Assembly (NCBI GenBank): GCA_938041625.1
Contig: CALISK010000159.1
Location: 1 to 47,404, forward strand
Length of the DNA: 47,404 bases
Direction of reading: 5' to 3'
Source of the DNA: an uncultured Tenacibaculum sp.
GTDB lineage: Bacteria > Bacteroidota > Bacteroidia > Flavobacteriales > Flavobacteriaceae
Part shown: positions 1-47,404 of the stretch, one piece after another
Layout of the letters: each line of letters opens with the position of its first letter
Numbering within the stretch: position 1 is the stretch's first letter
The notes under the pieces: model-generated
Seen by the model: only the letters and a program-made list of their open reading frames with translations
Databases searched by the model: none
What the model was told of the DNA's origin: nothing
Position numbers and translations under genes: made by a program

Positions 1-2
1 CG

Positions 3-560
3 CCAGTAGTAACAGGAAGCTTAATAACAATCACTGAAGAGGGGTGTGATGCAAGTGAAGCTCCTTTAGCAGTTACTAACATAGCAGGGATTATTGGGTT
101 AGGTGGAGTAACGGCGATATCAGATACCTGTGATGCGACATTAGTAGTAAAAAGCAATGATGTAAGTGCAGCCGGAACCTGTCCGAATATCTTAGTAATC
201 ACCAGAACTTATACGGTAACTGATGATTGTAATAATTCCACAGATATTGTACAAACGATCAATATAGATGACACTACAGATCCATCAGTGGCAGGGGCGC
301 TAAATTCGATTACCACAGAAGGTTGTGATGCGAGTGCAGTCCCAGCACCAGTAACGGATGTAGCAGGCTTAATAGGATTAGGCGGAGTTACAGAGATATT
401 AGATACATGTGATACTACTTTAGTGGTAACAAGCAGTGATGTAAGCGCATCGGGTACTTGTCCAAATATCTTAGTAATCACCAGAACTTATACGGTAACC
501 GATGATTGTTCAAACTCGACCGATATTGTACAAACAATCAATATAGAAGATACAACATCG
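3..560 (+). repeat. Two copies of a 279-bp (93-aa) tandem coding repeat; the array probably continues upstream of the window
   Basis: G-S-L at 15 and G-A-L at 294 are offset by 279 bp. The copies share EGCDAS..GLGGVT..DTCD.TLVV.S.DVSA.GTCPNILVITRTYTVTDDC.NSTDIVQTINI.DTT. Confidence 0.85.
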
Positions 561-1964
561 CCAGTAACTCCAATTTTATCGGATGTTACAATTGTATGTG
601 GAGCAATACCAGTATCTCCAGCAACAATGGATAATTGTACGGGTACTATAATTGGAACAACATTGACTAGTTTTCCTTTAGTTTCTGTAGGTTTAAATAT
701 TATTACATGGACTTTTGTAGATGATTGCGGAAATAATATCGATGTTAATCAAAACATTACAGTTGTTCTTCCTGCTTCTCCACCAGTTATTTCTGGTAAA
801 GGAGAAGTTTGTGTAGGAGAGAGTGTTAATTTAATGAGTGGAGTAGTAGGGACAAGTATTACATGGTTTTCTTCAGATATTACTGTTGCAACTATAGATA
901 ATAGTGGAGTTGTTACAGGAGTTAATTTTGGAACAACTACTATTACTTATGTAGTAACTGACAGTAATGGATGTGATTCCATGCCATCACCTAACTTTGT
1001 TATAACGGTTGGAACATTGACAGATTCTGATGGAGATGGATTGACCGATTGTGAAGAAATTGCAGGGATTGATGACCCTAGAACTTCAGGAGTGCCTAAT
1101 GGAGTTAGTGATCCAAATGACTCTTGTTCATTTACAGGAAATCCAGCAGCTGATGTTACAAATGTAATTTGGCAAGGGTCAGATTGTGATGGGGATGGAG
1201 TAAGCAATGGGAATGAGTTTATAGATGGAACAGATCCTTTTGATGGATGTTCATATAATACTTTAAATCAAATAATATCAAATGTAAGTAATAATTGGAA
1301 TGATTTAGACTGTGATGGAGATGGAGTTACAAATGGGGAAGAGATCCTAGATGGAACAAATCCTTTAGATGGATGTTCTTATGAAGTGTCTAATCAAGAT
1401 GTAAATATTGTAAGTGTAACTTGGGGTAATTTAGATTGTGATAATGATGGATTAAATAATGGCGACGAATTGAATAATAATACAGATCCATTTAATCCAG
1501 ATAGTGATGGAGATGGCCTTACAGATAACGAAGAAGTAACAGGTGTTGATGATCCAAGTACATCTATAGATCCAACAACATTTGTTGATGGACCTATATC
1601 AAATCCAAATGATCCATGTGATCCTATTAAAGGAACAGGTTGTATAGGGGACGATTGTTTGACTCCTTATAATTTGATGTCTCCATCTGATGGTAATACG
1701 GAAAACGATATTTTCTTTATTCGTTGTATTGATAACCCTGAATATGCGAATAATACTGTTGAAATTTTTAATAGATGGGGAAATACTGTATTTAAAATAA
1801 AAGGATATAGTAATATAGATTCAAGTAAGAGGTTTGAAGGGACTTCTAATGGGCGTGTAACTATTAGTATTGAAGCAAAATTACCAGTAGGGACCTATTA
1901 TTATGTTATTGATCCAGGTAATGGAGAAAAACCTAAAGGAGGTTGGCTATATATTAATAGGTAA
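3..1964 (+). CDS. T9SS type-B sorted (gliding motility-associated C-terminal domain) adhesin, 5'-truncated by window edge
   Basis: Reading frame is open from base 3, upstream of the GTG at 288 used in the ORF track. 93-aa repeats, DSDGDGLTDxEE-type Ca-binding repeats, and a C-terminal domain (NDIFFIRCIDN..VEIFNRWGNTVFK..LPVGTYYYVIDPGNGEKPKGGWLYINR) typical of TIGR04131/CHU_C. Confidence 0.85.
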   Translation, partial: PVVTGSLITITEEGCDASEAPLAVTNIAGIIGLGGVTAISDTCDATLVVKSNDVSAAGTCPNILVITRTYTVTDDCNNSTDIVQTINIDDTTDPSVAGALNSITTEGCDASAVPAPVTDVAGLIGLGGVTEILDTCDTTLVVTSSDVSASGTCPNILVITRTYTVTDDCSNSTDIVQTINIEDTTSPVTPILSDVTIVCGAIPVSPATMDNCTGTIIGTTLTSFPLVSVGLNIITWTFVDDCGNNIDVNQNITVVLPASPPVISGKGEVCVGESVNLMSGVVGTSITWFSSDITVATIDNSGVVTGVNFGTTTITYVVTDSNGCDSMPSPNFVITVGTLTDSDGDGLTDCEEIAGIDDPRTSGVPNGVSDPNDSCSFTGNPAADVTNVIWQGSDCDGDGVSNGNEFIDGTDPFDGCSYNTLNQIISNVSNNWNDLDCDGDGVTNGEEILDGTNPLDGCSYEVSNQDVNIVSVTWGNLDCDNDGLNNGDELNNNTDPFNPDSDGDGLTDNEEVTGVDDPSTSIDPTTFVDGPISNPNDPCDPIKGTGCIGDDCLTPYNLMSPSDGNTENDIFFIRCIDNPEYANNTVEIFNRWGNTVFKIKGYSNIDSSKRFEGTSNGRVTISIEAKLPVGTYYYVIDPGNGEKPKGGWLYINR

Positions 1965-1988
1965 AATGGTTGTAGATTTAGATAAAAT

Positions 1989-2040
1989 AATATCGAGAAC
2001 AAGAAATTATATATTAATTTAGTTCTCGATATTGTTTTTA
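1989..2040 (+). terminator. Intrinsic terminator after adhesin
   Basis: aatatcgagaac (1989-2000) / gttctcgatatt (2022-2033), followed by gttttta. Confidence 0.6.
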
Positions 2041-2141
2041 AATCCCCAATTGAATTGAATTTTTATATAAATTAGTTTTATTCTAATTATATAGTAAATT
2101 TAGATAAGATAATCATTGTATAAAATAAAGGATATAATATT

Positions 2142-3083
2142 ATGGATAAGATATTTAGATATAAAGCATTAGTTTTATTAGTTTTGCTGAATATGTATAG
2201 TTTTGTTTACTCCCAACAAGATCCCCAGTATACACAATATATGTATAATACAATGAGTGTTAATCCTGCATATGCTGGATCTAATGATCATACAGTTATT
2301 ACGGCATTAGGAAGAACACAATGGATTGGATTACAGGGAGCGCCTGATTCACAAACCTTGAGTTACGATACTCCTATAGGTTATAGTGGAGTAGGTCTAG
2401 GAATAAATTTAACGAATGATCGAATAGGTCCTTCAAACGAAATTTATTTAGATGCTAATATTTCTTATACAGTTAGAACAAGTGATGATGGTAATTTAGC
2501 TTTTGGATTAAAGTTAGGAGGACGTCATTTGGGGATTGATTGGAGTAAAGGAACGGCGCAACAGCAAGAACGTATTTTTGAAGGAAACATAAGCAAGTTT
2601 TTACCCACTATTGGAGCAGGGATTTATTATTATGAATCAAACTGGTATGCAGGATTGGCGATTCCTAATTTTTTAAAGACTGATCATTATGATGATACAC
2701 TAGCTACAGGTAGTTTTGGAAGCGGAGGTGTTGCAGATGAACGCTTACACTTTTTTGGTATTTTAGGATATGTTTTTGACTTAAGTGAAAGCGTTAAATT
2801 TAAACCAGCAGCTTTGGCTAAGGTTGTAAGTGGAGCACCTATTTCTGTTGATTTTTCAGCAAATTTTTTATTCAATGAGAAATTTGCAGCAGGATTGGCA
2901 TGGCGTTGGGATGATTCTATCAGTGCTTTATTAGGTTTTCAAGCGACCGATAATTTTAATATTGGATTCGCATATGATTTAACCACATCGAATTACAGTA
3001 ATTACAACTCAGGAACATATGAATTAATGTTACGCTGGGACATATTTAGAGAGAGTATAATGAAATCCCCTCGATTTTTTTAA
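2142..3083 (+). CDS. PorP/SprF family type IX secretion system membrane protein
   Basis: QQDPQYTQYMYNTMSVNPAYAGS N-terminal signature after a signal peptide; located directly downstream of a type-B adhesin. Confidence 0.9.
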   Translation: MDKIFRYKALVLLVLLNMYSFVYSQQDPQYTQYMYNTMSVNPAYAGSNDHTVITALGRTQWIGLQGAPDSQTLSYDTPIGYSGVGLGINLTNDRIGPSNEIYLDANISYTVRTSDDGNLAFGLKLGGRHLGIDWSKGTAQQQERIFEGNISKFLPTIGAGIYYYESNWYAGLAIPNFLKTDHYDDTLATGSFGSGGVADERLHFFGILGYVFDLSESVKFKPAALAKVVSGAPISVDFSANFLFNEKFAAGLAWRWDDSISALLGFQATDNFNIGFAYDLTTSNYSNYNSGTYELMLRWDIFRESIMKSPRFF

Positions 3084-3094
3084 ACTGATTATTC

Positions 3095-5233
3095 ATGAAG
3101 AGAATATTATTATTATTAATTTGTTTTATAGCCTTGAATTTTACAGGTTATAGTCAACGTAGGTATGCTGCGGATAGGTATTTTAAAGAATACGCCTATA
3201 AGAAATCAGCAGAGTTATATGAAATATTATATCAAAAAGGAGATAGTTCACAAATGGTGGTCAGTAGATTAGGAGATTCTCATTATTTTAATACGAATTT
3301 AGAAAAAGCAGAAAAGTGGTATGATTTATTATTTAATAAATATGAAAGGACTGTGTCTTCGGAACATATTTTTAGATATGCTCAAGTATTAAAGAGTAAT
3401 GGAAAAGTAAAAGAATCGGATAAATGGCTTCGTAGATTGAAAGATGTTAAAATAGATGATTCACGAGCTTTAGCTTTAGATAATAATTCAAACTACTTTG
3501 TAGAGTACAGTAATAAGAAGAAGACTTTTGTTAGTTTAAATAACTTATCGATCAATACAAAGTACTCAGATTTTGGAGGTTTTATTTATGGAAGTGAATT
3601 GTATTTTGCATCTACACGTCCTGAAGGCACTAAATATGATAAGAAATTATACAAATGGAATGATCAACCTTTTTTAAATATTTATACAGCAGAGGAAAAA
3701 TTTAGTAAGGAGTCTTTAACTCTAGATGTAGAAAAAGTAAAGCGTTTTTCGGATGTAAATACTCGCTATCATGAATCGAATGCAGTAATAACTTCTGATG
3801 GGAATACTATGTATTTTACAAGAGATAATTATGATGGGGAGAAATTGCGAAGAGATCCGAATCGAGTTACACATTTAAAGATTTATAAATCGGAATTTGA
3901 AGAAGGAAAATGGCAATTCAAAAAAGAACTACCTTTTAATAGTAATTTATATTCTTGTGGACATCCTGCATTGAGTTCAGATGAGAAGACGTTATATTTT
4001 GTATCAGATATGCCAGGAGGAATTGGAGCTACAGATATTTATAAGGTTTCTATCAATGAAGACAATACGTACAGTAAACCGGAAAACTTAGGGAATATGA
4101 TTAATACTGAAGGAAAAGAAATGTTTCCTTTTATAGATAATGATAATACACTTTATTTTTCATCAAATGGACATTTAGGGTTAGGAGCTTTAGATTTATT
4201 TGAATCCAAAATTTCAGGAAATAATTTTACCAAGCCAGTTAATTTAGGAAGTCCTATAAACGGGCCTTTAGATGATTTTAGTTTTGTGATTAGTGATGAT
4301 AAATCATACGGTTATTTTTCATCGAATAGAGAAGGCGGAAAAGGAGATGATGATATTTATAGTTTTGTTATTTATCGATGTAAAGAAGATGTAACAGGAG
4401 TTGTAACCGATGCAAGTACAGGAGCACCTATAGAAAAAGCAACAGTGAGATTAATTGATGAGAAAGGAGAGCCAATAGCTAATCAAGTAACAGGAGTAGA
4501 CGGGCGTTACACATTTAAAGATATTGCTTGTGAAAATAAATTTACAGTAACAGCTTCAAAAGATGATTACAGAAATGATCAAAAGATAGCAGCAACAGAA
4601 GATGTAGATAAGAAATCGATTCAAGCAGATTTAATTTTATCTTCACTGATTGTAGAAAGCCCAGAGGCAGCACAGATTGTAATCAATCCAATTTACTTTG
4701 ATTTTGATTTATATAATATTAGAGAAGATGCAGAGTATGAATTGGAACATATTGTTAGTGTGATGAGAAATCATCCGGAGATGACTATAAAAATAGAATC
4801 TCATACTGATAGTAGAGGAGCAAAGACCTATAATAGAACTTTATCTACAAACCGAGCAAAATCAACAAGAGATTATTTAATATCAAGAGGGGTTTCATCT
4901 ACTAGATTAGTAAGTGCTATAGGTTATGGAGAGGATCAATTATTGAATAATTGTAATGATGCAAACCAGAAGAAATGTACAGAGGAAGAACATCAAAGAA
5001 ATAGACGCTCTTATTTTTATATTGTAAAAGGAGATGGTAATGTAAAGTCAAGTGTAGGACAAATAGAGAAAGCAAATTATGAAAATGGTATGTCTGGTTA
5101 TTATATAGTGTCTTCTCAAGATACTTTATATAACATTTCTAAAAAATTTGATATAAGTATAGAAAAGTTAAAAACAATTAATGAATTAAAAACAAATACA
5201 ATAGTATTAGGTCAAAAATTAAAAGTTAATTAA
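3095..5233 (+). CDS. OmpA family protein with PD40-like repeats, carboxypeptidase-regulatory-like domain, OmpA domain and C-terminal LysM
   Basis: OmpA motif IYFDFDLYNIREDAEYELEHIVSVMRNHPEMTIKIESHTDSRG; LysM-like tail YYIVSSQDTLYNISKKFDISIEKLKTINELKTNTIVLGQKLKVN. Confidence 0.85.
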   Translation: MKRILLLLICFIALNFTGYSQRRYAADRYFKEYAYKKSAELYEILYQKGDSSQMVVSRLGDSHYFNTNLEKAEKWYDLLFNKYERTVSSEHIFRYAQVLKSNGKVKESDKWLRRLKDVKIDDSRALALDNNSNYFVEYSNKKKTFVSLNNLSINTKYSDFGGFIYGSELYFASTRPEGTKYDKKLYKWNDQPFLNIYTAEEKFSKESLTLDVEKVKRFSDVNTRYHESNAVITSDGNTMYFTRDNYDGEKLRRDPNRVTHLKIYKSEFEEGKWQFKKELPFNSNLYSCGHPALSSDEKTLYFVSDMPGGIGATDIYKVSINEDNTYSKPENLGNMINTEGKEMFPFIDNDNTLYFSSNGHLGLGALDLFESKISGNNFTKPVNLGSPINGPLDDFSFVISDDKSYGYFSSNREGGKGDDDIYSFVIYRCKEDVTGVVTDASTGAPIEKATVRLIDEKGEPIANQVTGVDGRYTFKDIACENKFTVTASKDDYRNDQKIAATEDVDKKSIQADLILSSLIVESPEAAQIVINPIYFDFDLYNIREDAEYELEHIVSVMRNHPEMTIKIESHTDSRGAKTYNRTLSTNRAKSTRDYLISRGVSSTRLVSAIGYGEDQLLNNCNDANQKKCTEEEHQRNRRSYFYIVKGDGNVKSSVGQIEKANYENGMSGYYIVSSQDTLYNISKKFDISIEKLKTINELKTNTIVLGQKLKVN

Positions 5234-5238
5234 GAGGT

Positions 5239-7347
5239 TTATTTAATTAAAGAAATAGCTTTGTTTACATCTTCTGTAGGTAATTTACAAGCTTTATTCA
5301 CGCAAACGTAAATGAATGTTTTATTATCAATAAATCTATTTTCTAATAAAGGTAAATTACTTTTTTTGGTACTTCCAGAAAGTAAATAATTAGGAATATA
5401 ATTATTTTGTAATTCTCTACTTTTAAGAAAAGCATTTTCACCACAAATAGCAATTTCATAAAAAGGGGAAGAATAATTTAAATAATTGTCTAACCAATTA
5501 GAATAAATGTGTGGATATTTTTCAATTTTAGGCATAAGATTATGTAGTATTTTTTTACTTAAATTTAAATAACTATTATTACTATAGTAATGACCTAAAT
5601 AGAATAAGTTTTTATTCATAACAGAATTAGATGATGGTATAACAATATCTTCAATATCTATATTTTTAGAAATTAAAGAAACATCATTTTTAGAAGTATA
5701 ATTAAAAATGTTTTGATCTTTTCTTAAAAAGTTATCTAAAGTAAATTCAGATAATTTGTTAGAATATGTTAACCATTTTTCATCTAAAGTAATTTGATAT
5801 AAAGAAATATAGCTATGAATTAATTGAGCATAATCCTCTAAATATCCTTTAATTTTTTTCTTTTTAACGTTAATACTTCTGTATACTTCCCAGTTTTCAG
5901 ATATCGCATTGTTTTTTAAAGCGATCGCACTTTCAATAGCTTTGACTTTAAATTTTTCATTTCCAAAAACTTTATAAGCATCTGTAAAAGCTTGTAATAA
6001 AAGAGCATTCCAAGAAGTTAAAATTTTATTGTCCAGCTCAGGTTTTTTTCTTTTTTTACGTTCATTTAGAAGAATACTTTTCCATGAGTTTACTTTCTTT
6101 TTAAAAGAATCTAGATTCAATTGATGTTTTTTTACAAAAACATTATCATTATATAACTTCACTAATGCATGCTTTCCTTCAACAGTTTTAATATTATCAA
6201 TTCCAAAATAATCATTAAAAAGAGGGTAATCTTTTTCATTAAATAATGATTCTAAATCTTTTCTATCCCATGTATAATAAGCACCTTCTTCGAGTTCATT
6301 GGTTTTATTAAAACTATCCGCATTTAAAGAAGAAAAATACAGACCATTATTGTAAAATTCGTTTTCAATAAAATTTAGAGTATTTATAACAGTTTCCTTG
6401 TATAATTTATTTTTACTTATTTGATATGCGTAAGAAAATAGAGAAACTAATTGAGCATTATCATATAACATTTTTTCAAAATGAGGTATTTGCCATTTGT
6501 TATCTATAGTATACCTAGCAAAGCCACCTTCTAGGTGATCATTTAAACCACCAAGAGCTATTTTATTTAAGGTTTTAAAGACAAAATGTAACAGTTTTTT
6601 GTTTTTTGTTTGGTAAGCATAACGTAATAAAAATTGATAACTGTTAGGCCTTGGAAATTGTTTTTCGCTTAAGAAACCTCCATTAACAGTATCTAGTTTT
6701 TGATTCCAGTTTAGGACAAGATCATTTATTTTTTTTGGAGTAAACTTTAAAGAATCATTATTGGTTGATATGTTTTGTAATGATATTAAGTCTTTGGTTA
6801 GTTGTTTTGCAAAATCATCTGTGTTTTTAGGATTTTCTGTATATATTTCATGAATGTTTTTTAAAGAAGTTAACCATTCTTCTTTGTTAAAATAGGTACC
6901 ACCCCATACCGGTTGCCCGTTTGGTAAGAGAACACAATTTAAGGGCCATCCACCATTACCAGTCATTACTTGTACAGCTGTTAAATAAGTTTTATCTACG
7001 TTAGGATGTTCTTCTCTATCCACTTTAATATTTATAAAGTGTTGATTCATGAAATTAGCTATCTCTTCATTTTCAAATGTTTCTTTTTCCATTACATGAC
7101 ACCAGTGGCATGAAGCATAACCAATAGATAATAAAACTAATTTTTTCTCTTTTTTAGCTTTTTCTAAATATTTTACATCCCAAGGATACCAGTTAACAGG
7201 GTTGTGTGCATGTTGTAATAAATATGGACTTGATTCATTTATTAACTGATTGGTAAATTTATGGTTATCATTTTTACATGACACTATTAGTATTACAGAT
7301 AAAATTATAAAAAAGATGTTTTTTTTTCGAATAGAAAATAACAGCAT
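5239..7347 (-). CDS. Thioredoxin domain (DUF255/YyaL-like) lipoprotein
   Basis: [58 protein letters not shown] motifs; lipobox-like VSCKN near the N-terminus. Confidence 0.9.
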
Positions 7348-7620
7348 GAATAAATGAATTAAATTACAAAAACTATTCTATTAAGGTGAAAGTAGTACTT
7401 TAGAATTGATTTAAGAAATTTTAATTTATCTATTAAAATACCATTTTCTTCAGTTTTAAAAGTTTTAAAAGCAGTTTTTAAATTGAAAAAAGAAAGCTTT
7501 TAGTCTATTCATCTACACATTCCTACTGTTTGTCGTTATATATGACACTTTAGACTAAAGAAAGATTAAACCGCTTATTTTAAAATTAAATTGCAGTTTA
7601 AAGCTACTAAAATATATACA

Positions 7621-8034
7621 ATGCAAAAAAAATTAACAATTTTGTTAATTGAAGATGATCAGATAGAAGTGATGAAGTTTAATAGAATCTTGTCTAAAAT
7701 AGATTCTAAACATCGTGTTATTGAGGCAAATAACGGAGAAGAAGCTTTGAGTATTTTAGAAAACAAGGATGATTTACCTAACCTGATATTACTCGATTTA
7801 AATATGCCTAAAATAAATGGGATTGAGTTTTTAAAGATATTAAAGAACGATGAAATCCTTAAATATTTACCAACAGTAGTTTTAACAACATCTAATAATC
7901 AAAAAGATATGTTAGAGTGTTATAAAATAGGTATTGCAGGCTACATGGTTAAGCCTTTAAAATATGAAGATTACCAAAGTAAACTTATTAAGGTACTTTC
8001 TTATTGGAGTGCTAACGAATTAATAACTGTCTAA
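7621..8034 (+). CDS. Single-domain response regulator (receiver, Rcp1-like)
   Basis: ILLIEDDQIEVMKFNRIL, LILLDLNMPKINGIEFL, VVLTTSNN, YMVKPL. ATG at 7621 preferred over the upstream TTG at 7591. Confidence 0.88.
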   Translation: MQKKLTILLIEDDQIEVMKFNRILSKIDSKHRVIEANNGEEALSILENKDDLPNLILLDLNMPKINGIEFLKILKNDEILKYLPTVVLTTSNNQKDMLECYKIGIAGYMVKPLKYEDYQSKLIKVLSYWSANELITV

Positions 8035-8134
8035 AATTTTTTTTACTACTTATTTATTTAGATTTTAACCCTCAAATTTCTTACCTTAAACTCATAAATT
8101 GAAGTAAAAGATATTTAGCTTTTATAATTATTCA

Positions 8135-10501
8135 ATGAAGAAATTTATGAGTGATATTGGAATAGAAGAATTAAAACATTCTCTTCAAGAAAAATTAAAA
8201 ACTTTAGAAACTTCTGAAGCTAAAATAATTGCGTTAGAAAAAACAATTCATAAACTTACTAGAGAAAATGAAGAGCTACAGAAAAGATGTCTTCAAAAAG
8301 AAGCTGAGTTAAAAGATGTTTTCGAAAATGTGAACGATGCATTTGTTTCTATAGATTTAAAAGGGAATGTGTTTAAGATGAATGATATAGCCTCTGATAT
8401 TTTTGGTTATAAATATGACGAAAAAAACTCTTTAAATTTAATGAAATTAGTACATCCAGATGATTTTGAGTATACTCAAAAAGTATTTGGAAAACTGGTA
8501 GAAGAAGGATCTTATTCGAAATATAGGTCTAGGATAATAACAAAAAGTGGGATAGTTAAAAAAATAGAAGTTAACTCTAGCTTATTGTTTGATAGTAATA
8601 AAAAAATAATAGGAGCACAAGGTATTGTTAGAGATATAACACAAGAAATTGCCGTTCAAAAACTTTTAGAAGCTCAAAAAAACCAATTAGATATTATTTT
8701 TAATAATTCACCTATTGGTATTACTTTATCAGAAGAAAAAGAAAATGATTTTGTATTTGTCAATAATTCACTAACTACAATGTTAGGGTATTCTTTAGCA
8801 GAACTAAAAAAGTTAAAGGTTACAGATTTTACACATCCAGAAGATAGAAAAAAATCAAATGAATTAAAAGAAAAACTATACAATGGTGAAATCGATAAAT
8901 TTAGTTTAGAAAAAAGGTATATTCAAAAAAGTGGAAATGTTTTATGGGCAAAAACAACCGTAAAAGCGATTAGAGATGAAAAAAGTAATATAAAATTTCA
9001 GGTAGCTACAGTAGAAGATATTACAGAAAATAAATTATCTAAAGAGAAATTGATAGAATCGGAAAATAGATTAACTTCTTTAATCTCTAAATTATATAGT
9101 GGTGTATTATTAGAAAATGAAAAAAGAGAAATTGTAATTTCTAATGAAAAATTTTGTGATCTATTCTCTATTAATATTCCACCAAGTAGTTTAAAAGAAA
9201 AGGATAGCACTAAGCTTTTTGAAGAATCTAAAATGATATTTGAAAATCCTGATTATTATATACTTAGAATAAAAAAATTAATAAAAGATAAAAAAGTTGT
9301 TTTAGGAGATGAATTAAGGTTGACGGATGGTAGAATATTAGAAAGAGATTATGTACCTATTTCTAAAGATAAAGAATATAAAGGGCATCTTTGGACTTAT
9401 AGAGATGTTACGTTATCAAGAAATTATAGAAAAAGTTTAGAGGCACATAAAAAAAGGTATAGTAATATTATCGCTAATTTACAATTAGGTTTAGTAGAGT
9501 TAGATAATCGTAATTTTATTCTATCTGCAAACAAAAGTTTTGTAAAAATGACAGGTTTTGAGGAAGATCAAATTATAGAAAAAGATATTCGAAACTTATT
9601 CAAAAAAGATAAAATTAAAGAGTTTATTCAAAAAAGAAGTATTAATAGGAAAAATCGTAGATCAGGTTCTTACGAGTTTAAATTTATTAACAATTTAAAT
9701 GAAGAAAAATCTTTATTAGTTAGTACAGCTCCTAATTTTAATATTAGAGGAGAGGTAATAGGCTCAATAGGAATTATACTAGATATAACCCATATAAAAA
9801 GTTTAGAATCTCAAAAAGAGGTATTATTAAAGAAACTTGAACAGAGAAATGTTGAGTTGGAAGAATATGCACATGTTGTATCTCATGATTTAAAATCGCC
9901 TTTACGAAGTATATCTGCATTAACAAGTTGGTTAAAAGAAGACTATGGAGATTCTTTAGGTGATGGAGGACTTAAGAATGTAGATTTAATACAAGAGGTT
10001 GTAGAAAAAATGGAACGTTTAATAAACGACATTTTAAATTACTCAAGTATTAATAATGATTCAGATACTACTGAAGAAGTGAATACTTACGAAGTTATAA
10101 CTGGAATTAAAAATTTAATATACACTCCTAAGCATGTAAAAATAAAGATTAATAAGAATTTGCCAATTATTAAAGCAAATAAAGTTCGAATACAACAACT
10201 TTTTCAAAATTTAATGAGCAATGCAGTTAATTATATTGATAAAAAAGAAGGGTTAGTAACCGTTAATTTTAAAGAGAAAAAAAAGGGATATGTCTTTAGT
10301 ATAAAAGATAATGGAATAGGAATACCAGAGGAGTATCATGCTAAGATTTTTGAAGTATTTCAATCATTAGGAACTCATAAAGATTCAACAGGAATAGGAT
10401 TATCTATTGTAAAAAAAATAGTAGACATGTACAATGGAAAAATATGGCTTGAAAGTGAAAAAGGAAAAGGAACGACTTTCTTTATAGAATTTAAAAAATA
10501 G
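8135..10501 (+). CDS. Multi-PAS sensor histidine kinase
   Basis: Repeated PAS/PAC motifs; H-box EEYAHVVSHDLKSPLRS; N, G1 and G2 boxes (NLMSNAVNYI, IKDNGIGIPEEY, GTHKDSTGIGLSIVKKIV). Confidence 0.92.
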   Translation: MKKFMSDIGIEELKHSLQEKLKTLETSEAKIIALEKTIHKLTRENEELQKRCLQKEAELKDVFENVNDAFVSIDLKGNVFKMNDIASDIFGYKYDEKNSLNLMKLVHPDDFEYTQKVFGKLVEEGSYSKYRSRIITKSGIVKKIEVNSSLLFDSNKKIIGAQGIVRDITQEIAVQKLLEAQKNQLDIIFNNSPIGITLSEEKENDFVFVNNSLTTMLGYSLAELKKLKVTDFTHPEDRKKSNELKEKLYNGEIDKFSLEKRYIQKSGNVLWAKTTVKAIRDEKSNIKFQVATVEDITENKLSKEKLIESENRLTSLISKLYSGVLLENEKREIVISNEKFCDLFSINIPPSSLKEKDSTKLFEESKMIFENPDYYILRIKKLIKDKKVVLGDELRLTDGRILERDYVPISKDKEYKGHLWTYRDVTLSRNYRKSLEAHKKRYSNIIANLQLGLVELDNRNFILSANKSFVKMTGFEEDQIIEKDIRNLFKKDKIKEFIQKRSINRKNRRSGSYEFKFINNLNEEKSLLVSTAPNFNIRGEVIGSIGIILDITHIKSLESQKEVLLKKLEQRNVELEEYAHVVSHDLKSPLRSISALTSWLKEDYGDSLGDGGLKNVDLIQEVVEKMERLINDILNYSSINNDSDTTEEVNTYEVITGIKNLIYTPKHVKIKINKNLPIIKANKVRIQQLFQNLMSNAVNYIDKKEGLVTVNFKEKKKGYVFSIKDNGIGIPEEYHAKIFEVFQSLGTHKDSTGIGLSIVKKIVDMYNGKIWLESEKGKGTTFFIEFKK

Positions 10502-10506
10502 TAATT

Positions 10507-10830
10507 ATGACCACCGAACAACCGAACTTAAATTACATAAAAGAATTATCTGGAGGAGATATTGAATTTGAAGAAAAAATGATTTCAATACTTAGAAAAG
10601 AGCTTCCAGAAGAAATTTTAGTATATAAAAAAGCTATAAAAAACGCAGATTTTAAAGAATCAGCAGAAATCGTTCATAAGATTAAACATAAAATTAGTAT
10701 TTTAGGCTTAGAAAAGTCATATGAATTTGCGGTTTCTCATGAAAAAGAACTCTTAGAAGAGCAGAAGGAGGGAAATGATAAGTTTATAGAATTATTAACT
10801 AGAATGTCTAATTTTTTAGACAAATTGTAA
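10507..10830 (+). CDS. Hpt domain phosphotransfer protein
   Basis: 107 aa; helical; ..KESAEIVHKIKHKISILGLEKSYEFA.. HPt-type H-x-x-K motif; follows the HK by 5 bp. Confidence 0.75.
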   Translation: MTTEQPNLNYIKELSGGDIEFEEKMISILRKELPEEILVYKKAIKNADFKESAEIVHKIKHKISILGLEKSYEFAVSHEKELLEEQKEGNDKFIELLTRMSNFLDKL

Positions 10831-10844
10831 AATTTTCAAGGTAC

Positions 10845-11555
10845 ATGAATTGTTTAATTATCGACGATGAATCCGCTGCTAGAGCCATTGTTAATCAGCT
10901 ATGTAAAAATGAAGGGTCTTTAAATGTTTTAGAACAGTTTTCTAATGCTATAGGTGCTATAAAATATTTAAATCAGAATGAAGTAGATTTAATTTTTTTA
11001 GATATTCACATGCCAGATTTTACTGGTTTTGATTTAATTCAAACACTTAAGAATCCCCCAAGAGTAATTTTAACAACATCTGATAGTAAATTGGCTATAG
11101 ATGCTTTTGAGTATGATTGTATTGTAGATTATTTAGTAAAACCTATTAATCTTCCAAGATTTAAAAAAGCTGTAGATAAAGCAAGAAAATTTACTGTAGA
11201 AAATAATCAAGAAACTAAAGAAACAGCTGAATCAAAAGAGGAAGCTCAACAGTTATACATAAATATTGATAGGAGATTAATTAAAATAGAAATTCCAAGT
11301 ATTAACCTTGTAGAAGCAAAAGGGGATTATATTTTAATAAAAACCAAAGAAAAAAATTATACAGTACATTCTACGTTAAAAAAAATAGAAGAAAAACTAC
11401 CAAATGATCTATTTTTAAAAGTACACAGATCTTATGTAATCAATTTAAAAAGAATAATTGATATCGAAGATAATAGTGTTTTAATAGGAAAAGATGTAAT
11501 ACCAGTAAGTAGGTCTAATAGACCAGAATTAATGAAAAGATTAAACTTATTATAA
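10845..11555 (+). CDS. LytTR-family response regulator
   Basis: Receiver (CLIIDDESAARAIV, LIFLDIHMPDFTGFDLI, YLVKPI) plus LytTR domain (INLVEAKGDYILIKT..HSTLKKIEEKLP..FLKVHRSYVINLKRI). Confidence 0.92.
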   Translation: MNCLIIDDESAARAIVNQLCKNEGSLNVLEQFSNAIGAIKYLNQNEVDLIFLDIHMPDFTGFDLIQTLKNPPRVILTTSDSKLAIDAFEYDCIVDYLVKPINLPRFKKAVDKARKFTVENNQETKETAESKEEAQQLYINIDRRLIKIEIPSINLVEAKGDYILIKTKEKNYTVHSTLKKIEEKLPNDLFLKVHRSYVINLKRIIDIEDNSVLIGKDVIPVSRSNRPELMKRLNLL

Positions 11556-11664
11556 AGCCAAAATTTAAATTTCACAAAAAACAATTCATCGATAGTTATA
11601 CTATACTTAATCTAACTTTAAGGGCAGTATATCTAATTGATCTTTTAAAAAAATGATTGTCGTC

Positions 11665-11672
11665 TACATTTG
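11665..11672 (+). promoter_or_regulatory. Bacteroidetes -7-like box TACATTTG for sRNA unit 1
   Basis: Exact TAnnTTTG match 75 nt upstream of the conserved core. Confidence 0.4.
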
Positions 11673-11678
11673 TAGCAT

Positions 11679-11799
11679 AGTTAGTTTTTTAAAGTTTTGT
11701 TTTTTTTCATTTTTTACAATCCCCAATTCAAAAATGAAGTTTTTAGATTTATTTGGTTGATAAATATAAACCTCTTACAACTTCGTAAGAGGTTTTTTT
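11679..11799 (+). ncRNA. Candidate sRNA unit 1 of tandem array
   Basis: Core TTTTTAGATTTATTTGGTTGAT (11740-11761), then terminator aacctcttac-aacttc-gtaagaggttttttt (11769-11799); no ORF. Confidence 0.6.
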
Positions 11800-11984
11800 A
11801 TTCTCCTAATTTTTTTCATTTTATTGTTTATTTACAATAAAATGAAATTGTGCTTATACACATGTTATCAGATAAACTGAATCATTTTTAAAATTTTAAA
11901 ATAGCTTGTCGATTAAAATAGTCTTTTAGTCTATATACTTGTAATGTTGTGTCGAATGTATTGATATAAAGTTTGTTAACTAAG

Positions 11985-11992
11985 TATCTTTA
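11985..11992 (+). promoter_or_regulatory. -7-like box TATCTTTA for sRNA unit 2
   Basis: One mismatch to TAnnTTTG; 93 nt upstream of the core. Confidence 0.35.
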
Positions 11993-11998
11993 CATGGT

Positions 11999-12140
11999 AG
12001 ATAGTTTAAAAATTAAAAAGTATATAAAAGTTTGTTTTTTTCATTATTTGAACCCCAATTAATAATAATTGAAGGTTTTTTTAGATTTATTTGGTTGATT
12101 AAAAACCCTCTTACATGTTTTGTAAGAGGGTTTTATTTTT
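11999..12140 (+). ncRNA. Candidate sRNA unit 2 of tandem array
   Basis: Hairpin AACC.C.CAATT/AATTG.AA.GGTT (12051-12077), core 12078-12099, terminator aaaaccctcttaca/tgtaagagggtttt plus T-rich tail (12102-12140). Confidence 0.65.
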
Positions 12141-12250
12141 GTCTTATTTTTTTATAATTAATGGTTTACGTTTTATCTACTCATGTTTGTATTTCATCTA
12201 TATTGATATGTCGAATAACGATTTTTGAAAAAAGAACTAAGAAGCAGTAG

Positions 12251-12258
12251 TATCTTTG
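12251..12258 (+). promoter_or_regulatory. -7 box TATCTTTG for sRNA unit 3
   Basis: Exact TAnnTTTG; context GTAGTATCTTTGAAGTGTAATTAAG is identical in unit 4. Confidence 0.55.
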
Positions 12259-12264
12259 AAGTGT

Positions 12265-12440
12265 AATTAAGTTTAAGAAAATAGTTCGTTATTATATAAA
12301 AGAGTGTAACTTAAAATACACTCGAAAAAATTTTCATTTTTGAAATCTCAACGATATTAGGTTGTAGATTTTTAGATTTATTTGGTTGATTAATAGAAAA
12401 GCCCTTTTGTGTCCCCAATGCGAAAGGGTTTTTCCTTTTT
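12265..12440 (+). ncRNA. Candidate sRNA unit 3 of tandem array
   Basis: 5' hairpin gagtgta/tacactc (12302-12323), second hairpin aaatctcaac/gttg(t)agattt (12343-12371), core 12369-12390, terminator cccttt..aaaggg plus T-rich tail. Confidence 0.7.
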
Positions 12441-12565
12441 TATTTTTATTTATGTTTTAATATGTTTGTTTATAGTGGTTTACAGTTCGTCGATTCATAT
12501 TTGCATTTAATCTATGTTTAGATGCTGAGTAACGATTTTTAAATAAGATAAATAAGAAGCTGTAG

Positions 12566-12573
12566 TATCTTTG
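12566..12573 (+). promoter_or_regulatory. -7 box TATCTTTG for sRNA unit 4
   Basis: Exact TAnnTTTG in the same context as unit 3. Confidence 0.55.
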
Positions 12574-12579
12574 AAGTGT

Positions 12580-12745
12580 AATTAAGATCAAAAAATAGTT
12601 TTAAAAAAATAGAGAGTTTATTTTAAAAATACTCTCAAAAGAGTTTTCATTTTTTAGAAATCTCCACACACTATGGAGATTTTTTAGATTTATTTGGTTG
12701 ATTAAAAAATCCTTCTGTATCTCAATACATTAGGATTTTTATTTA
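12580..12745 (+). ncRNA. Candidate sRNA unit 4 of tandem array
   Basis: 5' hairpin gagagt/actctc (12612-12636), second hairpin aaatctcca/tggagattt (12658-12682), core 12681-12702, terminator aaaaatcct..aggattttt (12705-12740). Confidence 0.7.
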
Positions 12746-12760
12746 AAAAAAATACAAGGT

Positions 12761-14305
12761 TTAGTTTTTTTCTTTAATAATTTCAGAAATAGTTTTATTC
12801 TGTATTTTACTTTGTAACCATGATAAGATATCTAAATATAAAAAAGCTCTTTTTTCATAAGGATGGTTTTCAAATATATGCAAACGAGTATAAATTTTTT
12901 TAAATTCTTTTTTAAATTCATGAGGATATAAATCACCTAACGAACGAATAGATTCAATAAAAACTTTCTGAACTTCTTGTAAATTTTCCATTTTGAGAAG
13001 AAATTTATAAGTCTCTTTAAATTGACGTTCTAAATGATAATCTAAACCACATTCATAATGAGCTATTAAATTTAAAATTCTAGCAAAACATTGTAAATCC
13101 TCTCCAACATATAATTTTTTAGCATTAATAATTTTAGATAAATATTCAATGCACATTTTATTATTTCCCATACCAAAATAGAGACAAGCTATTTTATAGT
13201 AAAAACGAATAATATGATGTTTATCTAAAAGGTAATGATATGAATTAATTTGATCATTAATTATAGGAATAAGATACTCGCCTTCTTTAAAAGTACCATC
13301 AATAAAATGTTTATGTAATTTATTTGCATATAAATATTGAAAGATTAATATTTCAGTATTACTATTTTTTACAACTGCGTTATTTTCTATTTCCTGTTCA
13401 AATAAAATCAATTCATTATTAAACTCTTTTTTATTACGAATGAAAAAAAGAGATTCTAAAAAATAATTATAACCTTTTAAATAAAAAACAGGATTAATTG
13501 CAATCATTTTTGGGTGTTTTCTAAATAAATTCACCCATTTAGAAGCATATTTATAGCCATGTAAAAAATTTTGAGTTAAAAAACAACGCCATAAATTTGC
13601 TTTATATAACCACAATCGTTCTCTAAAGCCTAATTTAGAATAATCAAAGATTGGAAGATTTGTTTTAAAATAATCATTTATTTTTTGAAGTTCATGATCA
13701 TTTCTTGCGTATCCTATTTTTAATAAAATTCCATATAATTGTAATGAAAGGTTAGATAATTTACTGGTAATTACATTTTGTTCACTTAATATTTTAGCTT
13801 CATTAGTTAATGCATCAGCTCTGGTACTAATACTTCTAGTAATGTATTGACTTTCAATTATTTTTTCTAATTCAACTATTTCATAAGCAACATTTTTTTC
13901 CTCATTTTCAATAGCCATTGTTTTGGCTTTTTCTAATAATTTTAAACTCTGTTTATACAATCCTTTTTGGTATAACACCGTTGCAAAATCTAACTGTTCT
14001 CTTATTTGAACTCTAATATTTTTATGTATAGGGTTCATTCGTAAACTAATTAATAGTTGTTTATAAAGATGTGCTTTTAAATTAGAAAGCTGCTGTTTAC
14101 TAACAATACCATTCTTAATAATTACTTTTTCATCATATTTTTTTTGTTTCTCTAAAAACTTAAAAAGAGAAAAAAACTTAGCATCAGTATTACCAACCAA
14201 TCTACCAACATATAAATTGAACTGACGTTTTTCAGATTTTGTTAAAGATTTAATTAATATAAATAAAGTATCGCTATGTTGATTAGCTTTTGTAAAATTA
14301 TTCAT
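12761..14305 (-). CDS. Hypothetical, TPR-like helical repeat protein of Bacteroidetes type
   Basis: Long intact ORF, helical-repeat composition; no enzyme motif recognised. Confidence 0.75.
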   Translation of the reverse strand: MNNFTKANQHSDTLFILIKSLTKSEKRQFNLYVGRLVGNTDAKFFSLFKFLEKQKKYDEKVIIKNGIVSKQQLSNLKAHLYKQLLISLRMNPIHKNIRVQIREQLDFATVLYQKGLYKQSLKLLEKAKTMAIENEEKNVAYEIVELEKIIESQYITRSISTRADALTNEAKILSEQNVITSKLSNLSLQLYGILLKIGYARNDHELQKINDYFKTNLPIFDYSKLGFRERLWLYKANLWRCFLTQNFLHGYKYASKWVNLFRKHPKMIAINPVFYLKGYNYFLESLFFIRNKKEFNNELILFEQEIENNAVVKNSNTEILIFQYLYANKLHKHFIDGTFKEGEYLIPIINDQINSYHYLLDKHHIIRFYYKIACLYFGMGNNKMCIEYLSKIINAKKLYVGEDLQCFARILNLIAHYECGLDYHLERQFKETYKFLLKMENLQEVQKVFIESIRSLGDLYPHEFKKEFKKIYTRLHIFENHPYEKRAFLYLDILSWLQSKIQNKTISEIIKEKN

Positions 14306-14402
14306 TTTAAAGCGCTGTGTATCAGTGTTTTTTAATTGTTTTTTTTTCGATAGATATCGTAAGAAGTAATTTAAAGATCTATACTTCTATAAAGCCAATA
14401 TA

Positions 14403-14410
14403 TACATTTG
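14403..14410 (+). promoter_or_regulatory. -7-like box TACATTTG for the leu operon
   Basis: Exact TAnnTTTG 28 nt upstream of the leuA ATG. Confidence 0.45.
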
Positions 14411-14437
14411 AATTATAATGACAATTAATTAGGAATA

Positions 14438-15613
14438 ATGAATGCAAACAAAATTCAAATTTTTGATACGACTTTACGTGATGGAGAGCAAGTACCAGGT
14501 TGTAAGTTAGACACTAAGCAAAAGTTAATTATTGCTGAACGTTTAGATATGTTGGGAGTAGATATTATTGAAGCTGGCTTTCCTGTTTCTAGTCCAGGAG
14601 ATTTTACTTCTGTAAATGAAATTTCAAAATTAGTAAAAAGAGCCACAGTTTGCGGATTAACAAGAGCGGTAGAAAAAGATATTAAAGTAGCAGCAGAAGC
14701 TCTTAAATACGCAAAGAAACCAAGAATTCATACAGGAATAGGAACAAGTGCATCTCATATAAAGTATAAATTTAAAAGTACAGAAGAAAAAGTTATAGAA
14801 AGAGCTAAGAATGCAGTTTCATATGCCAAAAAATTTGTTGAAGATGTAGAGTTTTATGCTGAAGATGCAGGAAGAACAGATAATGAATTTTTAGCTAAAA
14901 TATGTGAAGAAGCAATAAAGTCAGGAGCAACTGTTTTAAATATTCCTGATACTACCGGGTATTGTCTTCCTGAAGAATATGGTGCAAAAATTAATTATTT
15001 GAAGGAGAATGTGAAAGGAATAGATGGTATAATTCTTTCATGCCATTGCCATAACGATTTAGGGTTAGCAACAGCCAATTCTATTGCAGGGGCAATTAAC
15101 GGAGCTCGACAAATTGAATGTACAATTAATGGAATAGGAGAGAGAGCAGGAAATACAGCCTTAGAAGAAGTCGTCATGATTTTAAAACAACATCCGTATC
15201 TTAATTTACAAACGGATATTAACACAAAACTATTATACGATACAAGTTTAATGGTAAGAGAGAAAATGGGAATGCCTGTACAACCGAATAAAGCAATTGT
15301 AGGTGCAAACGCTTTTGCACATAGCTCAGGAATTCATCAAGACGGAGTTATAAAAAATAGAGAAACCTATGAAATTATTAATCCCATAGAAGTAGGAGTA
15401 ACTGAAAGTGCTATTGTATTAACAGCAAGAAGTGGTAGAGCTGCATTGGCCTATAGAGCTAAAAAGATTGGATATGAATTAACTAAAATTCAATTAGATA
15501 AAGCATATCTAACATTTTTACAGTTTGCAGATAAACAAAAGGAAGTGATAGATGAAGATATTCATTTAATAATGAAAAAAGTAAGTAAAATATCTAAAAT
15601 AGCAATTGCATGA
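14438..15613 (+). CDS. leuA: 2-isopropylmalate synthase (short form)
   Basis: [64 protein letters not shown]; first gene of leuACDB. Confidence 0.92.
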
Positions 15614-16995
15614 TGGCAAAAACATTATTTGATAAGGTTTGGGATGCTCATGTGGTAGATCGTATCGAAAACGGACCTCAAATTTTATATATAGATAAGC
15701 ATTTAATTCATGAAGTTACGAGTCCGCAAGCTTTTAATGAATTAAAAGAACGTGGAATTCCTGTTGCACATCCAGAAAAAATTATAGCTACTGCAGATCA
15801 TAATACGCCTACAAAAGATCAGCATTTACCAGTAAAAGATATATTATCTAGAAATCAATTAAAACAATTAGGAGAAAACTGTAAAGAACATAATATTACT
15901 TTATACAACCTAGGACATAAGTATAATGGAATAGTACATGTTATTGCCCCAGAATTAGGAATTACACAACCAGGATTAACAATGGTATGTGGTGATAGTC
16001 ATACTTCTACGCACGGAGCATTTGGAGCTATTGCATTTGGTATTGGTACGAGTCAAGTAGCTCAAGTATTTGCAAGTCAATGTTTATTAATTCAAAAACC
16101 TAAAAGTTTACGAGTACATGTAAATGGAAAGTTAAAGAAAGGAGTACTACCTAAAGATGTTATATTATATATAATTTCAAAACTAGGGACGAATTCAGGA
16201 ACGGGCTATTTCTGTGAGTATGCAGGAAATGTCTTTGAAGAAATGTCTATGGAAGGTCGTATGACAGTTTGTAATATGAGTATAGAAATGGGAGCAAGAG
16301 GAGGAATGATTGCACCAGATGAAACAACATTTGAATATATAAAGGGAAAGGAATTTGCTCCCAAAGGAATAGGTTTAGAAGAGAAGATAACTTATTGGAA
16401 AACATTAAAAACAGATGAAGAAGCCAATTTTGATAAAGAGTTTTTTTTAGATGCTGAAGATATAGCACCAATGCTTACTTATGGAACAAATCCAGGTATG
16501 GGGATAAAAATAAATGAAACAATTCCTGTAGAAAATAATGATTCCTTTGAGCAATCATTAGCATACATGAATTTTCAGAAAGGAAAAAAATTAATAAATA
16601 CACCAGTAAATTTTGTTTTCATTGGCAGCTGTACCAACTCTAGAATTGAAGATTTTAGAGTAGCTGCCAATTATATAAAGGGAAAGCAAAAAGCATCGAA
16701 TGTAAATGCTTGGTTAGTGCCTGGTTCACAACAAGTAGTAAAGCAAATAAAAGAAGAAGGATTGCAAACGATTTTTGAAGAAGCTGGTTTTGAATTACGT
16801 CAACCAGGTTGCTCAGCATGTTTAGCAATGAATGAAGATAAAATACCAGAAGGAGAATATTGTGTTTCTACATCAAATAGAAATTTTGAAGGACGGCAAG
16901 GTCAAGGAGCGCGCACTATTTTAGCGAGCCCCTTGGTTGCAGCCGTAACAGCTATAGAAGGAAAAATAGTAGACATTACAAAACAGTTAAATTAA
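15610..16995 (+). CDS. leuC: 3-isopropylmalate dehydratase large subunit
   Basis: [61 protein letters not shown] overlaps the leuA stop (alternative ATG at 15613). Confidence 0.96.
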
Positions 16996-16997
16996 AT

Positions 16998-17576
16998 ATG
17001 GAAAAATTTGTAAAACTATCAGATACAGGTATTCCGTTATCCATTGAAAATATAGATACTGATCAAATAATACCTGCTCGATTTTTAAAAGCAACAGATA
17101 AAAAAGGATTTGGAGATAATGTGTTTAGAGATTGGCGATTTCATAAAGATGGAAGTGTTAATGAAGAATTTATCTTAAATAATAAAAAGTACGAAGGAGC
17201 AATTTTAGTTGCAGGTAATAATTTTGGTTGTGGTTCTAGTAGAGAACATGCAGCATGGGCATTAGCAGGTTATGGATTTAGAGTAATAATAAGTAGTTTT
17301 TTTGCAGATATTTTTAAAGAAAATGCATTAAATAACGGTATTCTACCTATTCAAATTAATGCTAAAGTTTTAGAGTTGTTATTACAGAAAATAAAAAACA
17401 ATCCAACTACCAAATTAACCATAGATTTAGAAGAACAAGAATTAATAACTCCTTTAGGAAATATAGAGTTTGAAATTAACCCCTATAAAAAACTATGTTT
17501 ATTAAATGGGTATGATGATATTGATTTTTTAGTAAGTAAGAAAAAAGAAATAGAAGCTTTTGAAGCTTCATTATAA
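16998..17576 (+). CDS. leuD: 3-isopropylmalate dehydratase small subunit
   Basis: [31 protein letters not shown]. Confidence 0.96.
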
Positions 17577-17585
17577 AAAATAATA

Positions 17586-18701
17586 ATGAAATTTAATATA
17601 ACTACCATTCCTGGTGATGGAATCGGACCTGAGGTACTTCATCAGGCAAAAAAGGCATTAAAAGCAATAGAAGAAGTATATGATCATACTTTTATATATG
17701 ATGAAAAGTTAATGGGAGCTTGTGCTATAGATAAATTAGGAACTCCTTTACCAGATGAAACTATTTTATCATGTAAAAAAAGCGATGCAATTTTGTTTGG
17801 AGCAATTGGAGATCCAAAGTATGATAATGATCCATCGGCAAAAGTAAGACCAGAACAAGGCTTATTAAAATTACGAAAAGAATTAGGGTTGTTTTGTAAT
17901 GTAAGACCTGTTAAAGCGTATGAACAGTTAATTGAAAATTCACCTTTAAAAAAAAATATAATTCAAGGTACAGATATTGAAATATATAGAGAATTAACAG
18001 GAGGAATTTATTTTGGAATAAAACAATTAAGTGATGATGAAAAAATTGCTTTTGATGGTTGTTCGTATTCTGTAGAAGAAATAGAAAGAGTTGCACATTT
18101 AGCATTTAAATCTGCTCAAAAGAGAAGAAAAAAAGTAACATTAGTAGATAAAGCCAATGTTTTAGAAACTTCTAGATTATGGAGGAAAACAATTACTAAT
18201 TTATCGAAACAGTATTCAGATGTAAAAATTGATTATATGTTTGTAGATAATGCAGCAATGCAATTAATTTTAAATCCCAAACAGTTTGATGTAATATTGA
18301 CTGAAAACCTTTTTGGAGATATACTTTCAGATGAAGCTAGTGTAATAGGTGGATCTATAGGAATGTTAGCTTCAGCTTCTATAGGAAAAGAAAATGCCTT
18401 ATTTGAACCTATTCATGGTTCTTATCCAGAAGGGAAAGGGAAAAATATAGCGAATCCTTTAGCCTCAATTTTATCGGTAGCTTTGCTTTTAAAGCATTTA
18501 GCATTATATAAAGAAGCAGAAGCAATAGAACGAGCAGTAGATAAATCACTAGAACTAGGAATAACTACACAAGATATTGATTCTAAAAAAGATTTTGGAA
18601 CTTCTGAAGTAGGTGATTTTATAGTTGATTATATTCATAATCAAGAAGATAATAATCTTAACTTTCAAAATATACATATGGGGCAAAGTACCATTATATA
18701 A
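17586..18701 (+). CDS. leuB: 3-isopropylmalate dehydrogenase
   Basis: TIPGDGIGPEV, GAIGDPKYD, RELTGGIYFG, VDKANVLETSRLWR, TENLFGDILSDEAS. Confidence 0.96.
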   Translation: MKFNITTIPGDGIGPEVLHQAKKALKAIEEVYDHTFIYDEKLMGACAIDKLGTPLPDETILSCKKSDAILFGAIGDPKYDNDPSAKVRPEQGLLKLRKELGLFCNVRPVKAYEQLIENSPLKKNIIQGTDIEIYRELTGGIYFGIKQLSDDEKIAFDGCSYSVEEIERVAHLAFKSAQKRRKKVTLVDKANVLETSRLWRKTITNLSKQYSDVKIDYMFVDNAAMQLILNPKQFDVILTENLFGDILSDEASVIGGSIGMLASASIGKENALFEPIHGSYPEGKGKNIANPLASILSVALLLKHLALYKEAEAIERAVDKSLELGITTQDIDSKKDFGTSEVGDFIVDYIHNQEDNNLNFQNIHMGQSTII

Positions 18702-18724
18702 AAAAGAATAAAATGTATTTGTAT

Positions 18725-18765
18725 AAAAAAATCATAGTTAATGAATAATTAACTATGATTTTTTT
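18725..18765. terminator. Bidirectional terminator between convergent leuB and GNAT gene
   Basis: aaaaaatcatagttaa / ttaactatgattttttt. Confidence 0.75.
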
Positions 18766-19291
18766 CTTTTACATAAAGTACACATACTTCAAGTTCTTTG
18801 TATTCTTTTAGTAAAGGATGCTTGAAAGTATTTTTTTTCTTCATGCCCAATTTTTCCATTACACGTTCAGATTTATCATTTATGATAGGGCAAATAGATT
18901 TTATAGTTTCTAATCCAATGGTATTAAAAGCAAAATCAAGACATTTTTTTGCACCTTCAGTAGCGTATCCTTTTCCCCATTCTTTTTGTGCCAATCTCCA
19001 TCCAATATCTACACAAGGTGTAAAATCAGCTTTAAAATTTTGTTCAGAAATTCCAATAAAACCAATAAACTCATTAGTTTCTAATATATCTACTGCAAAA
19101 TAGCAAAATCCGTTTTTAGAAAACTGATTTTTCATTTTGTCTACAAATTCCATTGTTTGTTCTTTACTTGGAATGTTTGGGAAAAATTCCATTACTTTCG
19201 GATCAGAATTAATTAAAAGCATCTTAGGTTTATCAGTATCTATCCAATTTCTAAAACCTAATCTTTCAGATGTAAAAAGATATTTTTCCAT
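18749..19291 (-). CDS. GNAT family N-acetyltransferase (RimJ/RimL type)
   Basis: TSERLGFRNWIDTD, DIGWRLAQKEWGKGYATEGAKKCLDFAF, SERVMEKLGM. Confidence 0.9.
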   Translation of the reverse strand: MEKYLFTSERLGFRNWIDTDKPKMLLINSDPKVMEFFPNIPSKEQTMEFVDKMKNQFSKNGFCYFAVDILETNEFIGFIGISEQNFKADFTPCVDIGWRLAQKEWGKGYATEGAKKCLDFAFNTIGLETIKSICPIINDKSERVMEKLGMKKKNTFKHPLLKEYKELEVCVLYVKEKNHS

Positions 19292-19660
19292 TATAATTTG
19301 AGTTAATTAGTTACAAAAATAAAGATTATTGTAGATAGTTATTTTATTGAAAATAATAAATGATTTATTTTTAATAAAATATTTATTTTTGGCTTTTTAT
19401 TTAAATTAAATTCATGTTTTTTGTGTTTTTAGTGGTTTTAATTCTGTTTATTTCTGTTTTTATTAACATAAGTTCATTTTTTTTGTATTCGTAATTTGAC
19501 TTTGTTATTTTATTGATACAATAATAACGATATTTCATTTTTTGGTCATATTATGATATTATCATTTTTTAGTGTGTTTTTTTGATAAGTGAATTCTTTT
19601 AGAAAACGTTTTCGGTTGTTTATCAACATGTTGTGTTTTGTTTTTTAAATTCTTACCTCA

Positions 19661-19668
19661 TAGCTTTG
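19661..19668 (+). promoter_or_regulatory. Promoter -7 box TAGCTTTG (TTG at 19638-19640, 20-nt spacer) for porin-PII-amt
   Basis: Matches TTG-N19/20-TAnnTTTG; 31 nt upstream of the ATG. Confidence 0.5.
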
Positions 19669-19698
19669 GCTAGCAAGAAACTATAAAAAAAACTAATT

Positions 19699-20694
19699 AT
19701 GCTGACAAAAAAACAACTTAGGATGGCTATTTTAATATGCTTATTCCAACTAATAGTTTTTGCTCAAGAAGATCAAAAAAAGAATAATTTTTCATTTAGT
19801 GGAAGTGTAGATGTTTATGGAACTACAAACCTATCGGAAAATTCAAGAGGTACCGTTGGAATTTTATCAGATGTTCCAGCTCATGGTTTTGGTTTAGGAA
19901 TGGCGAATACTGTTTTTTCATATGAAACAGAAAAAGCAGGAGTTGTTGCTGATTTGGCTTTTGGACCAAGAGCAAATGCAGCGAATGCATATGAGGGTAG
20001 TATTAATCAACTATATGTATACTATCAATTAGATGATAAATTAACATTTACATTAGGACAGTTTAATACCTTTTTAGGGTATGAAGTAATATCTCCAGTA
20101 GATAATTTTAATTATTCTGTATCCTACTTATTTAATGCAGGACCTTTTTCTCATACAGGTTTTAAAGTTGATTATAAAGCTTCTGAAGATTGGTCTTTAA
20201 TGTTAGCAATAACAAATCCACATGCTATTACAGCAGGAACAAATATTACAAATGATTTTCAATTTGGTTTTCAAGCAGGATTTAAAGATCAATTTTTAAA
20301 TGTTGTTTATGGGGCAGATGGTTCTGGCTTTGATGATGTTTTATATTTAGATTATACAGGTGGTTTTAACGCATCTGATTCTTTTTATGTAGGAATCAAT
20401 GCAGCATATTCAAATTCTAGTAATGCTGATTCAGGATATTATGGAGGGGCATTGTATTTACAAAATAAATTTACAGAAACATTTTCTTTAGGGTTAAGGC
20501 CAGAATATTTTACAACTACAAAAGGTAGTTCAGATGCAGCTATTTTAGCATTTACACTTTCTGCTAATCAAAAATTAACAAAGAACTTAAATGTTATAGG
20601 AGAGGCAAGATTTGATACTTCAGATGATGTTTCGGTTATTGGAATACGAGATAATGTAGCAGGATTAACATTTGCAGCTGTTTACAAATTTTAA
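19699..20694 (+). CDS. Outer-membrane beta-barrel porin (BBP2-like)
   Basis: Signal peptide, FSFSGSVDVYGTTN start, alternating beta strands, C-terminal TFAAVYKF. Confidence 0.8.
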   Translation: MLTKKQLRMAILICLFQLIVFAQEDQKKNNFSFSGSVDVYGTTNLSENSRGTVGILSDVPAHGFGLGMANTVFSYETEKAGVVADLAFGPRANAANAYEGSINQLYVYYQLDDKLTFTLGQFNTFLGYEVISPVDNFNYSVSYLFNAGPFSHTGFKVDYKASEDWSLMLAITNPHAITAGTNITNDFQFGFQAGFKDQFLNVVYGADGSGFDDVLYLDYTGGFNASDSFYVGINAAYSNSSNADSGYYGGALYLQNKFTETFSLGLRPEYFTTTKGSSDAAILAFTLSANQKLTKNLNVIGEARFDTSDDVSVIGIRDNVAGLTFAAVYKF

Positions 20695-20716
20695 AAAACT
20701 AATTATAAATAATAAC

Positions 20717-21055
20717 ATGAAAAAAATCGAAGCGATTATACGAAAATCTAAATTTCGAGAAGTAAAAAATGCATTACATGAAGTGGGAGTCAATTTTTTT
20801 TCTTATTGGGATGTAACGGGGTTAGGAAATGAAAAAAAAGGACATGTATATAGAGGTGTTTCTTATAGTACAAGTGATATTCAAAGAAGATATTTATCTA
20901 TAGTGGTAAATGACAGTTTTGAAGAAATTACAATAGAAACAATTTTAAAAGCAGCATCTACAGGCGAAGTAGGAGACGGAAAAATATTTGTAAGTGATAT
21001 ACAAGACGCTTATAGAATAAGGACAGGCGAAAAAGGAGGAGATACATTAAACTAA
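20717..21055 (+). CDS. P-II family nitrogen regulator
   Basis: MKKIEAIIRKSKFREVKNALHEVGV..YRGVSY..AASTGEVGDGKIFVSDIQDAYRIRTGEKGGDTLN; ATG at 20717 rather than the upstream ORF start. Confidence 0.93.
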   Translation: MKKIEAIIRKSKFREVKNALHEVGVNFFSYWDVTGLGNEKKGHVYRGVSYSTSDIQRRYLSIVVNDSFEEITIETILKAASTGEVGDGKIFVSDIQDAYRIRTGEKGGDTLN

Positions 21056-21071
21056 CAAGAGAAGAACTATT

Positions 21072-22307
21072 ATGGAATTAACAACAAATAATGTATGGAT
21101 GATGATCTGTACAGCACTCGTTTTCTTTATGCATTTAGGATTTGCTTTTTTAGAAATCGGTTTAACAAGGCAAAAAAACACTTTAAATATTTTATTTAAA
21201 AATATTTTTATAATAACAACCGGGCTTTTATTATACGCCGCTTTTGGTTTCAATCTAATGTATCCAGGTTTTGCTAAAGATGCTACAGGAATTTTTGGTT
21301 TTGCAGGGTTTGGTTTGCAACCACCTATGGTAGATAAAGTATTAGATTTAACTTATAACGCAGGATATACCTATTGGACAGATTTCTTGTTTCAAGGAAT
21401 GTTTGCCGCAACAGCAGCTACTATAGTTTCTGGTGCTGTAGCAGAGCGAATGAAGATTTTACCTTTCATGATTTTTACAGTAATTTATGTAGGTTTTGTA
21501 TACCCAATTGCTGGTTCATGGAGATGGGGAGAAGGTTTTTTATATAAATTAGAAACCCCTTTTTATGATTTTGCAGGATCAACTTTAGTACATTCTGTAG
21601 GAGGTTGGGCAGCTTTAGTAGCAGTTTGGTTATTAGGAGCTAGAATAGGGAAATTTAAAGATGGAAAAGCACAAGCTATTCCTGGTCATAATATTCCATT
21701 AGCAACAGCAGGAGTGTTAATTCTTTGGTTAGGGTGGTTCGGGTTTAACGGCGGATCTGTTTTATCTGCTGATCCAGCGGGAACCTCGCTAACATTGGTG
21801 ACTACATGTTTAGCAGCAGCAGCTGGAGGAGTTGTTTCAGCAATTTTTTCAACCATTCTATATAAAAATTTAGATTTAACAATGTTTTTAAACGGAATTT
21901 TAGGAGGACTAGTAGCTATAACAGCTGGAGCTGATCAAATGACTCCAATGAATGCAATTATTGTTGGAGGTATTGGAGGGGTTCTTATTGTATTAGCAGT
22001 AAGTTTAGTTGATAAAATAAAGTTAGATGACCCTGTAGGAGCTATAGCGGTTCATTTAATATGTGGAATATGGGGAACACTTGCAGTGGGAATTTTTGGA
22101 AAATTAGCAAGTGGAGCACAATTCATAAGTCAATTAATAGGAGTTGCCTCTTACGCAGCTTTTTGTATTGCAACTTCATTTATAATCATATTTACTTTAA
22201 AGAAAACAATGGGAATAAGAGTGACTGAAAAAGAAGAAATAGAAGGTTTAGATGCCCATGAACATGGAATGTCTGCATATTCAGATTTTAGATTGAATGA
22301 GCATTAA
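21072..22307 (+). CDS. amt: Ammonium transporter
   Basis: GFAFLEIGLTRQKN, GSTLVHSVGGWAALVA, GWFGFNGGS, HLICGIWGTLAVG; adjacent to PII. Confidence 0.95.
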   Translation: MELTTNNVWMMICTALVFFMHLGFAFLEIGLTRQKNTLNILFKNIFIITTGLLLYAAFGFNLMYPGFAKDATGIFGFAGFGLQPPMVDKVLDLTYNAGYTYWTDFLFQGMFAATAATIVSGAVAERMKILPFMIFTVIYVGFVYPIAGSWRWGEGFLYKLETPFYDFAGSTLVHSVGGWAALVAVWLLGARIGKFKDGKAQAIPGHNIPLATAGVLILWLGWFGFNGGSVLSADPAGTSLTLVTTCLAAAAGGVVSAIFSTILYKNLDLTMFLNGILGGLVAITAGADQMTPMNAIIVGGIGGVLIVLAVSLVDKIKLDDPVGAIAVHLICGIWGTLAVGIFGKLASGAQFISQLIGVASYAAFCIATSFIIIFTLKKTMGIRVTEKEEIEGLDAHEHGMSAYSDFRLNEH

Positions 22308-22324
22308 CAATTCTAATTTATTCA

Positions 22325-22361
22325 AAAAAAAGCTTGTATTATTTTAATACAAGCTTTTTTA
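22325..22361 (+). terminator. Intrinsic terminator after amt
   Basis: aaaaaagcttgtatta..taatacaagctttttta. Confidence 0.8.
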
Positions 22362-22517
22362 TAGAATATGAAAACATCAATTTTGAAGCTTTTTTTTAAG
22401 ATTATAGAATTTTACTAAGTCGAATTTTATTAATTAAATAAAAGTGATTATAAAAAACATAAATAACTGTTTTTCAGTTTTTTATTTTACTATTTTAGAA
22501 ATGAAAACACAATAATT

Positions 22518-25500
22518 ATGCAAGATCAAGGACTTTATTTAAATCAGTTTGAGACTGCCAATTGCGGGGCAGGTTTCATTTGTAATTTAAAAGGAGAAAA
22601 ATCGAATGAAATTATACATAATGCACTAGAAATACTAGTGAAGTTAGAACATCGTGGTGCGGTAAGTTCTGATGGAAGAACTGGTGATGGTGCTGGTATT
22701 TTAATAGATGTACCTCATGATTTTTTTAAGAGAGTTTGTCATTTTAGTTTGCCAGCTCAAAAAGAATATGCGGTAGGGATGGTTTTTTTACCTAAAAGTA
22801 TTAATCAAACAAATTATTGTGTTCAAGTTTTTGAAGAAGAAATAATAAAACAAGGTTTAGAAATTATTGGATGGAGAGATGTGCCTGTAGATACTTCTTG
22901 TGTAGGAGAAATAGCCGCAAAATCACAACCAAAAACAAAGTAAATATTTGTAACTAAAGGAAACGAAGAGTTAACAGAATTACAATTTAATGCAAAGCTT
23001 TTTGCAGCTAGAAAAATAGCAGAGCATATCATCTCAAAATCAAAATTATCACAAAGTAATTACTTTTATCTATCCAGTTTTTCAACGACAACATTAATTT
23101 ATAAAGGATTATTAGTTCCAGAAGATATTGGAAGATATTACACCGATTTAAAAGCACCAGATTTAGTAACTAAACTAGCATTGGTACATCAACGTTTTTC
23201 GACAAATACATTTCCTTCTTGGGATTTAGCACAACCTTTTCGCTACATGTGTCACAATGGAGAAATTAATACACTTCGAGGAAACGTTAGTAGAATGCGT
23301 GCTAGAGAAGAATTAATGAAAAGCGATTTATTTGGAGAGGATATTAAAAAATTATTTCCAATAGTACGAGAAGGGAAATCAGACTCTGCTTCTATGGATT
23401 TAGTGGTAGAATTATTATTAATGACAGGTAGATCTTTACCAGAAGTAATGCTAATGATGGTTCCTGAAGCATGGGAGAAACACCAAACAATGTCTGAAGA
23501 CAAAAAAGCTTTCTATGAATACAATTCATGTATTATGGAGCCGTGGGATGGTCCAGCTTCAATTCCTTTTACAGATGGTAATTATATTGGTGCATTGTTA
23601 GATAGAAACGGATTAAGGCCTTCAAGATATACAGTAACAAAAGATGGGTTTGTAATCATGTCTTCTGAAATTGGAGTCGTAAAAGTAGCACCAGAAAATG
23701 TAGAAAAACACGGACGGTTAGAACCAGGGAAAATGTTCTTGGTAGATATGAATGCAGGAAGAATTATTGAAGACGAGGAAATTAAAACAGAAATAGTATC
23801 AAAGCATCCTTATAAAAACTGGGTAAAAGAGCATACATTACCATTGGCAGAGGTTCCATACACAAACAATATGTGTCCGATAGAGCCTACAAAATATGCT
23901 GTAAGATTACGTGCATTTGGGTATACTTTAGAAGATATTTCTACAGTAATTAATCCAATGGCTATAAAAAGTAAAGAAGCTTTAGGTTCTATGGGAATAG
24001 ACACTCCTTTAGCAGTATTATCAGACAAACCACAACTGTTATATAATTATTTTAAACAATTATTTGCCCAAGTAACCAATCCGCCATTAGACGGAATTAG
24101 AGAAGAAATTATAACAGACATTAGTTTAGCTATTGGAGGAGATCGTAATATTTTTGACATTATACCAGAACAAGCAAAAAAATTACGAATTCAAAATCCA
24201 GTTATCTCAAATGATGATTTAGATAAGATAAAAAACATAGAACACTCAGATTTTAAAACAGTTTCTATACCTATTTTATATCCAATATCTAGAGGAGTAA
24301 ATGGTTTAGAAAAAGCATTAGATGATGTTTTAACTCAGGTAGAAAAAGCAGTGTACGAAGGAGCAAATATTGTGATATTATCCGATCGAAATATAGACAA
24401 AGAAAATGCTCCAATTCCTGCTTTATTAGCATGTTCTTATGTGCATCATGCATTAAATAAAAAACAAAAAAGGTCGAAGTTTGGTATTGTATTAGAAACA
24501 GCAGAACCAAGAGAACCTCATCATTTTGCAACCTTATTTGGGTATGGAGCTAGTGCTATAAACCCATATTTGGTAAACGAAATTATCAGAGAACAAGTAA
24601 AGGAAGGAGTTATTAAAGATATTGATGCAGAAGAAGCAGTAAAAAACTTTAATAAGGCTATAGGAAAAGGAATTTTAAAAGTAATGAACAAGATAGGGAT
24701 ATCTACATTACATTCTTATAGAGCTTCACAAATTTTTGAAGCTTTAGGATTAAAGAAAGCATTTGTAAATAAATATTTTCCTGGTACACCTTCTAGAATT
24801 GGAGGAATCGGTTTAGTTGTTTTAGATAAAGATATTCAAAAAAGATTTGAAACTTCTTTTAAAATGGAAGCGCATAAAGATGCATTAGATTTAGAAATTG
24901 GAGGAGAATATAGATGGAGAAGAAATGGAGAAAAACACATGTTTAATCCAACCACAGTCTCTAAATTACAGCAAGCAGTAAGAGCAAAAAGTAAAGACAG
25001 TTATGCTATTTATGCTGAAGAAATAAACAATCAAAGCAAAAATTTAATGACGCTTAGAGGACTGTTTGAGTTTAATAATTTAGATCCAATTCCTTTAGAA
25101 GAGGTAGAGCCTTGGACAGAAATTGTAAAAAGATTTAAAACAGGAGCAATGTCTTATGGATCGATTAGCCAAGAGGCTCATGAGAATTTGGCAATTGCAA
25201 TGAATCGAATTGGAGGTAAAAGTAACTCTGGAGAAGGAGGAGAAGATAAAAAAAGATTTGAAAAAGAAGCAAATGGAGATTGGAAGAATAGCGCCATTAA
25301 GCAAGTGGCTTCTGGTAGATTTGGAGTTTCAAGTAATTATTTAACCAATGCGAAAGAAATTCAAATAAAAATGGCTCAAGGAGCTAAACCAGGAGAGGGA
25401 GGACAATTACCTGGAGAAAAGGTATTGCCTTGGATTGCAGAAGTGAGAAATTCAACACCTTATGTAGGGCTAATTTCTCCACCACCACATCACGATATTT

Positions 25501-27029
25501 ATTCTATTGAAGATTTAGCACAATTAATTTTTGATCTTAAAAATGCCAATAGAGAAGCACGAATTAATGTAAAACTAGTATCTAAAGCAGGAGTAGGAAC
25601 TATTGCTGCAGGTGTAGCAAAAGCAAAGGCAGATGTTATTTTAATTTCTGGTTTTGATGGAGGTACAGGAGCTTCTCCTTTAACTTCTTTAAAACATGCA
25701 GGTTTACCCTGGGAATTAGGAATAGCAGAAGCACAACAAACATTAACCTTAAATAATTTAAGAAGTCGTGTTGTTTTAGAATGTGACGGACAATTAAAAA
25801 CAGGTAGAGATGTAGCAATTGCTTGTTTATTAGGAGCAGAAGAATTTGGATTTGCGACAGCTCCTTTAGTAGCATCGGGTTGTATTATGATGCGTGCTTG
25901 TCATTTAAATACCTGTCCGGTAGGTATTGCAACACAAGATCCAGAATTGCGTAAAAACTTTAAAGGAACACCAGAACATGTTATTAATTTTATGTATTTC
26001 GTGGCAGAAGAATTAAGAACTATTATGGCAGAACTTGGATTTAGAACTGTTAAAGAAATGGTAGGTCAGGTTCAAAAAATAAATGTAAATCCGGCAATAG
26101 ATCATTACAAAGCAAAAGGAGTAGATATTTCATCTATTTTATATCAACCTAAAACAACATCAAATACAGTTTTATTTAATACAGAAAAGCAAAAGCATAA
26201 TTTAAATAATGTTTTAGATCATACCATTATTAGTGATGCAAAATCAGCAATCATTAGTAAAAAAGAAATGTCTTTGTCCTATGAAATCCAAAATACAGAT
26301 AGAGCAGTAGGTGCAATTATAAGTAATGAAATTTCTAAATTATATGGGGAAGAAGGATTACCAAGTAACACCTTGAATTTAACTTTTAAGGGGTCTGCAG
26401 GGCAAAGTTTTGGTGCTTTTGCAACCAAAGGACTTACATTAAAAGTAGAAGGAGAAACCAATGATTATTTAGGTAAAGGACTCTCTGGAGCAAAAATTAT
26501 TATTAAAAAACCAGCAGAAGCAACATTTAAAGCAGAAAACAATATTATTATAGGAAATGTATGTTTTTATGGAGCAACTAAAGGAGAAGCCTATATTAAC
26601 GGAATTGCAGGAGAGCGTTTTGCGGTTAGAAATTCTGGTATAACAACAGTTGTCGAAGGTGTAGGAGATCATGGTTGTGAATATATGACAGGAGGGAAAG
26701 TGATTGTTTTAGGAAAAACAGGAAGAAATTTTGCTGCAGGAATGAGTGGGGGAATTGCATATGTGTTAGATGAAGAAGGACATTTTAAAAATGATTTATG
26801 CAATCCAGAAATGGTAGATTTAGATGCTTTATCTAAAAAAGATTTTGAAGAACTAAAAAACCATATAACGCAACATTTAAAATATACAGAAAGTCAACTA
26901 GCAAAAGATATTTTAGAAAATTGGGAAGTAAAGAAAGAAGCATTTGTAAAAGTTTTTCCTAAAGATTATAAGAAAGCTTTGAAACGATTAGCAAGTGAAA
27001 CAAAAGTAAAAAAATTATTAACAGCATAA
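22518..27029 (+). pseudogene. gltB: Glutamate synthase large subunit interrupted by a single in-frame TAA (22941-22943)
   Basis: 22518-22943 and 22944-27029 are in the same frame. Translation across the junction, ..SQPKTK*IFVTKGNEELTELQFNAKLFAARKIAEH.., is continuous GltB sequence with no other stop. Confidence 0.85.
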
Positions 27030-27038
27030 TATTTAGAT

Positions 27039-28496
27039 ATGGGAAAATTAGGCGGATTTAAAGAGTTTAGTAGAGTAGATGAAGGAGCTATAGCTGTTAA
27101 AGAAAGAGTACAGAATTACAATGAATTTACAGTTGCTTTAAAAAATGAAGAATTAAAAAAACAAGCAGGTCGTTGTATGGATTGTGGTATACCATTTTGC
27201 CATAGTGGTTGCCCGTTAGGAAATTTGGTGCCAGATTTTAATGATATGGTGTATAAAGGAGAATGGAAAAAAGCAGCTGAAATTTTACATGCAACAAACA
27301 ATTTTCCAGAATTTACAGGAAGATTATGTCCAGCACCTTGTGAAAAATCATGTGTTTTAGGATTAATAAACGATCCTGTATCTATAGAAAATATTGAAAA
27401 AAATATTGTAGAACAAGCTTTTGAAAATAAATGGATTCAACCACAAATACCGAACAAAAGAACAGGGAAAATGGTAGCTGTTATTGGTTCAGGACCTGCT
27501 GGTTTAGCCGCTGCACAACAATTAAACAGAGCAGGACATATAGTAACTGTTTTTGAAAGAGATGATAAAGTTGGAGGGTTGTTACGTTACGGAATTCCTA
27601 ATTTTAAATTAGAAAAAGGAATTATAGATAGGCGAATTAAAATTTTAGAAAAGGAAGGAATTATTTTTAAAACAAGTGTACATGTTGGAGTTAATTATGA
27701 CATTAAAAATTTAGATTACTTTGATGCAATAGTATTATGTGGAGGAGCTACTAAAAAAAGAAGTTTGACTATAAATGGGATAGATAGTAAAGGAGTTGTA
27801 CAAGCAATGGACTTCTTAACACAACAAACTAAACAATTATTTAATTCACCTGTTGAAGGAGAGATTATTTCTGCAAAAGGGAAAAATGTAATTGTTATTG
27901 GAGGAGGAGATACAGGATCGGATTGTATAGGGACATCTAACAGACATGGAGCAAAATCTGTAACAAACTTTGAAATTATGCCGAAGCCTCCAAAAGATAG
28001 AAGTCAAGATACTCCTTGGCCATTTTGGCCTTTACAATTGAAAACAAGTTCTTCTCATGAAGAAGGAGTAGAAAGAAATTGGTTAATTAATACAAAGGAG
28101 TTTGTAACCAATGATAAAAATGAATTAATAGCTTTAAAGACTATAAATGTAGAATGGAAAAAGGTTCCAGGAGAGCGACCTCAGTTAATAGAAATAGAAG
28201 GAACAGAGAAAATTTGGCCTTGTGAATTAACGCTTTTAGCATTAGGTTTTACAGGACCAGAAACAACTTTAAGTGAGCAATTAGGAGTACAATTAAATGC
28301 ACGATCTAATTATAAAGCAAAGAACTACCAAACCAATGTTCCTCATGTTTTTACAGCAGGGGATATGCGAAGAGGACAATCATTAATTGTTTGGGCAATT
28401 TCTGAAGGAAGAGAAGCTGCAAAATCAGTAGACACTTACTTAATGAGTACTTCTTATTTACAGTCTAAAGGAAAAGGAGATTTACCATCTGTTTAA
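27039..28496 (+). CDS. gltD: Glutamate synthase small subunit
   Basis: RCMDCGIPFCHSGCPLGN, GRLCPAPCEKSCVLG, VIGSGPAGLAAAQQLN, VIGGGDTGSDCIGT. Confidence 0.96.
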   Translation: MGKLGGFKEFSRVDEGAIAVKERVQNYNEFTVALKNEELKKQAGRCMDCGIPFCHSGCPLGNLVPDFNDMVYKGEWKKAAEILHATNNFPEFTGRLCPAPCEKSCVLGLINDPVSIENIEKNIVEQAFENKWIQPQIPNKRTGKMVAVIGSGPAGLAAAQQLNRAGHIVTVFERDDKVGGLLRYGIPNFKLEKGIIDRRIKILEKEGIIFKTSVHVGVNYDIKNLDYFDAIVLCGGATKKRSLTINGIDSKGVVQAMDFLTQQTKQLFNSPVEGEIISAKGKNVIVIGGGDTGSDCIGTSNRHGAKSVTNFEIMPKPPKDRSQDTPWPFWPLQLKTSSSHEEGVERNWLINTKEFVTNDKNELIALKTINVEWKKVPGERPQLIEIEGTEKIWPCELTLLALGFTGPETTLSEQLGVQLNARSNYKAKNYQTNVPHVFTAGDMRRGQSLIVWAISEGREAAKSVDTYLMSTSYLQSKGKGDLPSV

Positions 28497-28702
28497 TATT
28501 TTTTAAGGTCAGTAGTTACTTATCTACTTTTCTTATTTAAAATCCAAAGCAGTCGAGGTTTATTTACATTTCAAAATAGTTTTAAATTGTAAAAAAACGA
28601 ATTAATATTCTTTGTTTATGTTTGATTATAAGGGAAGTTAATAGCGCTTTTAAAGATACTTTTGTGAAAATCTGTGTTAAACCAATGACAGATATAAAAT
28701 AA

Positions 28703-28737
28703 AAAGCCTGTCTGAAAATTATTTTCAGACAGGCTTT
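28703..28737. terminator. 17-bp perfect hairpin, likely terminator (T-rich side on the minus strand)
   Basis: aaagcctgtctgaaaat-t-attttcagacaggcttt; the minus strand continues tttttatttta. Confidence 0.6.
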
Positions 28738-28954
28738 ATGATTTGTCTTTTTGTGAAATTATTAAGTTGTTGTAGTTTTAAAATGTATCGATTTTTAGAA
28801 ATAGTTGTAATATCAATAAATGATACTTTACTTTTCCTTATGACTTCCTGTTTCATGCTGATCAACTTAAATAAGGCTCTTGATTATACTGGCTCATACT
28901 TGGTATTTCAGTGATAACTTGATCTTGATGAAACTCGACTGAGATAAGTAAATA

Positions 28955-29374
28955 TTAGTTATAACCAGAATAGCATCCTTGAGTAATTATATCTGTAACA
29001 GAGGATGGTCCGGAAGAAGTCATTGCTTCAACTCTAAGAACACCTCCATTACAACCAAAAGCAAGTGTTACAAAAGAAGTGTAAGAAGTATAAATTAAAG
29101 TTCCATTCTTATAAAATTTATATGGAGCAGTGCCGCCCTGAACATTAACATCTAGCTGACCATGAGGTCCAACACCCTTCCATGTCATGGATATTGAGGA
29201 GTTCACTCTAAATATTTCTGTCAGTTCAATATCGTTATTTAATGTCACTTTTACTTCTTGTGCATTAGCACTATTGGAATAAATACTAGGATTGATAGGA
29301 TGTGATGTTCCAGACATCTGTCCAAATATCCAATGTGAGTTAAATATTAATGAAAGTAAAATAAGTTTTTCCAT
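28955..29374 (-). CDS. Small secreted hypothetical protein with SprB-repeat-like segment
   Basis: Signal peptide-like N-terminus MEKLILLSLIFNSHWIFGQ; VNVQGGTAPYKFYKNGTLI resembles SprB/Ig-like repeats. Confidence 0.55.
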   Translation of the reverse strand: MEKLILLSLIFNSHWIFGQMSGTSHPINPSIYSNSANAQEVKVTLNNDIELTEIFRVNSSISMTWKGVGPHGQLDVNVQGGTAPYKFYKNGTLIYTSYTSFVTLAFGCNGGVLRVEAMTSSGPSSVTDIITQGCYSGYN

Positions 29375-29498
29375 AATTGGGTTGATTTTAGTGAAAATTG
29401 TTTAAAGTAATTGTATAGAAGGTATATCTTTTATATTTTAAGTAAAAATATGATTTTACTTTGTAAAGTACTAATATAAAGTATTTTGTGTTTATTTT

Positions 29499-29544
29499 AA
29501 GATTGCAGTAATGTATTGTTTTAACAATATGCTACTGTAATCTT
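29499..29544. repeat. Long imperfect hairpin upstream of the ilv leader
   Basis: aagattgcagtaatgtattgtt / aacaatatgctactgtaatctt pairs at 21 of 22 positions (including G-U). Confidence 0.6.
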
Positions 29545-29654
29545 TATAAGCTCTAAATGAATTTTTTTAGTTACCGTTTTATATAACAATAATTATTTTT
29601 TAATAAAAAAAATTAGGATTATTAAAAAATAATTACAAATATTTGCAGTATCAG

Positions 29655-29717
29655 ATGAAAAAACAAATTTTAAATATCATTTCTATTATTGTCATTGTGA
29701 TTATTTCACAAGGATAA
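29655..29717 (+). CDS. ilv leader peptide 1: MKKQILNIISIIVIVIISQG
   Basis: 20-aa ORF with 8 Ile, 2 Val and 1 Leu; followed by an intrinsic terminator and then ilvE-D-B-N-C-A. Confidence 0.75.
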   Translation: MKKQILNIISIIVIVIISQG

Positions 29718-29760
29718 GGAAGGGTATATTAAAAATAAAAAATATAATAAAAGGCTTCCT
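29717..29760 (+). promoter_or_regulatory. Candidate antiterminator pairing of attenuator 1
   Basis: aggaag (29717-29722, at the leader stop TAA) pairs with cttcct (29755-29760) in the 5' terminator arm. Confidence 0.5.
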
Positions 29761-29782
29761 AAAATTTAGGAAGCCTTTTTTA
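29749..29782 (+). terminator. Attenuator terminator 1
   Basis: aaaaggcttcct..aggaagcctttttt. Confidence 0.85.
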
Positions 29783-29793
29783 GTTTACAAAAC

Positions 29794-29856
29794 ATGAATA
29801 ACATAACAACTATTATCGTAATTATTATTGTCATTATTAGCTCACCACCGAGTTGA
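29794..29856 (+). CDS. ilv leader peptide 2: MNNITTIIVIIIVIISSPPS
   Basis: 20-aa ORF with 8 Ile, 2 Val and 2 Thr; resembles enterobacterial ilv leader peptides; followed by terminator 2. Confidence 0.8.
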   Translation: MNNITTIIVIIIVIISSPPS

Positions 29857-29894
29857 TACAGTAGATAATTACCTTATTTAAAAGCCTGTATCAA
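29853..29894 (+). promoter_or_regulatory. Candidate antiterminator pairing of attenuator 2
   Basis: ttgatacag (29853-29861, spanning the leader stop TGA) is the exact reverse complement of ctgtatcaa (29886-29894) in the 5' terminator arm. Confidence 0.65.
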
Positions 29895-29917
29895 GATATT
29901 GATACAGGCTTTTTTTA
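29880..29917 (+). terminator. Attenuator terminator 2
   Basis: aaaagcctgtatcaa-gata-ttgatacaggcttttttta. Confidence 0.88.
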
Positions 29918-30068
29918 TGCTAGTGAATGTTATATTTAAAAGAGGTTAAGGTGTTGATAATGATTTCATTAGATTGTTTTTTGTTGATCTGAAAATCATT
30001 GAGTTAAGAATAGTTTATAAAAATAAAAAAAGGAATAAAATAATTTAGAATCATAAAAGCAGCTAAAA

Positions 30069-30956
30069 ATGTATTTCAACGAACAAAGTGTAGTTTTTTA
30101 TAACGGGAAATTTATTAAAGCAAAAGAAGCAACAGCAAATGTATACAGTCAAAGTTTACATTATGGGAATGGTGTTTTTGAAGGTATAAGAGCTTATAAT
30201 ACAGAAAATGGAACCAAAGTTTTTAAATCTTTAGAACATTATAAAAGGTTAAAATTAGGGGCTGAAGTAATGAATATTCAATTTGATTATTCAGAAGAGG
30301 AATTAACTAAAATTACATATGAGTTATTAAAACGTAATGGGTTAAAAGATGCTTATATACGTCCATTAATAACAACAGGAGCAGATATGAGTTTGTTAAC
30401 CTCATCAGAAACCAACTTTATAATCCAGTGTTGGGAATGGGGAAAGTATATGGGGGATAAATTACTTCGAGTTAAAACATCTAGTTTTCAACGTCCAAAC
30501 CCTAATTCATGTTTTGTAGAAACAAAAATTACAGGGCATTATGTAAATTCAATTTTGTCTACAAATGAGGCAAAAAAAGAAGGATATGATGAGGCTCTGT
30601 TATTAGATATGAACGGTAATGTAGCAGAATGTTCTGGAGCTAATGTTTTTATGCAAAAGGATGGGAAATTATTTACACCACCAAGAGGACATATTATGGC
30701 AGGAATAACAAGAGCAACAGTAATAGAGCTATGTGAAGAAGAAGGAATTCCAGTAGAAGAGAAGCATTTCACTTTAGAAGAGTTAAAACAAGCTGATGCC
30801 TGTTTTTTTACAGGAACAGCAGCAGAAGTAGTTGGATTAGAATCATTAGATGATTATAATTTTCCATTGCGTTGGGAAGCATCTTATGGGTATCAACTAA
30901 TGAAATTATATAAAGAAGAAGTTTTAGAATTAAGAACAAAAGCGAAAGCAGTTTAA
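30069..30956 (+). CDS. ilvE: Branched-chain amino acid aminotransferase
   Basis: [68 protein letters not shown]. Confidence 0.95.
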
Positions 30957-30957
30957 G

Positions 30958-32634
30958 ATGGAATTAAATAAGTTTAGTAAACAAGTAACTCAAGACGATA
31001 CACAACCTGCAGCACAAGCAATGTTGCATGCTATTGGTTTATCAAAAGAAGATTTACAAAAACCATTAGTAGGAATTGCAAGTACCGGGTATGAAGGGAA
31101 CCCGTGTAATATGCATTTAAATGATCTTGCTAAATTGGTTAAAAAAGGAACAAAAAACACTGATTTAATTGGGTTAATTTTTAATACTATAGGTGTTTCC
31201 GATGGTATCTCTATGGGAACACCAGGTATGCGATTTTCATTGCCTTCTCGTGATGTTATAGCTGATTCAATGGAAACAGTAGTACAAGCAATGTCGTATG
31301 ATGGTTTAGTTACTGTAGTAGGTTGTGATAAAAATATGCCAGGAGCATTAATGGCTATGTTACGATTAAATAGACCTTCTGTTTTAGTATATGGAGGAAC
31401 TATTGCTTCAGGTTGTCATGATGGAAAAAAATTAGATATAGTTTCTGCATTTGAAGCTTGGGGAAGTAAAGTGGCAGGTACAATAACACAAAAAGAATAT
31501 CAGAGTGTAATAGAAAAAGCTTGCCCAGGAGCAGGAGCTTGTGGAGGTATGTACACTGCAAATACGATGGCTTCGGCAATTGAAGCATTGGGTATGAGTT
31601 TACCTTACAATTCATCAAATCCAGCAATTAGTAAAGATAAAGAAGAAGAAAGTGTAAAAGCAGGAGAAGCTTTACGAGTATTATTAGAAAAAGATATTAA
31701 ACCGTCAGATATTGTAACTAAAAAAGCATTAGAAAATGCAGTTCGTTTGGTTACTGTAATGGGAGGTTCTACGAATGCTGTATTACATTTTCTAGCAATA
31801 GCAAAAGCAGCTGATGTTGAATTTACATTAAAAGATTTTCAACGTATATCTGATGAAACTCCTTTTTTGGCTGATTTAAAACCAAGTGGAAAATATTTGA
31901 TGGAAGATGTACATCGTGTAGGAGGTACGCCAGCAGTATTAAAATATTTGCTAACAAAAGGATTGTTACATGGAGATTGCCTAACAGTAACAGGGAAAAC
32001 ATTAGCCGAAAATTTAATAGAAGTACCAGGTTTAACAAGCGGACAAGATGTTATTAAACCGATTGATAGTCCAATAAAAGCCACAGGACATTTAAGAATG
32101 CTATATGGAAATTTGGCTAAAGAAGGTTCGGTAGCTAAAATAACAGGAAAAGAAGGATTGATTTTTAAAGGGAAAGCAAAAGTTTTTGAAGGTGAATTTC
32201 AAGCAAATGAAGGTATAAAAAATGGAGAAGTAGAAAAAGGAGATGTAGTGGTAATTCGTTATGAAGGACCAAAAGGTGGACCAGGTATGCCAGAAATGTT
32301 AAAACCAACCGCAGCTATTATGGGAGCGGGTTTAGGAAAAGAGGTAGCATTAATTACTGATGGACGTTTCTCTGGAGGAACACATGGGTTTGTAGTAGGG
32401 CATATTACTCCAGAAGCACAAGAAGGCGGAGTAATCGCATTAGTAAAAAACGGAGATATAATTTCAATTAATGCAGAAAAAAACACTATTGATTTAGAAG
32501 TTTCAAAGGAAGAATTAAAAGAAAGAAGAGTACAATGGATAGCTCCGTCATTAAAAGTGAAAAGAGGAGTTTTATATAAATATGCAAAAACAGTAGCATC
32601 TGCATCTAACGGATGTGTTACAGATGAATTTTAA
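30958..32634 (+). CDS. ilvD: Dihydroxy-acid dehydratase
   Basis: [69 protein letters not shown]. Confidence 0.97.
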
Positions 32635-32645
32635 AGATCAGTAAT

Positions 32646-34379
32646 ATGGAAACTAGAGAAAAAAAATCAAAAAAAGAAGAAATAAAAACAAACGTAACTG
32701 TTTCGGGAGCTGAGGCAGTTGTAAAATGTTTATTAGCAGAAGGAGTCGATATTTTATACGGATATCCAGGAGGAGCAATTATGCCAGTGTATGATGAATT
32801 GTATAAGTATAAAGACAAATTAAATCATGTACTTACACGTCATGAACAAGGAGCAACACACTCAGCACAAGGATACGCAAGAGCAACAGGAAAAGTAGGA
32901 GTCGCAATGGCAACTTCTGGCCCTGGAGCTACCAATTTAATAACAGGTATTGCAGATGCTCAAATAGATTCTACACCAATGGTTTGTATTACAGGTCAGG
33001 TAGCTTCTCATTTATTAGGGTCTGACGCTTTTCAAGAAACAGATATTGTAGGAATTTCGACCCCAGTAACAAAATGGAATTATCAAATAACAAAAGCAAG
33101 TGAAATACCTGAAATATTTGCAAAGGCATTTTATATAGCACGCTCTGGAAGACCAGGGCCAGTATTAATAGATATTACTAAAGATGCACAGTTTGAACAA
33201 TTTGAATTTTCTTATGAAAAATGTACTTCGGTTAGAAGTTATAAAGCAATTCCAGAATTAAATATAGAAGCAGTAAAAGAAGCTGCAAATTTAATTAATG
33301 AAGCCAAAAAACCATTTGTTATTTGGGGGCAAGGAATTGTGTTGGGAGAAGCAGAAGAAGAGTTTAAGGAATTTATAGAAAAAGCAGGAATACCGTCAGC
33401 GAGTACATTATTAGGGTTATCAGCATTACCTACAAAGCATCCACTTCATGTAGGAATGGTGGGAATGCATGGTAATTATGGCCCCAATAAATTAACCAAT
33501 GAATGTGATGTGTTAATTGCTGTAGGTATGCGCTTTGATGATCGAGTTACAGGTGATTTAAGTAGATATGCAAAACAAGCTAAAGTTGTTCATTTTGAAA
33601 TAGACCCAGCAGAGATCGATAAAAATGTGAAAGCAAATGTGGCTGTTTTAGGAAATGCAAAAGAGACGTTAAAAACTATTTTGCCTTTTGTTAAAGAAAA
33701 TATGCATAAAGAATGGCTACAAGAGTTTAGAGATTATGATGCTACGGAGTTTGATAAAGTTATAAAAAAAGATTTATATCCTACCAAAGAAGGTTTAACA
33801 ATGGGGGAAGTAATAAAAGAGATTAATAAAGCTTCACAAGGAGATGCCATTGTAGTTACAGATGTTGGTCAACATCAAATGGTTGCTTGTCGTTATGCAG
33901 AATTTAACCAAACAAAAAGTAATATTACTTCAGGTGGTTTAGGTACTATGGGATTTGCATTACCAGCTGCTATTGGAGCTAAAATGGGAGCGCCAGAACG
34001 AGAAGTAGTAGCAGTGATTGGTGATGGAGGCTATCAAATGACAATTCAAGAGTTAGGAACTATTTTACAAACAAAAGCAGCGGTTAAAATAGTGGTTTTA
34101 AATAATGAATTTTTAGGAATGGTTCGTCAATGGCAACAGTTATTCTTTGATAAAAGATATGCATCTACAGAAATGACAAACCCAGATTTTGTAGCGATAG
34201 CAAAAGGATATCATTTAAAAGCAAATAGAGTAACAAAACGAGAAGAGTTAGAAAACGTAGTACAAGAAATGATGCAATCAGAGGAGGCTTATTTTTTAGA
34301 AGTTTGTGTAGAAAAGGAAGGCAACGTATTTCCAATGATAGCTACAGGTTCATCGGTTTCAGAAGTTAGATTAAGTTAA
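32646..34379 (+). CDS. ilvB: Acetolactate synthase large subunit
   Basis: YGYPGGAIMPVYDELYK, RHEQGATHSAQGYARATGKVGVAMATSGPGATNLITGIADA, GDGGYQMTIQELGTI. Confidence 0.97.
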   Translation: METREKKSKKEEIKTNVTVSGAEAVVKCLLAEGVDILYGYPGGAIMPVYDELYKYKDKLNHVLTRHEQGATHSAQGYARATGKVGVAMATSGPGATNLITGIADAQIDSTPMVCITGQVASHLLGSDAFQETDIVGISTPVTKWNYQITKASEIPEIFAKAFYIARSGRPGPVLIDITKDAQFEQFEFSYEKCTSVRSYKAIPELNIEAVKEAANLINEAKKPFVIWGQGIVLGEAEEEFKEFIEKAGIPSASTLLGLSALPTKHPLHVGMVGMHGNYGPNKLTNECDVLIAVGMRFDDRVTGDLSRYAKQAKVVHFEIDPAEIDKNVKANVAVLGNAKETLKTILPFVKENMHKEWLQEFRDYDATEFDKVIKKDLYPTKEGLTMGEVIKEINKASQGDAIVVTDVGQHQMVACRYAEFNQTKSNITSGGLGTMGFALPAAIGAKMGAPEREVVAVIGDGGYQMTIQELGTILQTKAAVKIVVLNNEFLGMVRQWQQLFFDKRYASTEMTNPDFVAIAKGYHLKANRVTKREELENVVQEMMQSEEAYFLEVCVEKEGNVFPMIATGSSVSEVRLS

Positions 34380-34384
34380 GAGTT

Positions 34385-34900
34385 ATGAGTACAAAAAACA
34401 CCTATACAGTATCTATTTATACCGAAAATAATGTAGGATTATTAAATCGAATCTCTGCAATATTTCAGCGTAGACACATGAATATAGAAAGTATAAACAG
34501 TTCAAAGTCGGAGATTAAAAATGTATCTAGAATTACCATTTTAGTAAAGATTACAGAAGATCAAATGAAAAAAATAATTGGTCAAATCGAAAAACAGGTA
34601 GAGGTAATTAAAGCTTTTTATCATTCAGAGGAAGAAACTATTTATCAAGAATCTTGTTTGTTCAAATTAAATTCTGATTTGTTAATTGAAAATGATGAAA
34701 TTCAAATGATTATCAATCAAAGTAAATCAAGAGTCATTAATATTAATAAAGATTTTTTTGTATTAGAGAAATCAGGCTCTAAAGAAGAGGTAGAAGAATT
34801 ATATCAAATTTTAAAAAAGCATGGAATCATGCAGTTTGTTCGCTCAGGACGAATAGCAATAACAAAAGAGGAAATGAAAATATCAAAAATGTTAGATTAA
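34385..34900 (+). CDS. ilvN: Acetolactate synthase small subunit
   Basis: ACT domain TVSIYTENNVGLLNRISAIFQRRHMNIESINSSKSE; FVLEKSGSKEEVEELYQIL. Confidence 0.93.
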   Translation: MSTKNTYTVSIYTENNVGLLNRISAIFQRRHMNIESINSSKSEIKNVSRITILVKITEDQMKKIIGQIEKQVEVIKAFYHSEEETIYQESCLFKLNSDLLIENDEIQMIINQSKSRVININKDFFVLEKSGSKEEVEELYQILKKHGIMQFVRSGRIAITKEEMKISKMLD

Positions 34901-34907
34901 TTAATAC

Positions 34908-35741
34908 GTGATAAAAAATATTGAAATACACGAAACAGCTTTTATAACTTCTATGTTTAGAGCAATGAATACATCTTTAAGTAAAGATTATTATTCAAAG
35001 CTTTGGAATAATAAAAGAACTAAAATATGGGTAACCGATTATTTAAAGGAGGTTTCTTCAGAAGAAGCTCATGCTCATTGTGTAAGAAATAGATTTTTCC
35101 TAGAAAAAATTCAACAACTTATAAAAGAAGCTAAAATAGATATCCTTATAAATTTTGGTTCAGGTTTTAGTATGTATCCATTTTTATTAAACGAATCTAT
35201 AGAGCATATAGAAATAGATAAACCAGATATTATAGATTATAAGAAACATAAAGTCTCAAACTGGGTGCAAACAGGCGAATTACCAGAAAGGGAAATACAT
35301 TTTTTAGGAGTTGATTTTGAAGAGGATTATAAAGAAGAATTATATACTAAAATTCAAAAAATAAAAAAGAATAAAAGATCTTTTGTTTTAATAGAAGGGG
35401 TATTATTCTTTTTAAATAAGAATCAAGTAGATACACTATTCGGTTTTTTTAATGAAATTCAAAAACAAGGAGATTATTTAGGAAGTGTTTCATTTAATTC
35501 TACAGTAAAAAAAACGAAAGCATTTTTGAGGTTACTTAATTTCTTTAATGAAAGAGTTTCAAAAACATCAAAGGATGATTATTTAACATTAGAGAATAAT
35601 TTTTATAAAGAAAAATCAGCATATAAGATAAAAGAACATAAAGATTACTTTATGTATTCTAAAGAATTAAAAAGCAGAATAAATTTAAAAGAAACAGATA
35701 TTTTGAATGAGAACTTTTATCTGTTAGAAAAAATAAAATAA
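34908..35741 (+). CDS. Leucine carboxyl methyltransferase (LCM/COG3315-like) class I SAM-dependent methyltransferase
   Basis: INFGSGFSMYPFLL..EIDKPDIIDYKK, FVLIEGVLFFLNKNQVDTLF match the LCM layout; GTG start 7 bp after ilvN. Confidence 0.7.
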   Translation: MIKNIEIHETAFITSMFRAMNTSLSKDYYSKLWNNKRTKIWVTDYLKEVSSEEAHAHCVRNRFFLEKIQQLIKEAKIDILINFGSGFSMYPFLLNESIEHIEIDKPDIIDYKKHKVSNWVQTGELPEREIHFLGVDFEEDYKEELYTKIQKIKKNKRSFVLIEGVLFFLNKNQVDTLFGFFNEIQKQGDYLGSVSFNSTVKKTKAFLRLLNFFNERVSKTSKDDYLTLENNFYKEKSAYKIKEHKDYFMYSKELKSRINLKETDILNENFYLLEKIK

Positions 35742-35768
35742 AAAGCGAAACGCTAAAAAACAAAAATA

Positions 35769-37274
35769 ATGGCAACAAATTATTTCAATACATTATCATT
35801 AGCAGGAAAATTAGAACAATTAGGAAAATGTAGATTGATGGAGTCTACAGAGTTTTCAGAAGGTATTTCAGAATTAAAAGATAAAAAAATAGTAATTGTA
35901 GGTTGTGGAGCGCAAGGTTTAAATCAAGGTTTAAATATGAGAGATTCTGGCTTAGATATTTCATATGCATTACGAGAAGGAGCAATAAAAGAACAACGCC
36001 CATCTTATAAAAATGCTGTTGAAAATAGTTTTGTAGTTGGAACTTATAATGAATTAATACCAACAGCAGATGTAGTATGTAATTTAACGCCAGATAAGCA
36101 GCATACCAATGTAGTAAATACAGTAATGCCTTTAATGAAAGAAGGAGCAACATTATCGTACTCGCATGGATTTAATATTGTAGAAGAAGGAATGCAAGTG
36201 CGTAAAGATTTAACGGTAATTATGGTGGCACCAAAATGCCCAGGTAGTGAGGTTAGAGAGGAATATAAACGTGGTTTTGGAGTTCCTACATTAATTGCAG
36301 TACATCCAGAAAATGACCCAAAAAGTAAAGGTTTAGAACAAGCAAAAGCATACGCTTTTGCAACTGGAGGGCATAAAGCAGGAGTGTTAGAATCTTCTTT
36401 TGTAGCAGAAGTAAAATCAGATTTAATGGGCGAGCAAACCATTTTGTGTGGTGTATTACAAACGGCTTCAATTTTATCGTTTGATAAAATGGTTGAAGAA
36501 GGAATAGCGCCAGGTTATGCTAGTAAATTGGTACAATATGGTTGGGAAACCATAACTGAAGCTTTAAAACACGGTGGGATTACCAATATGATGGATCGTT
36601 TGTCTAATTCAGCAAAAATTAAAGCGTATGAACTTTCTGAAGAATTAAGAGGTTTATTAAAGCCTTTGTTTGAAAAACATATGGATGATATAATGTCGGG
36701 ACATTTTTCTAAAACGATGATGGAAGATTGGGCAAAGCATGATGTAAATTTATTAAGTTGGAGAGCAGCGACAGGAAAAACGAATTTTGAAAAATCAAAG
36801 GTTACAGTATTAGATATTACTGAGCAAGAATATTTTGATAAAGCAGTATTAATGGTTGCTTTTGTAAAAGCAGGAGTAGAGTTAGCTTTTGAAACTATGG
36901 TTGCTTCAGGTATTATATCGGCATCTGCTTATTACGAATCGTTACATGAACTTCCTTTAATAGCAAATACAGTTGCAAGAAAAAAATTATTTGAAATGAA
37001 TCGAATTATTTCAGATACAGCTGAATATGGTTGTTATTTATTCGATCATGCAGCAAAACCCTTGTTAACGGAATTTATGGAATCAGTAAACACTAATATT
37101 ATAGGAGAGGTTTATGAGAATACTAAATCGGTAGATAATTTAGAGTTGATAAAAGTAAATAAAGCAATTAGGAATCATCCGATAGAAAAAATAGGAGAAG
37201 AACTTAGAGAAGCAATGGTTTCTATGAAATCATTAAAAGTAGAGAGTTTAGAGAAAGAAGCTGTATTGATGTAA
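35769..37274 (+). CDS. ilvC: Ketol-acid reductoisomerase (long, class II)
   Basis: [60 protein letters not shown]; 501 aa. Confidence 0.97.
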
Positions 37275-37290
37275 TATGGAATAAATTAAT

Positions 37291-37318
37291 CAAGAGGTTA
37301 AAACCTCTTGGTTTTTTC
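37291..37318 (+). terminator. Intrinsic terminator between ilvC and ilvA
   Basis: caagaggtt-aa-aacctcttg-gtttttt. Confidence 0.65.
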
Positions 37319-37339
37319 TATTAAAATCGATCAAAATAT

Positions 37340-38605
37340 ATGAAATCTACCATACATACATACTTTCCGAAAGTATCCGACATAAAAAAGGCAGCTGAGG
37401 TCATAAAACAAATAACCTCTGTAACACCTTTACAAGAAAACTATAATTTATCATCACAATTTAAAGCGAGGATTAATTTAAAAAGAGAAGATCTACAGCA
37501 AGTTCGTTCTTATAAAATAAGAGGAGCTTATAATAAAATTCATTCATTAACAGAAGAAGAATTAGTAAATGGTATTGTTTGTGCAAGTGCGGGAAACCAT
37601 GCTCAAGGTGTTGCATTGGCTTGCAGAAAAAAAGAAATTCACGGTACTATTTTTATGCCTGCACCAACCCCTAAACAAAAGGTAGAACAAGTAAAAATGT
37701 TTGGAGGCGAGTTTGTAGAAATACAATTAATAGGAGATACTTTTGATGATGCTTATAATGCAGCAAAAGAGAAAGAAATAATAAGTGAAAAAACATTTGT
37801 ACATCCTTTTAATGATGAAAAGATAATTGAAGGTCAGGCTACAGTAGGGTTAGAAATTATAGAGCAATCAAATGAGTTAATAGATTATGTTTTTGTTCCT
37901 GTAGGTGGTGGTGGTTTGGCTTCTGGATTGTCGAGTATTTTTAAACAATTATCTCCTAAAACAAAAATAATAGGAGTAGAGCCAGCAGGAGCACCATCAA
38001 TGCAAAAAGCAATTGAACATAAAAAGAATATTAAACTAAACAATATAGATAAGTTTATTGATGGGGCTGCAGTACAACAAGTAGGAGATTTAACGTATAA
38101 AATTTGTATAGATAATCTGGATGATATGATTACTGTAGAAGAAGGGAAAGTGTGTCAGACAATTTTAGAAATGTATAATAAAGAAGCAATTGTTGTAGAA
38201 CCTGCGGGAGCTTTAACTATAAGTGCATTAGAATCTTTTAAAGAAGAGATTATAGGAAAAAATGTAGTCTGTATTGTAAGTGGTAGTAATAATGATATTA
38301 CTAGAACAGCGGAAATAAAAGAAAGAGCATTGCTGTATGGTGGGTTAAAACATTATTTTATAGTACGTTTTCCACAACGTTCAGGCGCATTAAAAGAGTT
38401 TGTGATGAGGGTTTTAGGAGAGAATGATGATATTACTTTTTTTGAATATTCTAAAAAAACAAGTAGAGAAAATGGACCAGCAGTAGTTGGAATAGAGTTA
38501 GAGAATAAAGAAGATTTAGTTCCTTTAATAAAAAGAATGAAAGAGTTAAATTTCTATGGAGAATACTTAAATAATAAACCCAATTTATTTGAGTTTTTAG
38601 TATAA
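37340..38605 (+). CDS. ilvA: Threonine ammonia-lyase (threonine dehydratase)
   Basis: NLKREDLQQVRSYKIRGAYNKI, CASAGNHAQGVALAC, PVGGGGLASGLSSIF; C-terminal ACT-like regulatory region. Confidence 0.95.
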   Translation: MKSTIHTYFPKVSDIKKAAEVIKQITSVTPLQENYNLSSQFKARINLKREDLQQVRSYKIRGAYNKIHSLTEEELVNGIVCASAGNHAQGVALACRKKEIHGTIFMPAPTPKQKVEQVKMFGGEFVEIQLIGDTFDDAYNAAKEKEIISEKTFVHPFNDEKIIEGQATVGLEIIEQSNELIDYVFVPVGGGGLASGLSSIFKQLSPKTKIIGVEPAGAPSMQKAIEHKKNIKLNNIDKFIDGAAVQQVGDLTYKICIDNLDDMITVEEGKVCQTILEMYNKEAIVVEPAGALTISALESFKEEIIGKNVVCIVSGSNNDITRTAEIKERALLYGGLKHYFIVRFPQRSGALKEFVMRVLGENDDITFFEYSKKTSRENGPAVVGIELENKEDLVPLIKRMKELNFYGEYLNNKPNLFEFLV

Positions 38606-38652
38606 TTTGTCTAGTCCTAAATAACCGATACGGATTATTAAATTTATAAATT

Positions 38653-38688
38653 AAAGTTCAACTATGCTAGCATAGTTGAACTTTTTTG
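38653..38688. terminator. Perfect palindromic hairpin terminator inside the IS remnant
   Basis: aaagttcaactatgctagcatagttgaactttttt. Confidence 0.65.
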
Positions 38689-38720
38689 ATTTGTATTGAG
38701 TTCTTTTCAATTTTTCTTGT

Positions 38721-39225
38721 TTATGCATTTTCATAAGGATTGTATTTTTCAGTCATGCTTACTGTTATATTATTTGCTTTTAATAAATCTTGATATTTAT
38801 TATAGTAATATTTGTAACCCTCTATCTGAATTATGTATTAAGTGATTTTCATTGTAATTTCTATTTTTCAATGCGATTTCTAACGCTTCTATAGAGTCAG
38901 CTACATTTAAACTATTAGAAAGGTTATAACCCATTTTTTTTGAATAAACATCTGTAATTAAAGCTAAATAAAAAGAATTAGTTCTATTTCTAATATAAGT
39001 TATATCGCTAAACCATACTTGAATATCAATATTACTAATGCTATTCTTATACTTTCTAAATCTGTGATGAGAGTCTGTAGTAATACTTTGGATACCATAT
39101 TTTGTCTTTGCTTGACTTTTTGTTAAAAAACCTTGTTCTACTTCCTCTACTATTTGAAGTTTAAAAGAGAAAGAGTGATCTTTTTGAGTACGTTTGATAT
39201 ACCCCGTTGTGTTTGATGTTTTCAT
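38721..39225 (-). pseudogene. IS3-family transposase remnant (OrfA N-terminus fused to part of OrfB, frameshifted and truncated)
   Basis: KTSNTTGYIKRTQKDHSFSFKLQIVEEVEQG.. joined to VWFSDITYIR..LALITDVYSKKMGY..HSDRGLQ; the next frame continues YYYNKYQDLLKANNITVSMTEKYNPYENA*. Confidence 0.85.
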
Positions 39226-39271
39226 TACACTAAATTTTTAGTGTATCGCTATATTAGGACGAGACAATTAC

Positions 39272-39315
39272 AAAAAAAAAGAGATTACCTGAAAAGGTAA
39301 TCTCTTTTTTTTGTA
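39272..39315. terminator. Bidirectional intrinsic terminator, probably the original ilvA terminator
   Basis: aaaaaaaaagagattacct-gaaa-aggtaatctctttttttt. Confidence 0.85.
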
Positions 39316-39434
39316 ATAAAAACAAATAAAGACAAAACAGTATCGAATATTAATTAAAGTGTATCGATTCTTTCTTTGCCTATTATAAAAGTATATATCT
39401 GACATACCTTTGATGAAAAATAAAATCAATTAAA

Positions 39435-40115
39435 ATGAAAACATTAAAATTTATTGCACCAATAGCAATAGCTTTATTTACTATAGGAAACGCAAACGCT
39501 CAAAAATTAAAATCATTTGGAAGTTCTATAGAAAAGAAAATAGGATTTGTTAAGAAGAAAGTACCTTATACAGATGTGGTTAGTTATTTAGGGTACGCAG
39601 CACCAAACACAGAGGATGAAGTAAAAGATGGAAAAAAGTTTTATTACATCTATGTATGGGTACCCGCAGTTGCACCAGAATTAGGATTAAGAATGATGTC
39701 GCCTGCTAAAAAAGTAAAAGTTAAAAATGCTATTAAGGGTAAAACATTTGAAGCAAATGCAAAATCAGATGATTATTTTGATACCTATATAACATTAGAA
39801 AGATCTGATATTTTTACAAAAGGGAAAGTTAAAGATGCAGCATCGGCTTCGTGGACAGTTTTAGCGAGAAATGATGATAGTGGTGAAATGCCAAAACAAC
39901 CAAGTGGAAGAAAATATAATTCTTTATTAAGATATAAAAGTAAAACAGGTGACCCATTAAAAGCACTTACAAGAGGTCTTTATCGAGTAGGTTTTACAAC
40001 TTACAAAAAGGGGGAAGTTAAGGGTACTTTTGTTGCTCAAATAGGATCGCCTGTTAAATTACCAGGAGTGGTAATGGCAAAAAGTATAGAGGAGCTATTA
40101 GCTCAGATGAATTAG
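39435..40115 (+). CDS. LipL32-like surface protein
   Basis: KKFYYIYVWVPAVAPELGLRMMSP, YFDTYITLERSD, RKYNSLLRYK, LTRGLYRVGFTTYKKGEVKGTFVAQIG match leptospiral LipL32 as I recall it. Confidence 0.75.
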   Translation: MKTLKFIAPIAIALFTIGNANAQKLKSFGSSIEKKIGFVKKKVPYTDVVSYLGYAAPNTEDEVKDGKKFYYIYVWVPAVAPELGLRMMSPAKKVKVKNAIKGKTFEANAKSDDYFDTYITLERSDIFTKGKVKDAASASWTVLARNDDSGEMPKQPSGRKYNSLLRYKSKTGDPLKALTRGLYRVGFTTYKKGEVKGTFVAQIGSPVKLPGVVMAKSIEELLAQMN

Positions 40116-40161
40116 TTTTTTTAAGTTAATTTCGATTACTTATTTTTTATTAGTTTTAGAC

Positions 40162-40190
40162 AAAGGGTGCCTTTTAGGTACCCTTTCCTT
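40162..40190 (+). terminator. Intrinsic terminator after the LipL32-like gene
   Basis: aaagggtgcc-tttta-ggtacccttt (one G-U). Confidence 0.6.
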
Positions 40191-40329
40191 ATGCAAGGTT
40201 ATTTCATTTTTTATATTTATTTGTAGAGAAAAGGATTTTCAAATAATAACTTTTTTGTTTCCTAGAAAAGAAATTCCGTAGTAAAATGTAATAGAATGGT
40301 TATTGTAAACTCATTTTTTTAATCCTAAA

Positions 40330-40370
40330 AAATCGCTATATCTCTTATTTAATAAGAGGTATAGCGATTT
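40330..40370. repeat. 18-bp stem hairpin
   Basis: aaatcgctatatctctta-tttaa-taagaggtatagcgattt. Confidence 0.75.
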
Positions 40371-40372
40371 AC

Positions 40373-40486
40373 CATGTGAATGATCACACTAAAATACAAT
40401 TTGAAATCAATTCACAACTCAATAACGGGGATGAAAGTTTTTACTTTTCATGTGAATGATCACACTAAAATACAATTTGAAATCAA
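40373..40486. repeat. 38-bp exact direct repeat (40373-40410 and 40449-40486)
   Basis: catgtgaatgatcacactaaaatacaatttgaaatcaa twice, offset 76 bp. Confidence 0.9.
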
Positions 40487-40500
40487 CAAAGATGGAAACA

Positions 40501-40620
40501 TTAAAATATTTGTTTTCTTAATTTGTTGGGCTGTGTTCTGTCAATATCGCCAACCTCTTGAGCACCACCATAAATAGAAATTAATTGTTCTTTAGTTAAT
40601 TCTTCAAAATTTTCAAACAT
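40501..40620 (-). CDS. 39-aa peptide with double-glycine leader: MFENFEELTKEQLISIYGGAQEVGDIDRTQPNKLRKQIF
   Basis: ATG to TAA on the minus strand; LTKEQLISIYGG matches the GG-leader consensus (L-12, L-7, I-4, GG); absent from the ORF track. Confidence 0.5.
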   Translation of the reverse strand: MFENFEELTKEQLISIYGGAQEVGDIDRTQPNKLRKQIF

Positions 40621-40667
40621 GATATTAAAATATAATATTAATAGAAAAGAAAGATATAAAATAAATA

Positions 40668-41048
40668 CTATTTAATAGCAATCATGCTAATCTCTACATT
40701 AACAAATTTAGGAAGGTTAGCTACTTCAACAGTTTCTCTTGCAGGAGCATTTTTCTCATCAAAATAAGTAGCGTATACTTCGTTAATTGCAGAAAAATTA
40801 TTCATGTCAGATATAAAAATAGAAGTCTTAACTACATTTTCAAAAGACATTTCTGCTTCATTTAAAACAGCTTTCATATTTTCTAATACCTGCGTAGTTT
40901 CTTTTTTAATATCATCTAAAACTAATTCACCAGTAATAGGATCTAAAGCTATCTGCCCAGATGTATATAAAGTATTTCCGCTTAATACAGCTTGATTATA
41001 TGGACCAATAGGAGCAGGAGCTTTACTTGTGTTGATTATTTTTTTCAT
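40668..41048 (-). CDS. ridA: RidA family reactive enamine/imine deaminase
   Basis: APAPIGPYNQAVLSGNTLYTSGQIALDP, NMKAVLNEAEMSFENVVKTSIF, PARETVEVANLPKFVNVEISMIA. Confidence 0.95.
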   Translation of the reverse strand: MKKIINTSKAPAPIGPYNQAVLSGNTLYTSGQIALDPITGELVLDDIKKETTQVLENMKAVLNEAEMSFENVVKTSIFISDMNNFSAINEVYATYFDEKNAPARETVEVANLPKFVNVEISMIAIK

Positions 41049-41196
41049 GATTGATTTTATTTTTTAAAGTTAATTTTTTTTTAGGCGAAAAGGTTTTTTG
41101 TTTTTCAATAGATATATTTTGTTTGTAAGTTTTGAATTAACTATTTCTAATTCTTAAAAAAAGCAAACATAGAACAATAGTTTAACTAACTACTAA

Positions 41197-43905
41197 CTAA
41201 AACAAACGTCTATCTGGTGGTTGTCTTTTATCCCATTTTAAATCACTTAACATAGATGATTTAACACCAATAAAGAAATTATAAGATGTAAAATTACCAA
41301 AAGGCACCCAGTTAAAATTAAAACGCCAGCTATCTAAATCTCTAGAAAAATTCATTGTAGTATAAGAGAAAGCACCATTTTTTATATCGTATGAAGATCT
41401 AAATCCTACTTTCCATTTAGGAGTTAAATCTACACTACCACTAAAACCAACGGTATGACTTTGAATTCCAATATTACGAATACCGTTATTACTATAATTA
41501 GAAGAATAGATGAAACTCAAATTCCATGGAACTTTAGCTTTGTATAAATCAGCCGTTTTTTCTTCAGGTTCTTTTTGATTGTTGGGTATTTGATTATGAA
41601 AACCATTAGTAGGATTAACACCCGAGCCAAAAACATCTGGAGGGTTATTAGGATTGTTTTGATTTTCATCCTTTTTATCATCCTCTTTTTTCTCTTCAAA
41701 ATCTTTATTAGAAAAACTATAATTTGCTGTTAAAGTAGCATTGCTTAATCTAAATAAAGACCTATTAAATTTATCTATTCTTATTCCATTAGAGTTCACT
41801 TGATAAGGGTCTAAACTACCAGAAAGGTTTACAGACATCTTATTTTTAAATAGTTGTGTTCCTGTAGAAAAACTAACATTACTCCAACGTAAACTATCCT
41901 GAGCTATATTGTAACTAGTACTAAAGTTTAGATTATTAAGGAGTGTAATTTTTTTATCCTCCTCATCACTATCAGGATCTTTGGGTTTTACTTTAGCTTC
42001 AAAAACATTGTTTACACTAAAACTAACTAAGTTAGAAACACCGTTACCTGGCCCTCCATAAATACCATTTTCAAAAGGAGTATAGGTAATAACATCTCCA
42101 GGTGTAGAACTTCTTCTAACTCTTTCTTCAAACTCACTAGCAAAATTTGGTCTGTAGCTCCAAGATATAGAAGGTCTTATAGTATGTCTTATAGCTTTTA
42201 ATCTACCTTTTTTGAAATTAAATGTACCATAAATATTGGTACTCATAGAAACTCCAAAACTATATTCATTAAATCTAGTAAAACCACTAATAGTATCATT
42301 TACAGCAGCACCAAAAGTACCATTCGTGTTTTCTATATTAGGATCGTAACGTTTTTTTATTTTATCAAAATACCAAACATCTTTATAGTTAAGATTAGGA
42401 GAAAGTGTAAAATATTTAAAAGCTTTTATATTTGTATTCGTACTAATAGTATGTTGAACACCAGATCTAGCACCATCAAACATTTTTCCAGTTAAGAAAT
42501 TTTCTTCATTAGTTTGAATCCTTTGTTCTCCTCGCATACTATAGTTCAATCCAATTTTTTGTATTGGATTTTTCTTTACACCTCCTTTACCAGTAAAAGG
42601 ATATATTCTATCCATATTTACTTGTAAATTAGGTAAAGTCATATTAATAATATCATTACCTGAATTTTGATTATGAGACATGGTAACAGTCATATTAAAA
42701 GGAGAACCTACAAATTTTTTAAAATAACTAATAGATGAGTTGAAAGAATTGGTTAATCTTTGATTTTGATCTATTTCATTTAAAGATTGCCTAAAAAACT
42801 GACTACTACTACTTATATTTACTCGTGCAGTTAAATTAGAATTTGGACTCGATTTTGAATCTTGTCGATGATTCCATGATAAATTATAATTAGAAGCTTT
42901 AGAGAAATCACTAAAACCAGGAATACTAGTTGTTAAATTCTGAAATCTAAAATTTAAATTTCCAGAAAATTTATACCGAACATTATAATTAGAATTAAAA
43001 TTTACCGCCCAACTACCATTAGAATAGATGTCTCCAGTTGTTTGTAGGTCAAAATAATCACTAAGTGCGAAGTAATAACCTCCATTTTGTAAGAAAAAAC
43101 CTTGTTGATTATTATCTCCCCAAGATGGAATTATAAAACCAGAGGTTCTTTCTTGAGTTAAAGGAAAATAAGCAAATGGTAAATATAAAGGAGTAGGAAC
43201 ATCTGCTATAACTAAATTACTACCACCTACAATAATTTTTTTACCTGGTACTAATTTTGCTTTACCTGTAGCAATATGATAATCAGGGTTTTTCTTTTTT
43301 GAGGTTGTAAAACGCAAGTTTCTCATGTAAATAGTAGAATCATTAACTCGCTTGGTTTTCTCTCCATAAGTTATCATTTCTCCCTGAACAGTTTTTATAC
43401 CATAAATTAAAGCTTTCTCTGTTTTAAAATTAAAAAGTATAGAATCTTGTTCCGTTTCTTGATTTCCTTGTTTAAAAATAGGCTTTTGTACATATCCAGT
43501 ACTGTCTTTTATCCCAGTAGCATAAACGGTGTTTTTTCTATAGTTGATGATTATTTTACCTGCTTTTAAATCAACATCACCATAAATTACTCTAGCTTTA
43601 TTATATAATGTTATGGTTTTATCTTTTGCGTTTTGAATAGTATAGTCTTCAGCATCATGTGTGATGGTAAAATCGATAACTTCTTTAGGTTTTATAATAG
43701 AATCTTTAGGTATCGAGTCTTTTTCGATAGGAAGTATAGATTTTTTTTTAAGATTTAAATCTGATTTTTTTTGTAGTATCTTAACAGAGTCTTTCTTAGT
43801 GATAGACTGCTCTGGGATCCCTTTTTTATTGTTCTCTTGAGCGATACTCATTTGAAAACAAAAAAGAAATAAAATTAAAAGTATGTATGATGAATTTGCT
43901 TTCAA
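41197..43905 (-). CDS. lptD: LPS assembly protein LptD (OstA-like)
   Basis: OstA-like N-terminal region; PLYLPFAYFPLTQERTSGFIIPSWGDNNQQGFFLQNGGYYFALSDYFDLQTTGDIYSNGSW; large beta-barrel. Confidence 0.9.
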   Translation of the reverse strand: MKANSSYILLILFLFCFQMSIAQENNKKGIPEQSITKKDSVKILQKKSDLNLKKKSILPIEKDSIPKDSIIKPKEVIDFTITHDAEDYTIQNAKDKTITLYNKARVIYGDVDLKAGKIIINYRKNTVYATGIKDSTGYVQKPIFKQGNQETEQDSILFNFKTEKALIYGIKTVQGEMITYGEKTKRVNDSTIYMRNLRFTTSKKKNPDYHIATGKAKLVPGKKIIVGGSNLVIADVPTPLYLPFAYFPLTQERTSGFIIPSWGDNNQQGFFLQNGGYYFALSDYFDLQTTGDIYSNGSWAVNFNSNYNVRYKFSGNLNFRFQNLTTSIPGFSDFSKASNYNLSWNHRQDSKSSPNSNLTARVNISSSSQFFRQSLNEIDQNQRLTNSFNSSISYFKKFVGSPFNMTVTMSHNQNSGNDIINMTLPNLQVNMDRIYPFTGKGGVKKNPIQKIGLNYSMRGEQRIQTNEENFLTGKMFDGARSGVQHTISTNTNIKAFKYFTLSPNLNYKDVWYFDKIKKRYDPNIENTNGTFGAAVNDTISGFTRFNEYSFGVSMSTNIYGTFNFKKGRLKAIRHTIRPSISWSYRPNFASEFEERVRRSSTPGDVITYTPFENGIYGGPGNGVSNLVSFSVNNVFEAKVKPKDPDSDEEDKKITLLNNLNFSTSYNIAQDSLRWSNVSFSTGTQLFKNKMSVNLSGSLDPYQVNSNGIRIDKFNRSLFRLSNATLTANYSFSNKDFEEKKEDDKKDENQNNPNNPPDVFGSGVNPTNGFHNQIPNNQKEPEEKTADLYKAKVPWNLSFIYSSNYSNNGIRNIGIQSHTVGFSGSVDLTPKWKVGFRSSYDIKNGAFSYTTMNFSRDLDSWRFNFNWVPFGNFTSYNFFIGVKSSMLSDLKWDKRQPPDRRLF

Positions 43906-43994
43906 TTTGATAAATGCTATTTTTGTTGATAAAAGTATGGCTCAATGTTTGAAGCACCAAATCATAAAGAGCCAAAATTAGTTAAATTTTATTA

Positions 43995-45353
43995 ATGAAA
44001 ATCTTAAAATTCCGCAAATATAATATTAATAGGATAACTACAGTTTTTATACTGTTTTTATTCTGTACAATAAATAGCATACAAAATGTTTATGCGCAAA
44101 AAAAATATACAGTTGTATTAGATGCAGGTCATGGAGGAAAAGATCCTGGTAATTTAGGAAATGGATATAAAGAATCGAAAATAGCATTAAAAGTTATTTT
44201 GGAAATAGGAAAAAAACTGAAAAGTAACAATGATGATATTAATGTAATTTACACAAGAAGTAAAGATGTATTTGTTGAATTGCATAATAGAGCTAAAATT
44301 GCAAATGATAATAAGGCAGATTTGTTTGTGTCTGTTCACTGTGATTCTTATAGGAAAGCAAAAGCTTTTGGAGCAGGTACTTTTGTTTTGGGTTTAAGTG
44401 GAAACAAAGAAAACTTAGAAATAGCAAAACGAGAAAATGCCGTAATTCTATTAGAAGATGATTATAAGAAAAATTATGATTACGATCCTAATTCACCAGA
44501 ATCGGTAATAAGTTTATCAATGTTACAAGAAGAGAATTTAGATGAAAGTCTTGCTTTTGCAGATTTAGTTCAAAATAATTTCTCAAATGCAAAGAGATAT
44601 GACAGAAGTGTAAAACAAAATAATTTCTTAGTACTTAGAGAAACTGTGATGCCAAGTGTTTTAATTGAATTAGGTTTTTTAACAAATAAGGCAGAAGGTA
44701 GGTTTTTAAATTCTAGAGCAGGTCAATTAAGAATGGCAACTGCTATAGCTAAATCGATAGAAAAATATATTGATTTACAAAAGTTAAATACAGTTCAAAA
44801 CAAAAAAAAGACTGCAACTAATACTAATAAAAATATTACTACAGTAACTAAAAGAGAAGTAGTATATGAAAGGGTAAAGAAAACACCAATAAAAGATAAA
44901 GACATACAAAAAAAGAAAATACCTAAGGTTGAACCTAAAGTAGTTAAAAAACAAACTCCAGTTGTAGTTCAAGAAAAAGCTAAAAAGCCAGCTCCTGTAA
45001 AAACTAAAGTTAAAGTAGAAGAAAAGGTGGTAACTAAAGTAGAAAAGCCTGAAACACCAAAAAAACTGAACTCAAAGAAGATTATTGAAGCTTCAATAAT
45101 TGAATTTAAAGTTCAAATAGCTGCATCTAGGGAGTATTTAACAGATGATAATTTTAATTTTAGAGGTTTAGAAGATGTTGAGGTTATCGTAATAGATGAC
45201 TACTTTAAATATTATTATGGAAGTTCATCAAATCTTGCAGAAACAAAAAAGAATTTAAAGAAAGCAACGAAAGCAGGACATAAAGGGTGTTTTATTGTGG
45301 CTTTTGAAAACGGAGAAAAAATTTCAGTACGAGAGGCTTTAAGAAAAAGATAA
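43995..45353 (+). CDS. N-acetylmuramoyl-L-alanine amidase with C-terminal SPOR-like region
   Basis: YTVVLDAGHGGKDPGNLGNGYKES, ADLFVSVHCDSYRKAKAFGAGTFVLG, VLIELGFLTNKAEGRFLNS. Confidence 0.93.
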   Translation: MKILKFRKYNINRITTVFILFLFCTINSIQNVYAQKKYTVVLDAGHGGKDPGNLGNGYKESKIALKVILEIGKKLKSNNDDINVIYTRSKDVFVELHNRAKIANDNKADLFVSVHCDSYRKAKAFGAGTFVLGLSGNKENLEIAKRENAVILLEDDYKKNYDYDPNSPESVISLSMLQEENLDESLAFADLVQNNFSNAKRYDRSVKQNNFLVLRETVMPSVLIELGFLTNKAEGRFLNSRAGQLRMATAIAKSIEKYIDLQKLNTVQNKKKTATNTNKNITTVTKREVVYERVKKTPIKDKDIQKKKIPKVEPKVVKKQTPVVVQEKAKKPAPVKTKVKVEEKVVTKVEKPETPKKLNSKKIIEASIIEFKVQIAASREYLTDDNFNFRGLEDVEVIVIDDYFKYYYGSSSNLAETKKNLKKATKAGHKGCFIVAFENGEKISVREALRKR

Positions 45354-45420
45354 TTTAGAAAAAATCTAATCTAATCTCCCAAAAATAATTAGTAATTTCG
45401 TTGTTTGTTAATCTTTGTCT

Positions 45421-46386
45421 ATGTCGAAAGAACTTAAAACAGGAATTGTAGCATTAATAATAATAGCCCTTGGAGTATGGGGGTATAACTATTTAAAAGG
45501 ACAAAATGTTTTTAGTCCTACTTCACGTTACTTTTTTGTTGAATATCAAAATATTAATGGTTTAAGTGAAGCCAGTGTTGTAACTATAAACGGATTACAA
45601 GTAGGTAAGGTAGACCAAATCACATTTAATCAACAACCAGATAAAAGAGGTAAATTATTGGTAAGGATATCTTTAAATGATGACTTTGAATTTTCGAAGA
45701 AAAGTATTGCGAAAATATACTCAGCTGGTTTAATGGGAGGTCAAAATTTAGCTATTATTCCAAATTATGAAGGAGATATAGCTATTTCTGGCGATTATTT
45801 ACAAGGAGATATTGAATCTGATTTATTTTCTTCTGTAGGAGAAAAATTAAATCCAATACAAGCTAAAGTAGAAAATGTATTAGTGCATGTAGATTCTTTA
45901 GTAACAGGATTAAATCAAACATTAAATAAACAAGCAAGAGAAAGCTTAAATAATACAATTGTAGGATTTGAATCTACAATGAAAAGAGTGAATTCTATGT
46001 TGTTTTCTATGAATAAATTATTAGTAGATAATAAAATAAACATAGATGAAACTGTAGCCAATACTAAAAAAATTACTGAGAATTTTTCAAAAGTATCTGA
46101 AGATTTAGCAAAAGCTGATTTGGGAGGTACCATAAAACAATTAGAAACTACAGTTAACAATGTAAATGGTTTAGTAGCTGGAATTAAAAGTGGTAAAGGT
46201 ACCGTAGGTAAGTTAATGACTGATGAAAAGTTATACACTAATTTAGCAAATGCTACTAAAGAAATGGAAGAGTTATTAAGAGAAATGAAGTTGAACCCAA
46301 AGAGGTTTGTACATTTCTCTTTATTTGGTAAAAAACCAAAGCCTTATAATAAAGATAGTAACCAAAAGAATGTGAGTAATAAATAA
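45421..46386 (+). CDS. MlaD/MCE family protein
   Basis: GYNYLKGQNVFSPTSRYFFVEYQNINGLSEASVVTINGLQVGKVDQI. Confidence 0.88.
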   Translation: MSKELKTGIVALIIIALGVWGYNYLKGQNVFSPTSRYFFVEYQNINGLSEASVVTINGLQVGKVDQITFNQQPDKRGKLLVRISLNDDFEFSKKSIAKIYSAGLMGGQNLAIIPNYEGDIAISGDYLQGDIESDLFSSVGEKLNPIQAKVENVLVHVDSLVTGLNQTLNKQARESLNNTIVGFESTMKRVNSMLFSMNKLLVDNKINIDETVANTKKITENFSKVSEDLAKADLGGTIKQLETTVNNVNGLVAGIKSGKGTVGKLMTDEKLYTNLANATKEMEELLREMKLNPKRFVHFSLFGKKPKPYNKDSNQKNVSNK

Positions 46387-46988
46387 TGAGTTGGATAGAA
46401 GTTATTTCTTTTGAAAATGCAAAAGGTAAATTAAAAAGGTTATACGAAAAGGTTACCGGACCTAATAATAATGTAGATAATATAATGGGTATTCATAGTT
46501 TGCGTCCGCATACAATGGTAGGGCATATGGCTATTTATAAAAATGTTTTACATAGTAGTGAAAATACATTACCAAAATGGTTTTTAGAAAGCATAGGAGT
46601 GTATGTAAGTATGCTTAATAACTGCGAATATTGCATAGAACATCATTTTGAAGGATTGAAAAAATTATTGAAAGATGATACTAAAGCTTTAGAAATTAGA
46701 AAGAGTTTAGAAGAGGGTTCGTATAATTCTTTTGAGAAAACTTCTTATAAAGCAGGACTGAGATATGCGAAGGAGTTGACAAAAAATCCTTCAGATCTAC
46801 AAAAAGAAGCAATTGAAAAGTTAAAGGAAAGCGGTTTAACAGATGGCGAAATACTTGAAATTAATCAAGTAGTTAGTTATTTTAACTATGCTAATAGAAC
46901 CGTTTTAGGATTAGGAGTAAGTACCGAAGGAGATATTTTAGGGTTATCACCTAATAGCTCTGATGGAGATAATTGGAAACATCAATAA
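46386..46988 (+). CDS. AhpD/carboxymuconolactone decarboxylase-like, peroxidase-related protein
   Basis: SIGVYVSMLNNCEYCIEHHFEGLKKLL CxxC-x3-H motif. Confidence 0.8.
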   Translation: MSWIEVISFENAKGKLKRLYEKVTGPNNNVDNIMGIHSLRPHTMVGHMAIYKNVLHSSENTLPKWFLESIGVYVSMLNNCEYCIEHHFEGLKKLLKDDTKALEIRKSLEEGSYNSFEKTSYKAGLRYAKELTKNPSDLQKEAIEKLKESGLTDGEILEINQVVSYFNYANRTVLGLGVSTEGDILGLSPNSSDGDNWKHQ

Positions 46989-47003
46989 AACTAACAATAA
47001 CAA

Positions 47004-47404
47004 ATGGAGAAATACGTATCAAACATCTTTTTTGCAGTAATTTTAGTAGCAGGAATAGGTTATTTCGTAATGAATGTTCGAAAGTTAATTCGAAATATTA
47101 AGCTAGGTAAAGATGTAGACAGATCAGATAGAAAACCTGAACGATGGAAAAATATGGCTAAAATAGCTTTAGGTCAATATAAAATGGTTCGTCGTCCAGT
47201 ATCAGGAATATTACATGTTGTTGTATATGTAGGTTTCATTTTAATTAACATGGAAGTTCTCGAAATCGTTATCGATGGTTTATTCGGAACTCATAGAATT
47301 TTTAGTAAGCCGTTAGGAAGTTTTTATGGTTTTTTAATTGGGAATTTTGAGGTTTTAGCATTTTTAGTGTTAGTAGCGGTTATTATTTTTTGGTTTAGAA
47401 GAAA
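47004..47404 (+). CDS. Membrane N-terminus of a putative Fe-S oxidoreductase/4Fe-4S protein, 3'-truncated by window
   Basis: MEKYVSNIFFAVILVAGIGYFVMNVRKLIRNIKLGKDVDRSDRKPERWKNMAKIALGQYKMVRRPVSGILHVVVYVGFILIN. Confidence 0.7.
   Translation, partial: MEKYVSNIFFAVILVAGIGYFVMNVRKLIRNIKLGKDVDRSDRKPERWKNMAKIALGQYKMVRRPVSGILHVVVYVGFILINMEVLEIVIDGLFGTHRIFSKPLGSFYGFLIGNFEVLAFLVLVAVIIFWFRR

Follow-up and report, generated by a model that had tools for sequence, protein, structure and literature searches.

Organization of the ilv Locus

The analyzed window, a stretch of 47,404 nt from an uncultured Tenacibaculum sp., a marine flavobacterium, carries an ilv operon preceded by two short open reading frames (ORFs), each of which is followed by an intrinsic terminator (Table 1). 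The genes downstream of the leader region were identified with NCBIfam models and are arranged in the order ilvE-D-B-N-(methyltransferase)-C-A. A first-pass annotation of the same DNA had read the operon as ilvE-D-B-N-C-A; all six of these genes were recovered, and the methyltransferase-like gene between ilvN and ilvC was missing from that list. Its description of the leaders holds in full, i.e., two 20-codon ORFs with eight Ile and two Val codons each, the second with two additional Thr codons, and a strong intrinsic terminator after either ORF. In both terminators the arms are 15 nt long and 100% complementary. Just downstream of ilvA, an ORF on the minus strand (38800-39225) resembles, as judged from its translation, a fragment of an IS3-type transposase.

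Table 1. Features of the ilv leader region and operon (coordinates refer to the window)
Feature	Coordinates	Strand	Basis
Probable sigma-A type promoter P1: TTAGG (-33 element, 29613-29617), TATTTG (-7 element, 29640-29645)	29613-29645	+	Alignment, bipartite pattern
Leader ORF 1, MKKQILNIISIIVIVIISQG and stop codon, 20 codons, 8 Ile + 2 Val	29655-29717	+	Part of model R1, kept in 128/168 genus genomes
Unit 1 protector/pause hairpin (segment 1:2), TTGTC-A-TTGTGA-ttatt-TCACAA-G-GATAA, overlapping leader stop codon	29689-29717	+	Folds, covariation
Unit 1 antiterminator arm AGGAAG, alternative partner of 29755-29760	29717-29722	+	Fold of partial transcript 29685-29765; register conserved
Intrinsic terminator 1 (T1)	29749-29781 (29749-29779 + T-tract)	+	Terminator scan, folds; kept in 56 tandem loci
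Leader ORF 2, MNNITTIIVIIIVIISSPPS and stop codon, 20 codons, 8 Ile + 2 Val + 2 Thr	29794-29856	+	Unit 2 copies adjoin unit 1 in 56/56
Unit 2 protector hairpin, TATTAGCTC-accacc-GAGTTGATA, encoding ISSPPS, overlapping stop codon	29835-29858	+	Folds (median z -3.5), pairing conservation
Unit 2 antiterminator arm TTGATACAG, identical to 3' arm of terminator 2, alternative partner of 29886-29894	29853-29861	+	9 bp, -10.8 kcal/mol
Intrinsic terminator 2 (T2)	29880-29916 (29880-29913 + T-tract)	+	Terminator scan, folds
Conserved-length spacer, terminator 2 to ilvE: TGAATGTTAT (29924-29933), GTTAA (29945-29949), TAATTTAG (30041-30048)	29924-30068	+	Alignment
ilvE, branched-chain aminotransferase	30069-30956	+	TIGR01122 above cutoff
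ilvD, dihydroxy-acid dehydratase	30958-32634	+	TIGR00110 above cutoff
ilvB, acetolactate synthase large subunit	32646-34379	+	TIGR00118 above cutoff
ilvN, acetolactate synthase small subunit	34385-34900	+	TIGR00119 above cutoff
SAM-dependent methyltransferase-like gene, within operon between ilvN and ilvC	34908-35741	+	Weak TIGR00027 match, below cutoff
ilvC, ketol-acid reductoisomerase (long form)	35769-37274	+	NF003557 above cutoff
ilvA, threonine ammonia-lyase	37340-38605	+	TIGR02079 above cutoff

The nearest upstream gene on the plus strand, a glutamate synthase small-subunit-like ORF, ends at 28496 and has a terminator-like site of its own (28703-28737), and a minus-strand ORF (28955-29374) separates it from the leader region. 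The possibility that T1 and T2 terminate an upstream gene was therefore rejected.

Putative Leader Peptides

Both ORFs are short and rich in codons for the amino acids that the operon produces, as is typical of the leaders of ribosome-mediated attenuators. Among 56 orthologous tandem loci, the average content per leader of approximately 20 codons is 7.4 Ile and 2.5 Val for ORF1 and 6.9 Ile and 2.4 Val for ORF2, i.e., about 7 Ile and 2.4 Val codons, compared with 7% for each of the two amino acids in genes. The average number of Thr codons is only 0.3 per leader. The minor Ile codon ATA is avoided, constituting 5/417 Ile codons in leader 1, where it is almost missing, and 37/387 in leader 2, vs. 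118/317 in genes. GTC accounts for 40-50% of the leader Val codons, yet it is rare among the Val codons of genes (8/310). In theory, the choice of isoacceptor sets the sensitivity of an attenuator (PMC1183508), and part of the observed codon bias may stem from the hairpins. Read in frame, both leaders have a pN/pS ratio of 0.48, compared with 1.13 for frame +2; RNA pairing also constrains the same bases.

RNA Structures of the Two Units

The scanned region of 3 kb contains 5 terminator-like sites, whereas 1.0 is expected from shuffled sequences, and an intrinsic terminator follows the leader in both units, as in attenuators generally. Since alignment of whole units with MAFFT and RNAalifold recovered only the terminator for unit 1, the hairpins were analyzed in ungapped windows. 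In the unit 1 protector hairpin, 95.5% of alignment cells pair and 12 cells are compensated on both sides; its covariation score is 0.264 vs. 0.151 in shuffled alignments (0/500 as high) and lies far above that of slid versions. The unit 2 protector is less variable, with 98.5% of cells paired vs. 23-42% when the window is slid.

The leader stop codon of each unit is the site of an arm with the sequence of the terminator's 3' half, and this arm can pair with the 5' half instead; the partial transcript of unit 1 (29685-29765) folds into this antiterminator pairing. The pairing is in register at nearly all loci, with a median energy of -9.8 kcal/mol vs. about -5.6 kcal/mol in shuffles; taken singly, the pairings are marginally above shuffled controls, with p below 0.05 in about half. 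Replacing the terminator arm of a species by that of another one weakens the pairing (p about 5e-5, 51 units across Bacteroidota). The same permutation within the genus gives p = 0.012 for unit 2 and p = 0.096, which is not significant, for unit 1. Coordinated triple changes were found in two genomes (GGATG/CATCC/GGATG in G023 and TGGAAG/CTTCCA/TGGAAG in G178). Antiterminator and protector pairings are mutually exclusive and positioned at the control codons and the stop codon of the leader, the permutation result being strong across Bacteroidota and weaker within the genus. Covariation supports for each unit a classical attenuator design, with a putative protector and with an antiterminator arm whose partner arm is also part of the terminator.

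Probable Promoter and Spacer

The -7 consensus reported for Bacteroidota is TAnnTTTG (PMC7366714). The bipartite promoter pattern was found before ORF1 in 39/56 orthologous loci vs. 0.4 in shuffles, the pattern having been defined post hoc. No bipartite promoter-like site was observed between the units in any of the 56 loci, again for a pattern defined after the first promoter had been seen. This agrees with the first-pass annotation, which had seen no obvious promoter there. With a conserved predicted promoter in front of ORF1 and none between the units, both terminators should be traversed by a single transcript. The leader region is thus located between a predicted promoter and ilvE, the first structural gene of the cognate operon.

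Translation in this phylum proceeds mostly without Shine-Dalgarno sites. The -7 element of P1 ends 9 nt before the ORF1 ATG, and the predicted 5' UTR is only a few nucleotides long, so ORF1 may be translated almost leaderless. In four species (G103, G077, G090, and G113; loci L056, L062, L179, and L180), TATTTG is located approximately 30 nt further upstream of ORF1, so that their predicted 5' UTR is longer than elsewhere in the genus.

The spacer between terminator 2 and ilvE (29917-30068) is nearly gapless and about 155 nt long in most tandem loci. It contains the motifs TGAAYATCAT-N-TTAA and TAATTT(T/C/A)G, and a spacer of this kind also follows single attenuators; the degenerate latter motif lies approximately 30 nt upstream of the ilvE start codon. 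The full -33/-7 pattern is rare in the spacer (2/55 loci vs. 39/56 for P1), and many species have TTCG or TTAG in place of TTTG. RNAalifold predicted no RNA structure in the spacer (0.0 kcal/mol), and its interpretation as a structured RNA was rejected; the same applies to its interpretation as a regulon motif, the pattern being rare and two of its three matches falling at the ilv locus itself. The spacer might conceivably hold an operator or a second promoter, either weaker or regulated. A promoter at 30041-30048, if real, would partly bypass both terminators.

Controls Against Chance

The leader/terminator units were detected by the presence of a short ORF with at least 36% Ile and Val codons that is followed by an intrinsic terminator within 100 nt. 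A stricter terminator rule missed real units, and the relaxed version was controlled with antisense strands and shuffled sequences. Applied upstream of ilvD in 80 named loci, this rule detected 52 sense-strand units and a single antisense unit, whereas 194 kb of Markov-shuffled sequence contained none. With a threshold of 33% and one genome from each of 87 further genera of the family, the counts were 56 sense and 4 antisense units. Tandem leader/terminator units of this kind are not expected by chance.

Conservation and Distribution of the Tandem

A covariance model was prepared for each unit, R1 for unit 1 and R2 for unit 2. Among 168 genomes of the genus, R1 was found in 128 and a strong R2 in 56. 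All R2 copies (56/56) are located downstream of an R1, at a distance of 7-51 nt (median 13), and a lone R2 was not observed in any of the 168 genomes; the remaining 72 members with R1 have unit 1 alone. Both ORFs are open in all 56 tandem loci, which answers the comparative check of leader conservation proposed at first pass. Each of these loci therefore carries two regulatory short ORFs in the leader of what, given no promoter between the units, should be a shared mRNA. The gene after the tandem is ilvE-ilvD or ilvD wherever the contig is long enough to be read. The closest named organism, Tenacibaculum caenipelagi, carries the pair. Independent assemblies, complete ones among them, contain the tandem as well, which excludes an artifact of the fragmented genome studied here (426 contigs).

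Tandem units were also identified in Gaetbulibacter, Aquimarina, Lutibacter, and Chryseobacterium, as well as in metagenome-assembled genomes labeled Cyclobacteriaceae and Ignavibacteriae. The earlier view that such a tandem is unusual in a flavobacterium had to be abandoned, since 56 of the 168 species in this genus have it, as do many other genera. At least one unit was detected in 46 of the 87 other genera of the family and at least two in series in 9, with a detector that misses weak cases; at this frequency, two units are not generally required. An apparent third unit in one of the scanned regions (L335) is a probable false positive. The family of unit 2 type attenuators is represented in 90 of 400 genomes of the bacterial family. 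Of the 27 loci of the family found with R2, 16 have at least two units and one (L272) has three. At L272 (genome G416), the three Ile-rich leader/terminator units stand in a row before ilvE. Two almost identical units at L357 (genome G270) point to a recent duplication. Some genera keep solely a unit 2-like attenuator and others solely unit 1, which suggests an old unit 1-unit 2 pair with differential loss.

Weak unit 1 matches outside the ilv loci were rejected as ilv units, being instead Asn-rich leaders before gatA-like genes. In several genomes of the genus (L238-L241 and L243-L246, e.g., L241:200-600), an Asn-rich leader of approximately 15 codons (such as MIINNNNRNFNNPNC) is accompanied by an intrinsic terminator and precedes a gatA-like gene by about 400 nt; the best match of that gene is TIGR00132 (GatA), with E about 1e-128 and just under the cutoff. 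This leader is likely an asparagine-codon attenuator that controls Asn-tRNA formation or an amidase.

Proposed Serial Attenuation and Alternative Explanations

Given the observed sequence anatomy, its conservation and covariation, and the tandem order, the leader at 29.6-29.9 kb very probably represents two ribosome-mediated transcription attenuators arranged in series on one transcript, both of which sense the supply of Ile (and Val). This reading, a pair of ilv leader-peptide attenuators in series, had been proposed at first pass and is the best-supported one for a locus where the pair, leaders, terminators, arms, and protectors are all conserved and covary. From the anatomy we infer translation of the leaders, ribosome stalling, termination in vivo, passage of a single transcript through both units, and a multiplicative response. 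RNA polymerase would start at P1, almost at the start codon of ORF1. When Ile-tRNA is charged, the ribosome would reach the leader stop codon and cover the antiterminator arm, and the terminator would fold. When Ile-tRNA is scarce, the ribosome would stall at the Ile and Val codons making up the 5' strand of the protector hairpin. The stop-codon arm would then be available for pairing with the terminator's 5' arm, and the polymerase would read on. It would then be tested again at ORF2 and terminator 2 before reaching ilvE. Since escape from both terminators on one transcript is required, the total read-through would be the product of two probabilities, p1 x p2, with a lower repressed level and with the two sensitivities added. 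The response may be steeper or graded, as the first-pass annotation suggested; it seems that the cell tests for one and the same nutrient twice before it turns the pathway on.

Several observations count against this reading, namely, the marginal strength of the individual antiterminator pairings, the detection of tandem units in only 9 of the 87 other genera, the 72 single-unit members of the genus, which manage without the second unit, and the TAATTT(T/C/A)G motif as a possible bypass promoter. The motif is central to an explanation that deserves attention, even if we consider it doubtful: only unit 1 works on the main transcript, and a second promoter in 29917-30068 supplies part or most of the ilvE-A expression, possibly with a DNA-binding regulator, which would leave no more than part of the mRNA under the control of the tandem. 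The conserved length of the spacer, its almost gapless alignment, its lack of RNA structure, and its two motifs, spaced from the start codon as is common for promoters, are consistent with such a promoter, whereas the rarity of the full -33/-7 pattern and the substitutions of TTTG in many species argue against it; moreover, a bypass promoter leaves the conservation of both attenuators unexplained. The single-unit genomes, together with the recent duplications of such units elsewhere (L357 and L272), would also fit a second unit that is a mere passenger, either a leftover terminator or a duplicated attenuator without a regulatory role. This is quite improbable for a unit whose Ile-rich frame is open, and whose hairpin, antiterminator arm, and terminator are retained, in 56 species; the unit also covaries and belongs to a family found in 90 of 400 genomes of the larger bacterial family.

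It is also unlikely, if less so than a passenger role, that the units sense different signals, with unit 1 responding mainly to Ile and Val and unit 2 also to another one (Thr in this genome, or elongation at the Pro-Pro of SSPPS). The two Thr codons of ORF2, the SSPPS end conserved in most species, and the precedent of Salmonella mgtCBR, whose attenuators differ in signal (PMC3641672), speak for this explanation; against it are the near-equal Ile and Val contents of the two leaders and the low average of Thr. Furthermore, the protector hairpin largely accounts for SSPPS, and species with an altered hairpin have another sequence in its place (e.g., G002). That the ORFs arose by chance as low-complexity frames and that the hairpins are ordinary terminators can scarcely be maintained. 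The genome is AT-rich and the ORFs are short, but the excess of sense over antisense and shuffled units, as well as the conservation across the genus and the family, contradicts it, and no upstream plus-strand gene is left for T1 and T2 to end.

Taking serial attenuation as the preferred reading, we consider it moderately probable that a broader statement also applies: two and sometimes three leader-peptide attenuators in series, all sensing the same amino acid, would be a standing architecture of ilv operons in Bacteroidota. This architecture would probably derive from an ancient unit 1-unit 2 pair through later losses and fresh duplications, and control would be sharpened as the probabilities of read-through multiply. 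Such a tandem would be the first ribosome-mediated one described in which all attenuators respond to one signal.

Comparison with Known Systems

To our knowledge, experimental evidence on attenuation is thin in this phylum, in which ribosome-mediated attenuation is widespread by the present data. Each of the enterobacterial operons ilvGMEDA (with the leader ilvL), ilvBN, his, trp, and thr has one leader-peptide attenuator. Attenuated operons of enterobacteria have been listed previously (PMC1183508). The units described here share with them a leader rich in codons for the regulated amino acid, a protector, an antiterminator, and a terminator, and the cognate operon downstream. Unlike the single enterobacterial attenuators, they are arranged in series, have flavobacteria-specific leader sequences, and include a seemingly almost leaderless ORF1. 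No Rfam family (T-box, Leu_leader, and others) matched the window at gathering score. In Flavobacterium psychrophilum, transcript mapping provided "strong clues" for leader-peptide attenuation at amino-acid biosynthesis operons, the main text of that report naming neither an ilv example nor a tandem arrangement (PMC9723704).

Arrangements of two regulatory elements in one leader are known from other bacteria. In the mRNA leader of Salmonella mgtCBR, mgtM and mgtP sense ATP and proline, respectively (PMC3641672). As in the ilv leader, there are two short ORFs, each of which shapes the RNA structure downstream of it; in contrast to mgtCBR, the two ilv leaders share their control codons, and a strong intrinsic terminator of its own follows each of them. 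A separate signal for each ORF, as in mgtCBR, was not found here, the codon content of both pointing to Ile and Val. The tandem riboswitches of Bacillus clausii metE sense different metabolites and provide stronger combined control (described in PMC3641672). They resemble the ilv tandem in imposing two serial termination checks on a transcript, whereas they differ from it in having ligand-binding aptamers for different metabolites and no leader peptide. A full-text search, which left aside a 2010 attenuation survey (cited in PMC4833913), found no published same-signal tandem of this type.

Serial attenuators with the same control codons offer a natural test of the effect of serial termination on sensitivity and leak, since with a read-through of p1 x p2 the logarithmic gains would add and the leak would be squared; one- and two-unit species within one genus and the three-unit locus provide ready-made comparisons. 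Leader-peptide attenuation and the mixed-signal tandem were known before, and the new part would be the series of attenuators predicted to respond to the same signal.
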